Assembly: GCF_018729455.1 (NCBI RefSeq)
Contig: NZ_JAHHZF010000006.1
Span: 196,942-260,941 of the forward strand
Direction: 5' to 3'
Length of the DNA stretch: 64,000 nucleotides
Source: Prosthecodimorpha staleyi
Lineage (GTDB): Bacteria > Pseudomonadota > Alphaproteobacteria > Rhizobiales > Ancalomicrobiaceae
Notes under the pieces: generated by a model
Databases searched by the model: none
What the model was told of the DNA's origin: nothing
The model's input: only the letters and a program-made list of their open reading frames with translations
Translations under genes and position numbers: made by a program
Shown: positions 1 to 64,000 of the stretch, piece by piece
Numbering within the stretch: the stretch's first letter is position 1
Layout: the number at the start of each line of letters is the position of its first letter

Positions 1-1
1 G

Positions 2-1291
2 CCGCTGGTCGATTCGGGCCGCAACGACGACGCGGTGCCGATCCTGCGCGACGAAGGCCGCGTGATCTTCGACAAGGCCATGCACGCCGTCGACGAGATC
101 ATCGGCCTCAACCACAAGGGCGCAGCCGAAGCGGGGAGCGAGGCTCACGCTGCGGCGCAGGTCGGCGAGCGCGCCACGATGGTGGCGCTCGCGGTGGCGC
201 TGCTCATCGCGATCGGGGCCGTCGCGCTTACGCTCGTCCGGGTCGTCCGGCCGCTGGTCCGCATGACCGACGCCATGGCGAAGCTCGCCGGCGGCGATCT
301 GGGTCAGAGCGTGCCGGATCGCGGCCGCGCCGACGAGATCGGCCGGATGGCGGAAGCCGTTCAGGTGTTCAAGGACAACATGCTGCGCACGCGCGAACTG
401 GAAGCGGCCGCGGATGCGCAGCGTCGCGCAGCGGAAGACCAGCGTCGGGCGGCCATGCTCAAGCTCGCCAACGACTTCGACACGGCGGTCGGCGGGATCG
501 TCCAGATCGTCGCCTCCGCGGCGACCGAGATGCAGTCGACGGCCCAGCAACTGACCGCCTCCGCCCAGGAAACGTCGGCTCAGTCGGTCGCCGTCACGTC
601 CGCGGCCGAGGAGGCCAGCGCCAATGTCGCCAACGTCGCCAGCGCTTCGGAGGAACTGGGCAGTTCGGTCACCGAGATCGGCCGGCAGGTCGACCGCTCC
701 AACCACCTGTCGCGCAACGCCGTGACGGAGGCGGAATCGACGGCCGCCATCGTCACCGAACTGAGCCAGGCCGCCACCCGCATCAGCGGCATCGTCGGCA
801 TGATCTCGGACATCGCCGGGCAGACCAACCTCCTGGCCCTCAATGCCACCATCGAGGCGGCGCGCGCCGGCGAGGCCGGGCGCGGCTTCGCGGTGGTCGC
901 CGCCGAGGTCAAGAATCTCGCCGAGCAGACCGCCAAGGCAACGGCCGAAATCGGCAGCCAGATCACCCAGGTCCAGGCAACCACCGAACGCGCGGTGGCG
1001 GCGATCGGCAACATCTCCGGCACCATCCGCACCATCAGCGAGGCGGCGGAAGCGATCGCACAGGCCGTGGACCAGCAGGGTCAGGCGACCCGGGAGATCG
1101 TCAAGTCCGTCAGCCAGGCCTCGACCGGGACCGGCGAAGTTTCGGCCAATATCGTCGGCGTGGCGCGCGCCGCGGAGGAGACCGGCGCCGGGGCCAACCA
1201 AGTGCTCAGCGCCTCGACCGAACTGTCGAAACAGGCCGAACGGCTGCAGCAGCAGGTCCGGCACTTCCTGGACACGGTGCGGGCCGCCTGA
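2..1291 (+). CDS. methyl-accepting chemotaxis protein (5' end outside window)
   Basis: C-terminal part of a membrane chemoreceptor that signals to CheA/CheW. The reading frame is open from base 2, so the ligand-binding N-terminus lies before the window. Visible in order: a transmembrane helix ([20 protein letters not shown]), a HAMP linker starting at [15 protein letters not shown] with the conserved [17 protein letters not shown], then a long Ala/Thr/Glu-rich signalling coiled coil whose hairpin tip reads [16 protein letters not shown]. There is no C-terminal CheR/CheB tether pentapeptide. The gene is closed by a strong hairpin terminator. Ligand unknown. Confidence 0.93.
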
Positions 1292-1317
1292 CGGCTTCCC
1301 GCCCGCTCGCGTATGCC

Positions 1318-1355
1318 GACGCCCCGCGGTTCAGGCCGCGGGGCGTCCGTCTTTA
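1318..1355 (+). terminator. rho-independent terminator after chemoreceptor
   Basis: Perfect 12-bp stem (1318-1329 with 1336-1347) with a 6-base loop TTCAGG, followed by CGTCTTTA. It lies 26 bases after the chemoreceptor stop and before the next gene on the same strand. Confidence 0.8.
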
Positions 1356-1412
1356 TGGAGCCCGCCCACAGGTCTATGGAAGGCGGACGCCCTCCCCTCG
1401 ATCGGAACGCCG

Positions 1413-2084
1413 ATGGCCGCGCTCGAAGACAAGAACCTTCCCGCCCATGTCCGCAAGAAGCGGCTCGGGCCGAAGCCGCTGGTCCACGAGACCGCGATCA
1501 CCCGCCAATCGACCTTCGGCAAGTTCTGCAAGCTCGGTGCCCGCACGACCGTGATCGAGAGCCGGTTCGGCGACTATTCCTACGCGACCAACGACTGCGA
1601 GATCGTCTATGCCGAGATCGGCAAGTTCGTCTCGGTCGGCGCGCTGGTCGGCATCAATCCCGGCAACCATCCCATGGAGCGGGCCAGCCAGTCGCATTTC
1701 ACCTATCGCAGCTGGCAGTATTTCGAGGATGCCGAGGACGAGCCCGAACTGTTCGACCGGCGCCGCGCCGACCGGGTGACCATCGGCCACGATGTCTGGA
1801 TCGGGCGCGGCGCGATCATCCTCGCCGGCCGCACCGTCGGGTCCGGGGCGGTCGTCGCGGCCGGCGCGGTCGTCACCCGCGATGTCGAGCCCTACACGAT
1901 CGTCGGCGGCAACCCGGCCCGCGTCATCCGGCGGCGCTTCGACGAGGCCGTGGCGGAGCGGCTCCTGGCCTTGCAATGGTGGCACTGGCCCCATGCTGCG
2001 CTGCGGCGCGCCCTGCCCGACTTCCGCGCCCTGCCGATCGAGGCCTTCCTCGACAAGTATGAGGCCGCGTCGAAGGAAATTTGA
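1413..2084 (+). CDS. hexapeptide-repeat acyltransferase, phosphonate-operon type
   Basis: Predicted 223-residue left-handed beta-helix acyltransferase (DapH/xenobiotic acetyltransferase fold). Imperfect hexapeptide repeats run through the middle, with the hallmark [16 protein letters not shown] and [22 protein letters not shown] near the C-terminus; [13 protein letters not shown] and INPGNHP resemble the acetyltransferases found beside phosphonate (phn) genes. No phn genes are nearby here, so the acceptor is unknown. The frame is open further upstream across the terminator and the chemoreceptor, so the ATG at 1413, just before the first family-like residues, was chosen. Family assignment is solid, the phosphonate link is inference. 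Confidence 0.85.
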
Positions 2085-2147
2085 TCGATATCATGGTTCT
2101 GCCATGGCGCTCCCCTATTATGCTGCAATGCAATAGCGGAGTGCGTC

Positions 2148-4103
2148 ATGGCTGAGCGGATGACACGGGCCACCCGGGCGAAGGGTTCCGATACGGCAAT
2201 CGAGGTGCAGCCCGATCCGGTGGACGTCGCGCAGCCGGACATGCCGCCGGCGGAAGGCGCGGCGCCGCCGGTTCCGGCCGAAGCCGTTGCGCCGGCGGCC
2301 AAGGCCATCGAAGCCGCCCCGACGATCGGTCCGGCCGCCGGTCTGGCCCTGCATCTCCCGATCCCGCGGGTCGACAGTTTTGCCGCCCGCACCGTCGCCG
2401 ATGTGGTCGACCGGGCTTCGCACGCGGCCGCAGCGCGGCTGACCGCCGGCCTGTCGCCCGCCGCCCTGACGCTGGCCGCCCTCGACTGGAGCCTGCATCT
2501 GGCATCCTCGCCGGGCAAGACCATGAGCCTGGTCGAATCCGCCTGGCGCAAGCAGGCCGAGTTCGGCCGCTTCGCCCTCGGCTGCGCGCTGGGCCAAAGG
2601 GGCCAGCAGACCTGCGTCGAGCCCGCCCCGCAGGACCGCCGCTTCGCCTCCGCGGACTGGAAGGCACCGCCCTACAGCATCGCCGCCCAGGCCTTTCTGC
2701 TGACCGAACAATGGTGGAAGGAGGCGACCACCGGCGTGCGCGGCGTGTCCGCCCATCACGAACGGGTCGCCGAATTCGCCGCCCGCCAGCTGCTCGACAT
2801 GATGGCGCCGTCGAATTTCCCGGCGTCCAATCCGGACGTGATCCGCCACACGATCGAGGAAGGTGGCGCCAATCTCCGGCGCGGGATGGAGAACTTCGCC
2901 GACGATGTCGCGCGCGCGATCGGCGGGCAGCCGCCATCGGGCACCGAGGCCTTCACGCCGGGCCGCACCGTGGCGGTCACGCCCGGCAAGGTCATCTACC
3001 GCAACCGGCTGATCGAGTTGATTCAGTACGAACCCAGCACCGCGACGGTCCGGCCGGAGCCGATCCTGATCGTGCCGGCCTGGATCATGAAATACTACAT
3101 CCTCGACCTGTCGCCGGAGAACTCGATGGTCCGGCATCTGGTCGACGCCGGCTTCACCGTGTTCATGATCTCCTGGAAGAACCCGACCGAGGAGGATCGC
3201 GACCTCGGCTTCGAGGACTACCGCAGGCTCGGCATCGAGGCGGCGCTCGACGCCATCGAGGCTGTGATGCCCGGCCGGCGCGTGCATGCGACCGGCTACT
3301 GCATCGGCGGCACCCTGCTCGCCGCCGCTGCGGCGGCCGAACCGGCCAACGGCCGCGGCCGCTTCGCCAGCCACACCTTCCTGGCGGCGCAGACCGACTT
3401 CCACGAGGCCGGCGAGCTGACACTGTTCATCGACGAGAGCCAGCTCGCCTTCCTGGAAGACATGATGTGGGAGCGCGGCTTCCTCGACACCAAGCAGATG
3501 GCCGGCGCGTTCCAGATGCTGCGCTCCAACGACCTGGTCTGGTCGCGCATGGTGCGGGAATACATGCTCGGCGAGCGGCCGGCCCTCAACGACCTGATGG
3601 CCTGGAATGCCGACGCCACCCGCATGCCGTTCCGCATGCATACCGAATACCTGAAGGGGCTGTTCCTGCACAACGACCTGGCCGAGGGCCGGCACCGGGT
3701 CGACGGCCGGGCGGTGGCGCTCGAAGACATCAAGGTGCCGATCTTCGCGGTCGGCACCGAGACCGACCACGTCGCGCCCTGGCGCTCGGTCTACAAGATC
3801 AACCTCCTGACCGACACCGAGGTCACCTTCCTGCTGACCAGCGGCGGCCACAATGCCGGCATCGTGTCCGAGCCCGGCCATGTCGGGCGCGGCGGCCGGC
3901 GGCACTATCGGATGGCCACCAAGGGCCGCGACGACATCTATGCCGAGCCGGACCGTTGGCTGGAGGAGACGCCGACGGCCGAAGGCTCCTGGTGGCCGGC
4001 CTGGTTCGCCTGGCTGGCGGCCCGCTCGGGCGAGCCGGTGCCGCCGCCGCCGATGGGCCGGGCGCTGGCCGCCGCCCCCGGCAGCTACGTGCATGGCGAG
4101 TGA
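2148..4103 (+). CDS. phaC: class I poly(3-hydroxyalkanoate) synthase PhaC
   Basis: Polymerises hydroxyacyl-CoA, usually 3-hydroxybutyryl-CoA, on the surface of cytoplasmic PHA granules. The 651-residue protein has the alpha/beta-hydrolase fold with the lipase-like box GYCIGG, placing the catalytic cysteine at about residue 385; the catalytic Asp is in TETDHVAPW and the His in GGHNAGIV. The N-terminal PHA-synthase domain (PSNFPASNPDVI, LIQYEP) is present, preceded by about 60 residues of Ala/Pro-rich extension. The start has GCGGAG upstream. Size fits class I (no PhaE needed). A phasin gene lies 1.5 kb downstream, supporting PHB storage. phaA/phaB are not in the window. Confidence 0.95.
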   Translation: MAERMTRATRAKGSDTAIEVQPDPVDVAQPDMPPAEGAAPPVPAEAVAPAAKAIEAAPTIGPAAGLALHLPIPRVDSFAARTVADVVDRASHAAAARLTAGLSPAALTLAALDWSLHLASSPGKTMSLVESAWRKQAEFGRFALGCALGQRGQQTCVEPAPQDRRFASADWKAPPYSIAAQAFLLTEQWWKEATTGVRGVSAHHERVAEFAARQLLDMMAPSNFPASNPDVIRHTIEEGGANLRRGMENFADDVARAIGGQPPSGTEAFTPGRTVAVTPGKVIYRNRLIELIQYEPSTATVRPEPILIVPAWIMKYYILDLSPENSMVRHLVDAGFTVFMISWKNPTEEDRDLGFEDYRRLGIEAALDAIEAVMPGRRVHATGYCIGGTLLAAAAAAEPANGRGRFASHTFLAAQTDFHEAGELTLFIDESQLAFLEDMMWERGFLDTKQMAGAFQMLRSNDLVWSRMVREYMLGERPALNDLMAWNADATRMPFRMHTEYLKGLFLHNDLAEGRHRVDGRAVALEDIKVPIFAVGTETDHVAPWRSVYKINLLTDTEVTFLLTSGGHNAGIVSEPGHVGRGGRRHYRMATKGRDDIYAEPDRWLEETPTAEGSWWPAWFAWLAARSGEPVPPPPMGRALAAAPGSYVHGE

Positions 4104-4265
4104 TGGCGCGCCGGCGACCGCACGGGCCGCCGTCTCCGGGCGCTGACCACCATTCGGATGTCTTCATAATATCATAGACTTGAGGCATTCGAAGGCGCGA
4201 TGCCGACCGTCATTGCCGAGGACGGTCGGTTCCTCCTCGGCACGTTCCAGCCCAGACGGAGCCCC

Positions 4266-5030
4266 ATGCCCGACCTCGTCAATCTGCGTGCCCTCGTGAT
4301 CGGTATCGCCAACGACAAGTCGATCGCCACCGGCTGCGCCCGCGCGCTCGCCCAGGCCGGAGCCCGGCTGGCGGTGACCTATCCGAACGACAAGGCCAAA
4401 CCCTTCGTCGAACCGGTCGCCCGCGAACTCGGCGCCGAACTCCTGCTGCCGCTCGACGTGGAAGCCGCCGACCAGCCCGAAGCCCTGCTCGCCGAGATCG
4501 CCAAGACCTGGGGCGGGCTCGACGTGATCGTGCATTCGGTCGCCTTCGCGCCGCGCGACGACCTGCACGGGCCGGTGACGCAATCGACCCGCGACGGCTT
4601 CGCCCGGGCCATGGACGTTTCCTGCCATTCCTTCCTGCGCCTGCTCGGCGCCGCCGCGCCCCTGATGCCGGACGGCGGCGCGGCCATGACGATCAGCTAC
4701 TACGGGGCCGAGAAGGCCGTCGCGCACTACGGCATCATGGGCCCGGTCAAGGCCGCGCTGGAGGCGGCCGTGCGCTATGCGGCGGTCGAACTGGGCCCGC
4801 TCGGCATCTCCGTCAACGCGCTCTCCCCCGGCCCCCTGGCGACCCGGGCGGCCAGCGGCATCGACCATTTCGGCGACTTGATGGAGCACGCGGCCGCTGT
4901 CGCGCCGGAGCGCCGGCTGGTGACCATCGACGAGGTCGGCGCGCTCGCCGCCTTCCTGGCCAGCCGGCCGGCCCGGGCGATCACCGGCGAGGTGATCCAT
5001 GTCGATGCCGGCTACAATGTGGTGGGGTGA
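4266..5030 (+). CDS. enoyl-[ACP] reductase FabI-like SDR
   Basis: Short-chain dehydrogenase of the FabI branch, 254 residues. The divergent N-terminal nucleotide motif (ALVIGIANDKSIATGCAR) is the one typical of FabI rather than classical SDRs, and the active site has the Y-x6-K arrangement in HYGIMGPVKAALE. It ends with the usual AITGEVIHVDAGYNV. Expected reaction: NADH-dependent reduction of enoyl-ACP or enoyl-CoA. The frame extends to 4200 but the ATG at 4266 matches family N-termini. Stop and next start are 4 bases apart, so it is an operon with the MaoC gene. Whether it is the housekeeping FabI or a paralogue for another pathway cannot be told. Confidence 0.85.
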   Translation: MPDLVNLRALVIGIANDKSIATGCARALAQAGARLAVTYPNDKAKPFVEPVARELGAELLLPLDVEAADQPEALLAEIAKTWGGLDVIVHSVAFAPRDDLHGPVTQSTRDGFARAMDVSCHSFLRLLGAAAPLMPDGGAAMTISYYGAEKAVAHYGIMGPVKAALEAAVRYAAVELGPLGISVNALSPGPLATRAASGIDHFGDLMEHAAAVAPERRLVTIDEVGALAAFLASRPARAITGEVIHVDAGYNVVG

Positions 5031-5034
5031 AAGC

Positions 5035-5580
5035 GTGATCGAGAACCGGACCTATGACGAGATCGCCGTCGGCGACCAGGCGAGCCTGACCCGCCTGCTC
5101 ACCGTCGAGGACATCCAACTCTTCGCGCTCGTCTCGGGGGATGTGAACCCAGCCCATGTCGACGCCGACTATGCGGCGGAGAGCCGGTTCCACCATGTCA
5201 TCGCGCATGGCATGTGGAGCGGCGCGCTGATCTCGGCGCTGCTCGGCACGCATCTGCCCGGGCCGGGGACTATCTATCTCGGCCAGTCGCTGTCGTTCAC
5301 CGCCCCGGTCGTGCTCGGCGACTCGGTGACGGTCAGCGTCACCGTGGTCGAGAAGACCGACGCGCACCGACACCTCCGGCTCGCCTGCCGAGGCGTCAAC
5401 CAGGACGGCGTCGAGGTGGTCACCGGCGAGGCGCTGGTGATGGCGCCGCGCGACAAGATCCGGCGCCCCGCCCCCGACCTGCCGGCCGTCTACCTGCGCC
5501 ATCGCGGCATCGACCGTCTGGTCTTCGACAATGCCGCCTTCATGCTGTCGCTGGCGCCCTATCGCCCGGTCGCGGAGTAG
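5035..5580 (+). CDS. MaoC-family hydratase
   Basis: 181-residue hot-dog fold protein related to (R)-specific enoyl-CoA hydratase PhaJ and the MaoC N-terminal half. The catalytic hydratase motif is visible as the Asp/His pair in GDVNPAHVDADYAA, followed by HGMWSGALIS. It starts at a GTG 4 bases after the FabI-like stop, implying translational coupling. Likely role: hydration/dehydration of enoyl or 3-hydroxyacyl thioesters, which could feed 3-hydroxyacyl-CoA to the nearby PHA synthase (inference). The last 24 bases including the stop are part of a 27-bp tandem duplication. Confidence 0.85.
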   Translation: MIENRTYDEIAVGDQASLTRLLTVEDIQLFALVSGDVNPAHVDADYAAESRFHHVIAHGMWSGALISALLGTHLPGPGTIYLGQSLSFTAPVVLGDSVTVSVTVVEKTDAHRHLRLACRGVNQDGVEVVTGEALVMAPRDKIRRPAPDLPAVYLRHRGIDRLVFDNAAFMLSLAPYRPVAE

Positions 5581-5610
5581 GCTCCCTATCGCCCGGTCGC
5601 GGAGTAGGCT
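5557..5610. repeat. 27-bp perfect tandem duplication over a gene's 3' end
   Basis: Bases 5557-5583 are repeated exactly at 5584-5610. The first copy contains the last codons and stop of the MaoC gene, so the second copy is a non-coding echo of its C-terminus (codes for PYRPVAE then stop if read on). Confidence 0.95.
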
Positions 5611-5629
5611 CCGGCCCGGGCGGAATGGT

Positions 5630-5989
5630 TCAGCGTCCGGCGCCCGGCCACTTGCCGAAAAGGCTGGTCATGTTCTTGCCGGCCTCCTCGGCCATCTTCA
5701 TGGCTTGACGGTTGTAGTCGGTCATCAGGCCCTGGATGTATTCCATCTGCAATTGGGCGAGATCGGCCGGGCTCTTGGCCTGGGTGATCGCGCGGGCGAT
5801 CTCCATGTCCTTCTTCACGCGCTCTTCCAGGAAGGCGACGCTCTCCTTCGAGATGGTGCGGATGCGGTCGAGCATTTCGGTATTCGCCGTGGGACCCGAA
5901 GTCGCCATCAGGCGGCTCCACCAGGCATTGACGTCCTTGCTCCAGTCCGGCGTCGGCCAGCCTTCGAACGGATTGTTGGTCTTGCTCAC
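5630..5989 (-). CDS. phasin family protein
   Basis: 119-residue amphipathic helical protein of the phasin_2 type, expected to coat PHA granules. Features: NPFEGWPTPDWSK near the N-terminus, then heptad-rich helix with AFLEERVKKDMEIARAI and SPADLAQLQMEYIQG, the usual phasin signature region. The GTG at 5989 was chosen because GGGAGG sits 8 bases upstream; an in-frame ATG at 6019 would add 10 residues but has no clear ribosome site. Convergent with the MaoC gene, and 1.5 kb from phaC, which supports the assignment. Confidence 0.85.
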   Translation of the reverse strand: MSKTNNPFEGWPTPDWSKDVNAWWSRLMATSGPTANTEMLDRIRTISKESVAFLEERVKKDMEIARAITQAKSPADLAQLQMEYIQGLMTDYNRQAMKMAEEAGKNMTSLFGKWPGAGR

Positions 5990-6081
5990 TTGAACGTCCT
6001 CCCGAATTTCGATCGCCAAGTCTGGCCAACAAATCGCATCGGCGCAATGCGATAGAGGTCGTACGTCGCAAGACGCAGCGA

Positions 6082-6112
6082 AACGGCCGCCGGGAGGGAG
6101 CCGGCGGCCGTT
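6082..6112 (-). terminator. hairpin terminator after small secreted protein gene
   Basis: Perfect 12-bp inverted repeat AACGGCCGCCGG / CCGGCGGCCGTT with a 7-base loop, downstream of the minus-strand gene ending at 6141. Only a short T stretch follows, so termination strength is uncertain. Confidence 0.6.
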
Positions 6113-6140
6113 CGACGGGGATGAACAGGGGCGATCCGGC

Positions 6141-6374
6141 TCAGAAGTTGCACTTCACCGCCGGCTTGACCACGAACTTGCCGGTGATCGGATTGTAGAC
6201 CGCCTTCTTGCCGACGACGCAGGCCTTGCCGTCGAGCTTGCCGTCGTCATAGATCTCCTTGCCGTTCTGGTTGTAAATGCTGAACCGATATTTGCCCGGC
6301 GCCGCCGAGGCCGCACCGGAGAACGAGACGACGGCGAGGGAGGCGATTGCAAGAGCGATAACATTGCGCGACAT
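6141..6374 (-). CDS. small secreted protein of unknown function
   Basis: 77 residues: Sec signal peptide (MSRNVIALAIASLAVVSFSGAASA, cleavage after ASA, written here as the first 24 residues) and a 50-residue mature domain, KYRFSIYNQNGKEIYDDG then CVVGKKAVYN and a C-terminal KCNF. The two cysteines could form a disulphide. A good AAGGA ribosome site lies 10 bases before the ATG, and a strong hairpin follows the stop. I do not recognise the family. Flanked by a phasin gene and a long gap, so context says little about function. Confidence 0.7.
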   Translation of the reverse strand: MSRNVIALAIASLAVVSFSGAASAAPGKYRFSIYNQNGKEIYDDGKLDGKACVVGKKAVYNPITGKFVVKPAVKCNF

Positions 6375-6818
6375 TTCTTCAGTTCCTTCTCAATAGGATT
6401 GGATCCATGACGAAACGGAAGAGCGATTTCGTCTTCGTCTTTATCGCCGGCGAGGGTTCGTTCGTTTTGAAGAACCATTCGTTGTTGTAAGAAGTAACAA
6501 TGTTTCGCTGAATGTCGGCTGAACTCGCTGTCAGAAACCGGACTGAAACATCACGTCGGCGTGATCCGGCGGCCAGCTGTTCCCGCAGGAACTGACATGC
6601 ACTCGAAGTCGACGTCCCGCCCGACTTCGACCAAGCGACGGCTTGGCCCGGCCGGCCAGCAGGGGTACAAGGCGCGCAGGCATTGCCGGCCCCGCGCCGT
6701 CGCCAGAACGGGTTCCCGCCGGACGGCTCCTGTCGGCCGCGGCAGCCCGCGCCAGCCGTAAACGTCAGGCCGGAACCGTCGGCAAGGACCGGCATTCCGT
6801 CCGAGAGGGGAGCCTCCC
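6375..6818. other. 444-bp intergenic region, no gene seen
   Basis: Divergent space between the small secreted protein gene and fumarase. The left 170 bases are clearly less GC-rich (TTTCGTCTTCGTCTTTATCG, AAGAAGTAACAATG) and probably hold the secreted protein promoter. Open frames here are shadow-like with no family resemblance. Confidence 0.6.
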
Positions 6819-8453
6819 ATGACCGTCCAGTCGCCGCCGCCCTATGTGCATATGCCGCTCTTCCCGCTCGCCAAGGACGAGACGCCCTATCGCAAGCTGA
6901 CCGGCGAGCATGTCTCGGTCGAGCGGATCGGCGGCCGCGAGGTGCTGACGGTCGCGCGCGAGGGGCTTCGCCTGCTCGCCGAGGCGGCGATGTCCGACAT
7001 CAACCATCTGCTGCGCCCCGGCCATCTGGCTCAATTGGCCAAGATCCTCGACGATCCGGAGGCGACCGACAACGACCGCTTCGTCGCCTACGATCTCCTG
7101 AAGAACGCCAACATCGCCGCCGGCGGCGTGCTGCCGATGTGCCAGGATACCGGCACGGCGATCGTGATGGGCAAGAAGGGGCGCCTGGTCTGGACCGAGG
7201 GCGACGACGAGAGCGCGCTCGCCGAAGGCATCCGCGACGCCTATCTGCGCAAGAACCTGCGCTACTCGCAGCTCTCCCCGGTCTCGATGTTCGAGGAGAA
7301 GAACACCCGCAACAACCTGCCGGCGCAGATCGACATCTATGCCGAGGGCGAGGATGCCTACAAGTTCCTGTTCGTCGCCAAGGGCGGCGGCTCGGCCAAC
7401 AAGACCTTCCTCTACCAGGCGACGCCGTCGGTCCTGACCGAGGACCGGCTGATCGCCTTCCTGAAGGAGAAGATCCTGACGCTCGGCACCGCCGCCTGCC
7501 CGCCCTACCATCTGGCGGTAGTGATCGGCGGCACGTCGGCGGAACTGAACCTGAAAACCGTCAAGCTCGCCTCCGTGCGCTACCTGGACGGCCTGCCGAC
7601 GCAGGGCTCGGAAGCCGGCCACGCCTTCCGCGACCTGGAGATGGAAGCCAAGATCCACAAGCTGACCCAGTCACTCGGCGTCGGCGCGCAGTTCGGCGGC
7701 AAGTATTTCTGTCACGACGTGCGCGTCATCCGCCTGCCGCGCCACGGCGCCTCGCTGCCGATCGGCCTCGGCGTGTCCTGCTCGGCCGACCGGCAGGCGA
7801 TGGGCAAGATCACCCGCGACGGCATCTATCTGGAGGAGCTGGAGCACAATCCGGCGCGCTTCATGCCCGACATCGACGAGAGCCGGCTCGGCGGCGACGT
7901 GGTGCGCGTCGACCTGAACCGGCCGATGGCCGACATCCTGGCCGAACTCAGCCGCCACCCGATCAAGACCCGCCTGTCGCTGACCGGCCCACTGATCGTC
8001 GCCCGCGATCTCGCCCACGCCAAAATTCGCGAGCGGCTCGATCGCGGCGACGGCATGCCGGACTATTTCAAGAACCACCCGGTCTACTATGCCGGCCCGG
8101 CCAAGACGCCCGAGGGCTATGCCTCCGGCTCGTTCGGCCCGACCACGGCCGGCCGCATGGACAGCTATGTCGACCAGTTCCAGTCCTTCGGCGGCTCGAT
8201 GGTGATGCTCGCCAAGGGCAACCGGTCGGCCGCGGTGCGCGAGGCCTGCAAGCGCCACGGCGGCTTCTATCTCGGCTCGATCGGCGGCCCCGCGGCCCGG
8301 CTCGCACAGGACTGCATCAAGCATGTCGAGGTGCTCGAATACCCGGAACTCGGCATGGAGGCGATCTGGAAGATCGACGTGGTCGATTTCCCGGCCTTCA
8401 TCGTCACCGACGACAAGGGCAACGACTTCTTCCAGGAACTCAATCTCGGCTGA
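6819..8453 (+). CDS. class I fumarate hydratase (4Fe-4S)
   Basis: 544-residue iron-sulphur fumarase of the FumA/FumB single-chain type, converting fumarate and malate in the TCA cycle. The N-terminal cluster-binding Cys is at about residue 108 ([10 protein letters not shown]), with the later [11 protein letters not shown] and [12 protein letters not shown] motifs; the C-terminal beta subunit-like half starts near LNRPMADIL and contains [11 protein letters not shown]. Length is normal. AGAGGGGAG precedes the ATG. Oxygen-labile fumarases of this type are common in diazotrophic Alphaproteobacteria. Symbol left blank because fumA/fumB numbering cannot be fixed. Confidence 0.95.
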
Positions 8454-8579
8454 CCCGCCGCCACCCCGACTGCCGGATCGGACGCGGCGTCGGGCCGCCG
8501 GGTCCGATCGCCGCGCCGGTCTCCACCTCCGGCGGCCGGGCGGCGGCGTTCGATCGGAGACGGGCGGCCATCGCGGACG

Positions 8580-9641
8580 TCAGCCGGCGTGGTGCCGCTT
8601 GCGGGCGAACTGAGCGACCGTCCGGCGGGCCTCGGCGGGGTCCATGCGCAGATAGTCCTCGCGCTCGAATCGGACCTGGGCCTCGGAGAAACCGAGGCGG
8701 CGGCGGCGCATCTTGACCACCACGTCGAAGGTCTTCGGCGACACGTCGATCCCGCGCAGAAGCTTGATCGCCCCGCTCGCGTCGGAGCGGACCAGCACCT
8801 TCAGGACCGACAGTTCGTCGATGTCGGCGACATGGGCCAGAATCGCAGCCAGATCGTTGCACCGGTCATGGCCGGCAAGATCGGCGACGACCGCGTCCAC
8901 GGACAGACGGCCCGCCTTGATCTGGGCCAGAAGCGCGGCCATGTCCATCAGATGCGGCGGTGTGACCGGAGCCGCCGGCGCCGCGGTAGGGCTCGGCTGC
9001 GGCGCCGGCCGATTGGCGATGCGGCCGCGCAGCCGTTTGGCCACCAGCATCACCAGATGCTCGGCATCGGCCTCCGGCAGATCCGAACGCCGCGTCAGTG
9101 CCACACACAGTTCGTCGTCGGTCTCGGCTTTCGCCAGCAAGTCGCGCAGGAACCGGGGCGAGATCTCGGCTTCCGCATTGGCGGCCACGGTGCGCCATAC
9201 GGTCATGTCGCCGCGTTCGAACAGGAGGTCGGTCACCGCCGTCGTCAACTGCGGGCGGCGCGCGATCGCCGCCAGATGCGGGTTGGAGAGACGGCCGGCC
9301 CAATCCTTGAGCGTCTCCTCGCCGAGCGCCGGATTGGCGACCAGCACCGGTGCGGCCACCTCCGGGATGTCCTCGCACAGGGCGGACAGCAGCGGTGCCG
9401 GCAGGTGTTCGCAGTGAGCCACGACGGTGGCCAGTTCGGTGCGGGTCTGGGGATCGACCTTGGCCAGAAGCTGCAGGGTGATATCGGCGAACAGCGCAAC
9501 TTCGACGGCGCTCGGCTGGCGATCCGAGAACACACACTGCGTCAGCAGGCGAAGCAGCTCGCCGCGGTCGGTCCCGTGGGCCTCGAGGGCGATTTCCTGC
9601 AATCGTTTAAGTACCGTCACCTTGCCCCCCTTGGCGGTCAT
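8580..9641 (-). CDS. DUF2336 domain-containing protein
   Basis: Alpha-helical repeat protein of about 353 residues resembling the DUF2336 family of Alphaproteobacteria (function unknown). The N-terminal half carries HEAT-like helical repeats (APVLVANPALGEETLKDW, LSNPHLAAIARR), a Pro/Ala-rich linker around APQPSPTAAPAAPVTPP, and a C-terminal helical part ending with YLRMDPAEARRTVAQFARK. Start is uncertain: ATG 9641 is used; a GTG at 9620 directly after GGGGGGCAAG is an attractive alternative, and the open frame runs to 9794. No neighbour explains its role. Confidence 0.75.
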   Translation of the reverse strand: MTAKGGKVTVLKRLQEIALEAHGTDRGELLRLLTQCVFSDRQPSAVEVALFADITLQLLAKVDPQTRTELATVVAHCEHLPAPLLSALCEDIPEVAAPVLVANPALGEETLKDWAGRLSNPHLAAIARRPQLTTAVTDLLFERGDMTVWRTVAANAEAEISPRFLRDLLAKAETDDELCVALTRRSDLPEADAEHLVMLVAKRLRGRIANRPAPQPSPTAAPAAPVTPPHLMDMAALLAQIKAGRLSVDAVVADLAGHDRCNDLAAILAHVADIDELSVLKVLVRSDASGAIKLLRGIDVSPKTFDVVVKMRRRRLGFSEAQVRFEREDYLRMDPAEARRTVAQFARKRHHAG

Positions 9642-9939
9642 CCGGTGCCCGACGGTTGCATGCCATACTGTTATTCCAAACTCTAAGATAAGGCTTAACA
9701 ACGGCGCCCGGACCCGGCGCGGCATTGCCGCAGCGCAGGCCGCCACCGCCAAGCCCATGCTGCAGCGCAGCGTGGCCTGACAGATACAGAACACAGTAAA
9801 TTGACGGATTGGCGCAATCCCGCCACGGGTTCGGCTTGCCTTGATGGGGGCAGGTCAACAATATGGCAATCCTATGCCGCTGGACTCGTCTCATCGGACG
9901 TCCGGGCGTGTGTCGGATTTTGAACCGAGAGAGGTCGGT

Positions 9940-10572
9940 ATGCGCGCAGCAAAGCTGTTGGCGGGGGCGGGTTTCGTTGGCCTGGTGGCTGGCACCCTGA
10001 CCTACGGTGCCATGGCGGAATACAATCCCGGAATCGAGATCCGCTATGACGCCACCGGCCGTGCGGTCGAAGGGCCGGGCATCACGGTTCCCGGACCGGG
10101 TTCGAGCGGCGCCTACGGCCGCAACTATACGCCGATCCCGCGCGAAGTGGTGGATTACAAGTCGGGCGGCAGCGCCGGCGACATCGTCATCAACACCGCC
10201 GAACGCCGCCTCTATCTGATTCTCGGCGGTGGCAAGGCGCTGCGCTACGGCATCGGCGTCGGCCGGCCGGGCTTCACCTGGGGCGGCAACCAGACCGTCA
10301 CCCGCAAGGCCGAATGGCCCGGCTGGACCCCGCCGCCGCAGATGCGTCAGCGCGTGCCGAATCTGCCGGCCTACATGGCCGGTGGCCCGGACAACCCGCT
10401 CGGTGCCCGTGCGCTCTATCTCGGCTCGACCTTCTACCGCATCCACGGCTCCAACGAGCCCTGGACGATCGGCCAGGCGGTCTCCTCGGGCTGCTTCCGC
10501 ATGACCAACGACGACGTGACCGATCTCTACGAGCGCGTCCGTGTCGGCGCCCGCGTGTCCGTCATTCACTGA
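9940..10572 (+). CDS. L,D-transpeptidase (ErfK/YbiS/YcfS/YnhG family)
   Basis: 210-residue periplasmic enzyme that forms 3-3 cross-links in peptidoglycan or anchors proteins to it. A signal peptide or membrane anchor spans the first 25 residues. The YkuD catalytic motif is complete: His in YRIHGSNEPWTIGQ and the Cys in SSGCFRMTNDD. The ATG at 9940 follows GAGAGAGGTCGG; the open frame extends upstream to 9841 without a better start. Closed by a 15-bp-stem terminator. Confidence 0.92.
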   Translation: MRAAKLLAGAGFVGLVAGTLTYGAMAEYNPGIEIRYDATGRAVEGPGITVPGPGSSGAYGRNYTPIPREVVDYKSGGSAGDIVINTAERRLYLILGGGKALRYGIGVGRPGFTWGGNQTVTRKAEWPGWTPPPQMRQRVPNLPAYMAGGPDNPLGARALYLGSTFYRIHGSNEPWTIGQAVSSGCFRMTNDDVTDLYERVRVGARVSVIH

Positions 10573-10591
10573 CGGATCGAGTTCGAATCCG

Positions 10592-10632
10592 GACAAGGCC
10601 GGCGGGAGCAATCCCGCCGGCCTTGTCGTATC
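10592..10632 (+). terminator. strong hairpin terminator after L,D-transpeptidase
   Basis: Perfect 15-bp stem (10592-10606 with 10613-10627), loop AGCAAT, followed by GTATCG. Few trailing T residues, but the stem is very stable. Confidence 0.75.
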
Positions 10633-10710
10633 GATCGTGCGGAACCGGCCAGGGTCGGACAGCCGGGCGTGAGAGACCGCCTCTGGCCGCAAGTCACGGC
10701 ATTTGTCCGC

Positions 10711-10821
10711 CAGTCGCCGCGGTTCGCGGCTTGCTTCCGCTTATCGCCGCGGTTCGCGGCTTGCTTCCGCTTGTCGCCGCGGTTCGCGGCTTGCTTCCGC
10801 TTGTCGCCGCGGTTCGCGGCT
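10711..10821. repeat. 30-bp tandem repeat, about 3.7 copies
   Basis: Near-identical 30-bp units begin at 10711, 10741, 10771 and 10801 (the last partial). On the minus strand each unit codes for [10 protein letters not shown]. The units differ only in their first three bases; in the second unit TTA replaces TTG, creating the stop codon of the DUF971 gene. Confidence 0.95.
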
Positions 10822-11172
10822 CAGGCCCTTCGCGTCCAGTTCGGCGAGATATTCGCCCCAGATGCGATCGCGCTCGCGGCCGAGCCGGGCCAGATAGTCC
10901 CAGCCATAGATGCCGCTCGAATGCATGTCGTCGAAGCTCAGCCGGACGGCGTAGTTGCCGACCGGCTCGACGGCCAGGATCTGCACCGCCGACTTGCCCG
11001 GAACCGTCTTGCGCTCGGCCGGGGAATGCCCCTGCACCTCGGCCGACGGGCTGGTGACGCGCAGATACTCGGCCGAGAGCGCATGGCTCTCGCCGCCTTC
11101 GAAGCTCACGGTCAGCGTGCGGCGGTCCTTGGCGAGGCGCAGTTCGGTCGGCCAGGGCGTTGTCGCGGTCAT
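10741..11172 (-). CDS. DUF971 domain-containing protein with repeat-derived tail
   Basis: 143-residue protein with the DUF971 (gamma-butyrobetaine hydroxylase N-terminal-like) domain over the first 115 residues: [30 protein letters not shown], and the terminal [14 protein letters not shown]. Such domains occur alone in Fe-S cluster or Mrp-linked proteins; exact role unknown. The C-terminus has two copies of a 10-residue repeat plus half a third, produced by the 30-bp tandem array, and the stop is created by a single base difference inside the array. Start at ATG 11172 fits the family; the frame continues upstream to 11394. Divergent from moaA. Confidence 0.85.
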
Positions 11173-11359
11173 GGGCCAGGATCCTCTCGGCAGGGCTTCG
11201 AACAACAGCCCGGTCCGGCCGGACATACGGCGCCACACGGCCGCCGGCAAGCCCGCGCGGGGCCATGGTGCCGCCCTGCCGGCCCGGCGCCCGCAAAAGG
11301 CATGGCATTCCGGCTTTGCCATGCCATATAACAGCCTCGGGAGTGAGCCGGAGGGCAGC

Positions 11360-12388
11360 ATGAATTCCGCCAGCGCGGGTGTCGCGAACCACATGCCGCT
11401 GATCGATCCGTTCGGACGGGCGATTTCCTATCTGCGCGTCTCGGTCACCGACCGCTGCGACTTCCGCTGTGTCTATTGCATGGCCGAGGACATGACCTTC
11501 CTGCCCAAGCGGGACGTGCTCAGCCTCGAGGAACTGGACCGGCTCTGCTCCGCCTTCGTGGCGCGCGGCACCCGCAAGATCCGGCTGACCGGCGGCGAGC
11601 CGCTGGTGCGCAAGGACATCATGACGCTGTTCCGCTCCCTGTCGCGCCACCTCGAGTCGGGCGCGATGGAGGAACTGACCGTGACCACCAACGGCTCGCA
11701 GCTCGCCCGCTATGCGTGCGACCTGAAGGCCTGCGGGGTGGAACGGATCAACGTCTCGGTCGACACGCTCGATCCGGTCAAGTTCAAGGCGATCACGCGC
11801 TGGGGCGATCTGGCCAAGGTCCAGGCCGGCATCGAGGCCGCGCTGGCGGCGGGGCTGAAGATCAAGATCAACGCCGTGGCTCTGAAGGGCGTCAACGAGC
11901 ACGAGATCGACGACATGATCCGCTGGGCCCATGCCGACGGCATGGATCTGACCCTGATCGAGACCATGCCGCTCGGCGACATCGACGGCGACCGCACCGA
12001 CCAGTATCTGCCCCTGTCGCAGGTCCGCGCCGATCTGATGGACCGCTGGACACTGCAGGACATCGACTACCAGACCGGCGGTCCGGCGCGCTATGTGCGC
12101 GTCGCGGAGACCGGCGGCCGGATCGGTTTCATCACGCCGCTGACGCATAATTTCTGCGAAAGCTGCAACCGGGTGCGCGTGACCTGCACCGGCACGCTCT
12201 ACATGTGCCTCGGCCAGGAAGATGCCGCCGATCTGCGCCTGCCGCTGCGCCAGTCGGAAAGCGACGCCCCGCTCCACGCCGCCATCGACGAGGCGATCGG
12301 GCGCAAGCCGAAGGGCCACGATTTCATCATCGACCGCCGGCAGGCCAAGCCGGCCGTCTCCCGGCACATGAGCGTGACGGGCGGCTGA
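11360..12388 (+). CDS. moaA: GTP 3',8-cyclase MoaA
   Basis: Radical-SAM enzyme making the first committed intermediate of molybdenum cofactor from GTP. The N-terminal SAM cluster cysteines are Cys33, Cys37 and Cys40 (CDFRCVYC); the second, substrate-binding cluster is in [15 protein letters not shown]. The catalytic C-terminal Gly-Gly is present (SVTGG). Length (342) is normal. The ATG at 11360 follows GGAGGG. Moco supports nitrate, formate and similar enzymes; nitrogenase uses a different cofactor made with NifEN. mobA lies at 22.4 kb. Confidence 0.97.
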
Positions 12389-12453
12389 AAACGGCCCGGC
12401 GCCAGCCGGTCCGGCGCCTGATGGTCCGGCGCGCGCTCCGACAATCGCATGCG

Positions 12454-12490
12454 CAAAGGCCCGGTCTCGCGACCGGGCCTTTGGCTTTGA
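12454..12490. terminator. bidirectional hairpin terminator between convergent genes
   Basis: Perfect 13-bp stem CAAAGGCCCGGTC / GACCGGGCCTTTG with loop TCGC, between moaA (+) and the secreted protein gene (-). Confidence 0.75.
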
Positions 12491-12509
12491 ATTGATTTCG
12501 TTCGCCGGA

Positions 12510-14189
12510 TCAGAAGCCGATGCCGAAGCCGCCGCGACGGCCGAGGCCGATGCCGATCGAGATCGGCGGGCCGCTATATTGCGGCTGCGGGGGCGGCGGC
12601 GGCGCGGCGGCCGGAGCCGGTGCGACACGCCGGGCGACCGGCGGGGGCGCGGCCTCGTCGTTGACGCGGCGGACCACGACCTTGCGCGCGGGCGTCGCCT
12701 CTTCGGCGCGCTGTGTCTTCGGCTTCACCACCGTGGTGGTCTTTTCCTTGACCGGCTGGACCTTGGCCTTGGCCGGCTGGGACGAGCCGTTGTCGTCGGT
12801 CAGCTTGGCGACGACGCCCTTCTTGCCCTTGGCCGGAGCCTTGGTGTCGGAGACCGGTTCGAGCGGCTGGATCGCGGCGACCGGGGGCGGCGCGGCGTTG
12901 GTCGTCGTCACGGGCTGCGTCACGGCCGGAACCGGGGCGAGCGCGACGGGGGCCGGGGTGGTGACGGCAACCGGGGTTGTCAGGGCCACCGGGGCGGGGG
13001 TCACGAGCGTGGCCGGCGTCGTGGTCACAGTTGTGGTCGTGGTCACCGGCGCGACGGACAGGACCGGGCCGGCATCGTTGCGAGTCGCACTCGGCGCCAG
13101 GGCAAGCTGCAGACACGGGCCGGTGGTCACGCCGACGCGGCTGACGGTGCTTCCGAGCAAGGCGGCAGCGATGCGGTCGTCGTCGCCGCTGCGCTCGATG
13201 CCGAAGTCCGGCGCGGCAGAGGCGAGCACGATGCGCGTGCCGTCGGCGAACCGTCCGTCGATCGCCCCGGACCGATAGCCATAATCGGCCAGAACGGCCT
13301 GCAGGACACGCATCCGGTCCGGATCGCTGGTCGGGCGGCCGTCGGCTGTGGTCTTCGGGGTGCGGGTGCAGAAGCGCGCTTCGGTGTCGCCGAGGCCGGC
13401 CTGCAGGCGCCAGGTCAGCTTGGCCTCGACCGGAGCCCCCGGCTTCAACTGGGCCAGCTTGGCCAGGCACACCGCGCCGCCCTGCATGGCGTAGCAGTTC
13501 CAGGCGTCGGAAGCGCGCAGGAAGGTGCCGGCGCTGGCGGGCAGATCGATCATCACCGCGACGCGGCGGTCGTCGGTGGCCGGGCGATGGGTTTCGGAGA
13601 CCAGGCTGATCTCGCACTCCGCATCCTTGCGGCAGGCTTGCGCCTGCGTCAGATGCACGTCGATCATCGGCTCGGAGGCATGAGGCAGGGACGCGGTCGC
13701 CGCGCCCGAAACGCTGGCGGCGGCATTGCGCACCTCGAGCCCCTGGCCTTCGCGGATCAGGCATTCGCGCGTCGTCAGGCGACGGGCATCCTCGCGATAG
13801 CCCTGGGCGTCGCGCACGCGCCGCAGCGTTTCGCGCAGGTCGGCGCGCATCATCTCGGCGGTCTTGCCGGCGCCCGGGTCGCGCTCCGCGGCCAGTTCCT
13901 GCTCGATGACCTTCTTCTGCAGGTCCTCGGCGCGGGCGGTGGTGCGGGAAATGAACTGCTCGGCTTCGACCACGAGCCAGTCGCGGTCCTTCATGCAGAC
14001 CGGTCCGCCCGGCAGCGGCGGCAACTCGGCGATCACGATGCGCCCGGCGCCCGCGCCGGCCGACTGGGCGGCCGCGGGTCCGGCGACAAGAGCGGTGCCG
14101 GCCAGAAGTGCGGCGGCGAGGGCGCCGTGCCGGGCAAAGGCCGCGGCCGTGCGAATATCCAACGAGGTCGCGCCCCGGTCGGTGGTCAT
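12510..14189 (-). CDS. large secreted protein with low-complexity C-terminal half
   Basis: 559 residues. N-terminal signal peptide ends about AAAQS at residue 40. A globular Cys-containing region follows (GGPVCMKDRDWLVVEAEQF, QACRKDAECEISL, DAWNCYAMQGGAVCLAKL), then a segment resembling a peptidoglycan-binding domain: VLQAVLADYGYRSGAIDGRF. The last 200 residues are Thr/Pro/Ala/Val and Lys rich, ending in a Gly-rich GLGRRGGFGIGF. AAAGGAGG lies 7 bases before the chosen ATG; the frame extends to 14384 without need. Family unknown; a periplasmic or wall-associated structural protein is the best guess. Confidence 0.75.
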   Translation of the reverse strand: MTTDRGATSLDIRTAAAFARHGALAAALLAGTALVAGPAAAQSAGAGAGRIVIAELPPLPGGPVCMKDRDWLVVEAEQFISRTTARAEDLQKKVIEQELAAERDPGAGKTAEMMRADLRETLRRVRDAQGYREDARRLTTRECLIREGQGLEVRNAAASVSGAATASLPHASEPMIDVHLTQAQACRKDAECEISLVSETHRPATDDRRVAVMIDLPASAGTFLRASDAWNCYAMQGGAVCLAKLAQLKPGAPVEAKLTWRLQAGLGDTEARFCTRTPKTTADGRPTSDPDRMRVLQAVLADYGYRSGAIDGRFADGTRIVLASAAPDFGIERSGDDDRIAAALLGSTVSRVGVTTGPCLQLALAPSATRNDAGPVLSVAPVTTTTTVTTTPATLVTPAPVALTTPVAVTTPAPVALAPVPAVTQPVTTTNAAPPPVAAIQPLEPVSDTKAPAKGKKGVVAKLTDDNGSSQPAKAKVQPVKEKTTTVVKPKTQRAEEATPARKVVVRRVNDEAAPPPVARRVAPAPAAAPPPPPQPQYSGPPISIGIGLGRRGGFGIGF

Positions 14190-14370
14190 GACGATGCCTC
14201 CTTTCCGCCGCGCTGCGGTTCGGGCTCCGCTCGCGCGGTCGCCGCAATCGCTGCGGATACATTCATGATAATGCTTACTGACCTGAAGCTGAACCCACCC
14301 TGAACGAGAGGGTCGAGCCGAAAGGCGGCAAAGTCGTGACCGCCGCGCGGCACCCGCTCCGGGAGGTCCG

Positions 14371-14715
14371 ATGATCGCCGTCATATTCGAGGTCTTCCCC
14401 GCCGAAGGCCAGCGCCAGCGCTACCTGGAGATCGCCGCCGCGCTGCGGGCCGATCTGGAAGCCGCCGACGGCTTCGTTTCGGTCGAACGTTTCGAGAGCC
14501 TGACCACGCCGGGCAAGTTGCTTTCGGTGTCGTTCTGGCGCGACGAGGCTGCTGTCGCCGCCTGGCGTGCAAAGGCGCGGCATCGCTCGGCGCAGGCTGC
14601 CGGCCGCAGCGGCATTTTCTCCGGATACCGCCTCCGGGTGGCCGCGGTGCTGCGCGACTACGGCATGGACGAGCGGGCGGAAGCGCCTGCTGACAGCCTG
14701 GCGTCCCTCGGATGA
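14371..14715 (+). CDS. antibiotic biosynthesis monooxygenase (ABM) domain protein
   Basis: 114-residue dimeric ferredoxin-like alpha/beta barrel protein. The ABM pattern is visible: beta-strand start IAVIFEVFPAEGQ, ERFESLTTPGKLLSVSFW, then AWRAKARHRSAQ. The family includes quinol monooxygenases, haem-degrading enzymes and stress proteins; the substrate cannot be inferred. GGGAGG is 4 bases before the ATG. Divergent from the large secreted protein gene. Confidence 0.85.
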   Translation: MIAVIFEVFPAEGQRQRYLEIAAALRADLEAADGFVSVERFESLTTPGKLLSVSFWRDEAAVAAWRAKARHRSAQAAGRSGIFSGYRLRVAAVLRDYGMDERAEAPADSLASLG

Positions 14716-14890
14716 CCGTTGAAACGGGAGCGCGATTGCCCAATGCATAGCCACATCCCGCCTCCGGACGTTGCCGAGCCGGGTCCGGGCGTCTAGATCA
14801 GGGGCATCGGTCATTTTGCCGAAGCGCGATCCAATGCCCTGCCGTCTCGGCGGGGCCTCCCTCCCCCGCCCTCCCTCGACCGGACCCGCC

Positions 14891-15817
14891 ATGCCCGCCG
14901 CCCCGCGCGACAATGCTCGCGGCATCCTGGCCATGAATGCCGCCTCGGTGGCCTTCATCGTCGGTGATTCGATCGTGAAGGCCGTCTCGACGGCGATGCC
15001 GCTCGGCCAGATCATGGTCTTGCGCGGCGCCGTGGCGAGTGCCCTGCTGGTCGCCTTGTGCCTCTGGACCGGCGCCTTCGCGGCCTGGCGGACGCTGTTC
15101 CACCCGACCCTCGGCTATCGGCTGGTCGGCGAAATCGGCGCGACGCTGCTTTATGTGACGGCACTGATGTACATGCCGCTCGGCAATGCGACCGCCATCT
15201 TCCAGGTGACCCCGCTCGCGATCACGGCGGCCGCGGCGCTGTTCCTGGGCGAGACGGTCGGCTGGCGGCGCTGGACGGCGATCCTGGTCGGCTTCGGCGG
15301 CGTGCTGATCATCATCCGGCCGGGCTTTGCGGGTTTCGACCGGTCCGCCTTCCTGGTGCTCGGCGCGGTCTTCTTCGTCGTGCTGCGCGATCTGGCCACC
15401 TCACAGATGCCGGCGGGCGTGCCGACCCCGCTGGCGGTTCTCAACACCGCCTCGGCCGTGATGGTCACCGGATTCGTGCTGATCCCCTTCGAGGGCATCT
15501 TCTCGCGCTACACCGAATGGCAACCGGTCTCCGACCGGCATGCCGGCCTGCTCGCCCTGGCCGGCTGCGTGCTGGTGCTCGGCTACATGCTGCTGACCTT
15601 CGCCATGCGGGTCGGCGACATGTCGGTGGTCGCGCCGTTCCGCTATGCGCTGCTGATCTGGTCCTTCCTCGCCGGCCTGATCTTCTTCGGCGACGTGCCC
15701 GATCGCTGGACCCTGCTCGGCGCCGCGATCGTGGTCATGACCGGCATCTACAGCTTCCAGCGCGAACGCCTGCGCGCCCGCGCCCAGCGCGCCGCCGCTT
15801 CGGGCCCCGTGCCATGA
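14891..15817 (+). CDS. DMT (EamA) family transporter
   Basis: Inner membrane protein of about 308 residues with ten predicted helices and two EamA repeats (first ends near LGETVGWRRWTAILVGFGG, second near IFFGDVPDRWTLLGAAIVV). Drug/metabolite exporters of this kind move amino acids, nucleosides or metabolites; substrate unknown. The start is uncertain (ATG 14891 chosen; 14933 possible, open frame to 14771). Its stop overlaps the following MFS start in ATGA, indicating a two-gene operon. Confidence 0.88.
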   Translation: MPAAPRDNARGILAMNAASVAFIVGDSIVKAVSTAMPLGQIMVLRGAVASALLVALCLWTGAFAAWRTLFHPTLGYRLVGEIGATLLYVTALMYMPLGNATAIFQVTPLAITAAAALFLGETVGWRRWTAILVGFGGVLIIIRPGFAGFDRSAFLVLGAVFFVVLRDLATSQMPAGVPTPLAVLNTASAVMVTGFVLIPFEGIFSRYTEWQPVSDRHAGLLALAGCVLVLGYMLLTFAMRVGDMSVVAPFRYALLIWSFLAGLIFFGDVPDRWTLLGAAIVVMTGIYSFQRERLRARAQRAAASGPVP

Positions 15818-17037
15818 CGGCGTCCCCGCCCCTGCCGCCGGTCGATCCCTCGGAGCCTGCCGCGAAGCCCGTCGCGCCGCCGATCATCGTCCTGATCGCG
15901 GTCTCGGCGCTCAATCCGCTCGCCCTCAACATGCTGGTCCCGTCCATGCCGGGGCTGGAGCGGGCCTTCGCCACCTCCTATGCGACGGTGCAGCTGTCGC
16001 TGTCGCTCTATCTGGTCGCCGTCGCGCTGGCCCAACTCATCCTCGGCCCGCTCTCCGACCGGCACGGACGGCGGCCGGTCATGCTGGCCGGGATGGCGCT
16101 GTTCCTGGTCGGCACGGCCGCCTGCCTTCTGGCGCCGACCATCGAGGCCTTCATCCTCGGCCGCGTCGTGCAGGGCGTCGGCAGCTGCGCCGGGCTGGTG
16201 CTTTCGCGCGCCATCGTGCGCGATGTCTACGAGCGCGACCGCGCGGCGAGCATGATCGGCTTCGTCACCATGGGGATGGCGGTCGCCCCGACCCTCGGAC
16301 CGGCGATCGGCGGTGCCCTGGACGAGCAGTTCGGCTGGCGGGCGCCCTTTGCTCTGCTCTTCGCCGTGGGTGCGGCCGTGCTCGCCGGCACCTGGGCGAC
16401 CCTCAACGAGACGCGTCGGCCGGGTCAGTCCGAAGGCGGGCTCGCCTCCCATCTCGGCGCCTTCGCGGTGCTGGCCCGCTCGCGGGACTTCGTCGCCTTC
16501 GCGGTCTCCTCGATGCTGGTTTCGGGCGTCTTCTTCGCCTTCCTGGGCGGAATCCCCTATGTCATGCAGAAGCTACTCGGCGCCGGCGCCCGCGAGACCG
16601 GGCTCTATCTGATGTGGCTCGCCGCCGGCTACATCCTCGGCAACTTCCTGTCCGGCCGCTACGCCTCCCGATTCGGCGTGATCAGGATGATGGCGGTCGG
16701 CAACCTGATCGGGCTCGCCGCCGTGGCGGCGGCCCTCCTGCTGCATCTGGCCGGCTACCATCACCCGGTCGCGATCTTCGCGCCGATGACCTGGCTCGGC
16801 ATCGGCAACGGCATCGCCCTGCCGTCGACCATCGCGGGTGCCGTCAGCATCCGTCCCGACCTCGCCGGCGCAGCCTCGGGACTGACCGGGACCCTTCAGA
16901 TCGGCTTTGGAGCCCTGGTCACCGTGCTCATGGGCGCGCTCCTCGGCGACAGCGCCCTGCCGCTCTTTCTGACCATGGCGACGCTCGCCGCCGGCGGGCT
17001 CGCATCCGGTCTCGCGGCCCGGGCGGCGGCACGCTGA
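15814..17037 (+). CDS. Bcr/CflA-type MFS drug efflux transporter
   Basis: 407 residues, twelve predicted transmembrane helices. The MFS motif A between helices 2 and 3 is LGPLSDRHGRRPVMLAG, and motif C-like GxxxGPxxGG in AVAPTLGPAIGGAL marks it as a 12-helix drug:H+ antiporter of the Bcr/CflA group. Overlaps the DMT gene by 4 bases (ATGA). Probable multidrug or metabolite export. Confidence 0.9.
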   Translation: MTASPPLPPVDPSEPAAKPVAPPIIVLIAVSALNPLALNMLVPSMPGLERAFATSYATVQLSLSLYLVAVALAQLILGPLSDRHGRRPVMLAGMALFLVGTAACLLAPTIEAFILGRVVQGVGSCAGLVLSRAIVRDVYERDRAASMIGFVTMGMAVAPTLGPAIGGALDEQFGWRAPFALLFAVGAAVLAGTWATLNETRRPGQSEGGLASHLGAFAVLARSRDFVAFAVSSMLVSGVFFAFLGGIPYVMQKLLGAGARETGLYLMWLAAGYILGNFLSGRYASRFGVIRMMAVGNLIGLAAVAAALLLHLAGYHHPVAIFAPMTWLGIGNGIALPSTIAGAVSIRPDLAGAASGLTGTLQIGFGALVTVLMGALLGDSALPLFLTMATLAAGGLASGLAARAAAR

Positions 17038-17214
17038 GGCCGCAGGTTCGGGCATCACTCAGCCGGATACCGCATCGGGAAAACCCCGAAGATGACCCGA
17101 TCCTGACCGAGGCGGGACGAAGGCCCGGACCCTCTTGACGCGTGCAGGGCGCATAGCCTTTATGCAAATGCGGAAACGCTCGGCGCCAAGACCTTTCCAG
17201 GACAAAGAGGGCCC

Positions 17215-17769
17215 ATGACCGGATTGCTGCGCATCAGCGCGCTCATCGACGGCTTCAACACCTTCATCGGCCGGTTCGTGTCCTGGCTGATTCTTCTGGC
17301 GGTGGTGGTCAGTGCCGGCAACGCGATCATTCGCAAAACGCTGAATACCAGCTCCAATGCCTGGCTCGAACTGCAATGGTACCTGTTCGGCACCGTGTTC
17401 CTGCTCGGCGCCGCCTGGACGCTGCTGCGACGCGAGCACATCCGCATCGACATTCTCTCGAGCCAGTTGCCGAAGACATTGCGCCACTGGATCGAGCTGC
17501 TCGGGCATTTCGTATTCCTGATGCCGTTCTGCCTGTTGATGATCTACGAATCCCTGCCCTTCTTCCTCACCTCCTTCCGACTGCAGGAAGTCTCCTTCAA
17601 TGCCGGCGGCCTGATCGTCTGGCCGGCGAAACTGATGGTGCTGCTGAGTTTCGCGCTCCTGGCGCTTCAAGGCATCTCCGAGATCATCAAGCATGTCGCC
17701 GTGATGCAGGGCCTCCGGCCGGAGCCCGAGACGGGCGGCTCGCACGGCACCGCCTCGCACGAATCGTGA
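17215..17769 (+). CDS. TRAP transporter small permease (DctQ type)
   Basis: 184-residue membrane protein with four helices and the DctQ signature WLELQWYLFGTVFLLGAAW. It works with the large permease directly downstream (79-base gap) in Na+-driven uptake of an organic acid-like solute. CAAAGAGGG precedes the ATG. Confidence 0.93.
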   Translation: MTGLLRISALIDGFNTFIGRFVSWLILLAVVVSAGNAIIRKTLNTSSNAWLELQWYLFGTVFLLGAAWTLLRREHIRIDILSSQLPKTLRHWIELLGHFVFLMPFCLLMIYESLPFFLTSFRLQEVSFNAGGLIVWPAKLMVLLSFALLALQGISEIIKHVAVMQGLRPEPETGGSHGTASHES

Positions 17770-17848
17770 GCCGCGGCCCGACGATCGATCAGCCCCACCC
17801 AAAGACGGAAGGGTCGGCGAACGGCCGGCGCGCGGGAGGACGACCCCG

Positions 17849-19996
17849 ATGACAGAATTCCTTATCCACAACATCGCACCGATCATGTTCCTCAGCCTGA
17901 TCGTGTTCCTGTTGCTGGGTTACCCGGTCGCCTTCAGCCTCGCGGCCCTCGGCCTCGCCTATGGCTGGGTCGGCATCGAACTGGGCCTGCTCTCGTCGAA
18001 CCTGTTCCAGGCCCTGCCGGAGCGGGTCTTCGGCGTGATGGCCAACGACACGCTGTTGGCGATCCCCTTCTTCACCTTCATGGGCCTGATCCTCGAGCGG
18101 TCCGGCATGGCCGAGAAACTGCTCGACACGGTCGGCAAGCTGTTCGGGCCGATCCGCGGCGGCGTCGCCTATGCGGTGATCTTCGTCGGTGCCCTGCTCG
18201 CCGCCACGACCGGCGTGGTCGCCGCCTCGGTCATCGCCATGGGGCTGATCTCGCTGCCGATCATGCTGCGCTACGGCTACGACCGGCGCCTCGCCGCCGG
18301 CACCATCGCGGCCTCCGGCACGCTCGCCCAGATCATTCCGCCGAGCCTGGTGCTGATCGTGCTGGCCGACCAGCTCGGCCGGTCCGTCGGCGACATGTAT
18401 CTCGGCGCCTTCGTCCCCGGCATCGTGCTCACGATCTTCTACATGGCCTACGTGATGGTCATGACCATCGTCTATCCGAAGAGCGCTCCAGCCCTGCCGC
18501 CGGAAGCCCGCTCCTTCGGCGAGGGCGCGCCCTACGACAAGGTCATGAAAGCCTCCGTGATGCCGCTCGCGCTGGTCATCTGGGGCATGATCCTGCTGTT
18601 CGATCCGGCGACCGGCATCGCGCTGTTCGAGCGCTATCTGCCGATGGTGAGCGGACTAGCCAAGCAGATGGCCTTGCAGGAACCCTGGCTGTCGACGCTC
18701 AAGATCGGCAGCCTGGCGGCCGTCTATCTGATCTATATCGGCCTGATGCGCTTCCTGCCGGCTTTCCTGGGCAAGATCCTCGGCCTTGCCCTGATCCTTG
18801 CCGGCGCCGGCGTGCTGCTGCTGTTCGCCGGCGGCCAGATCGTCACGGCCCTGAAGGCGGTCGACTTCGCCGCCCCGGCCACCGCGGTCGGCGCCTCGAT
18901 CGTCCTTTCGGTCGTGCGCAGCTGGTTCGACCTGCTCGCCGGCGGCGCCTTGATCGCAGCCGGCTTTGCGATGATGGACAGCCCGTCCAAGCCGGTCTCC
19001 TCCGCGGTGCAGCGCGTCGTCGGCGACCTGCTGCCGCCGCTGATCCTGATCTTCCTGGTGCTCGGCACCATCTTCCGCGGCATCGCCACGCCCACCGAAG
19101 GCGGCGCCATGGGAGCGGCCGGCGCCATCATCCTGGCGGTGATTAACCGCAAGCTCAATTTCGACCTGGTCCGCCAGGCCGGCGAATCGACCGCCAAGCT
19201 GTCGGCCTTCGTGGTCTTCATCCTGGTCGGCGCGCGCGTCTTCTCGCTGACCTTCTACGGCGTCAGCGGCCATGTCTGGGTCGAGGAGATCCTCAAGGAA
19301 ACGGCCGGCGGCATGTACGGCTTCCTGATCATCGTCAATGCGATGATCTTCTTCCTGGCCTTCTTCCTCGACTTCTTCGAACTGGCCTTCATTGCTGTGC
19401 CGCTGCTGGTCAAGGCGGCGGAGACCATCTTCGCGACCGATCCGGCGGCGATCGCCATCGCCAACGAAATGGGCTTCAACGTCATCAACGGAAAGGTCGC
19501 CGATGTCGGGCCGTTCATGATCTGGTTCGGCGTCCTCCTGGGCGTCAATATGCAGACCAGCTTCATGCATCCGCCCTTCGGCTTCGCGCTGTTCTACCTG
19601 CGCTCGGTCGCGCCATCGAAACCCTACAAGGACACGGTCACCGGCCGGATGATGGACCCGGTCACAACCGGCCAGATCTACTATGGCGCCATTCCATATG
19701 TCCTGATCCAGGTGGTCATGATCGCCGTCGTCATGCTCTTCCCGATCACGGTCATGTGGTACAATGACGTGTCGTCGAAGGTCGATCCGACCAAGTTCGA
19801 GATCAAGCTGGAAGGCACCATCGGTGGCGTCCCCAGCCTCGGCGGCACCGATCTGGGCGCACCGCCGCTCGGCCTTGGCGGCCCGCCTCCGGGCCTGGGT
19901 GGTCCGCCTCCGGGCCTGGGCGGCGGCACGGCACCGGCGTCCCCGCCCGACCTGTCGCAGCCCCCGGATCTGTCGCAGCCGCCCAAGATCCAGTGA
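17849..19996 (+). CDS. TRAP transporter large permease (DctM type, long form)
   Basis: 715 residues with 14 or more membrane helices, much longer than the roughly 430 of classical DctM and like the long mannitol/chloroaromatic-type permeases. Conserved parts: AIPFFTFMGLILERSGMAEKLL, AASGTLAQIIPPSLVLIVLADQ and the C-terminal MQTSFMHPPFGFALFYLRSV. The middle has an inserted hydrophobic domain. The last 50 residues are a Gly/Pro/Leu repeat (GGPPPGLGGPPPGLGGG) ending in PPDLSQPP repeats, probably a flexible cytoplasmic or periplasmic tail. GGGAGG is upstream of the start. Confidence 0.93.
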   Translation: MTEFLIHNIAPIMFLSLIVFLLLGYPVAFSLAALGLAYGWVGIELGLLSSNLFQALPERVFGVMANDTLLAIPFFTFMGLILERSGMAEKLLDTVGKLFGPIRGGVAYAVIFVGALLAATTGVVAASVIAMGLISLPIMLRYGYDRRLAAGTIAASGTLAQIIPPSLVLIVLADQLGRSVGDMYLGAFVPGIVLTIFYMAYVMVMTIVYPKSAPALPPEARSFGEGAPYDKVMKASVMPLALVIWGMILLFDPATGIALFERYLPMVSGLAKQMALQEPWLSTLKIGSLAAVYLIYIGLMRFLPAFLGKILGLALILAGAGVLLLFAGGQIVTALKAVDFAAPATAVGASIVLSVVRSWFDLLAGGALIAAGFAMMDSPSKPVSSAVQRVVGDLLPPLILIFLVLGTIFRGIATPTEGGAMGAAGAIILAVINRKLNFDLVRQAGESTAKLSAFVVFILVGARVFSLTFYGVSGHVWVEEILKETAGGMYGFLIIVNAMIFFLAFFLDFFELAFIAVPLLVKAAETIFATDPAAIAIANEMGFNVINGKVADVGPFMIWFGVLLGVNMQTSFMHPPFGFALFYLRSVAPSKPYKDTVTGRMMDPVTTGQIYYGAIPYVLIQVVMIAVVMLFPITVMWYNDVSSKVDPTKFEIKLEGTIGGVPSLGGTDLGAPPLGLGGPPPGLGGPPPGLGGGTAPASPPDLSQPPDLSQPPKIQ

Positions 19997-20030
19997 CCGC
20001 CGCGGTCGCGTCCGACCGCCCGCCCCTCCC

Positions 20031-20062
20031 GAAAGCCGCCATCCGGCGGCTTTCGTCGTTTT
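20031..20062 (+). terminator. rho-independent terminator after dctQM
   Basis: Perfect 10-bp stem GAAAGCCGCC / GGCGGCTTTC with loop ATCC, followed by GTCGTTTT. Confidence 0.9.
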
Positions 20063-20147
20063 CGCGGGCCGTTCAAGCTTCGTTCAACGACAGCCGTGCA
20101 GAATCGGCGTATCTCCCAATGCCTGCCCCCATCCGAGGTTCCGCCGC

Positions 20148-20945
20148 ATGTGTCGCTGGGTCGCCTATTCGGGTCAGCCGATTTTTCTCGGCCAGCTGGT
20201 CGCCGATCCCGAACACTCCCTGATCCACCAGAGCCGCAACGCCGAGGAGGCCAAGGTCGGCATCAACGGCGACGGCTTCGGCCTCGGATGGTATGGCGAG
20301 CGCGACGAACCCGGCCTCTATCGCGAAACGCTGCCGGCCTGGTCGGACGACAATTTGCGCCATATCGCCCGCCAGGTGCGCTCGCGGCTGTTCTTCGCCC
20401 ATGTCCGCGCGTCGACCGGCACGGCAACCAGCCGAGCCAACTGTCACCCCTTCGCCCATGGCCGCTGGCTGTTCATGCATAACGGCCAGATCGGCGGCTG
20501 GAGCCGGTTGCGGCGGGCCGTCGAGGCGCGGATTCCCGACGCGCTCTATGCCTGCCGGACCGGAACGACCGATTCGGAGGCCATGTTCCTGATGACGCTC
20601 GGCCAGGGCGGCGAGGCCGATCCGGTCGGCGCCATGACCGGGACGCTCAGCGCGCTGCGGGCCCTGATGGCGGAGGCCGGCATCGACGAGCCGCTGCGTG
20701 TCACCGCGGCGCTGTCCGACGGCAGCCGGCTCTATGCCTTCCGCTATGCCTCCGACGGCCGGCCGCCGTCGCTCTATTGGCGCCAGACGGCGAGCGCGAT
20801 CGAGATCGTCTCCGAACCGGTCGACCGGCATCGCGACGAATGGCACGCGGTCCCGGACCGCTCCGCTCTGGTCTGCTGCGCCCGATGCGCCTGCGAGGTC
20901 GTCCCCCTCGCCGTCCTCGAACCGTCCCGCGTCGAAGCCGCCTGA
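20148..20945 (+). CDS. class II glutamine amidotransferase (YafJ type)
   Basis: 265-residue Ntn-hydrolase. The catalytic cysteine is Cys2 (MCRWVAYSG), exposed by removal of Met1; the glutamine pocket motifs NGDGFGLGWYG and FFAHVRAST, and MHNGQIGGW, are present. Stand-alone glutaminase-like domain; in related clusters it supplies ammonia to a partner or is gamma-glutamyl hydrolase EgtC-like. No partner synthase is adjacent. The ATG at 20148 is fixed by the need for Cys2. Confidence 0.9.
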   Translation: MCRWVAYSGQPIFLGQLVADPEHSLIHQSRNAEEAKVGINGDGFGLGWYGERDEPGLYRETLPAWSDDNLRHIARQVRSRLFFAHVRASTGTATSRANCHPFAHGRWLFMHNGQIGGWSRLRRAVEARIPDALYACRTGTTDSEAMFLMTLGQGGEADPVGAMTGTLSALRALMAEAGIDEPLRVTAALSDGSRLYAFRYASDGRPPSLYWRQTASAIEIVSEPVDRHRDEWHAVPDRSALVCCARCACEVVPLAVLEPSRVEAA

Positions 20946-20950
20946 AGGCA

Positions 20951-20984
20951 CGAAAAAGGCGGCGCCGGGCATCCCCGCGCCGCC
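20951..20984 (-). terminator. rho-independent terminator after dctP
   Basis: Stem GGCGGCGC / GCGCCGCC (20958-20965 with 20977-20984). Read on the minus strand it is followed by TTTTTCG, so it mainly serves the TRAP binding-protein gene ending at 21034. Confidence 0.85.
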
Positions 20985-21033
20985 TCTCGGCAGGGCCGGC
21001 CGGGTCGAAACCCGGCTGCGATTCCGCCGACGA

Positions 21034-22433
<1,400 letters not shown>

Positions 22434-23069
22434 CTATGGCTGAAGTGGACCGTGGGCCGCGATCCAATCTTCCGCAACGGCAAGATCCTCGGGCCTATTG
22501 ACGTTGAAAAACGGGTCGAGACCGCCCGCGAGGGGATCGAAGGCGACGTGCCGAACCGGGTGGCGTTCGATCCAGGCCATCACCTTGCGGGCAGCGCCGC
22601 TGACCAGCGCCTCTTCCAGGGCATCGGCCAGGCTGACGGGGAACAGCGCACAAACCTGATGGGTGCCGGTCGCCGTGACCGGCACCGCAATGCCGTCCGG
22701 ATCCGCCCCGTCGAGGCTTGCCGCGAGGCGCGCGACCAGGTCGAGCGGCAGGAACGGCGTATCGGCGGCTGCGGTCGCGACATGGCGGGCCCCCGGACGA
22801 TGCGTCTCCGCCCAGCGCATGCCGGCCAGCAGCCCGGCCAGCGGACCGGGATGGCCGGCCACCGGATCGCCGGCCACCGGCAGGCCGAAGGCCTCGAACC
22901 GCGCCGGATCGCCATTGGCATTGAGCACAAGCGCCCCGACTTGGGGGGCGAACCGCTCGATCACCCGATCGAGCAGATGCCGTCCCGCGAGCGCGATCAA
23001 AGCCTTGTCGCCGCCCCCCATGCGGCGGCCGAGCCCGCCGGCGAGAACGACCCCCACGATTTCGCTCAT
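22434..23069 (-). CDS. mobA: molybdenum cofactor guanylyltransferase MobA
   Basis: 211 residues, adds GMP to Mo-molybdopterin to make the bis-MGD cofactor. The nucleotidyltransferase N-terminus is VVLAGGLGRRMGGGDKAL (P-loop-like GG.. RMG..K), with ATAAADTPFLP supplying the metal-binding Asp and FFNVNRPEDL near the end. Length normal. It complements moaA in this window and implies DMSO-reductase family molybdoenzymes such as nitrate reductase or formate dehydrogenase. Confidence 0.95.
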   Translation of the reverse strand: MSEIVGVVLAGGLGRRMGGGDKALIALAGRHLLDRVIERFAPQVGALVLNANGDPARFEAFGLPVAGDPVAGHPGPLAGLLAGMRWAETHRPGARHVATAAADTPFLPLDLVARLAASLDGADPDGIAVPVTATGTHQVCALFPVSLADALEEALVSGAARKVMAWIERHPVRHVAFDPLAGGLDPFFNVNRPEDLAVAEDWIAAHGPLQP

Positions 23070-23247
23070 GCCGCTTTCCCTGTCGATGGCCGGCCGCCCC
23101 CGTGCGATGTCGAAGGCCCGCCTCGGGTCACCGGCGCCTCGCAGGACCGGACCGGCGCCATCCTATCATGCGCACCGCGAGGGCGAGACACCGGCGCGGC
23201 AACCGTTCACGGCCACAAGACGACGGTGGCGGACGACGCCGGCACCC

Positions 23248-24084
23248 TCAGGCGCGCCGGCGCAGATGCCGCGTCAAGCCGCGTTCGAGCAGATCCCAGA
23301 CCCGGCGGATGGTCTCCACAAGCAGAAGATAGACGACAGCGGCCCAGAGATAGACCTGCTCGTCGAACGTCCGGTTGGCGGCAAGTCGGGTCGCGCCCAT
23401 CAGGTCGAAGACCGTAACCACGGAAGCCACGGCCGATCCCTCGATCATCAGGATCACTTCGTTGCCGTAGGGTCGCAGGGCCGTGACGAAGGCCTGCGGC
23501 AATATGATCTTGACAAAGGCGACCGGCTTGGACAGGCCGAGCGCATGGGCGGCCTCCCATTGGCCGCGCGATACGGACCGAATGGCGCCGGCAAGGATCT
23601 CGGCCTGATAGGCCGCCGTATTCAACGAGAAGGTCAGCAGCACGCACCAATAGGCTTCTTTGAAGAAGCCCCACAGGCCGATTCCACGCAAGGCGTCGGA
23701 GAACTCGCCGGCGCCATAATAGACCAGGAAGGTTTGCGCCAGGAGCGGTGTGCCCCGGAAGAAGTAGACGTAGCCGTAGGCGAGCGTCGAAGCAAAGCCG
23801 CGGTTCTTGAAGCGCGCCAGCGCCAGGGGCAGCGACAGCAGTCCGCCGAGCACGATCGAGATGGCGACAAGTTGCAGCGTGACCCCGAGTCCCTCGGCGA
23901 GACGCGGCCAGTAGCGCACGAAGATGTCGTTGCCGAACCACGTGCCGATCGCCACCGGCCAGTCGGACAGGACCAGGCTTGCGATCACCGCCGCCAGCGC
24001 CAGCGCCACCAGGTCGCCGGTTCGGGCTTCGCCGAAGAAGCCGGACGCCGTCGGCGGCGCCTCCGGATGCGGGGCTGTCGTCAC
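23248..24084 (-). CDS. polar amino-acid ABC transporter permease (HisM/ArtM type)
   Basis: 278-residue inner membrane permease. The EAA loop for ATPase contact is WEAAHALGLSKPVAFVKIILPQA; the conserved FRGTPLLAQ is upstream. Starts with GTG overlapping the stop of the preceding permease gene (GTGA), so the two form a heterodimeric channel expressed as one unit with the binding protein upstream. No ATP-binding subunit gene follows; the next gene is mobA. Confidence 0.92.
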   Translation of the reverse strand: MTTAPHPEAPPTASGFFGEARTGDLVALALAAVIASLVLSDWPVAIGTWFGNDIFVRYWPRLAEGLGVTLQLVAISIVLGGLLSLPLALARFKNRGFASTLAYGYVYFFRGTPLLAQTFLVYYGAGEFSDALRGIGLWGFFKEAYWCVLLTFSLNTAAYQAEILAGAIRSVSRGQWEAAHALGLSKPVAFVKIILPQAFVTALRPYGNEVILMIEGSAVASVVTVFDLMGATRLAANRTFDEQVYLWAAVVYLLLVETIRRVWDLLERGLTRHLRRRA

Positions 24085-24812
24085 GCTCCCGCCCTCCGCT
24101 CGCCGCGATTGGCCCAGCGCTCGATCCAGCCGATGCCGATCGAAGAAACCATCGCCAGGACAAGATAGATCAGGCAAGCCACGAGAAAGAAGAAGAAGGG
24201 CTCCTTCGTCACGCCGACGGCAATGAAGGTCGAACGCAGAAGATCGGGCAGTGCGATCACGGAGACCAGCGAGGTTTCCTTGAGCAGGATCAACCACAGA
24301 TTGGAGATGCCGGGCAGTGCGAAGCGCCAGAGCTGCGGCAGGACGACGAGGCGCAAGGTAAGCAGGCGGTTCAGGCCGAGCGCCCGAGAGGCCTCGATTT
24401 GGCCGATCGTGATGCCCTTGAAGGCACCGAGGAAGACCTCGCTCGAATAGGCCGAGAAGACCATTCCCAGCGCCACCATCCCGGCCACGAAGGCATTGAC
24501 CTCGATCGGCTCGGGATCCTCGACGAGGAGGGCCTGAACTTCCTGGATCAGCCGCTGGCCGCCGTAATAGATGATCAGCAGCGTCAGCAGTTCGGGCAGG
24601 CCGCGAAACACGGTCGTATAGAGATTGCCGAGCAACCGGGCGACCGGGCCTCCGGAGTGCTTCGCCAGGGCGATCAGGAATCCGAGCAGCAGCCCGAACG
24701 GCAGCGTGGCGATCCCGAGCGCAACCGTGATGGCGGTGCCGGCGGCGATCTCGTCACCCCAGCCGTTCGGCCCCCAGGCCAGCAGTTGGATAAGGGATTC
24801 GATCCGGTCCAA
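24081..24812 (-). CDS. polar amino-acid ABC transporter permease (HisQ/ArtQ type)
   Basis: About 243 residues. Conserved FRGLPELLTLLIIYY and the EAA loop IEASRALGLNRLLTLRLVVLPQ are clear. Start is uncertain: the TTG at 24812 gives the usual length of the family, whereas a GTG at 24896 would add 28 residues unlike permease N-termini. Part of the SBP - HisQ - HisM operon. Confidence 0.88.
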   Translation of the reverse strand: MDRIESLIQLLAWGPNGWGDEIAAGTAITVALGIATLPFGLLLGFLIALAKHSGGPVARLLGNLYTTVFRGLPELLTLLIIYYGGQRLIQEVQALLVEDPEPIEVNAFVAGMVALGMVFSAYSSEVFLGAFKGITIGQIEASRALGLNRLLTLRLVVLPQLWRFALPGISNLWLILLKETSLVSVIALPDLLRSTFIAVGVTKEPFFFFLVACLIYLVLAMVSSIGIGWIERWANRGERRAGA

Positions 24813-24972
24813 ATCAGCCTGTCCGAAAGGGAAGCGGGTGGATCGGCGGCATGGCCGGCCGGACCGCACCGGAGGCGCGCGCTCCGGCCAGCGCACCGGC
24901 GGGACCGAAGCGGCCCGCGTCCCCGGATCGCCCGGAGAGGGGCCGCGCCGATGCGGCGGGTCGGACCACCAA

Positions 24973-24997
24973 CCCCGCCGGACGTCGACCGGCGGGG
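24973..24997 (-). terminator. hairpin between binding-protein and permease genes, possible attenuator
   Basis: Inverted repeat CCCCGCCGG / CCGGCGGGG with a 7-base loop, in the 198-base gap after the binding-protein gene. No T-run follows, so partial termination or mRNA stabilisation, giving more binding protein than permease, is the likely effect (inference from similar operons). Confidence 0.5.
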
Positions 24998-25010
24998 CGC
25001 CAGGTCCGGA

Positions 25011-25793
25011 TCAATAGATCGAGAAGGGGAAATACTTCTTGTTGAGCTTCTCGTAGGTGCCGTCCTTGATGATCTCGGCAAGCGCCTTGTTGAACTGCTG
25101 CTTGAGGTCCTTGTCCTCCTTGCGCACGGCAATGCCGGCGCCCTCGCCGAAATACTTCACATCCTTGATGTCGGGGCCGACGAACTGGCAGCACTTGCCC
25201 GCATCGCCCTTCTCCAGCCATTCGTAGAGAACGACCGAATCCGCCAGAACGCCGTCGAGCCGGCCGGCCGCGAGGTCCGCATTGGCTTCGTCCTGGGTGC
25301 CGTAGAGTTTCACGGTGACGCCCTTGGACTTGTAAAGATCTTCGAGATAGTTCGCATGGATCGTCGAAGATTGCGCGCCGACGGTCTTGCCCTTGAGGGC
25401 TTCGGGGGTGACCGCCGTAAAGCCACCGACCTTCTTGGTCGCGAACCGCGCCGGGGTCTGGTAATACTTGTCGGTGAAGTCGACTTGCTTCTTGCGCTCC
25501 TCGGTGATCGACATCGAGGCGACAATGGCGTCGTACTTCTTGGCCTTCAGCGCCGGGATGATGCCGTCCCAGTCCTGGGCCATGAACTCGCACTTCGCCT
25601 TCATCTTGTCGCAGAGCGCCTTGGCGATGTCGATGTCGAAGCCCTGCAGCTCCTTGTTGGAATCCTGGAAGTTGAAGGGCGGATAGGCGCCCTCCGTACC
25701 GATCCGGATCGTCTTCCATTCCTTCGCGGCAACGGGCATGGCGGCCGTGGCAAAGGCAACCGCCGCCGCGGCCAGTCCGATGACGAAACGCAT
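25011..25793 (-). CDS. polar amino-acid ABC transporter substrate-binding protein
   Basis: 260-residue periplasmic protein with a signal peptide ending at AMPVAAKE. The lysine/arginine/ornithine/histidine-binding family motif GFDIDIAKALCDKMKAKCEF and the ligand loop ASMSITEERKKQVDFTDKYY are present, suggesting a basic or polar amino acid. GAGGAAGACGTC precedes the ATG. First gene of the SBP - permease - permease operon. Confidence 0.94.
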   Translation of the reverse strand: MRFVIGLAAAAVAFATAAMPVAAKEWKTIRIGTEGAYPPFNFQDSNKELQGFDIDIAKALCDKMKAKCEFMAQDWDGIIPALKAKKYDAIVASMSITEERKKQVDFTDKYYQTPARFATKKVGGFTAVTPEALKGKTVGAQSSTIHANYLEDLYKSKGVTVKLYGTQDEANADLAAGRLDGVLADSVVLYEWLEKGDAGKCCQFVGPDIKDVKYFGEGAGIAVRKEDKDLKQQFNKALAEIIKDGTYEKLNKKYFPFSIY

Positions 25794-26240
25794 GACGTCT
25801 TCCTCTTCGTTGGTTTACCCGTTCCGCAAGCACCCCGGGCTTCCACCTGGACTGCCGGTGCCTGCCTATTCAAATTTCACACTGTTTCCGGGCTTTACGC
25901 AACGGGGGCGGGCTCAATCTCGGGGATTATTGCGGGCACGCGCCGGCTCGCGCCGCACGCCAGGCAGCCGGCACGCCATCCGGTAACCCTAACAGCACCG
26001 CGCCGCTCCTCTTGCCGTTTTCTTTAGAGTTGACCGGCAGGATCGGCGGCATCAGGGGTTGGCCATGTCTCAAGTGCCTCATTGTCGCTTCCTTATACTT
26101 GTCGACCGGGGCAGGATCACCGCGCCCGCGTCGGCCTGCATGGATCCGTCCTTAAGGGTCCCGACATCTCCCCTGACGCCTTGGATATCCGGCTGTCGTC
26201 CGCACGCAGGTCGCCGTAGCCCGAACGGACCGGCCGCACG
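25794..26240. other. 447-bp divergent intergenic region, no gene seen
   Basis: Separates the amino-acid transporter operon (-) from the GGDEF-EAL gene (+) and must hold both promoters. A mildly AT-rich stretch near 25990-26040 (CCGTTTTCTTTAGAGTTGACC) may be promoter sequence. No convincing ORF. Confidence 0.5.
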
Positions 26241-28757
26241 ATGACCAAACAGGCCTTGCCCAACCGGAATCCCAGTCGATTTGGACGGGCTGAGATGCGC
26301 GTCGGGGTCGCGCCGCCGCGGCCGACCAAGGCGCCGGAGCCGGGCAGACCCGCCTTCCGTTCCTATCGGACGAAGTTTCTCCTGACGGTCGTTCCGACGA
26401 TCGTGGTCCTCAATCTGCTGATCAGCATCATCTTCGGCTATGCGGCCTACGATATGGTCAAGCAGGAGGTGCACCAGAAGCATTGGGCGAGTATCCGCGG
26501 CTTTGCGTCGGCCTTGTCGGATACCCTCTGGCACTATCGCTACGATCAGGCCCGTCTGATCGTCCAAGGCATGTTCGGCAACAACGAGGTCACCATCGTC
26601 CGGGTCCTCGACGAGACCGGCCGTCCGATCATCGAATCCGGCCAAATGGGGCCGGACCTGAATCACCTGTCGACCCCGATCCACTATACCGACGGCAACC
26701 GATCGACCCGCGTCGGCGTGCTCGAGGTCGGCTATTCGAATGTCACGCTGTCGCAGAGGCTCCTGCAGAGCGTCGCCCATGCGATGCTGCACACGTCGCT
26801 GTCCAGCCTGGCGCTGATCTTCCTGATGCTGACGATCAATCGCCGGCTGATCGCCGAGCCCCTGTCCCGGGTCACCGCCGCCATCCGGTCCAGCCAGGCG
26901 GACACGTTGCGCCAGCGGGTCGACTGGGATTCCAACGACGAACTCGGCGAACTGGTCGAAACGTTTAACGAGATGCAGGCGCGCCTCGACGAAGGCGAAC
27001 GGCGGCGGCGGCAGTTCAACGAACGTCTCGAGCGGCTGTATAACCGCACCCCGGCCATGCTGCATTCGGTCGACCGCGAGGGCACGCTGCTGCATGTCTC
27101 CGATCACTGGCTGGTCGCGACCGGCTACAAGCGGCAGGACGTGATCGGCCGGAAGCTTGCGACCTTCCTGACGCCGGACAGCGCCGCGATCTACATGAAC
27201 GAAACCCTGCCGCAATTCCTCGCGCGCGGAGTTACGCCCGAAACGCCGTTGCGGCTCGTCAAATATGACGGCTCCACGCTCGATGTCGTACTGGCCGAAA
27301 CGGCCGATCTCCGGCTCGGCGGCAAGTTCCCGATCAGTCTCTCGGTGATGTCCGACGTCTCGCGCACCAAGTCGGTCGAACGCGAGATGGTCCGCCTCGC
27401 GCTGACCGATCCGGTGACGGGCCTCGCCAACCGGCGCGGCTTCGTCGAAGGACTGGAGGCGGAGGTGACGCGGCTGTGCCGGCAGAACGGCCGCGGCGTC
27501 GCTCTGGTGATGGATCTGGACCGCTTCAAGCGCGTCAACGACGCCTATGGACACGCCGCCGGCGACCAGTTGCTGATCGCCTTTGCCCGCCGGCTTGCCG
27601 AAGCCGGCCTCGGCGGGGCGATGGCCGGCCGGCTCGGCGGCGACGAATTCGCCATGTTCCTCCCCGGCCTCGACGGTGCGGAGGGCGTCACCTTCGCCCG
27701 GCGCCTGCTGGAGCAGTTGCGCAAGCCGACCGATGTCGGGCCGGCGGTGATCGAGGCCTCCGCCAGTATCGGCGTCGCCTGCTTCCCGGCCGACGGGCTG
27801 AGCGGCCAGGACCTGCTGCTCGCCGCCGACCTTGCCCTCTACCGTGCCAAGGAAACCGGGCGCAACCGGGTCGAGCGCTTCGAACGACGGCTGGCCGAGG
27901 CCCTGCTGGTCCGGCAAACCCAGGAACAGGATGTCCGCTCCGGCCTCGCCAAGGGCTGGTTCGAGTTGACCATCCAGCCGATCGTGCGTCTGGCCACCGG
28001 CCGGATGGTCGGCGGCGAGGCGCTCCTTCGGCTGCACCATCCGACCCGCGGACTGGTCATGCCGGCCGAGTTCATCCCCGTGGCCGAGGAAACCGGCCTG
28101 ATCGAGGAACTCGGCCGGCTGGTGCTCTGCGAGGCCGCACGGATCATTCCGGCCCTGGTCGCCGCGGCGCGCAATCCGGACTTCTTCATCTCGGTCAACC
28201 TGTCCGGCGGACAGGTCAACCGCGACCTGCCGAACCTGCTCTCCGAAGTGCTGCAGGCCGGCCTGCCCGGCCCCTCGAACCTCGTTCTGGAGATCATGGA
28301 GACGGCGCTCTTGGAAGACGCCGACGAGGTCAACGAGATCCTGTCCGAAATCTCCCGTCTCGGCATCCGCTTCGCCCTGGACGATTTCGGGACCGGCTAC
28401 TCGTCCCTCAACTATGTCGATCGCTTCCCCGTCAGCATGATCAAGGTCGACCGCTCGTTCACCCGCTCGATCGGCCAGGACGGCGAACAGAATCGCCGCA
28501 CGCGCGCCCTGATGCGCACGACCGTCACGCTGGGGCGGGAACTGGGGCTGCCGATCGTCGCCGAAGGCATCGAACGGGTCGAAGAGCGCGACCGAATGCT
28601 CGAACTCGGCGTCGATCTCGGCCAGGGCTATCTGTTCGCCAGGCCCATGCCGGCACGCGACTTCCTGGAACTGCTCGGCGCCAGCGCCGGATACCGGGCG
28701 AACGATCCGGACCGCACAAAACCTTCGGATCCGGCCATCGAAGCGCTGAGCGCATGA
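26241..28757 (+). CDS. membrane GGDEF-EAL c-di-GMP protein with HAMP and PAS domains
   Basis: 838 residues. Order: transmembrane helix near 38-60, a periplasmic sensor segment of about 115 residues, second helix near 180-200, HAMP-like linker, PAS domain (PAMLHSVDREGTLLHVSDHW), GGDEF (about 455-600; RLGGDEF intact, with no RxxD inhibitory site five residues before it) and EAL (EALLRLHHP, NLSGGQ, DDFGTGYSS, IKVDRSF, AEGIE). All EAL metal and catalytic residues I can check are present, so it is probably an active phosphodiesterase, with a possibly active or GTP-sensing cyclase domain. Links a periplasmic signal to motility or biofilm state. Start not certain. Confidence 0.93.
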   Translation: MTKQALPNRNPSRFGRAEMRVGVAPPRPTKAPEPGRPAFRSYRTKFLLTVVPTIVVLNLLISIIFGYAAYDMVKQEVHQKHWASIRGFASALSDTLWHYRYDQARLIVQGMFGNNEVTIVRVLDETGRPIIESGQMGPDLNHLSTPIHYTDGNRSTRVGVLEVGYSNVTLSQRLLQSVAHAMLHTSLSSLALIFLMLTINRRLIAEPLSRVTAAIRSSQADTLRQRVDWDSNDELGELVETFNEMQARLDEGERRRRQFNERLERLYNRTPAMLHSVDREGTLLHVSDHWLVATGYKRQDVIGRKLATFLTPDSAAIYMNETLPQFLARGVTPETPLRLVKYDGSTLDVVLAETADLRLGGKFPISLSVMSDVSRTKSVEREMVRLALTDPVTGLANRRGFVEGLEAEVTRLCRQNGRGVALVMDLDRFKRVNDAYGHAAGDQLLIAFARRLAEAGLGGAMAGRLGGDEFAMFLPGLDGAEGVTFARRLLEQLRKPTDVGPAVIEASASIGVACFPADGLSGQDLLLAADLALYRAKETGRNRVERFERRLAEALLVRQTQEQDVRSGLAKGWFELTIQPIVRLATGRMVGGEALLRLHHPTRGLVMPAEFIPVAEETGLIEELGRLVLCEAARIIPALVAAARNPDFFISVNLSGGQVNRDLPNLLSEVLQAGLPGPSNLVLEIMETALLEDADEVNEILSEISRLGIRFALDDFGTGYSSLNYVDRFPVSMIKVDRSFTRSIGQDGEQNRRTRALMRTTVTLGRELGLPIVAEGIERVEERDRMLELGVDLGQGYLFARPMPARDFLELLGASAGYRANDPDRTKPSDPAIEALSA

Positions 28758-28796
28758 TGCCGCCGTGACGGCCGGGCGATCGGTGGGCGACCGGAC

Positions 28797-29288
28797 TCAG
28801 GCCTTCTCGGCCACCACCTTCTCGGTCGCCACGAACTGGAGCGGCAGCGCAGTGGTATATTTTATCTGTTCCATGGCGAACGTGGTCGACACATCCGCGA
28901 TTTCGATGCGGGCGATCAGCTTCTTGTAGAAGACGTCATAGGCCTCGATGTCCGGGACGACCACGCGCAGGAGATAGTCCACCTGCCCGGCCATGCGGTA
29001 GAACTCGACCACTTCCGGCATCTGGCTGACGATGTCGGCGAAGCGCTTCAGCCAATCCTCGGAATGCTGGTTGGTCGTGATCGCCACGAAGGCCGTCACC
29101 TTGGCGTTGACCTGGCGTGGGTCGAGCACGGCGACACGCCGCTGCACCACACCGTCCTCCTCAAGCTTCTGGATGCGCCGCCAGCAGGGCGTCGTCGAAA
29201 GACCGACGCGACGTCCGATCTCGGCAACCGGAACCGTGCAGTCCTCCTGCAGGATCTGGAGAATCTTGCGGTCGATGCGATCAATCAT
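28797..29288 (-). CDS. Lrp/AsnC family transcriptional regulator
   Basis: 163 residues: N-terminal HTH (DRIDRKILQILQED, RVGLSTTPCWRRIQKLEEDG) and C-terminal RAM ligand domain (FVAITTNQHSEDWLKRF, VDYLLRVVVPD). Such regulators respond to amino acids. The ATG at 29288 after CAGGGGG matches the standard MIDRIDRK start; the frame runs on to 29333. Target not visible; it is convergent with the GGDEF-EAL gene. Confidence 0.94.
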   Translation of the reverse strand: MIDRIDRKILQILQEDCTVPVAEIGRRVGLSTTPCWRRIQKLEEDGVVQRRVAVLDPRQVNAKVTAFVAITTNQHSEDWLKRFADIVSQMPEVVEFYRMAGQVDYLLRVVVPDIEAYDVFYKKLIARIEIADVSTTFAMEQIKYTTALPLQFVATEKVVAEKA

Positions 29289-29403
29289 GCGAACCCCCTG
29301 ATGCGCGCATAGGAAGAGTACCACATTCTCCATTTCAATGAAAGCTGACCAGAAGATTGCTCATGTTGCGGCCAACGTCGTAGTTGTTGGAATTTAATTC
29401 CAC

Positions 29404-30033
29404 TCAGGCAGTGAGGCGCGCGATATCGGCACGCAGCGCCGGCAGCAGGTCCGTCCCGAACCAGGGATGCCGCTTCAGCCATCCCGTGTTGCGCCAGGAC
29501 GGATGCGGCAGCGGCAGGATGCGTGGCCGGGCCGTGGCGGCCATGATCTCCCGCCAGCGCGCCACCGTTTCGGTCATGCCGCCAAGCTTCAGCCGGCCGA
29601 GATGCCAGACCTGCGCATACTGGCCGACCGCCAGCACGAGTTCGACCGCCGGCATGGCGGCCACGGCGCGGGCGCGCCAGGCCGGCGCACATTCTCGGCG
29701 CGGCGGCAGATCGCTTCCGGCGGCGTCCTGTCCGGGGAAGCAGAATCCCATCGGCAGGAAGGCGATCCGGCTGGTGTCGTAGAAGAGATCCCGGCCGATC
29801 CCCATCCAGTCCCGGAGCCGGTCGCCGGAGGCGTCATCGAAAGGCAAGCCGGACGCATGCACCTTCGTGCCCGGCGCCTGTCCGGCGACCAGAATCCGCG
29901 CGGTCGCCGACAGATGGGCGACCGGGCGGGGTTCGTGCGGCAGGGGCGTTCCGGTCGGCGCATCGCGGCAGATGCGGCAGGCCCGGATGGCCAGGTCGAG
30001 TTCGGCGATCGGATCGGGAGAGGTCGCAGACAT
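29404..30033 (-). CDS. uracil-DNA glycosylase superfamily protein
   Basis: 209 residues, related to family 4/5-type uracil-DNA glycosylases that excise uracil from DNA. Motif 1 is GQAPGTKVHASGLPFDD and the late motif is LPLPHPSWRNTGW; an N-terminal CRICRD and later cysteines could hold a 4Fe-4S cluster. The motif 1 variation (GQAPG with Thr) means the actual substrate may differ from classical UDG. Follows the Lrp gene on the same strand with 115 bases between. Confidence 0.85.
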   Translation of the reverse strand: MSATSPDPIAELDLAIRACRICRDAPTGTPLPHEPRPVAHLSATARILVAGQAPGTKVHASGLPFDDASGDRLRDWMGIGRDLFYDTSRIAFLPMGFCFPGQDAAGSDLPPRRECAPAWRARAVAAMPAVELVLAVGQYAQVWHLGRLKLGGMTETVARWREIMAATARPRILPLPHPSWRNTGWLKRHPWFGTDLLPALRADIARLTA

Positions 30034-30306
30034 GGGTTCGTGTTTGTCTCCAGGAGCCGGATCGTCTCATTCGGATCGGCACGGCGCGATTGCGCCCGGC
30101 CGGGCCGGATCGCCGGCGCGTCGGGGCGGGCGGCCGGTCGGCAACCGGTGCCGGAGCGCCACCGGCCGGAGATTGCGGATCGCGGCCGGCGGCCTCAGGC
30201 CCGCGGAGGTCCGGACGGAGGGATCGTTAACCTTTTCCCTGAGGCCGATCTTAAACATTCTGAATCACAGTCCGAAAGCCGAAGGGGACGCGGGAACCAA
30301 TTCCGG

Positions 30307-31908
30307 ATGAGCGACGGCGTGGCGTTGCCGAATGCCGACAAGACGACCCAGAACGCCCGTCGTGCGGAACGGCGGCGGCAGGTTTCGCGTACCGTCCGCG
30401 ATCTGCGCGACCAGCTCAGCGCAGCGCGCGGGCTCAAGCCGGCCTTCGACAACGAACTTCTGCTCGATCATGCCCGGGCGCGCCTTTCGACCGCCTATGC
30501 GCCGCCACTCCTGATCGGACTGGCCGCGTCGGCCGGCCTGCTCTGGACGGACCGGATGCTGCTCGCCTGCTGGGTGGCGATCGCGCTTGCGGTGCATTTC
30601 ACATCGATCGTCTTCTGTCGGCGGCTTCTGGTCATCGAGAGCCGTTCGATCTTCATCGCCGGCTGGAAGCGCCGCTTCTTCATCCTCGACGGCGTGATGT
30701 CCTTCGCCTGGGCGCTCTTGTTCGTGCTGCCGTCGCAGGCCACCGCCGCGACCGATGTGTTCCAGTTCTCGACCATGTTGATCGTGGTCGCGATCTCCTC
30801 GACGCTGGCCTCCCATCTGCCGGCCTCGATCCTGGCGGCGACCATCCCGGTCACATCGATCACGGCGGCGATCTTCGCCTACCGGGCGTTCAACTCCGGC
30901 CCTCAGGCGATCTCCTATCTGGCCGTGCTGGCCGGCATGACGCTGGCCTGCGAGGTCTTCTTCGCCAGCCTCGGGTTCCGCTTCCACCGTGCGGCGCTGG
31001 CCGAGATCGAAGCGCGGGCGGAGAAGGATTCGCTCATCGCCGAACTGGAGCAGGCCAAGGCGATCTCCGACGAGTCGCGCCGCAAGGCGGAGGAAGCGAA
31101 CCTCGCCAAGAGCCGGTTCCTGGCCACCATGAGCCACGAATTGCGCACGCCGCTGAATGCCATCCTGGGCTTCTCGGAGGTGATCCAGCAGGAGCTGCTC
31201 GGCCCCCTCGAGAACCAGACCTACAAGGGCTACATCACCGACATCTACGATTCCGGCCGGCATCTGCTCAACCTGATCAACGAGATCCTGGACATCAGCC
31301 GGATCGAGGCCGGCCGCTACACGCTGAACGAAGAGGCCGTCACGCTGCCCTACGTGGTCGAGGACTGCGTGCACATGATGAATCTCCGGGCGCGCAACAA
31401 GGGTCTGACCATCATCGAGGAATACGAGGACAAGCTGCCCAAGGTCTGGGCCGACGAACGGGCGCTGCGCCAGATCATCCTCAACCTGCTCTCCAACGCG
31501 GTGAAGTTCACCCCGACCAACGGCGAGATCGCCGTCAGGGTCGGCTGGACCGCCGGCGGCGGGCAATATGTCTCGATCAAGGATACCGGGCCCGGCATCC
31601 CGGAGAACGAGTTGCCGGTCGTGCTGTCGGCCTTCGGTCAGGGCTCGATCGCAATCAAGTCGGCCGAACAGGGCACCGGCCTCGGCCTCAACATCGTGCA
31701 GGCCCTGGTGATGATGCATGGCGGAACCTTCGACATCAAATCGAAGCTGCGCGAAGGCACCGAGGTGACCTTCACGGTGCCGAATTCCCGCGTCATGGAA
31801 ATCATGCCGGCCGTCCGCGACCGCCCCAAGCGCGCCGCCGGCATGGGGACGCCGGTTGCCAGCGGCTCCACGCTCGACATGCTCCGCCGCCAGTCCGCGC
31901 GGCGCTGA
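30307..31908 (+). CDS. membrane sensor histidine kinase (PdhS/DivJ/PleC-like core)
   Basis: 533 residues. Six hydrophobic helices between about residues 60 and 225 form a membrane domain without a large periplasmic loop, then a coiled coil, the H-box FLATMSHELRTPLNAILGF with phospho-acceptor His277, N-box NLLSNAVKFT, G1 DTGPGIPE and G2 GTGLGLNI. The H-box sequence is close to the PleC/DivJ/PdhS group of alphaproteobacterial cell-cycle kinases, but this group is broad. No response regulator is adjacent. A TTAACC half-site of the CtrA type lies at about 30226, too weak to argue from. ATG 30307 chosen; the frame extends far upstream. Confidence 0.9.
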   Translation: MSDGVALPNADKTTQNARRAERRRQVSRTVRDLRDQLSAARGLKPAFDNELLLDHARARLSTAYAPPLLIGLAASAGLLWTDRMLLACWVAIALAVHFTSIVFCRRLLVIESRSIFIAGWKRRFFILDGVMSFAWALLFVLPSQATAATDVFQFSTMLIVVAISSTLASHLPASILAATIPVTSITAAIFAYRAFNSGPQAISYLAVLAGMTLACEVFFASLGFRFHRAALAEIEARAEKDSLIAELEQAKAISDESRRKAEEANLAKSRFLATMSHELRTPLNAILGFSEVIQQELLGPLENQTYKGYITDIYDSGRHLLNLINEILDISRIEAGRYTLNEEAVTLPYVVEDCVHMMNLRARNKGLTIIEEYEDKLPKVWADERALRQIILNLLSNAVKFTPTNGEIAVRVGWTAGGGQYVSIKDTGPGIPENELPVVLSAFGQGSIAIKSAEQGTGLGLNIVQALVMMHGGTFDIKSKLREGTEVTFTVPNSRVMEIMPAVRDRPKRAAGMGTPVASGSTLDMLRRQSARR

Positions 31909-31990
31909 CCGGTCGGCCGGGTCCGATCGGATCGTTCTGCCGTCGCCGGCCGTCCGCCACCTTATGGGCCGATGGCCTTCCGCCGCTGCA

Positions 31991-33013
31991 TCAGTCCAGC
32001 TTGCCGGCCACGCCGGCCTGGGTGAAGGTCGCCATGCCGGCATGGGTCTTGGCCGCGATGCGCACAAGACCGGCGGCCAGCGCCGCACCGGTGCCCTCGC
32101 CGAGACGCATGCCGAGATCGAGCAGCGGCACCTTGCCCATGGCGGCGAGCGCGCGGGCATGAGCCGGCTCGGCGGAGACATGCGCGAACAGGCAATGGTC
32201 GAGCGCGGCCGGATTGGCGGCCCAGAGCACCGCGGCGGCCGCCGTGGTGACGAAGCCGTCGACCACCACCGGCACCTTCTGGTGCCGGGCCGCCAGGATC
32301 GCCCCGGCCATGGCGGCGATCTCGCGGCCGCCGAGGCGACGCAGGATTTCCAGCGGGTCGGACAGGCGACCGTCGAGGCGGGCCACCGCGCGCTCGACCA
32401 CCGCCACCTTGTTGGCGAGCGCCGCTCCGCCGACGCCGGTGCCGGGACCGACCCAGTCGGCCGCGGTGCCGCCGAACAGCGCATTGAACAGCGCTGCGGC
32501 CACCGTCGTATTGCCGATGCCCATTTCGCCGAGGCAGAGCAGGTCCGGCTGGCCGGCCAGCGCCTCCATGCCGAAGGCCATGGTCGCCGCGCAGCCGGCC
32601 TCGTCGAAGGCGTCCTCCAGGCTGATGTCCGGCGTCGGATGGTCGAGGGCGAGTTCGAACACCTTCAGGCCAATGTCGGAGGCCGCGCAGATCTGGTTGA
32701 TCGCGGCGCCGCCGGCGGCGAAGTTCTCCACCATGGCGCGCGTCACCGAGGCCGGGAAGGCCGAGACGCCCTGCGCGGTCACGCCATGGTTGGCGGCGAA
32801 GACGGCGACCAGCGGCCGGTCGACGGCCGGCGGTGCCTTGCCCTGCCAGGCGGCGAGCCATTCGACGATCGCTTCCATCCGGCCGAGCGCGCCCGCCGGC
32901 TTGGTCAGATCCCGGTCGCGCGCCCGGACGGCCGCGACGGCCGCTTCGTCCGCGCCGGGCACGAGATTGACGAGATCGCGGAAGTCGTCGAAGGGAAGCG
33001 CGGTATCGGCCAT
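31991..33013 (-). CDS. cobT: nicotinate-nucleotide--dimethylbenzimidazole phosphoribosyltransferase CobT
   Basis: 340 residues; activates the lower ligand (alpha-ribazole phosphate) for cobalamin nucleotide loop assembly. Conserved KPAGALGRMEAIVEWLAAWQG, FAANHGVTAQGVSAFP, LGEMGIGNTTVAAAL and the catalytic Glu in MRLGEGTGAAL. Divergent from cobS with 77 bases between them, which encodes the next step, so both are likely co-regulated. No room for a full cobalamin riboswitch between them. Confidence 0.96.
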   Translation of the reverse strand: MADTALPFDDFRDLVNLVPGADEAAVAAVRARDRDLTKPAGALGRMEAIVEWLAAWQGKAPPAVDRPLVAVFAANHGVTAQGVSAFPASVTRAMVENFAAGGAAINQICAASDIGLKVFELALDHPTPDISLEDAFDEAGCAATMAFGMEALAGQPDLLCLGEMGIGNTTVAAALFNALFGGTAADWVGPGTGVGGAALANKVAVVERAVARLDGRLSDPLEILRRLGGREIAAMAGAILAARHQKVPVVVDGFVTTAAAAVLWAANPAALDHCLFAHVSAEPAHARALAAMGKVPLLDLGMRLGEGTGAALAAGLVRIAAKTHAGMATFTQAGVAGKLD

Positions 33014-33090
33014 GGACTCGTGCTCTCGGTCGAAGGGATCGGGGTGCGGTCTATCGGTCCGGAACCGGGAGAGCAAGCCGGAGGGCAGCA

Positions 33091-33945
33091 ATGGCGGCTG
33101 ATGAGACCGGACCGATCCCCCCCCGACCGACCGAACCGCGCCGGGACGGCGCGGCCGGCCGTCCGGTTGCGCGTGCCCTCGCCGACATCGCCGGCATGAT
33201 CCGCTTCTTCTCGCGCATCCCCGTGCCGCGACTGTCCGGGCTCGACGACCCCGCCGCCCTGCCCGATTTCGCCCGCGCCGTCCGCCTCCTGCCGCTGGCC
33301 GGTCTGGTCGTCGGGCTGCCGGCCGCCCTGGTGCTGGTTCTGCTCGGTGCGACCGGGCTGCCGCCGCTGGCCGTGGCCGGCTTCGCACTCGCCGCCGGGC
33401 TCGCCACGACCGGTGCGCTGCACGAGGACGGGCTCGCCGATCTGGCCGACGGCTTCGGCGGGGGTGCCAGCCGGGACCGCAAGCTGGAAATCATGAAGGA
33501 CAGCCGGATCGGCGCCTATGGGGCGGCCGCCATGACGCTGGCGCTCATGATTCGGGCCGGACTGCTGACGGGCCTCATCGCCGGGCGCGGTCCGCTCGGG
33601 GCGGCCCTCGCGCTGCTGGCCGCCGCCGCACTGTCGCGGCCCCTCGCCGTCTCCCTGATGGCGGCCCTGCCGCCGGCCCGCGCAAGGGGCGCTGCCCATG
33701 CCGCCGGCATGGTCCCGCGCGCGACCGCCGCCATCGCCGTTGCGTTCGGGATCGCCCTCGCCGTTCCGCTCGTCGCGCTGCACGGCCCGGTCGCCGCCGC
33801 CCTCGCCGGCATCGTCCTGGCGGCGCTCGCCGTCGCCCTGCTCGGCCGCGTCAGCCATCGCCAGATCGGCGGCCAGACCGGCGACGTCATCGGGGCCGCC
33901 CAGCAGATCGCCGAGATCGCCTTCCTGGCGGCTCTGGCGACGTGA
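33091..33945 (+). CDS. cobS: adenosylcobinamide-GDP ribazoletransferase CobS
   Basis: 284-residue membrane enzyme joining adenosylcobinamide-GDP and alpha-ribazole(-phosphate). Conserved MIRFFSRIPVPRL at the N-terminus and the catalytic HEDGLADLADGFGGG; five or six membrane helices follow. GGAGGG precedes the ATG. Ends at IGAAQQIAEIAFL, usual for the family. Product B12 serves the MetH encoded in this window. Confidence 0.96.
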   Translation: MAADETGPIPPRPTEPRRDGAAGRPVARALADIAGMIRFFSRIPVPRLSGLDDPAALPDFARAVRLLPLAGLVVGLPAALVLVLLGATGLPPLAVAGFALAAGLATTGALHEDGLADLADGFGGGASRDRKLEIMKDSRIGAYGAAAMTLALMIRAGLLTGLIAGRGPLGAALALLAAAALSRPLAVSLMAALPPARARGAAHAAGMVPRATAAIAVAFGIALAVPLVALHGPVAAALAGIVLAALAVALLGRVSHRQIGGQTGDVIGAAQQIAEIAFLAALAT

Positions 33946-34037
33946 CCGGCCCGGCGGCGTGGCCGCCCGCGAACCGGCCCGCCTCAGACAGGTCCGCTCG
34001 GCCGATCGACGCCTGCACCCCGCTCGGAGGTGACGGG

Positions 34038-35198
34038 TCAGCGCACCAGACGGTAGCCGGTGGACCGCACATAGCGCAGGGTGCCCACTAGGCCGGCCAA
34101 ACCGGCGCGAGTCAGCAGGCTCTTATGCCGGGCATCGGGGGCCAGTCGTTCGAACCCGTCACACAGCAGATCGAGGCCGCGGGGGCCGACGGTCCCGCTG
34201 CGGTCGCACACATTCTTCCAGCGGATGCCGAGCCGGCGTTCGAGATGTTCGACGGTCTCGTCGGACCAGACCGGACCGCGATCGGCTTCCGCTGGATAGA
34301 CCTCATGAAAGCACTCGCGGCCGATGGCGCTGTGCAGCCATTCGACCTGCGGCTGACAGCAGGTCCAGACTTTCGCCAGATCGCGGCGAGGCAGGGAGTA
34401 TTTGGAACCCGGCAGGTCCTCGAGCGACGTCCGGATGTTTGCGAACCGCCCCATGATCAGTCGCGGCGTGCGCGACACATAACGATCGAGGATTGCGACG
34501 GCTTCTGACGAATAGGCGACGTTGGTCCACGCCCCGCCGAGCCCACGGCCCAGGTCCGGCTTCCCGATCGCGGCGCCGAAATCCTGAAGGAGATCGCCGC
34601 CGACGAAATGTTGCCGGTCGAAGACCCGGATATCGACATTCTCGGCGCCGAACTCGTTGATGAAGGTTTCCAGGCGACTGTACTTGGGAATGGCCGGGGA
34701 TTGCATCGAGCTCAGCATCTCCGGATCGAACATGCTGGCAATCGGTCTGGCATATCGCTTCAGGCTGAATTGTGCCCGGCTGCTCGCCCATCCGAATGGA
34801 TGCCGGACATAGGCCAGGATCCGGATGCGGTCGTACAGGGGAGCCAGCATCGCCCGGAGGGCGCGGCACCGCTCCGGCGTCAGACGATGCAGCGTTTCCC
34901 CCGAGATGACATGGGTCCTGCAATCGGAGTCGACAATCTCCTTCAGGAAACGGCTGCGAATAGACTCGAGGTCGGTTGCGGATAAAGGATAGTGATACCG
35001 ATTTCCGTATGCGGTTATAAACGTCTTCGTATCATCGCCGAACATCGAGAGAATTGGTTTCGAGTGATTCCAATTCAAACTGGGATAGAAAACATCGGCT
35101 ACTCGACATTCATCTGGATTCTGGGACAGCGATATTTGGATCGATGTCGAACCCGACTTCGGCATTCCAATATGCATATACAAGCATTTTCCAGACAT
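34038..35198 (-). CDS. sulfotransferase-like P-loop protein
   Basis: 386 residues. The N-terminal MHIGMPKSGSTSIQ is the 5'-phosphosulphate (PAPS) binding loop typical of bacterial sulfotransferases, and RILAYVRHPFGWASS matches the 3'-phosphate loop. The acceptor is unknown; relatives modify polysaccharides or lipids. The gene has clearly lower GC than its neighbours and the upstream 370 bases are AT-rich, indicating recent acquisition. Stands alone, convergent with cobS. Confidence 0.85.
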   Translation of the reverse strand: MSGKCLYMHIGMPKSGSTSIQISLSQNPDECRVADVFYPSLNWNHSKPILSMFGDDTKTFITAYGNRYHYPLSATDLESIRSRFLKEIVDSDCRTHVISGETLHRLTPERCRALRAMLAPLYDRIRILAYVRHPFGWASSRAQFSLKRYARPIASMFDPEMLSSMQSPAIPKYSRLETFINEFGAENVDIRVFDRQHFVGGDLLQDFGAAIGKPDLGRGLGGAWTNVAYSSEAVAILDRYVSRTPRLIMGRFANIRTSLEDLPGSKYSLPRRDLAKVWTCCQPQVEWLHSAIGRECFHEVYPAEADRGPVWSDETVEHLERRLGIRWKNVCDRSGTVGPRGLDLLCDGFERLAPDARHKSLLTRAGLAGLVGTLRYVRSTGYRLVR

Positions 35199-35572
35199 GG
35201 CCTGGGCTCACGTTATTTACAACCATATACAAACGCTATATCGTGCAATAAAGCTAAATGAAACTCTAAAGCGTGTTTAAAATGCAAAATACGGCGCTTC
35301 ACCGCAGAACGATGCTCACATTCAATAAGCAATCATCGTTAAATCGTTTTTATTTTCATGAATCTGAATATACGGCCATAGGAAAAGGCTATATATACTA
35401 ATCAATGACCTTATCGATTTATATGAAGACCATAGGATCGACATTTTTGTTGACAGAATGGGCAGCGCAAGACAATGAAATTTAAAGGCTCAGATAAACG
35501 TCAAATAGACAAGAATTTCTACTGATAATCTGTGGTCTTCGTGCCAATAATGAAATTATGCTGGAGATCAGA
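35199..35572. other. 374-bp AT-rich intergenic region
   Basis: Markedly AT-rich compared with the rest of the window (for example TCGTTTTTATTTTCATGAAT). A TTGACA at 35450-35455 could be a -35 element for the small gene starting at 35573. No protein-coding frame of conviction; probably the flank of an acquired segment and a xenogeneic-silencing target. Confidence 0.7.
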
Positions 35573-35758
35573 GTGGCAGACGACCGCCTCGACAATGATG
35601 AGCAGATGGCCGAATTATTGAACGTCTTGAAAAACCTATCGACCCGGGAGCGGGCCATTATCAAAGATCTGGCTACGAATTTCTTGAAGCAAGATAGCGC
35701 GCAAGCTCCAGAACCACCCGAAAGTCCTCGGCCCTCAGCTTCGAAGCCAAATCCATGA
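35573..35758 (+). CDS. small hypothetical protein, tail overlaps an antisense gene
   Basis: 61 residues from a GTG at 35573 with GGAGA 6 bases upstream (an in-frame ATG at 35558 is the alternative). The first 40 residues look like a real helical protein, EQMAELLNVLKNLSTRERAI; the tail is Pro/Ser-rich (PEPPESPRPSASKPNP). The last 86 bases overlap, tail to tail, the minus-strand HTH gene, and the Pro-rich tail may be a by-product of that overlap. Family unknown. Coding status moderately uncertain. Confidence 0.45.
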   Translation: MADDRLDNDEQMAELLNVLKNLSTRERAIIKDLATNFLKQDSAQAPEPPESPRPSASKPNP

Positions 35759-36044
35759 TCTCCGTCGCCTGCGGCTCCGGCGCCTCCGGGAACAGCCCGG
35801 CCGCGGTGATCTTAAGACTTCCACAAAGGGCAATCAGGGCATCGACGCTGGGAACCTTGTCGGAATTGATCAACTGCTGGACGAAATTGGGGCCCAGCCC
35901 GGCGGTCTGGGAAATTTCCTTAAGAGTCCGCCCCTTTGCGACCTCTTGCCTGATCGCCAGCACCAACCGCCCCTTCCATTCGCTTCTGGCCAAGCCCGAT
36001 CCCCCGCTGGCTGATTGAACTGTGAATCTGGCGATCCAACCCAT
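35673..36044 (-). CDS. XRE-type HTH regulator, small
   Basis: 123 residues. A helix-turn-helix is visible in GRTLKEISQTAGLGPNFVQQ with the recognition part NSDKVPSVDALIALCGSLKI, then a short C-terminal helical region (AEDFRVVLELARYLAS). Resembles small phage or plasmid-type regulators. The start is uncertain; ATG 36044 is used. Next to the AT-rich patch and sulfotransferase, so possibly part of the same acquired segment. Confidence 0.65.
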   Translation of the reverse strand: MGWIARFTVQSASGGSGLARSEWKGRLVLAIRQEVAKGRTLKEISQTAGLGPNFVQQLINSDKVPSVDALIALCGSLKITAAGLFPEAPEPQATEIMDLASKLRAEDFRVVLELARYLASRNS

Positions 36045-36445
36045 GCACGCTATGTTTTGAACTGACCGATGAGCTGTTGCCCATTCGAGAACGTAACAAC
36101 TTCGTCATCATCCCGTATTCCCGGCTTATGCTTCTTCTCCGATCGTGCCTGAATGGTGCATTAATGACTGATTCCCACGATCGAATAAATTCGATCGAAG
36201 TGCCCCATTATCAGGCAGGCGGTTCCACTCAAGGGACTCAGCCTGCGGCTTGATTGGAGACGCCATTCTGGTGACTGGCGATTGTCTCGGGGAAGCAGAA
36301 CCCCGAAGGCGCTTCGCCTGCGGTCCATATATTGACACGATTGGCCGGAAGGCGCCGATTTCGAGATGACGGCGCCGCCGGCTATCATGCCGGCCGGGAC
36401 CGCTGCGATCGTCCCGCACCGTCCTCCGGGGAGTCCGCCTCGACC
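36045..36445. other. 401-bp intergenic region, inverted repeat only
   Basis: Divergent space between the HTH gene and DUF1289 gene. It contains the 8+4+8 inverted repeat annotated separately; no gene recognised. Confidence 0.5.
36178..36197. repeat. 8-bp inverted repeat, possible operator
   Basis: CGATCGAA-TAAA-TTCGATCG, a perfect inverted repeat upstream of the HTH gene (134 bases from its start). Size and symmetry fit a regulator operator, but a coincidental AT-centred palindrome cannot be excluded. Confidence 0.45.
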
Positions 36446-36646
36446 ATGCCGCAGTCCGCCGCCATCGTCTCCCCCTGCGTCAAGGTCTGCCGGATCGAGC
36501 CCGGCGGCGACGTCTGCCTGGGCTGCGAGCGGACGCTCGCCGAGATTGCCGGCTGGAGCCTCTTCACGAGCGCCGAGCGAGCGGCGATCATGGCGGCGCT
36601 TCCCGTTCGACGGTCGGTCCGACGCGGCGGCGGCACGGTACCCTGA
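36446..36646 (+). CDS. DUF1289 family protein
   Basis: 66 residues. The Cys-rich DUF1289 pattern is clear: SPCVKVCRIEPGGDVCLGC, followed by RTLAEIAGWSLFTSAERAA. Four cysteines suggest metal binding; Fe-S relation is speculative. It sits 24 bases before the aspartic protease gene on the same strand, so they may be cotranscribed. Confidence 0.88.
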   Translation: MPQSAAIVSPCVKVCRIEPGGDVCLGCERTLAEIAGWSLFTSAERAAIMAALPVRRSVRRGGGTVP

Positions 36647-36670
36647 GGCCTGGGAGCGGAGTGGCGCGGC

Positions 36671-37360
36671 ATGCGGTACGGAATGGTCCTGCTGGTGATC
36701 TTCGTCGCCGTCGGGCTGCTGATCGTCAATCACGACCGCGGCGAGGTGTTCGGCCTGCCGTCGGGCGACTTCTCGCGTATCGTCCTGCTCGGGACCGTAG
36801 CGACCGTCGCCGGCGCGGCCGTCCTGCGCGGCTTCCGTGGCCGCTTCGGCGCCCTGCTGCAGAGCGCCGCCGTCTGGCTGGCCCTGGTCTTCGTCCTGGT
36901 CGCCGGCTACGGCTACAAGGAGGACCTGAAGGCCTTCGCCGAGCGCGCCGTGGCCGGTCTCTCGCCCGGCACCGCCATCAATGCGGGTCCCGGCGCCGTG
37001 ATGGTCGCCAAGTCCAACGATGGGCATTTCCGGGTCAAGGCAACCGTCAACGGCCGCACCATCCGGTTGGTGGTCGACACCGGCGCCAGTTCGGTCGTGC
37101 TGACCGACCGCGACGCGCGCGAGATCGGGCTCGACATGGCGCGCCTGCGCTACGACATCCGCGTCTCGACCGCCAACGGCACCACCCAGGCGGCCCCGGT
37201 GGTGCTCGACCGCATCGAGATCGGCGAGATCGTCGAAAGCCGCGTCTCGGCCCTGGTGGCGCGGCCGGGCCAGTTGGAGACCAGCCTCCTCGGCAACAGC
37301 TTCCTGTCGCGCATGGCCTCCTTCACGATCGAGGGCGACCGACTGACCCTGCGCCGTTAA
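36671..37360 (+). CDS. TIGR02281-type clan AA aspartic protease, membrane anchored
   Basis: 229 residues with three hydrophobic segments in the first 80, then a periplasmic retropepsin-like domain whose active site is VVDTGASSVVLT (Asp136) and a later LLGNSFLSRM. Single-lobed retropepsin, expected to act as a dimer. Family is widespread in Alphaproteobacteria and largely uncharacterised. GGAGTGGCGCGGC precedes the start. Confidence 0.88.
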   Translation: MRYGMVLLVIFVAVGLLIVNHDRGEVFGLPSGDFSRIVLLGTVATVAGAAVLRGFRGRFGALLQSAAVWLALVFVLVAGYGYKEDLKAFAERAVAGLSPGTAINAGPGAVMVAKSNDGHFRVKATVNGRTIRLVVDTGASSVVLTDRDAREIGLDMARLRYDIRVSTANGTTQAAPVVLDRIEIGEIVESRVSALVARPGQLETSLLGNSFLSRMASFTIEGDRLTLRR

Positions 37361-37399
37361 CCCCCGTCGGCGCCCCCCGCTCGCGCCTCGTCCAGCGGT

Positions 37400-38431
37400 C
37401 TATGCGGCGGCGTCGGTTGCCGCCTCGACGGCGTCCGCAGCCGACGTCGCGGCCTGCGGCTCGGGACGGCGCACCAGCGCGAGCGCGTCCAGGATCAGGC
37501 GCGGATCGGCGCCCGGCTTGACCGATTCGACCGTCAACAGCCGGCGCCAGGCGCGGGCGCCCGGCCAGCCGTTGAAGAGCCCGAGCATGTGCCGGGTGAC
37601 GTTCGACAGGCGGAACCCGCGCGCCACCACGCTCTCCGCATAGGGCACCATCCGCTCGGCCACCGCGAAGGGATCGGCGTCCGGACCGTCCTCGCCGAAG
37701 ACGCGCCGGTCGACGGCGGCGAGCAGCCGCGGGTGCTCGTAGGCGGCGCGGCCGAGCATGACGCCGTCGACCCGGGCGAGTGCCGCCGTGGCTTGGTCGA
37801 GATCGCCGAGCCCGCCATTGAGGACGATCGGCAGGTCCGGCCGATCCGCCTTCAGCCGGTAGACCAGCGGATAGTCGAGCGGCGGCACCGTCCGGTTCTC
37901 CTTCGGCGACAGGCCGTCGAGCCAGGCCTTGCGCGCATGGACCACGACCAGATCGGCCCCGGCCGCCGCGACCGCATCGACGAAGCCCGGCAACGACTCC
38001 TCCGGGTCCTGATGGTCGATGCCGATCCGGCATTTCACCGTCACCGGCACGCCGACCGCCGCCTTCATGGCCGCGACCGCGTCGGCGACCACCGCCGGCT
38101 CGGCCATCAGGCAGGCGCCGAAGCGTCCGGACTGGACCCGGTCCGACGGGCAGCCGCAATTCAGGTTGATCTCGTCATAGCCCCAGTCCGCCCCGATCCG
38201 CGCCGCCGCCGCCAGATCGCTCGGCTCCGACCCGCCGAGTTGCAGCGCGACCGGATGCTCCGCCGGCGAGAAGCCGAGCAGCTTCTCCCGATCGCCATGC
38301 AGGATCGCCCCCGTCGTCACCATCTCGGTATAGAGCAACGCCCGCCCCGACAGCAGCCGATGGAAGACCCGGCAATGGCGGTCGGTCCAATCCATCATCG
38401 GGGCGACGGAGAAGCGGGAGTTCGGCGACAT
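37400..38431 (-). CDS. dusA: tRNA-dihydrouridine(20/20a) synthase DusA
   Basis: 343 residues, FMN-dependent reduction of uridine in tRNA D-loops. FMN-barrel start FSVAPMMDWTDRHCRVF, catalytic Cys94 in NLNCGCPSDRV, and HARKAWLDGLSPKENR typical of DusA rather than DusB/C. Extra Ala-rich C-terminus of about 20 residues. The open frame runs upstream to 38752, but ATG 38431 matches the family start. Confidence 0.95.
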   Translation of the reverse strand: MSPNSRFSVAPMMDWTDRHCRVFHRLLSGRALLYTEMVTTGAILHGDREKLLGFSPAEHPVALQLGGSEPSDLAAAARIGADWGYDEINLNCGCPSDRVQSGRFGACLMAEPAVVADAVAAMKAAVGVPVTVKCRIGIDHQDPEESLPGFVDAVAAAGADLVVVHARKAWLDGLSPKENRTVPPLDYPLVYRLKADRPDLPIVLNGGLGDLDQATAALARVDGVMLGRAAYEHPRLLAAVDRRVFGEDGPDADPFAVAERMVPYAESVVARGFRLSNVTRHMLGLFNGWPGARAWRRLLTVESVKPGADPRLILDALALVRRPEPQAATSAADAVEAATDAAA

Positions 38432-38956
38432 AGGGCGGGTCTTGCTGGCACGCGGTCGGGATTGGGCGGATGGGCGGCGCCACCGGCGCCGCGCCGGAGC
38501 GGAGCGCGAGGTGGCGTGGTCCCGGCTTCGACGGCTGCATAGCATGGAAGTCCGGGTCGACACAGCCTGCGACCGTCCGCCGAACGATCGCACCGGGCCG
38601 GGCATCGGGAATCGCGCCCAACGGCGCCCTCCCCGCCCGCCCCCGCCGCGGCAGCCCCGCCCCGGCAGATCCACGCCGGTCGCCACCGCGCCATGAGCAC
38701 AGCGCATCGGAGCTTCTAGGAAATGGCCGGTTGACCGGACATCGCACTGCACCTACGAGCATGGTGCAGCGCAGCGTAGCGAGCGATGGAGAACCTTCGA
38801 AAAGGCACCCCGACAGGGGACTTGCAGCGCTGCCGCCCGGACCGGATCGCCGCGCGGGCCGGATCGGGCGAAGCGGCCGGACCTTGTGCGCCCGGCCGGG
38901 ACGCCATGCATCCGGCTCATGCGTGCCGGCAACACGAAATCCATCAGGGATCTCCC
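38432..38956. other. 525-bp intergenic region, no gene seen
   Basis: Divergent space between dusA and purU. GC-rich with several open frames that look like shadows. I searched by eye for glycine, ZTP and THF riboswitch cores upstream of purU and found none. Confidence 0.5.
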
Positions 38957-39808
38957 ATGTCCTCCGCTTTCGTCCTTTCGCTCTCCTGCGACGACCGCCC
39001 CGGCATCGTTGCCGCCGTGACCACGGAACTGGCCGGACTCGGCGCCAACATCGTGGAATCGAGCCAGTTCCTCGACAGCCCGTCGAACCGCTTCTTCATG
39101 CGCATCGCCTTCGACACACGCGGCGAGACGAGCAAGGACTCGCTCGAGCGCGCCCTGAAACCGGCGATCGACCGCTTCTCGATCAAGTCGTCGATCATGG
39201 ACCGGGCCCGCCGGCCGCGTCTGATCGTGATGGTGTCGAAGTTCGACCACGCCATGCTGCATCTGCTCTACCAGATCCGGGTCGGCTGGCTGCATGCCGA
39301 CGTCGCCGCGATCGTGTCGAACCACGAGGACAGCCGCCGCACGGCGGAGCTCGAAGGCATCCCGTTCCATTGCTGGAAGGTCGACAAGGCCAATAAGGCC
39401 GAACAGGAGGAGCGTCTGCTGCAGCTCGTGCAGGAGACCGATGCCGATCTCGTCGTGCTGGCGCGCTACATGCAGGTGCTTTCGGACACCCTGTCCCGCC
39501 GGCTGTTCGGCAAGGTGATCAACATCCACCATTCCTTCCTGCCGAGCTTCAAGGGCGCCAAGCCCTACCACCAGGCCTTCGAGCGCGGCGTGAAGCTGAT
39601 CGGCGCGACGGCCCACTATGTGACGGCCGATCTCGACGAGGGTCCGATCATCGAACAGGAGACCGAACGCGTCACCCATGCGATGAGCGCGGAGGATTTC
39701 GTCGCCACCGGCCGCGACATCGAGAGCCGGGTGCTCGCCCGTGCGGTCAAGCGCCACGTGGAAGGCCGCGTCATGCTGAACGGCCACAAGACGGTCGTGT
39801 TCGCCTGA
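38957..39808 (+). CDS. purU: formyltetrahydrofolate deformylase PurU
   Basis: 283 residues. N-terminal ACT domain (SCDDRPGIVAAVTTEL) and a formyltransferase-fold hydrolase domain with the catalytic HHSFLPSFKGAKPYHQA and late ADLDEGPIIEQE. Hydrolyses 10-formyl-THF to formate and THF, balancing one-carbon and glycine pools. The ACT domain typically gives methionine/glycine control. GGGATCTCCC precedes the ATG. Confidence 0.96.
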   Translation: MSSAFVLSLSCDDRPGIVAAVTTELAGLGANIVESSQFLDSPSNRFFMRIAFDTRGETSKDSLERALKPAIDRFSIKSSIMDRARRPRLIVMVSKFDHAMLHLLYQIRVGWLHADVAAIVSNHEDSRRTAELEGIPFHCWKVDKANKAEQEERLLQLVQETDADLVVLARYMQVLSDTLSRRLFGKVINIHHSFLPSFKGAKPYHQAFERGVKLIGATAHYVTADLDEGPIIEQETERVTHAMSAEDFVATGRDIESRVLARAVKRHVEGRVMLNGHKTVVFA

Positions 39809-39902
39809 CCGAACGGCGCGAGGCGGGCGGTGCCGCGGCGACCGCCTGCTTGCCGCTTCGCCTCGCGGCCTCCCGCCGAAGACGGTCCGGGGGACCGGCC
39901 GG

Positions 39903-40217
39903 TCAGGCCGCGATCCGGTCAGCCGGCACGTGGGTCTGGCAGTTCTTCGGGCAGACCCGGGCGCAGGCGCCGCAGCCGACACAGGCGCCGGCATTGTCGA
40001 CGATCATGATCATGCGGTTGAGTTCGCCGTCGAAATCCTCGTCCTCGCCCTCCTCGACGCGGCCGAGCACCTGGCCGGCCTCGTCGACGCCGTGCAGATG
40101 CATCACGTCGCGCGAGCAGACCTTGTAGCAGCGGCCGCAGCCGATGCAGGTGGCCGCGTCGATCCGGGTCAGATATTCGGGCATCCAGGCGCTGCCGTCG
40201 CGGGTCGTATAGGCCAT
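39903..40217 (-). CDS. fdxB: nif-specific ferredoxin III
   Basis: 104 residues with two 4Fe-4S sites: CIGCGRCYKVC plus a distal Cys, and CVGCGACARVCPKNC. The wide spacing (about 45 residues with an acidic linker GEDEDFDGE) is the hallmark of nif ferredoxin III (FdxB). Likely an electron donor in FeMo-cofactor synthesis or to nitrogenase. TGATG overlap with the preceding small gene shows coupling. Last gene of the nif cluster in this window. Confidence 0.95.
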   Translation of the reverse strand: MAYTTRDGSAWMPEYLTRIDAATCIGCGRCYKVCSRDVMHLHGVDEAGQVLGRVEEGEDEDFDGELNRMIMIVDNAGACVGCGACARVCPKNCQTHVPADRIAA

Positions 40218-40417
40218 CACGCGGTCTCCCGGGCCTTGAGCGAGGCGCGCGCCGCCTCCAGGGCCGCAAAGGCGTCGTGGGCCGCCTGGGCGACGCTCAT
40301 GATCTGCGTCCAGTTGACGGGAAGGTCCTCGGACAGGTCGTGCAGGTTCATCTTTGCATTGATGGCCTTGGCGGAGAGCTTCTTGATCTCCGCCTTCAGC
40401 GCTTCGACATCGGACAT
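40217..40417 (-). CDS. CCE_0567-family nif-associated metalloprotein
   Basis: 66-residue helical hairpin protein: EALKAEIKKLSAKAINAKMN, NLHDLSEDLPVNW, then a second helix. Members bind metal and occur beside nifX and ferredoxin genes. GGGAGA is 5 bases before the ATG; its stop overlaps fdxB (TGATG). Unusually it is separated from the upstream nif genes by about 700 bases of repeats. Confidence 0.9.
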   Translation of the reverse strand: MSDVEALKAEIKKLSAKAINAKMNLHDLSEDLPVNWTQIMSVAQAAHDAFAALEAARASLKARETA

Positions 40418-40517
40418 CGGCTTCTCCCTTGGCTCTGTTGGCTGGGTCATGACGTTCACATTCGCCCCGGTTCAACCCGGTGCGGTTCAGGCGATCGGCC
40501 GGCCTGGCTTGTGGAGG

Positions 40518-41025
40518 CCTCGGCACATCCCTCTCGGGCTCCCGAGACCCCAACGCATTCTCGTGAGACCACCCGATCTCACGACGCATCCCCGGACAAG
40601 GCCCGCCAGGGCCGCCGATCCGGGGCCCAATCGCCCCTCTGCGGCGTCAAGATCCACATGTCGCGCAAAGACTTGCGGCAAGTTGGCGAGCGAGTGGGTC
40701 CCGGCTCTCCGCTGGCGCTCCGGCCGGGAATGCGCCGGGGGATCCGCGCACCCCACGCGGGTTTCGCGAAGCCTCGGCACACCCCAGGCGCTTTCGCGAT
40801 ACCTCGAAGCCTCCCGGTTAGGCCTCGCGATCTCACGACGCATCCCCGGACAAGGCCCGCCAGGGCCGCCGATCCGGGGCCCAATCGCCCCCCGGCTGCG
40901 TCAAGATCCGCATGTCACGCAAAGGCTTGCGGCAGGTTGGCGCGCGAGTGGGTCCCGGCTCTCCGCTGGCGCTCCGGCCGGGAATGCGCCGTGGGATCCG
41001 CGATTTGCCCGGGCGCCGGGTATGC
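40518..41025. repeat. 254-bp direct duplication with REP-like palindrome inside nif cluster
   Basis: Two tandem copies at a constant offset of 254 bases (about 40518-40771 and 40772-41025). The stretch 40574-40748 matches 40828-41002 almost base for base; the 5' parts are more diverged and the match ends at 41002. Each copy has a nested palindrome, CCCCGGA...TCCGGGG enclosing GGCCC-GCCA-GGGCC. Frames through it look non-coding. It fills most of the 704-base gap between DUF269 and the CCE_0567 gene. Confidence 0.9.
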
Positions 41026-41056
41026 GCCCGGGGATCCGCGATTTGCCCGGGCGCCG
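40993..41056. repeat. 26-bp direct repeat, 38-bp period
   Basis: GGGATCCGCGATTTGCCCGG plus six more identical bases occur at 40993-41018 and 41031-41056, separated by 12 bases. Lies at the right edge of the 254-bp duplication. Confidence 0.9.
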
Positions 41057-41121
41057 CGAAGACGCCGGGGCACCCGCGGCTTCCCCGAGGGCCGGGTCAT
41101 CTGGATGCAGCCGCTCTCCCC

Positions 41122-41586
41122 TCACGCGTCGGCGAGGTCGGGGTGCTTCTCGATCCAGCCGGCGGCATCGGCGACCAGCTTGTCGCCGGCCTCGCCGAGC
41201 TTCTCGATCGTCTCGAAGCCGAAGCGGTGCACGTCGCGCAGGGTGCGGGTCAGGACGACCAGCCGGCCACAGGTCAGCAGCACGCGGCCGAAGCCCTCGT
41301 GGCTCATCTTCATCATCGGCGAGGCGATGCGGCCGGTGACGCGCTCGATGTCGATGCCGACGGCCGCATAGAATTTCTCCAGCCGCCAGAGAACGTCCGG
41401 ATCGGGATCGCCGATGATCGGGATCTCGCGGCGCTGCTCCTTGGTGACGATGAAGTCGGTCAGGAGATCCGCATCGGCGCGGCCCTCCCAGGTGCCGTAG
41501 CTGTCCTCGGCGCGCATCAGGCGCACGAGCGCACGCACGAAGGGCGAGGCGAGCCCGGCGGGCTTGTCGAGAAGATCGGTGCTCAT
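41122..41586 (-). CDS. NifX-associated protein (DUF269 family)
   Basis: 154 residues, the conserved protein always found behind nifX in diazotrophs: [21 protein letters not shown] start, ITGRIA-like [19 protein letters not shown], and a terminal helical region. Its function in FeMo-cofactor trafficking is suspected, not proven. 40 bases after nifX on the same strand. Confidence 0.95.
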
Positions 41587-41626
41587 CGGGGTCTCCTGAT
41601 CGGATTTGAGGGGCGAGCCGTCCGGC

Positions 41627-42121
41627 TCAATCGTCTTCGAAGCTCGGCTTCGCGGCGCCGAGGCCGGCCTCGGCCAGCACCTTGCGCAGCCAGGGCGGCG
41701 GGGCGCCGTTCAGCATGGTGCGGGTCTTCTCCAGCACCTCCTCGATCGAGGCCGCCTGCGGCACCTTGATCGGGTGGATGCGCGCGGAGACGACCTTGGC
41801 GGCGGAGGGGCCGCCGATCGCCAGGCAGAACAGCAGATGGCAGCCGGTGAGCGCATCGACCTTGGGCGAGATGCGGTCGTCGCCTTCGGTCTTGTGGGCG
41901 CCGGATTCGTCGGAATTGTCGTCGAAGGCGAGCGCCTCGACGAAGCTCCAGCCGTCGCGGGTCACGTCGTAGACGGCGAATTTCGGCGCCGAGCCGAAAT
42001 GGGCGTTGAGCCCCTTCATGTCGCGGGTCGCGATCGCCACGCGCACCGCCCCGGTCGGGCGGTCCGGCGGGGCCGGCGCCTCGTCAGTGCTCACGAGCTG
42101 CAGGCGTCGAACGGCGGTCAT
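41627..42121 (-). CDS. nifX: nitrogen fixation protein NifX
   Basis: 164 residues. Dinitrogenase iron-molybdenum cofactor binding fold: [27 protein letters not shown] (shown here in parts: [15 protein letters not shown]) and [18 protein letters not shown], binding NifB-co or VK-cluster intermediates during cofactor assembly with NifEN. Overlaps the nifN tail by 38 bases. ATG 42121 is 10 bases after GGGAG; an ATG at 42130 is too close. Confidence 0.94.
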
Positions 42122-43475
42122 GGTCGTCATGCTCCCGGTTGCGGAAGGGATCGAGATCGGCCGGCACCGGCTCGCGCCGCGCCTCCTGGAAGATGTTGGC
42201 GGTGCGAAAGATCAGGTCGCGCAGGCCCTGGTAGCCGACCGACAGCAGGTGCTGGCTGCCGAGCCGGTCGAAAACGGGGAAGCCGACGCGCATCAGCGGC
42301 AGGCCGAGCCGTTCGGCGGCCTGGCGGCCGTGGCTGTGGGTCACGATCAGGTCGGCGCCGTCGGCGAGGCGCTCCAGGTCGCCGAGATCGCCGACCTGGA
42401 CGCTGTCGCACGGGATGGGCTCCAGGATCTTCGAGTGCCCGGTCGTGGTCACCGCCGCGTGGATGTCGGCACCGAGGCCGGTGAAAAAATTCGCCAACGC
42501 GTAGAGATGGTCGGGCTCGGCGGCGATCGCGATGCGCTTGCCGCCGAAGTGGAAATGCCCGTCGAGCAGGGCGTCCTGCGCCTGCGCGCGGCGGCGCCGG
42601 ATGCCGGCCGGGACCGGGCGGCCGGACAGTTCGGACAGCAGCATGACGAAGCGGTCGACCGCCTTCAGTCCGGTCAGGTCGCGGAACAGCGAATAGTCGA
42701 CCCCGGTCAGCTCGGCGAGCCGCGACGCGGGCGCGCGCATATGCTCGCCGATGGCAATGGTGTGGCGCGCGTCGCCGAGGGTGCGGATGTCGTCGATCGG
42801 CGTGCCGCCATAGGTGGTCGGCACCCAGCGCTCCGGCACCGTGCCGTCGAGCGAACCGGAGACATCCGGCAGGATCACCGGATCGAGCCCGAAGGCCTCG
42901 ACCATGGCGCGCAGATGCTCGATGTCGGCGACGGTCAGGTGCCAGCCGGGCAGGATGTTGACCCGGTCGGGCTCGCGCCGGCGGCCGGGCGCGCGGTCGG
43001 CGATGCCGTCGATCATCGCCGTCACCGCCTTGGCCCAGCCCTCCTCGATGGCGCCGTCGAAATCCGGCGTCTGCGCCAGCACCACTTCGGTGCCGGCGAG
43101 GTCCGCCGCCCGGCGCGCCTTGATGGCGGCGAGATCGCCGGCGAAATCCTCGCCGCGGGTCTCGACCAGCGCGGTGGTGCAGACGCCGATCAGCTTCGGC
43201 TTGGTGCGGGATTTCAGGTTGAGGATCGCCTCTTCGAGATGGTCGGCGCCGCCCAGGATGGTGGCGATCTCGTCCATCGCGGTGGTCTGCAGCGGGATGG
43301 TCTCCTTGAAATGCCGGACGAACAGCACGAGCGCGAAGGAGGTGCAGCCCTGACTGCCGTGGAACAGCGGCACCGCACCCTCGACGCCCAGATAGGCGAA
43401 GGCCGCGCCGAGCGGCTGGGACGATTTCAGCGGGTTGACCGCGGCCGCCTTGGCGGGTTGGAGGATCGAAGCCAT
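42084..43475 (-). CDS. nifN: nitrogenase FeMo-cofactor scaffold subunit NifN
   Basis: 463 residues, NifK-like beta subunit of the NifEN scaffold where the iron-molybdenum cofactor is completed. Conserved NPLKSSQPLGAAFAYLGVEG and the cluster Cys in FHGSQGCTSFALV, then CTTALVETRGEDF and LPGWHLTVADIEH. The first residues of NifK are absent as usual for NifN. GAGGAGG is 6 bases before the ATG at 43475, 11 bases after nifE stop. C-terminal tail is rich in charged residues. Confidence 0.97.
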   Translation of the reverse strand: MASILQPAKAAAVNPLKSSQPLGAAFAYLGVEGAVPLFHGSQGCTSFALVLFVRHFKETIPLQTTAMDEIATILGGADHLEEAILNLKSRTKPKLIGVCTTALVETRGEDFAGDLAAIKARRAADLAGTEVVLAQTPDFDGAIEEGWAKAVTAMIDGIADRAPGRRREPDRVNILPGWHLTVADIEHLRAMVEAFGLDPVILPDVSGSLDGTVPERWVPTTYGGTPIDDIRTLGDARHTIAIGEHMRAPASRLAELTGVDYSLFRDLTGLKAVDRFVMLLSELSGRPVPAGIRRRRAQAQDALLDGHFHFGGKRIAIAAEPDHLYALANFFTGLGADIHAAVTTTGHSKILEPIPCDSVQVGDLGDLERLADGADLIVTHSHGRQAAERLGLPLMRVGFPVFDRLGSQHLLSVGYQGLRDLIFRTANIFQEARREPVPADLDPFRNREHDDHDRRSTPAAREH

Positions 43476-43486
43476 CGCGCGCCTCC

Positions 43487-44974
43487 TCAGCATTCGCCCA
43501 TGTCGTCGGCGGTGGTGCCGGCGAACTTGCGACGGGTCAGGGCGATCGCGCCGGTCTCGGTCGGGCCCGACGCCATGGCCGGCGGTCGGCCATCCCCATC
43601 CCAGGGCGCCGGCGCCCGCACGGTCTCCCAGACCGGATTGGCGAGCGCGATATCGATCTGGCGGACCAGCTCGACCATGCCGTCATAGCCCGCATAGGGA
43701 TGGTGGCGCTCCTGGTTGATGTCGAGCCAGGGCATCTTGGCCTTCAGGGCGATGAACTGGGTGCGCCCGCCGGAGAGCATGATGTCGGCCTTGCCGGCGG
43801 CGAGCAGCGCGTAGAGATCGCGCGGCGCCATCGCGTCGAAGGCGTGCTTGTCGTCCTTCAGGAGCTGCTTGATGCGCTCCTTGTCCTCCGGCGTCGACTT
43901 CTTGGTCGAGGTGCCGACGACCTCCAGCCCGACCTCCTGCAGCGCGGCGACCACCGACCAGGACTTGACCCCGCCGGTATTGAGCAGCACCCGCTTGCCC
44001 TCAAGACGCGGCCGGAACGCCGCCAGCCGCCGCCAGACGATCGCCTCCTCCTGCATGATCAGGGCTTCGGTGCGCCCGATCAGCGACGGATCGGCACCGC
44101 GCGCCACCAGGAGACGGGCGAGACTGCGCAGCGCGTCGGAGGTGTCGGAGACGCCGTAGAAGGAGCCCTCGAAGAAGGGAATGCCCCAGCGTTCCTCCAT
44201 CTTGCGGGCGAGGTTGATCAGCGCGGTCGAGCAGACCATCATGGTGGCCCGCGCGGTATGGGCGGCGGCCACGTCGCGATAGCGCGCATCGCCCGGAATG
44301 CAGGCGCGTACCCGGATGCCGAGCCGGTCAAGCAGCGGCTTCACCATCCAGAATTCGCCGGCGAGATTGAATTCGCCGAGGATGTTCACGTCGGTCGGGC
44401 CGACATCGTCCGGCTCGACCGTGCCGATGACATGGTCGAGCAGCGCCTCGCCGGCGAGCTTGTTGCCGAGATTCTTGGAGCCGACGAAGCCCGGCGCGTT
44501 GACCGGGACGACCGGCAGGCCGAAGCGCTCGCCGGCGCGCCGGCAGACCGCCTCGATGTCGTCGCCGATCAGCGCCGTGACGCAAGTCGAGTAGACGAAG
44601 ACGGCCGGCGGCGCGTGCCGCTCGACGATCTCGCGCACCGCGCGGAACAGCTTCTTCTCACCCTGCCCCATCACGATGTCGAGTTCGGTCAGGTCGGTCG
44701 TGAAGGAGCGGCGCCAGAGATCGGAGCCGGACGAGCCGGCGCCGCGATTGTCCCAGCTGTTGCCCTCGCAGGCGAGCGGCCCGTGGATCAGATGGGCCAC
44801 GTCGGTGATCGGCTGCAGCGCGATCTTGGCCCCGTCGAAGGCGCATCCGCCCGCCGCCGCCCCCGGCGTCAGCGGTTTCGAACAGCCCTTCTTCTTCGCC
44901 TTGGCGTCCTTGGCCTGGTTCTTGTCGCAGGCCGGCTCGTTGAAAACGTCCTGAATGCGCGCTTGCAGCGACAT
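43487..44974 (-). CDS. nifE: nitrogenase FeMo-cofactor scaffold subunit NifE
   Basis: 495 residues, NifD-like alpha subunit of NifEN. Cluster-binding cysteines in [27 protein letters not shown] and [12 protein letters not shown]; later [11 protein letters not shown] and [12 protein letters not shown] are family-like. The N-terminal Lys/Cys-rich segment is normal. It has its own sigma-54 promoter 44 bases upstream of the ATG, and 265 bases separate it from nifK. Confidence 0.98.
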
Positions 44975-45017
44975 GGCCCGGCCCTCCGCGACGCCGATGG
45001 TCTCGTAAGGGGAGATG

Positions 45018-45033
45018 AGCAAGCCGTGTGCCA
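45018..45033 (-). promoter_or_regulatory. sigma-54 (-24/-12) promoter of nifENX
   Basis: Minus strand reads TGGCAC-ACGGC-TTGCT, an essentially perfect RpoN promoter with the GG/GC spacing correct. It is 44 bases before the nifE start. This implies nifENX and following genes can be transcribed apart from nifHDK. Confidence 0.92.
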
Positions 45034-45105
45034 GGACCATTTCTTCAATATCATTCGATACTTAGTGATTGCTCCCCGGAGCGCGGCCGGGCTACCACAC
45101 GCCAT

Positions 45106-45121
45106 TGTCGCGTTCCCGACG
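45106..45121. promoter_or_regulatory. probable NifA site upstream of nifE
   Basis: TGT-N10-ACG, one base off the NifA consensus TGT-N10-ACA. It is about 73 bases upstream of the -24 element, a usual distance. Confidence 0.6.
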
Positions 45122-45187
45122 CGTGATGTTGGACGATACGTTCGGCGTGCAGGGCCGCGAACGGCGGGCCCACCCCGCGACGTCGAA

Positions 45188-45215
45188 CGGCCGGCCTCCT
45201 GGCGGAGGCCGGCCG
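45188..45215 (-). terminator. strong hairpin after nifK
   Basis: Perfect 12-bp stem CGGCCGGCCTCC / GGAGGCCGGCCG, loop TGGC, 24 bases after the nifK stop. Only a short TTCG follows, so termination may be partial; together with the nifE promoter it separates two units. Confidence 0.7.
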
Positions 45216-45239
45216 CTTGGGTCCGACGTGCTTTGGGGA

Positions 45240-46778
45240 TTACCGCGTCAGGTCGAAGGAATAGTCCGTCTCGCCGGGCACGATGGTGTCGTCGTCGAGC
45301 TTGTCGAAGACCTTGTCGAGGATCGCCGTCAGAACGCGCAGGCCGCCCTGGTAGCCCCAGAGGGGGAAGCGGTGGTGGTGGTGGCGGTCGAAGACCGGGA
45401 AGGTCAGGCGCAGGAGCGGCGTGCCGGTGTCGCGCTCCAGATACTTGCCGTAGGAATTGCCGATCAGCATGTCGACCGGCTCGGTGAACAGCAGAGAGCG
45501 CAGGTGCCAGAGGTCCTTGCCGGCCCAGACCTTGGCGTCGCGGCCGAAGGGCGAGGCGTCGAGCATGGCGCGCATCTCCTCGTCCCACTGCTTGGTGCCG
45601 TTGGTGGCCAGGCAATGGATCGGCTCGCCGCCGGTCTCCATGACGAAGCGGGCCATGGCCTGGACGAAATCGGGATCGCCGTAGATTGCGTATTTCTTGC
45701 CGTGCAGCCAGGACTGGCTGTCCGCCATGGCGTCGACCAGGCGGCCGCGCTCCATACGGATCGCCTCCGGGATCGGCTTGCCGGCGAGCGCGGAGATCTT
45801 CATCAGGAGTTCGTCGGTCGCCTGCACGCCCATCGGATAATGGAACGCGGCGGTCTCCTGGCCCTTGCCGGCGGCATAGTCGAGCGTCTTGCGGGTGTTC
45901 CACTTCTGCAGCGACAGGGTCGCCTTGGCGTTGATCGCCGCCTTCACGTCCTCGATCCTGGTGCCGCCGTCATACATGCGGAACTCGCCGTCGGCGGGCG
46001 TGTCGAACTGGTCGGAGGCGTCGCCGAGGATCGTATAGTCGACGCCGATCAGGTCGAGCAGGCGCTTCAGCTCGCGGTTGTTGCCGACGCAGAAGCCGTC
46101 GAAGCCCGGGATGATGTTGATCGAGGCGCCCGGCTCGCGCGCGGCGTCCTTCCAGAAATGCTCCAGGATACCCTTGACCATGTTGTCGTAGCCGTCGACA
46201 TGGCTGCCGACGAAGGCCGGCGTGTGGGCGAAGGGGACGTCGAAGCTCTGCGGCACCGAGCCCTTGTCCTTGGCGGTCTGGATGAAGGAATGCAGGTCGT
46301 CGCCGATCACCTCGGCCATGCAGGTGGTCGAGACGGCGACCATCTTCGGCCCGTAGAGCGAATAGGTGTTGGCGAGGCCGTCGACCATGTTGTTGAGGCC
46401 GCCGAACACGGCCGCATCCTCGGTCATCGACGAGGAGACCGCGCTGCACGGCTCCTTGAAGTGGCGCGACAGGTGCGAGCGGTAGTAGGCGACGCAGCCC
46501 TGCGAGCCGTGCACGAAGCTCATGGTCTTCTCGAAGCCGGCGGCGGCGAAGACCGCGCCGAGCGGCTGGCAGGCCTTGGCCGGATTGACCACCAGGGCCT
46601 CGCGGGCGAGGTTCTTCTCGCGGTATTCCCAGGTCTTGGTGAACTCGCCCTGCTCGGCGACCTGCGCGTCGGGCACGCCGCATTCGAACATCTTCTTCTT
46701 GTTGGCGAGCATCTCCTTGTATTCGGGCTGCCGGAACAGCGGGGCGTGGTCGAGCACGGTTTCTGCGGATTGCGGCAT
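45240..46778 (-). CDS. nifK: nitrogenase molybdenum-iron protein beta subunit NifK
   Basis: 512 residues. P-cluster cysteines are Cys70 ([12 protein letters not shown]), Cys95 ([13 protein letters not shown]) and Cys153 ([12 protein letters not shown]). Forms the alpha2beta2 dinitrogenase with NifD. The start ([17 protein letters not shown]) is canonical, with GAGGTGATCACC upstream. Full length, no frameshift. Confidence 0.99.
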
Positions 46779-46923
46779 GGTGATCACCTCGGGTCGCCCG
46801 GGCCGCGCCATACGGCGGCACTGTCGGGTGGGTGAAAGGGGGCGCGACAGGCGCGCGGGGTCGGCCCTCGCGGGCGGACCCGCGAGGCTTGTCGGTTAGC
46901 TGGAGGCGTTGCCGGACGGCGGG

Positions 46924-48426
46924 CTATTCGGCCGCGACCGCGAAGGTCTCGGGCGTCTCCCAGGGCGCGTCGAACAGGCCCCAGACCGGGTTGTTGATCG
47001 CCAGGTCCATGTCGCGGGCGAAGATCGCGAAGCCGTCATAGCCGTGATACGGGCCGGAATAGTCCCAGCTGTGCATCTGACGGAACGGGATGCCCATCTT
47101 CTGCACCGGGTACTTTTCCTTGATGCCCGAGCCGACCAGGTCGGGACGGATCTTCTCGATGAACTTCTCCAGCTCGTAGCCGGTCACGTCGTCATAGATC
47201 AGCGTGCCGTTCTTCACATAGTGGCCGGTGCGCTGGTAGTCGTCGTTGTGGCCGAACTCGTAGCCGGTCCCGGCGATCTCCATGCCGAGATCCTCGTACG
47301 CCGTGATGACATGGCGCGGGCGCAGGCCGCCGACATAGAGCATCACCGTCTTGCCTTCGAGGCGCGGGCGGTACTTGGCGATCACGGCATCGACCAGCGG
47401 CCGGTACTTGGCAATCACCGCCTCGGTCTTCTCTTCGATCTCCGGCCCGAAATGCTTGGCGATCTTGCGCATCGAGGCTTCGATCTGGGACGGGCCAAAG
47501 AAATTGTATTCCATCCAGGAGACGCCGTACTTCTCCTCCATGTGCCGGCAGATGTAGTTCATCGACCGGTAGCAGTGGATCAGATTGAGCCTGGCCTTCG
47601 GCGCCCGCTCGATCTCGGCGAGCGTCGCGTCGCCCGACCAGTTGCCGACCACGCGCAGGCCCATCTCCTCGAGCAGGATGCGCGAGGCCCAGGCGTCGCC
47701 GCCGATATTGTAGTCGCCGATCACGTTCACGTCGTAGGGGCCGGTCTCCCAGGCGCTCTCCTTCTTGTCGAACACCCAGTCCCGGATGGCGTCGTTGGCG
47801 ATGTGGTGGCCAAGCGACTGCGACACGCCGCGGAAGCCCTCGCAGCGCACCGGCACGATGGTGGTGTCGTGCTCCTTGGCCTTCTTCTTCGAGACCGCCT
47901 CGATGTCGTCGCCGATCAGGCCGATCGGGCATTCGGACTGCACCGAGATGCCGTTGGCGAGCGGGAACAGCGTCTCGATCTCGTCGATCACCTTCTCCAG
48001 TTTCTTGTCGCCGCCGAAGACGATGTCGCGTTCCTGGAAGTCGGAGGTGAACTGCATCGTCACGAAGGTGTCGATGCCGGTCTGGCCGATATAGTAGTTG
48101 CGCCGCTGCGACCAGGAATACTGGCCGCAGCCGACCGGGCCATGGCTGATATGGACCATGTCCTTGATCGGCCCCCAGACCACGCCCTTCGAACCGGCAT
48201 AGGCGCAGCCGCGGATGGTCATCACGCCCGGGATGGACTTGATGTTCGACTTCACGTCGCATTCGGTGAGATGCTTGATCTCGCCATGCTCCTCGTCCTC
48301 GCCGGCCGCCTTGGCGACCGAGAGATGCTTGCGCCGGCGCTTGGCGAACTTGTCGGGATATTGCGACAGCACCTCCTCGATGACCTTCTCGTTGAAGGCG
48401 CCGTCATTCTCATAATCGAGGCTCAT
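46924..48426 (-). CDS. nifD: nitrogenase molybdenum-iron protein alpha subunit NifD
   Basis: 500 residues. P-cluster ligands Cys74, Cys100 and Cys166 ([33 protein letters not shown]); FeMo-cofactor ligands Cys285 ([10 protein letters not shown]) and His452 ([11 protein letters not shown]). Sequence features identify Mo-type, not V- or Fe-only nitrogenase. The internal near-repeat AVIAKYRP is a normal family feature. GAGGGGG is upstream of ATG 48426. 183 bases follow nifH, with a hairpin between them; 145 bases precede nifK. Confidence 0.99.
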
Positions 48427-48475
48427 GGAGGCCCCCTCGTTCGATCGGGTTGGCGGGCGGGACCGGGCGCCGCCG

Positions 48476-48530
48476 GGGTCAAGGCCCGGCGCCGACCGTT
48501 CCCCGCGCGCGGCCGCGTCGGGCTTGACCC
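48476..48530 (-). other. long hairpin in nifH-nifD intergenic region
   Basis: Arms GGGTCAAGGCCCG (48476-48488) and CGGGCTTGACCC (48519-48530) pair over 12 bp with one bulge and a 30-base GC-rich loop. In the minus-strand mRNA this stem-loop sits after nifH; similar structures stabilise nifH mRNA and uncouple NifH levels from NifDK (inference). Confidence 0.6.
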
Positions 48531-48609
48531 GCCCGGACGAAACGACCGTCGCGCATCCAGGGACTTCGCAGCCCGGCGCGGCTCGCACGAGACCCGCCGG
48601 GACCGGGCG

Positions 48610-49605
<996 letters not shown>

Positions 49606-49621
49606 TCAAACAGCGTGCCAA
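49606..49621 (-). promoter_or_regulatory. sigma-54 (-24/-12) promoter of nifHDK
   Basis: Minus strand reads TTGGCACGCTGTTTGAA: the -24 element TTGGCACG is ideal, the -12 element is TTGA instead of TTGC. Located about 91 bases before the nifH start, with an AT-rich tract upstream that could bend for NifA contact. Confidence 0.85.
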
Positions 49622-49700
49622 CTCGCGGCCGCGATATAATTTATCATTATTTCAATAGCTTATCGGAATTCATGTCGACCCGCGGGGTCCGACGGACCCG

Positions 49701-49716
49701 TGTCGCGAGGCCGACA
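49701..49716. promoter_or_regulatory. NifA upstream activator sequence
   Basis: TGT-CGCGAGGCCG-ACA, an exact TGT-N10-ACA match about 85 bases from the nifH -24 box. Confidence 0.85.
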
Positions 49717-49730
49717 ATTCGCGACAGGCC

Positions 49731-49746
49731 TGTCGCGCCCGCCACG
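49731..49746. promoter_or_regulatory. second, degenerate NifA site
   Basis: TGT-N10-ACG, the same variant as at nifE, centred 30 bases (about three helical turns) from the exact site. It lies partly within a perfect palindrome GCGACAGGCCTGTCGC (49721-49736). Confidence 0.5.
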
Positions 49747-49778
49747 CCCCGCGGCCCGCCGCCAGCCTCGGGCCGGCG

Positions 49779-50426
49779 CTACATCACCAGAGCCCTGCCG
49801 GGAACCAGCGGCACGAAGCGCACCGCACCCAGCACCTCGGCGTGGAAGCCGTCGCGCCGGCGCACGACGCGCTGCAGCTGCTGGACGGTGCCCGGTTCGC
49901 CGACGGGCATCACCAGGATGCCCTCCGGCGCCAGCTGACCGAGCAGGGCGTCGGGGATGCGCGGTGCGGAACCGGCGACGTGAATGCGGTCGAACGGCGC
50001 CTGGTCGGACCAGCCCTCCAGGCCATCGCCGAAGGCGGCCTCCAGGTTGGCGAGCCGCAGCGCCATGAAGCGGCCGAGCGCCAGATCGACCAGACCGCGA
50101 TAGCGCTCGACGGTGAAGACCTGCCGGGCGATCCGTGCCATCACGGCCGCGGCGAAACCCGATCCGGTGCCGATGTCGAGCACGCGCTGATCAGGGCCGA
50201 TCTTCAAATGCTGCAGGATGCGGCCGATCGCCGACGGCGCGGTCGCGGTCTGGCCGCACTCGATGGCGAGCGGGCGATCGTCGAAGGCACGGACGCGGTC
50301 CTCGGCAGCCGCGAAGATCTTGCGCGGGCATTGCTCGATCGCCGACAGGATGGCCGGGTCGAACACGCCTCGCGACCGAAGCGTCAGGACCAGCCGGGCG
50401 AGCCGAACGCGATCGTGCTCGTCCAT
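49779..50426 (-). CDS. pcm: protein-L-isoaspartate O-methyltransferase
   Basis: 215 residues, SAM-dependent repair methyltransferase for isoaspartyl residues. SAM motif I VLDIGTGSGFAAAVMAR, post-I VFTVERYRGLVDLA, and GDGLEGWSDQAPFDRIHV are typical. The N-terminus is a little short of some Pcm and the ATG at 50426 was chosen because the upstream frame is Arg/Ser-rich shadow-like. Next to the nif cluster but not obviously related to it. Confidence 0.92.
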   Translation of the reverse strand: MDEHDRVRLARLVLTLRSRGVFDPAILSAIEQCPRKIFAAAEDRVRAFDDRPLAIECGQTATAPSAIGRILQHLKIGPDQRVLDIGTGSGFAAAVMARIARQVFTVERYRGLVDLALGRFMALRLANLEAAFGDGLEGWSDQAPFDRIHVAGSAPRIPDALLGQLAPEGILVMPVGEPGTVQQLQRVVRRRDGFHAEVLGAVRFVPLVPGRALVM

Positions 50427-50573
50427 GGCCAGGATGGCGGGATCGATCGGACGGGTCGGCAGACCTCGGATCAAGACGCAGTCCGTGGGGCAAGGGCCGC
50501 TGGGAGGCCGACTATTTCGCGAATCTGCGGACTTCGCAATGCGTTCGCCGCAAATGCGCAACCAAGGCCGCAA

Positions 50574-50611
50574 ACAGAAGAAGCCCCCCGCACGCGTCGT
50601 GTCGGAGGGCT
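50574..50611 (-). terminator. hairpin terminator after ndk
   Basis: Stem AGCCCCCCG / CGGAGGGCT with one mismatch (50582-50590 and 50603-50611), followed on the minus strand by TCTTCTGTTTG. Confidence 0.6.
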
Positions 50612-50646
50612 TCGCCGGCCGTCGGTCTATCGGGTCTGCGAAAGGG

Positions 50647-51069
50647 TCAGCCGACCAGTTCGACGCCCGAGAAGAAGTAGCGGATTTCTTCGGCGGCGGT
50701 CTCCGGCGCGTCGGAGCCGTGCACCGAGTTCTCGCCGATCGACAGCGCGAATTCCTTGCGGATGGTGCCCTCGGCGGCGTTGGCCGGGTTGGTGGCGCCC
50801 ATCACTTCGCGGTTCTTGGCGATCGCGTTCTCGCCTTCGAGCACCTGCACCACCACCGGGGCGGAGGACATGAACTCGGTCAGTTCGCCGTAGAAGGGAC
50901 GCTCCTTGTGGACGGCATAGAACTGCTCGGCCTGACGCAGGCTCATCCAGATGCGCTTGGAGGCGACCACGCGCAGGCCGGCGGCTTCCAGCTTGGCCGT
51001 GATGGCGCCGGTCAGGTTGCGGCGGGTCGCGTCGGGCTTGATCATCGAGAAGGTGCGTTCGATCGCCAT
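50647..51069 (-). CDS. ndk: nucleoside-diphosphate kinase
   Basis: 140 residues, transfers phosphate between NTPs and NDPs. Start [14 protein letters not shown] is canonical and the catalytic His117 sits in [12 protein letters not shown]. Length normal. Confidence 0.98.
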
Positions 51070-51286
51070 GGGATCCTCGGCTTATGGGGAAACGGTCGGC
51101 GCGGCTTATAGCCCGCGCGGGCCGGAACGCCAAGGGGCCGCAGGGAGACCTTCGCGCGCGAAACGCGACGCGGCGGGCTCGGAATCCCGTTGAGGCGACC
51201 CGAAACGGCCTCAGGGGCGCGGCCACGCCGCACCCCTGAGATCGGGTCCATGAAGGGGGTTCGGTCAGGCCTTGCGCGGCGAAGGG

Positions 51287-51682
51287 TCAGTTCGGCGCGC
51301 GGTCCTGCCCGGACTTTTCAGGGGTGTTTACAAGCTTGAGCTCGGCCAGATCGCCCTCGCGTTCCCGGACGGTGAAGCTCGGGATGACGGCGTTCTTGAC
51401 CACCACGGTCGTGTTGTTGACCGGATCGGACCGGTAGACGAGGTTGCCGGCCGGGTCGCGGAACTCGACGACGGCGCCTTTCGGCCCGATCAGTTCAACA
51501 TGGCTGACGACCGCCGCCGGATCGATGTCAGTGTAGGACAGCGCCGGGCGGGCTTCGCCCATGCGATCGCCGCGCAGAGCCGGAGCCGCGCCGATCGAGG
51601 CGTTGACGGATGTCAGGGCGATCACGCCCACGACGGCACCGACGCAGAAGCCGGCGACCATCATCTTGTATTCGCTACGCAT
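51287..51682 (-). CDS. membrane-anchored hypothetical protein
   Basis: 131 residues with one N-terminal transmembrane segment (KMMVAGFCVGAVVGVIALTS) and a periplasmic-facing soluble part (VELIGPKGAVVEFRDPAGN, VYRSDPVNNTTVVVKNAVIP). The soluble part looks like a small beta domain. GAGGGAGG precedes ATG 51682. Family unrecognised; function unknown. Confidence 0.75.
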   Translation of the reverse strand: MRSEYKMMVAGFCVGAVVGVIALTSVNASIGAAPALRGDRMGEARPALSYTDIDPAAVVSHVELIGPKGAVVEFRDPAGNLVYRSDPVNNTTVVVKNAVIPSFTVREREGDLAELKLVNTPEKSGQDRAPN

Positions 51683-51972
51683 GAATGCCTCCCTCGGCAT
51701 TACACCTGGGGGCGGATTCTCACCCGGACACGTCGCCTTTTTTCGATGCGCAGCGGGGCTCCTATTCCCCGATGCGCCGGCGTGTTCGCCTTATCCGCTC
51801 TCGTGATGTTCTATATAGCGCAGGTGCGTTACCTTGCTTTTGCGTGCAACGCTCAAATTGTTTCAAGGTTGCGTGAATTGTTTCGCGGTCGCAAATTTTA
51901 CGGTCACGGTGTCGTGACTTAAGGCTGCCGGCGGCGGGGGCGCCGCCGGGGCCCATTGTCAGCAACGGCCGA

Positions 51973-52602
51973 TCACGGCACCAGCATGCCGCGCTGGACG
52001 GCCGGACGGGCGCCGACCTGATCGAGCCAGCGGCGCACGTTGTCGATCGGCGGCAGACCGTCGGCGATCTGTTCGGCGAGCCCCGTCAAGGCGTTGAGCG
52101 TCCAGGCATAGGTCGCCATGTCGGCGATGGAGTAGTCGGCACCGGCCAGATAGGCGTTGCCGGCCAGTTGCCGGTCCATGACGCCGAGCAGACGCTGCGT
52201 CTCCTTGACGTAGCGGTTGATGCCGTAGGGCACCTTTTCCGGGGCATAGCGGATGAAGTGGTTGGCCTGGCCGAACATCGGACCGACGCCGCCCATCTGC
52301 CACATCAGCCATTGCAGGGTATGGTAGCGCCCCGCCCCCGAGGCCGGCAGGAAGCGTCCGGTCTTCTCGGCCAGATAGATCAGGATGGCGCCGGATTCGA
52401 ACAGGGACAGAGGCCCGCCTTCCGCATCGTGATCGACGATCGCCGGAATGCGGTTGTTCGGGGCCACCTTCAGGAAGGCCGGATCGAACTGCTCGTTCTT
52501 GCCGATATTGACCGTCTTGACCTCGTAGGCGAGGCCCATCTCCTCGAGGGCGATGGAGATCTTGCGGCCGTTCGGGGTGGCCCAGGTATAGAACGTGATC
52601 AT
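51973..52602 (-). CDS. glutathione S-transferase family protein (YfcG/YghU-like)
   Basis: 209 residues: thioredoxin-like N-terminal domain (TFYTWATPNGRKISIALEE, NNRIPAIVDHD, LFESGAILIYLAEKTG) and all-alpha C-terminal domain (YLAGADYSIADMATYAW). The TPNGRK motif in place of a catalytic Ser/Cys loop marks the Nu-class disulphide-bond reductase type. Substrate unknown. Confidence 0.9.
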   Translation of the reverse strand: MITFYTWATPNGRKISIALEEMGLAYEVKTVNIGKNEQFDPAFLKVAPNNRIPAIVDHDAEGGPLSLFESGAILIYLAEKTGRFLPASGAGRYHTLQWLMWQMGGVGPMFGQANHFIRYAPEKVPYGINRYVKETQRLLGVMDRQLAGNAYLAGADYSIADMATYAWTLNALTGLAEQIADGLPPIDNVRRWLDQVGARPAVQRGMLVP

Positions 52603-52926
52603 GGGATGAGGCGCCTCGACATTCGAACCGGTCGCGACCGGCGACGGCGCAACCCTATTAGTTCGTTAATCCGGAACAAGTGAACTCGTTGTGATCCCGA
52701 TCGACCCCGACGGCGCCATGCCCTGGCTGCGCCCCCAGGATCGACGGCACCGTCCGGACACTACCGCGGAAACCGGCGCCGTCCGCCATGCCGGACGCAC
52801 CCCAGGGCCGCGTTGACGGCAACCCTCTCCACCGCCGCGGCTTTGGCGGATGCGAGACTTCGGGACCCGATGCCGTCGGCGTTGCGGGACATGCCGCCCG
52901 CCCGCAGCCTCTCGGGAGCGCTTCGA
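52603..52926. other. 324-bp intergenic region, no gene seen
   Basis: Between the metH stop and GST start. A short AT-richer piece (TTAGTTCGTTAATCC) at about 52658 is probably promoter of the GST gene. Several shadow frames only. Confidence 0.5.
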
Positions 52927-56661
<3,735 letters not shown>

Positions 56662-56738
56662 GGCAAGACAACTCCGGCCGGCGGCAAAGATTGCGGCAGG
56701 CGTGACAGATCGATAGACTTCAAATCGAGAGGTTCAGG

Positions 56739-57029
56739 ATGCAGGCATTTTCGATCGACGACCTGAAGCAGCGGCCACGCTCGATCGAAGACGCGGCGCG
56801 CCGGGAGCCGGTCACGATCCGGGATGCCGGCGAGGAGTTCGTCTTGATGACACGCCGCGCCTTCGACGCCCTGCAGGGAGCCATCCCGAAAACGGACATC
56901 TTGCCGAAAGCCATCCAGGCCGGCCCGTATCGGCGCGCGCATGCTGTCGACGATCTGCCCGAGGACCTTGCCGACGAACTGCTCGAAGGCTTGGCGCAGG
57001 CTGCCAAGACGCCGTATCGGATCGACTGA
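56739..57029 (+). CDS. Phd/YefM-like antitoxin
   Basis: 96 residues. N-terminal Phd-type DNA-binding motif IDDLKQRPRSIEDAARREPV followed by TIRDAGEEFVLMTRRAFDAL, then a disordered toxin-neutralising tail (DDLPEDLADELLEGLAQA). 6 bases before the PemK-like gene. Divergent from metH (77 bases), so its promoter and operator share that gap. Confidence 0.75.
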   Translation: MQAFSIDDLKQRPRSIEDAARREPVTIRDAGEEFVLMTRRAFDALQGAIPKTDILPKAIQAGPYRRAHAVDDLPEDLADELLEGLAQAAKTPYRID

Positions 57030-57035
57030 GCCGCC

Positions 57036-57467
57036 ATGGCCAGCCTGCCGGCGCCGGTCGAAGGTCTCGTGGTCCGCTACGAATATCTTTGGGCCCGCGA
57101 GCACGATGCCGGGCGCGTGTCGTCCAAGGACCGGCCGGCCTGCGTGATGGTCGTCTCGTCGATGCAGGCCGGGACCGGGGCCCGGCGTGTCTATCTGGCG
57201 CCGATCACCCATTCCGAACCCGCGCCCGGCACGCCTGCCCTGGCGCTTCCGGCCGACGAGAAACGGCGCCTCGGTCTCGACGACCTGCCGTCCTGGCTGA
57301 TCCTGTCCGAGGTCAATGTCGACATCTGGCCGGAAGGCCTTGCGAACGCGCAGGGCGCCGAGAACGGCGTCTACGGCCGCCTGTCCCACCCGCTCTATCG
57401 GCAGGCCGCCGAACGTCTCGCGGCCGAAGTCCGGGCCGGGACGGTCCGCCGGATCCCCCGCCCCTGA
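57036..57467 (+). CDS. PemK/MazF-like toxin
   Basis: 143 residues. Resembles the alphaproteobacterial PemK-like growth inhibitor family: VEGLVVRYEYLWAREHDAGR, KDRPACVMVV, VYLAPITHSEPAP and LILSEVNVDIWPEG. These act as mRNA endonucleases; catalytic residues are not confirmable from the sequence alone. Partner of the preceding antitoxin. Its stop is 2 bases from the metF stop (convergent). Confidence 0.75.
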   Translation: MASLPAPVEGLVVRYEYLWAREHDAGRVSSKDRPACVMVVSSMQAGTGARRVYLAPITHSEPAPGTPALALPADEKRRLGLDDLPSWLILSEVNVDIWPEGLANAQGAENGVYGRLSHPLYRQAAERLAAEVRAGTVRRIPRP

Positions 57468-57469
57468 CC

Positions 57470-58405
57470 TCACGCCGCCGCCCCCACGGACGCCACGGCG
57501 GCTTCGGCCTTGGCGTCCGGCACCGGGCGCAGGCCGAGCAGATGGCAGATGGCATAGACGAGGTCGGCGCGGTTCATCGTGTAGAAATGGAAGTCGCGAT
57601 AGCCGCGCTTGACGAGATCGAAGCACTGCTCGGCCGCGACCGTGGCGGCGACCATCTGACGGGTCTTCTCGTCGCGCTCCAGGCCTTCGAAGCGGTTGGC
57701 GAGCCAGGCCGGCACGCTTGCCCCGGCGCGCCGGGCGAAGCCGGCGGTGCGCTCGAAATCGAGCACCGGGATGATCCCCGGCACGATCGGGATATCGATC
57801 CCGGCCGCGCGGACGCGGTCGACATAGCGCTCGAAGATGTCGTTGTCGAAGAAGAACTGGGTGATGGCGCGGGTCGCTCCGGCCTCGACCTTGCGCTTCA
57901 GGAGCTGGATGTCGGCAGGCAGATCCGGGCTTTCGGGATGCTTCTCCGGATAGGCGGAGACCGAGATCTCGAAATCGCCGATCTTCCGGATGCCGCGGAT
58001 CAGGTCCGGCGTCGAGGCGTAGCCGCCCGGATGCGGCTGGTACTTGCGGCCCATGCCGTCGGCCGGATCGCCGCGGAGCGCCACGATATGGTTGACGCCC
58101 GCGCTCTTATAGCTGCGCACGACCTGGTCGACCTCCTCGCGCGTGGCGTCGACGCAGGTCAGATGGGCCGCCGGGGCGAGGTTCGTCTCGCGGATGATGC
58201 GCGCCACCGTCGCGTGGGTGCGCTCGCGGGTCGAGCCGCCGGCGCCGTAGGTGACCGAGACGAAGCTCGGCCGGAGCGGCGCCAGCCGCTCGATGCAGGA
58301 CCACAGGGTCTCCTCCATCTTCTCCGTCTTGGGCGGGAAGAACTCGAAGGAGACGCGGATCGGCGCGGTGGAGCCGAGCAGATGATCAAACTGGGCGCCG
58401 GTCAT
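57470..58405 (-). CDS. metF: methylenetetrahydrofolate reductase MetF
   Basis: 311 residues, FAD enzyme giving 5-methyl-THF for MetH. Conserved SFEFFPPKTEKMEETL, SVTYGAGGSTRERTHA, CVDATREEVDQVV, LRGDPADG and TQFFFDNDIFERYVDR. Overlaps the stop of the ArsR-type regulator by 4 bases (ATGA). Confidence 0.98.
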   Translation of the reverse strand: MTGAQFDHLLGSTAPIRVSFEFFPPKTEKMEETLWSCIERLAPLRPSFVSVTYGAGGSTRERTHATVARIIRETNLAPAAHLTCVDATREEVDQVVRSYKSAGVNHIVALRGDPADGMGRKYQPHPGGYASTPDLIRGIRKIGDFEISVSAYPEKHPESPDLPADIQLLKRKVEAGATRAITQFFFDNDIFERYVDRVRAAGIDIPIVPGIIPVLDFERTAGFARRAGASVPAWLANRFEGLERDEKTRQMVAATVAAEQCFDLVKRGYRDFHFYTMNRADLVYAICHLLGLRPVPDAKAEAAVASVGAAA

Positions 58406-59433
58406 GCCACAGCCTCCCTTCTCTTCAGGTCGTGGGCGACGAGCAGGCGCGGATCTCGCGCCAGCCAGAGCGTGACGGTGAGTTGTCCCGGCCCGGGGGC
58501 CGGCAGGTCGCGGATGGTCTCGACGGCGAGCCCGGCCTGTTCGAGCAGCCGCGTGATCTCGCCATGCGAAAAGCCGAGCCGGCGGTGGGCGTGCTCCTCG
58601 CGCAGGAATTCCAGATCGTGGGGGGCGAAATCGACCACCAGGATGCGGCCGCCGGGGCGCAGCACGCGCGCCGCCTCGCGGATCGCACGGGCCGGGTCTT
58701 CCAGGTAATGCAGCACCTGGTGCAGCGAGACGAGATCGAAGCTGTCGCGCGGCAGGTCGAGCGCGTAGATGTCGCCGAGCCGGACCTGGGCGCCAGTGAC
58801 GCCGGTCCGATCGAGATGGGCGCGGGCGACCGCCAGCATGTCGTGCGACAGGTCGATGCCGAGCGCGCGCGCCCAGCGCCCGTCGAGGAGTTCGATCAGG
58901 CGGCCGGTGCCGGTGCCGAGATCCAGATAGGCGTCGAAGGGCGTCGTCCCGATCGCCTCCTGGATCGCCGTCTCGACCACTGAATCCTCGACCTGCAGGG
59001 AGCGAATCTCGTCCCAGGCATGGGCGTTGCGGGCGAAATAGGCCGCCGCCCGCTCCGATCGCGCCCGCTTGACCTGGTCGAGCCGTTCGCGATCGCGCGC
59101 CAACCGGGCGTCGCGCGCATCGATCAGGCTGCGGATCACCGAGGCGAGCGTCACCGTCGCGGCGTTGTCGGCCAGCCGGTAGTAGACCCAGGCGCCCTCG
59201 GGGAAGCGATCGACCAGGCCGGCCTCGGTCAGGAGCTTCAGGTGGCGCGAGATTCGCGGCTGGCTCTGGCCGAGGATCTCGGTCAGGTCCTTGACGGTCA
59301 GGTCGCCCTTCTCGAGCAGGACCAGGATGCGCAGGCGCGTCGGCTCCCCGGCCGCGCGCAGGAACTCGACCAGTTGGTCGGCGGACATGCGGTCGGCCGG
59401 ATCGGGCGCGGCGAGGGGCGACAGAAAACTCAT
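58402..59433 (-). CDS. SahR-like ArsR regulator fused to a SAM-methyltransferase domain
   Basis: 343 residues. N-terminal winged helix of ArsR type (LLEKGDLTVKDLTEILGQSQ, PRISRHLKLLTEAGLV) lacking the metal-binding ELCVCDL motif, followed by a class I SAM methyltransferase domain (LDLGTGTGRLIELL, LSLHQVLHYLED). This architecture and the metF coupling match SahR, the S-adenosylhomocysteine-responsive repressor of methionine-cycle genes. A matching palindrome lies just upstream. The domain probably senses SAH rather than methylating (inference). Confidence 0.88.
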   Translation of the reverse strand: MSFLSPLAAPDPADRMSADQLVEFLRAAGEPTRLRILVLLEKGDLTVKDLTEILGQSQPRISRHLKLLTEAGLVDRFPEGAWVYYRLADNAATVTLASVIRSLIDARDARLARDRERLDQVKRARSERAAAYFARNAHAWDEIRSLQVEDSVVETAIQEAIGTTPFDAYLDLGTGTGRLIELLDGRWARALGIDLSHDMLAVARAHLDRTGVTGAQVRLGDIYALDLPRDSFDLVSLHQVLHYLEDPARAIREAARVLRPGGRILVVDFAPHDLEFLREEHAHRRLGFSHGEITRLLEQAGLAVETIRDLPAPGPGQLTVTLWLARDPRLLVAHDLKRREAVA

Positions 59434-59441
59434 GAGACGGA

Positions 59442-59459
59442 CATAAAGATATCTTTATG
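59442..59459. promoter_or_regulatory. 18-bp perfect palindrome, probable SahR operator
   Basis: CATAAAGATATCTTTATG, a perfect palindrome 8 bases upstream of the SahR-like start; the only strongly AT-rich stretch in the area. Its position suggests autoregulation of the regulator-metF operon. The SahR consensus as I remember it (ATAAAGAT/ATCTTTAT) fits, but I cannot check it here. Confidence 0.8.
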
Positions 59460-59586
59460 CGAGATCAAGAGCCTTTGGTCCGGAACCGACGCTTTCTGTC
59501 CGCAGGACGGTGGATCGCCGCCCCGCCTGCCTGACAATCGACGGACCGGTAGGCCAGCCCCCGGCAAGACGGGCCCGCGTTCGGCC

Positions 59587-59616
59587 AAAGAAAAGGGGCG
59601 CCCCGAAGGACGCCCC
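59587..59616 (-). terminator. rho-independent terminator with UUCG tetraloop
   Basis: Minus-strand RNA forms GGGGCGUCC-UUCG-GGGCGCCCC (9 bp, one G-U pair), followed by UUUUCUUU. Ends the transcript of the gene stopping at 59711. Confidence 0.9.
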
Positions 59617-59710
59617 CGACCCGGCGCCGATCCGACGCCTCGTCTCAAGGTACGACGCGCGACGGCCCTCCGGAATGACCGGTGCCGGTTTCGCGTCGCC
59701 CGTCAGCCGA

Positions 59711-60139
59711 TCATTGGCAATAATCCCAATAGCCCTGGATGCGCCGACCGTCGGTCCAGTACCAGCAGAGGTCGGGACCCGGGGCCGCCGGAACCATGCC
59801 GACGGCGCCGACCGCCAGGACAGTACCGAGCGCCACGCCGCCGACCCAGTAGCCGTAATGCGGGCGATGATGCCACGGCCGGACCACGACCTTGTGCGGC
59901 TTGACGACGATGCCGCCGTGATACGGCTTGCCGTAGAAGCCGCCCGGACGGCCGACCACGACGACGCCGTGATGATGGCCGCCGCCCTTGACGATGACCT
60001 TCGCGGTCTTCTCGGGCGCCACACCGGCGGCGAGATCGGCGGTCGCCGGACGCGGACCGGCCGGCAGCGCGGAAGCTGCGCCGGGAACGAGCAGGCTGGC
60101 GGCCAGCACGGCGGCCGTGACGGTTTTCAGATGAGACAT
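59711..60139 (-). CDS. secreted His/Gly-rich protein of unknown function
   Basis: 142 residues. Signal peptide ends about AASALPAG; the mature protein has His/Gly/Tyr-rich clusters (GGGHHHGVVVVGRPGG, RPWHHRPHYGYW), a hydrophobic helix (GGVALGTVLAVGAVGM) and a C-terminal CWYWTDGRRIQGYWDYC with two cysteines. Similar small periplasmic or envelope proteins are common in Rhizobiales but uncharacterised; metal binding is a guess. AGGAGT precedes ATG 60139. Confidence 0.8.
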   Translation of the reverse strand: MSHLKTVTAAVLAASLLVPGAASALPAGPRPATADLAAGVAPEKTAKVIVKGGGHHHGVVVVGRPGGFYGKPYHGGIVVKPHKVVVRPWHHRPHYGYWVGGVALGTVLAVGAVGMVPAAPGPDLCWYWTDGRRIQGYWDYCQ

Positions 60140-60414
60140 GGCCCACTCCTCTTCTGGCCATTCCGGCAGGGCGGGACCCCGCCGGACCTGTCGACGCCCG
60201 GCCGGCCTCATGGCCATCCCGGGCTTCCAACAATAGGTAGGACTTTACCGCATGCCGCGAAATTCGCGAAAGTGCCTAGGGTTTGGGCTGACGGCTTCGG
60301 CAACTCGACCGACCGCGCCGGCATTCTGCCGGAACAGGCGCTGACAACCTCCGACGTCGCCCCGGCACGGCCCGTGCATCCTCTGCCCGAACACCCTCGC
60401 GCCCCGGAGCCCCG

Positions 60415-61272
60415 ATGTCCAAGCCTGACCTGATCGTCGCCCTCGGCGAGCGCCGCTATGCCGTCGAGCGCCCCTGGCCGCAGGGGCCGGAGGCGCGCGC
60501 ACTCAAGGGGATCACCGATGTCGCAGTCGACAGTCGCGGACAGGTGCTGGTCTATCAGCGCATCGACAGCCTGGTCGACGCGCCGATCGATCCGGTCGCG
60601 GTGTTCGATGCCGCAGGTCAATGCGTCGGAGCCTGGGGCCGCGACGCGGTGGTCGACGCCCATTCGCTGTCGGTCGCGCCCGATGGACGTATCCTGCTGA
60701 TCGACCGCGATGCCCATCAGGTGCTGATCTTCGATGCCGATTTCCGCCCGCTCGGGAGCCTCGGCGAACGGCACGGGCCGAACCGGCCCTTCAACCACCC
60801 GACCGATGTGGCGGTTGCGCCGAGCGGCGACATCTACGTCGCCGACGGCTACGGCGCCGCCCATGTCCACCGCTTCGATGCCACCGGCCGCCTGATCCAG
60901 ACCTGGGGCAGGCCCGGACGGGGACCGGGCGAATTCACCACGCCGCACGGTATCGCCGTCTTAGCCGACGGCCGCGTCCTGGTCGGCGACCGCGAGAACG
61001 ACCGCGTCCAGGTCTTCACCCCGGAGGGGGCCTTCCTGGCCGCCTGGGGCGATTTCTTCCACCCGATGGATATCCATGTCGACGCGACCGGCCTCGTCCA
61101 CGTCACCGATCAGATCCCGCGCCTGTCGCTGCTCTCCCCCGACGGCGCCCTCCTCGGCCGCTGCCGCCCCGTCCTCAACGGCGCCCACGGCATGTCCAGC
61201 GACACGGCCGGCAACCTCTACCTCGCCGAAATGGTCCCGAACCGGGTCACGAGGCTGAGGCGGTTGGGGTGA
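60415..61272 (+). CDS. NHL-repeat beta-propeller protein
   Basis: 285 residues with about five or six NHL blades (DVAVDSRGQVLVYQR, SLSVAPDGRILLIDRD, DVAVAPSGDIYVADGYG, GIAVLADGRVLVGDREND). Resembles the propeller of peptidyl-alpha-amidating lyase-like proteins and bacterial six-bladed propellers, with no evident enzyme motif. No signal peptide, so cytoplasmic. Overlaps the convergent HTH gene by 26 bases. Confidence 0.85.
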   Translation: MSKPDLIVALGERRYAVERPWPQGPEARALKGITDVAVDSRGQVLVYQRIDSLVDAPIDPVAVFDAAGQCVGAWGRDAVVDAHSLSVAPDGRILLIDRDAHQVLIFDADFRPLGSLGERHGPNRPFNHPTDVAVAPSGDIYVADGYGAAHVHRFDATGRLIQTWGRPGRGPGEFTTPHGIAVLADGRVLVGDRENDRVQVFTPEGAFLAAWGDFFHPMDIHVDATGLVHVTDQIPRLSLLSPDGALLGRCRPVLNGAHGMSSDTAGNLYLAEMVPNRVTRLRRLG

Positions 61273-62293
61273 TGGGCCGGCGGCGTTGCGAGCTTATGGC
61301 CAGAAACTGCTCGACGCCGGACCGGATCCGGTTTGCCGGCAGGGAATGAACCCCAAACAGCCCAAAGAGCGGCATGAGCAATTGACCGACCACGAGGGGC
61401 ATCGCTTCCGGCAATTCGGCAGCCGGAACGGCCGTTTCCGACGAACAGCCATCGCTGCGCGCCGGGTGCACATGGACACCGAGATCTTCGAGCGGATTGA
61501 CCCATGACTTCAGTTGGCGCGCTGTCAGCCCTGAATAGACGACACGAAGCCTGATGTCGGGAAGCGCAGCGTCGTCCTTCGCCAGTTGGCGCGCAAGGTG
61601 GTGGGCGTGGAGCAAAGCTTCGCAGCTTCGCCAGATTGGAATAACCCAATCGAAGATCGTGCGAGGTTGAAAGCCAATCTGAGAATCCTCTTCGAAGCCC
61701 CTGAGGATCACAGCGCGCCCGTCCGGTGCGACACGCCAGAAGTCGCATCGCGCAGCATCGCTGAAGGTTCGGTCCACCCCTTCGAAGCCGTCCGGCTTCA
61801 GCCAAGTCTCGATGAGGCCGTCGATCTCGATCGGTGACAGTCCGGACTGCTCGCGCACCATGAACAGGGGCCAGCCGGTATGCGGTTGCGCCGAAGCGGC
61901 GAGGATTCGCCTCAACTCGGCCGGGCGGACCTGACGCAGGTCGCCATCCAGCCAATAGTCGAACCGGAACCATCCATGCGGAAAGCGCGCCGGGGTGTCC
62001 GGCTCCAGCCGTTCCATCAGATCGCGCCAGCGCGCCATGGCCTCGCGCACGAAGCGGTCCTGGGCATCCTCAGGCGGGCGTTCTTCGAGCAGGCCGACCA
62101 CGCGCAGGATGTCGAAGGCCTTGGCGAGCGTCAGGGTCGTCTCGCCGCGCTCGAAGGCCGCCAGGGTCGGGATGCTGACGCCAGCCAGCGCCGCGTGGTC
62201 GCGCTGGGTCAGGCCCTCGGCCTTGCGGCGGCGCAGGGCCTCCGCGACGAGATCGGGCCAGGCGAGCGGGGTCAACCGAGCAGTCTCAGGCAT
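61247..62293 (-). CDS. XRE-HTH protein with large C-terminal domain, HipA partner
   Basis: 348 residues. HTH of the XRE/HipB type at about 12-58 (EGLTQRDHAALAGVSIPTLAAFERG). The rest, about 290 residues, includes YWLDGDLRQVRPAELRRIL, HTGWPLFMVREQSGL, DFWRVAPDGRAVILRGFEED and FDWVIPIWRSCEALLHAHHL; as I recall, similar segments occur at the C-terminus of some AlbA/Schlafen-type HTH proteins. This is far larger than HipB (about 90 residues). The HipA gene is immediately upstream and overlaps by 22 bases, so order is hipA then hipB-like. Expected: DNA binding, autoregulation, neutralisation of the kinase. Confidence 0.85.
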   Translation of the reverse strand: MPETARLTPLAWPDLVAEALRRRKAEGLTQRDHAALAGVSIPTLAAFERGETTLTLAKAFDILRVVGLLEERPPEDAQDRFVREAMARWRDLMERLEPDTPARFPHGWFRFDYWLDGDLRQVRPAELRRILAASAQPHTGWPLFMVREQSGLSPIEIDGLIETWLKPDGFEGVDRTFSDAARCDFWRVAPDGRAVILRGFEEDSQIGFQPRTIFDWVIPIWRSCEALLHAHHLARQLAKDDAALPDIRLRVVYSGLTARQLKSWVNPLEDLGVHVHPARSDGCSSETAVPAAELPEAMPLVVGQLLMPLFGLFGVHSLPANRIRSGVEQFLAISSQRRRPITPTASAS

Positions 62294-63432
62294 TGGCTCT
62301 CGACGATCTCCGAAAAGCGATGGACGAAGCCATCCGGCGGCTCGCCCTGCGGCGGTCTGATCAGTGGCGCGGCCTTGGCGACGCCGCGCTTCAGATCGGC
62401 GAATGCCTGCCGGATCGCCGGCGCCGGGAGGCCGATCTCGCGACCGAAATTCTCGAAATCCGCGCGGGCGATCTCGCCCGTCTGCCGCCGGCGTCCGCCG
62501 AGCGCGAGCGCGAACTCGCCGTCGAAGCGATCGCCATAGACCAGCGTGTTGAGCACGTCATAGACCGGCGACAGGCGCAGCCCCTCAGGACGCTCCAACA
62601 GGGAGAAGTTCTTCAGATGCGCATCGCAATTGCCAATCAGCGCATAGACGACGAGGCGGCGGAAGAAGCGCGCCAGATCGATCACCGGCCGCGCCGAATG
62701 GCGCTTTATCGCGCCGGCCACATCCTCGTAGGACGCCTCGTACTTGCCGCGGTGGTTGTGCCCCTGCGGCCTGGACAGAATCTGGGCGCAGTCCTCCAGC
62801 CGCAGCCGCTGTCCCCGCGCATCGCGGTCGAAGCGATGGACGATCAAGGCATGGTCGTCGAAGCCGCCGACGCCGCCGGCCTCGAAGGCGGTCACCTCGT
62901 CCCGACCGAGCACGGCCGCCGTCCAGCGCAGGCTCAGCAGTTCGTTGCGCACGAAGGTCGGATTGGCGTCCGAGTTGAACTTGGCGATAAACGGCGCGGC
63001 GCCCTCGGCCGGCGCCGGGAGAAATCCCGTGGCACCGCGGACGACGAGCAGCTTGCGCTGGACGCCCGACACGGTGCGGCCCGGATTGACGGTCGGGTCG
63101 ATGACGGCGTCGGATCGCCCCTCCCCGGTCTCCGCCGCAACGCTGATCGCCCCGATGCAGTCGGCGCCGTAGCGGACGAGCAGGCCGAAATCATCCTCGA
63201 TGGCCAGCCGTGCGACCCGCGCCTGCCCCTCGCGCAGCCAGCCTTCCGTGCCGAGATGCTCGAACACCGGATGCAGGCCGACCGGCCAGTCATGCTCGCG
63301 GCAGGTCGCCGGCAGCGCGCAGGCGATGTCCTGCTGCCAGCCGGCATCGTAGTCGAAACGCGTGCCGCGTTCCGTCTCGATCAGATGCCCGGCCGGCTGG
63401 CCCTTGAACAGGATCCTGGCGATGCGCCCCAT
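62272..63432 (-). CDS. HipA-family serine/threonine kinase toxin
   Basis: 386 residues, single-chain HipA (N-subdomain 1 present, unlike split HipS/HipT). Gly-rich loop TVSGVQRKLL near 120-129 (position of the autophosphorylated Ser is Thr/Ser), Lys151 in FIAKFN, catalytic Asp270 in GNCDAHLKNFSLL, Mg Asp292 in SPVYDVLNT. HipA kinases phosphorylate tRNA synthetases or other targets. ATG 63432 begins MGRIARILF; open frame to 63453. Translationally coupled to the HTH gene downstream. Confidence 0.9.
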   Translation of the reverse strand: MGRIARILFKGQPAGHLIETERGTRFDYDAGWQQDIACALPATCREHDWPVGLHPVFEHLGTEGWLREGQARVARLAIEDDFGLLVRYGADCIGAISVAAETGEGRSDAVIDPTVNPGRTVSGVQRKLLVVRGATGFLPAPAEGAAPFIAKFNSDANPTFVRNELLSLRWTAAVLGRDEVTAFEAGGVGGFDDHALIVHRFDRDARGQRLRLEDCAQILSRPQGHNHRGKYEASYEDVAGAIKRHSARPVIDLARFFRRLVVYALIGNCDAHLKNFSLLERPEGLRLSPVYDVLNTLVYGDRFDGEFALALGGRRRQTGEIARADFENFGREIGLPAPAIRQAFADLKRGVAKAAPLIRPPQGEPPDGFVHRFSEIVESQCLRLLG

Positions 63433-63522
63433 GGCGAAACCATAACTCCACACGGAGCCGAATGCGCGGCTCCGCTCCCTATTTCAGGAGTCATAGCTTA
63501 ATTTTCAAGGACCCGATCCGGA

Positions 63523-63545
63523 AAATGAAGCCTCAGCTTTCATTT
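63523..63545. promoter_or_regulatory. operator-like inverted repeat 1 upstream of hipA-like gene
   Basis: AAATGAAGC-CTCA-GCTTTCATTT, an inverted repeat with one extra base in the right arm, about 90 bases upstream of the HipA start. First of three related sites; likely target of the HTH protein. Confidence 0.6.
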
Positions 63546-63564
63546 CCAAGAACGATGCCCAAAA

Positions 63565-63582
63565 ATGAAATCATACCTTCAT
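63565..63582. promoter_or_regulatory. operator-like inverted repeat 2
   Basis: ATGAA-N8-TTCAT, same half-sites as repeat 1 with wider spacing. Confidence 0.5.
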
Positions 63583-63617
63583 ATGGAAAGGGGAAGGCGC
63601 GGATCGCCCCAGAGGAC

Positions 63618-63635
63618 GAAGCTATGCTTTCATTT
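63618..63635. promoter_or_regulatory. operator-like inverted repeat 3
   Basis: GAAGC-TAT-GCTTTC followed by ATTT, related to repeat 1. It is nearer the ettA gene, so it could also affect it. Confidence 0.5.
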
Positions 63636-63706
63636 CGGATCGGTCGAAACCCGCGCTTCGACCGGCTTGGCGGCACCGGCGCGCGGACGCGCCGGTGGCT
63701 GGGGCA

Positions 63707-64000
<294 letters not shown>

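Follow-up and report, generated by a model that had tools for sequence, protein, structure and literature searches.

A HipA kinase operon with a large HipB-like partner whose tail is related to SLFN_AlbA_2 proteins

The hipA operon and its upstream region

The window, a stretch of 64,000 nucleotides from Prosthecodimorpha staleyi, carries on its minus strand an operon in which a HipA-family kinase gene is followed by the gene of a large HipB-like partner (Table 1). The first-pass annotation had assigned positions 61247-63706 to this locus, which is slightly generous as the module with its operators occupies about 61247-63640. A Pfam scan of the 386-aa HipA found HipA_C (E 2.3e-40) and Couple_hipA (E 1.4e-16), and in an alignment to E. 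coli HipA the residues K181, D309, K313, N314 and D332 correspond to K151, D270, K274, N275 and D292, all of which are kept. HipA_C, the N-terminal HipA domain and the kinase motifs that define the family are therefore present, and the earlier description of a full-length HipA-like kinase holds. T120 occupies the position of S150, the autophosphorylated residue of E. coli HipA, and the regulation of this kinase may differ from that in E. coli for this reason. The protein is 92% identical to its counterpart in Prosthecomicrobium hirschii.

Table 1. Features of the hipA locus in the window
Feature	Position	Strand	Description
hipA	62272..63432	-	386-aa Ser/Thr kinase, operon gene 1; Pfam matches and kinase residues; start ATG 63432, stop 62272, same ORF also opens at GTG 63453
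Large HipB-like partner	61247..62293	-	348 aa, XRE HTH plus ~270-aa tail
HipB-like HTH domain, residues ~10-70	62083..62266	-	couple_hipB 6.1e-10; homology to minimal HipBs
Tail domain, residues 78-348	61250..62062	-	hhalign to AlbA-tails; phrog_38563; structure models
Tail divergence island versus P. hirschii	61270..61920	-	Nucleotide and codon comparison
5' leader hairpin	63433..63500	-	Predicted; would pair GGAG upstream of the hipA start
Operator-like site AAGCTATGACTC	63488..63499	-	1 mismatch to AAGNYATRNCTT; -67 from hipA ATG
Degenerate operator-like site	63528..63539	-	Within near-perfect inverted repeat AAATGAAAGCTGAGGCTTCATTT; -107
Operator-like site AAGGTATGATTT	63568..63579	-	1 mismatch to AAGNYATRNCTT; -147
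Operator-like site AAAGCATAGCTT	63619..63630	-	1 mismatch to AAGNYATRNCTT; -198

As first described, HipA is followed by an overlapping 348-residue XRE-HTH protein; the overlap with the 3' end of hipA amounts to 22 nt, and an overlap is also found at homologous loci. The kinase comes first and the HTH partner second, which is the reverse of hipBA and the order of the reverse hipAB and hipEB modules. Matches to HTH_3 (E 5.2e-9) and couple_hipB (E 6.1e-10, with a score of 38.9 of 71.65 bits that lies below the NCBI cut-off) cover residues 21-68 only. The operon thus includes a HipB-type XRE HTH partner, as type II hipBA systems do, but the classical layout with a small hipB of ~70-100 aa upstream of hipA is not matched because the order is reversed and the partner is much larger. 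The ~270-aa tail lies outside the HTH profile matches, in agreement with the proposal that the C-terminal part is foreign to normal HipB, and it gave no family match in the Pfam, NCBIfam or PADLOC libraries. Pfam scans found no PF04326 (AlbA_2) match in the partner, which has the tail alone in common with SLFN_AlbA_2 proteins, and neither DUF3037 nor DUF1829 at the locus; PD-Lambda-4_A was absent from the partner in the PADLOC scan.

The tail was modelled by AlphaFold2 as a compact alpha/beta domain (pLDDT 81, pTM 0.83). Foldseek searches of the PDB with the full protein and with the tail alone returned only HTH/HipB matches and no confident match to the tail, and a search of BFVD with the full protein also returned only HTH/HipB matches; a known fold may have been missed because the alignment contained seven sequences. 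Weak TBP-like matches (probability up to 0.21, TM about 0.2) were rejected as unreliable. A PDB sequence search with the partner matched the HTH part only, and phage genome records gave no match.

A palindromic 12-mer, AAGNYATRNCTT, is found upstream of hipA in three copies with at most one mismatch, together with a degenerate fourth, and this bears out the related inverted repeats that had been noticed earlier. The motif was observed upstream of HipA at 10 of the 16 homologous loci, often with a 40-bp spacing (-67, -107, -147). Over the 16 loci, 18 occurrences were observed against 0.46 expected from mononucleotide shuffles, an excess that is somewhat inflated because the motif was read from the same loci. 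Nevertheless, that the spacing recurs in different species provides independent support. These conserved operator-like sites suggest that the operon is autorepressed, as the first-pass annotation had proposed for the locus. In addition, the strong hairpin predicted for the putative leader has a folding energy of -32.5 kcal/mol (z -3.9) and its equivalent in P. hirschii a z of -5.1. A sigma-70 promoter scan gave no match.

Recurrence of the pair and origin of the tail

Protein searches found sixteen loci that encode an HTH domain with this tail. They are located on alphaproteobacterial chromosomes, on megaplasmids of Sinorhizobium (pSymA), Ensifer, Azospirillum and Sphingobium, and on one 65-kb contig labelled viral. 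The HTH+tail gene lies directly behind HipA in all of them (16/16), usually overlapping it, so the pair recurs as a distinct two-gene module in the way that had been suggested, and the opposite case, that homologues of the tail are never next to HipA, does not hold. The distribution is patchy, with HTH+tail present in 6 of the 385 genomes of the class and absent from the searched genome of a congener (G839). A comparison with the empty site of this congener gave no clean insertion boundary, as the flank is conserved only up to about 63685 and the congener lacks the NHL gene as well. An inspection of neighbours had been proposed to reveal both recurring pairs and defence islands; the first were found at every locus, but the copy in the window is not in a defence island and lies among the housekeeping genes metH, metF and ABC-F.

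A HipA-centred search was used to compare the partners of closer and more distant reverse-order HipAs. All HipAs at least 43% identical to that of the window have a tail-bearing partner, whereas more distant reverse-order HipAs (29-37% identity) have a bare HTH partner of 66-78 aa. These minimal HipBs are homologous to residues ~10-70 of the large partner with 50-57% identity, and one sister reverse-order HipA has an HTH+DUF1488 partner. The bare HTH proteins and the DUF1488 fusion among the sisters indicate that the HTH is the core antitoxin/repressor and that its C-terminus takes add-ons. The HipAs with a tail-bearing partner group together (84/95; 88% of bootstrap trees) in a midpoint-rooted tree where some forks are weak. 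The tail is apparently such an add-on, and its acquisition once by a minimal HipB is the parsimonious reading of these sequences.

Tails without the HTH were found to form the C-terminal half of proteins that begin with SLFN_AlbA_2; four of the five examples tested were above or near the Pfam cut-off, and the other reading frames have the same N-terminal motifs. Independent profiles of the HTH-tails and the AlbA-tails were aligned by hhalign over 247 columns with E 1.8e-68, which bears out the earlier remark that the tail recalls the C-terminal part of AlbA/Schlafen-type proteins. The tail of the window also matches phrog_38563 in the PHROG library (E 2.5e-13), an AlbA_2+tail protein whose function is listed as unknown. 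In the tree of tails, the HTH-tails form one clade (97/96) among the AlbA-tails. The best reading of these relationships is that the tail was taken from AlbA_2-type proteins borne by phages and plasmids. The two kinds of proteins have the tail in common but differ in the N-terminus, AlbA_2 instead of HTH, and in their neighbours, since HipA was found beside none of the 15 AlbA+tail loci against 16/16 for HTH+tail (Fisher p 3e-9, indicative only because the loci are related).

The AlbA+tail genes occur in varied contexts. For example, they were observed beside genes for a TIR-domain protein (L068), an MBL protein resembling LmuA (L035), type III restriction-like proteins (L067), PRTase-CE, NADAR and DUF2971 proteins (L073) and a DUF3800 protein (L036), and one is located in the head cluster of a phage contig between Mu-F-like and capsid genes (L069). 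Many others are orphans without a defence neighbour. At one HTH+tail locus (L074), the gene behind HipA runs in frame into PD-Lambda-4_A (residues 322-1571, PADLOC E 8e-193; one genome), and the HipA of this locus is nested in the tail clade. PD-Lambda-4 was considered as a regular partner and rejected, the plasmid homologues examined being stand-alone proteins.

Mosaic divergence of the tail

Nucleotide identity to P. hirschii is ~92% over the NHL gene, the HTH, HipA and ABC-F; it was observed to be 53-66% at positions 61324-61683 and ~82% at 61684-61923. At the protein level the tail is 44-64% identical from residue 201. The synonymous divergence (pS) is 0.21-0.23 for HipA and the HTH and 0.38-0.68 for tail residues 126-325, and this raised value argues for the import of divergent alleles rather than for point selection. 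A second pair of close relatives (L045 and L047) has a different island, residues 126-200, with 36-64% amino acid identity between flanks of 88-100%. HipA and the HTH are ~91-100% identical in both pairs while segments of the tail fall to 36-64%, and none of 2000 scan permutations reached the observed island values in either pair. A frameshift was rejected as the cause of the islands, as the motifs are in frame and the alignment is without gaps within them. No tail island was found within species among the S. meliloti or the Azospirillum strains. The pattern points to an exchange of tail segments between alleles and would suit a recognition domain, but local islands can also stem from the neutral import of a divergent allele.

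Related systems and proposed function

Gerdes et al. (2021, PMC8262856) already reported reverse hipAB order in subclades of clades VI and VII as well as in HipE, and the minimal HipBs of 66-78 aa show it as well, so the order that had seemed special to this module is not. In common with the hipBA, reverse hipAB and hipEB modules (PMC8262856), the locus has the HipA fold and motifs, an HTH partner in one operon and multiple operators, here in the form of operator-like sites; it differs from them in the tail of its 348-aa partner, and such a tail or AlbA is not mentioned in the main text of that survey. The HipR antitoxins of HipF and HipG, described in the same text, combine an HTH with an Stl-like domain proposed to sense phage proteins (PMC8262856). 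They resemble the partner in being HTH antitoxins with an added domain, but HipR comes first in order and its added domain is Stl-like, and no Stl structure was found among the best 50 Foldseek matches of the tail. In HipAD (DS-6) the partner of the HipA-family kinase is not a HipB, and the system was anti-phage in experiments, an effect for which kinase activity was needed (PMC13092281); its DUF3037+DUF1829 partner is without similarity to HipB, and the present module has neither domain. PD-lambda-2 consists of HigB and a HigA-peptidase fusion and acts in abortive phage defence (PMC9519451). Its layout of a toxin next to an XRE antitoxin that is extended by a C-terminal domain resembles that of the operon, but its toxin is of the HigB type, its fused domain is a peptidase and a third component is required. 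Reverse order, HTH antitoxins with sensing domains and HipA-based phage defence are already known; for the HTH+AlbA-type-tail partner of HipA, no description was found in the open-licence literature.

We consider the chances about even that the operon is a HipA toxin-antitoxin module for abortive infection or conflict with mobile elements, in which an exchangeable sensor is attached to the antitoxin-repressor. In the resting state, the HTH would bind the operators upstream of hipA and repress the operon, and the large partner would neutralise the putative toxin by keeping HipA inactive. The tail would serve as the recognition part and bind a ligand derived from the invader, either a protein or a nucleic acid. 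Contact with this trigger would destabilise the complex, so that HipA is set free and repression of the operon is lifted. Growth arrest would follow from the phosphorylation of a translation factor by the freed HipA. GltX/TrpS-type proteins are the translation-factor targets in the HipAs studied so far. The abrupt tail differences between close relatives would be expected if the tail recognises a changing invader. The sequences show an intact kinase, the constant pairing with HipA, conserved operator-like sites, and a tail that was added to a minimal HipB, is homologous to AlbA_2-linked tails and diverges locally between alleles; toxicity, neutralisation, repression, sensing, the trigger and defence are inferred. 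The HipAD and PD-lambda-2 precedents, the TIR, LmuA-like and restriction-like neighbours of some AlbA+tail genes and the fusion to PD-Lambda-4_A support an anti-phage role, against which stand the housekeeping setting, the many orphan AlbA+tail genes and the occurrence of the PD-Lambda-4 fusion in one genome. More tentatively, the tail could serve in conflicts with phages or mobile elements generally, as a recognition domain that plugs into different proteins, being swapped between HipB HTH and AlbA_2 heads and used with HipA, TIR, MBL-fold and PD-Lambda-4 effectors, its alleles being exchanged segment-wise to alter sensing; the HTH-tail protein would then combine an antitoxin-repressor with an immune receptor.

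It is rather doubtful that the module is an ordinary stabilisation or persistence toxin-antitoxin system in which the tail, without sensing, only widens the HipA-binding interface or tunes the stability of the antitoxin. The constant pairing of HTH+tail with HipA and its carriage on the large plasmids of Sinorhizobium, Azospirillum, Sphingobium and Ensifer, where addiction modules are common, would fit such a role, but sister HipAs cope with bare HipBs as short as 66 aa, the tail also occurs in AlbA_2 proteins without HipA, and replacement of tail alleles beside an unchanged HipA is unexpected for a toxin-binding surface. The tail is unlikely to be an effector itself, acting for instance on nucleic acids under the control of HipA-HTH in a two-warhead system. 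Its invariant charged and aromatic residues (DFWR, RGYxED, GLxxR) could form an active site, its AlbA_2 partner domain is nucleic-acid-associated and one copy is fused to PD-Lambda-4_A; however, no similarity to an enzyme family was found by sequence (Pfam, NCBIfam, PADLOC) or by fold (Foldseek), another effector is in every case fused to the tail or adjacent to it, and its rapid divergence in local segments is more in keeping with recognition than with catalysis. Quite improbable, finally, is a ligand-responsive HipA transcription regulator that serves host physiology through a metabolite or stress signal unrelated to mobile elements. Such a regulator would suit the housekeeping neighbourhood in the window and the operator-like sites but not the patchy distribution described above, the plasmid carriage or the relatives of the tail in phage and defence contexts.

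The natural trigger of HipA kinases is a long-standing question. The antitoxin-repressor of this module has a separable domain with an evolutionary history of its own, being absent in sister modules and shared with phage and plasmid AlbA_2 proteins. In one case it is fused to a known anti-phage protein, and close relatives have mosaic versions of it; the trigger would therefore be directly testable by exchanging natural tail alleles. If the sensor reading is true, it would also provide a function for the phage protein family phrog_38563.

Leader of hipA and a second candidate pair

The hairpin predicted in the hipA leader (z -3.9) is conserved in P. hirschii (z -5.1). It contains the proximal operator and would base-pair the GGAG ahead of the hipA start, a hint of translational control. 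Between metH and metF, a Phd/YefM antitoxin-like gene, whose match is weak and under the cut-off (E 4e-4), precedes a 143-aa ORF that cannot be placed clearly in any family; the two form a possible second toxin-antitoxin pair of the window.

Coordinates of the features (window or locus numbering)
Sequence	Positions	Strand	Feature
Window	56739-57467	+	Phd/YefM-like gene, ORF
Window	63433-63500		leader hairpin
L008	1486-2253		tail remnant
L034	4386-5776		split AlbA_2+tail gene
L035	2873-5738		AlbA_2+tail gene, MBL-fold gene
L068	31-2290		TIR gene, AlbA_2+tail gene
L069	805-5955		AlbA_2+tail gene, phage genes
L074 (G588:C1:270000-289000)	6787-12653		HipA, fusion ORF
L093	5794-7430		HipA, HTH-DUF1488
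L098 (G318)	10971-15597		HipA, HTH-tail, methylase, helicase

Partners of HipA

At L074, HipA is followed by one 1573-aa ORF that joins a HipB-like HTH, the tail (C-terminal domain of the window's HTH partner) and PD-Lambda-4_A (anti-phage), with ArdC-like and ParB-like genes upstream. Behind HipA and HTH-tail, L098 encodes an N6/N4 DNA methylase and also a SNF2/ResIII-like helicase, an arrangement that resembles a restriction cluster. The reverse-order HipA of L093 is partnered by an HTH protein carrying DUF1488, which is a second add-on, unrelated to the tail, at the same C-terminal position on minimal HipB.

AlbA_2+tail genes and decayed copies

Where the tail stands behind SLFN_AlbA_2, the gene lies immediately downstream of a TIR-domain protein (PADLOC ThsB/PDC-S66-like) at L068, possibly as a two-gene system, and on an Asticcacaulis plasmid (L035) it adjoins an MBL-fold protein similar to LmuA (Lamassu) and PDC-M48B. 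On a phage contig (L069) it is flanked by Mu-F-like and capsid genes, a moron-like placement. Two copies are apparently decayed, namely the AlbA_2+tail gene of L034, which a frameshift splits, and the tail remnant of L008, which has neither HTH nor HipA.
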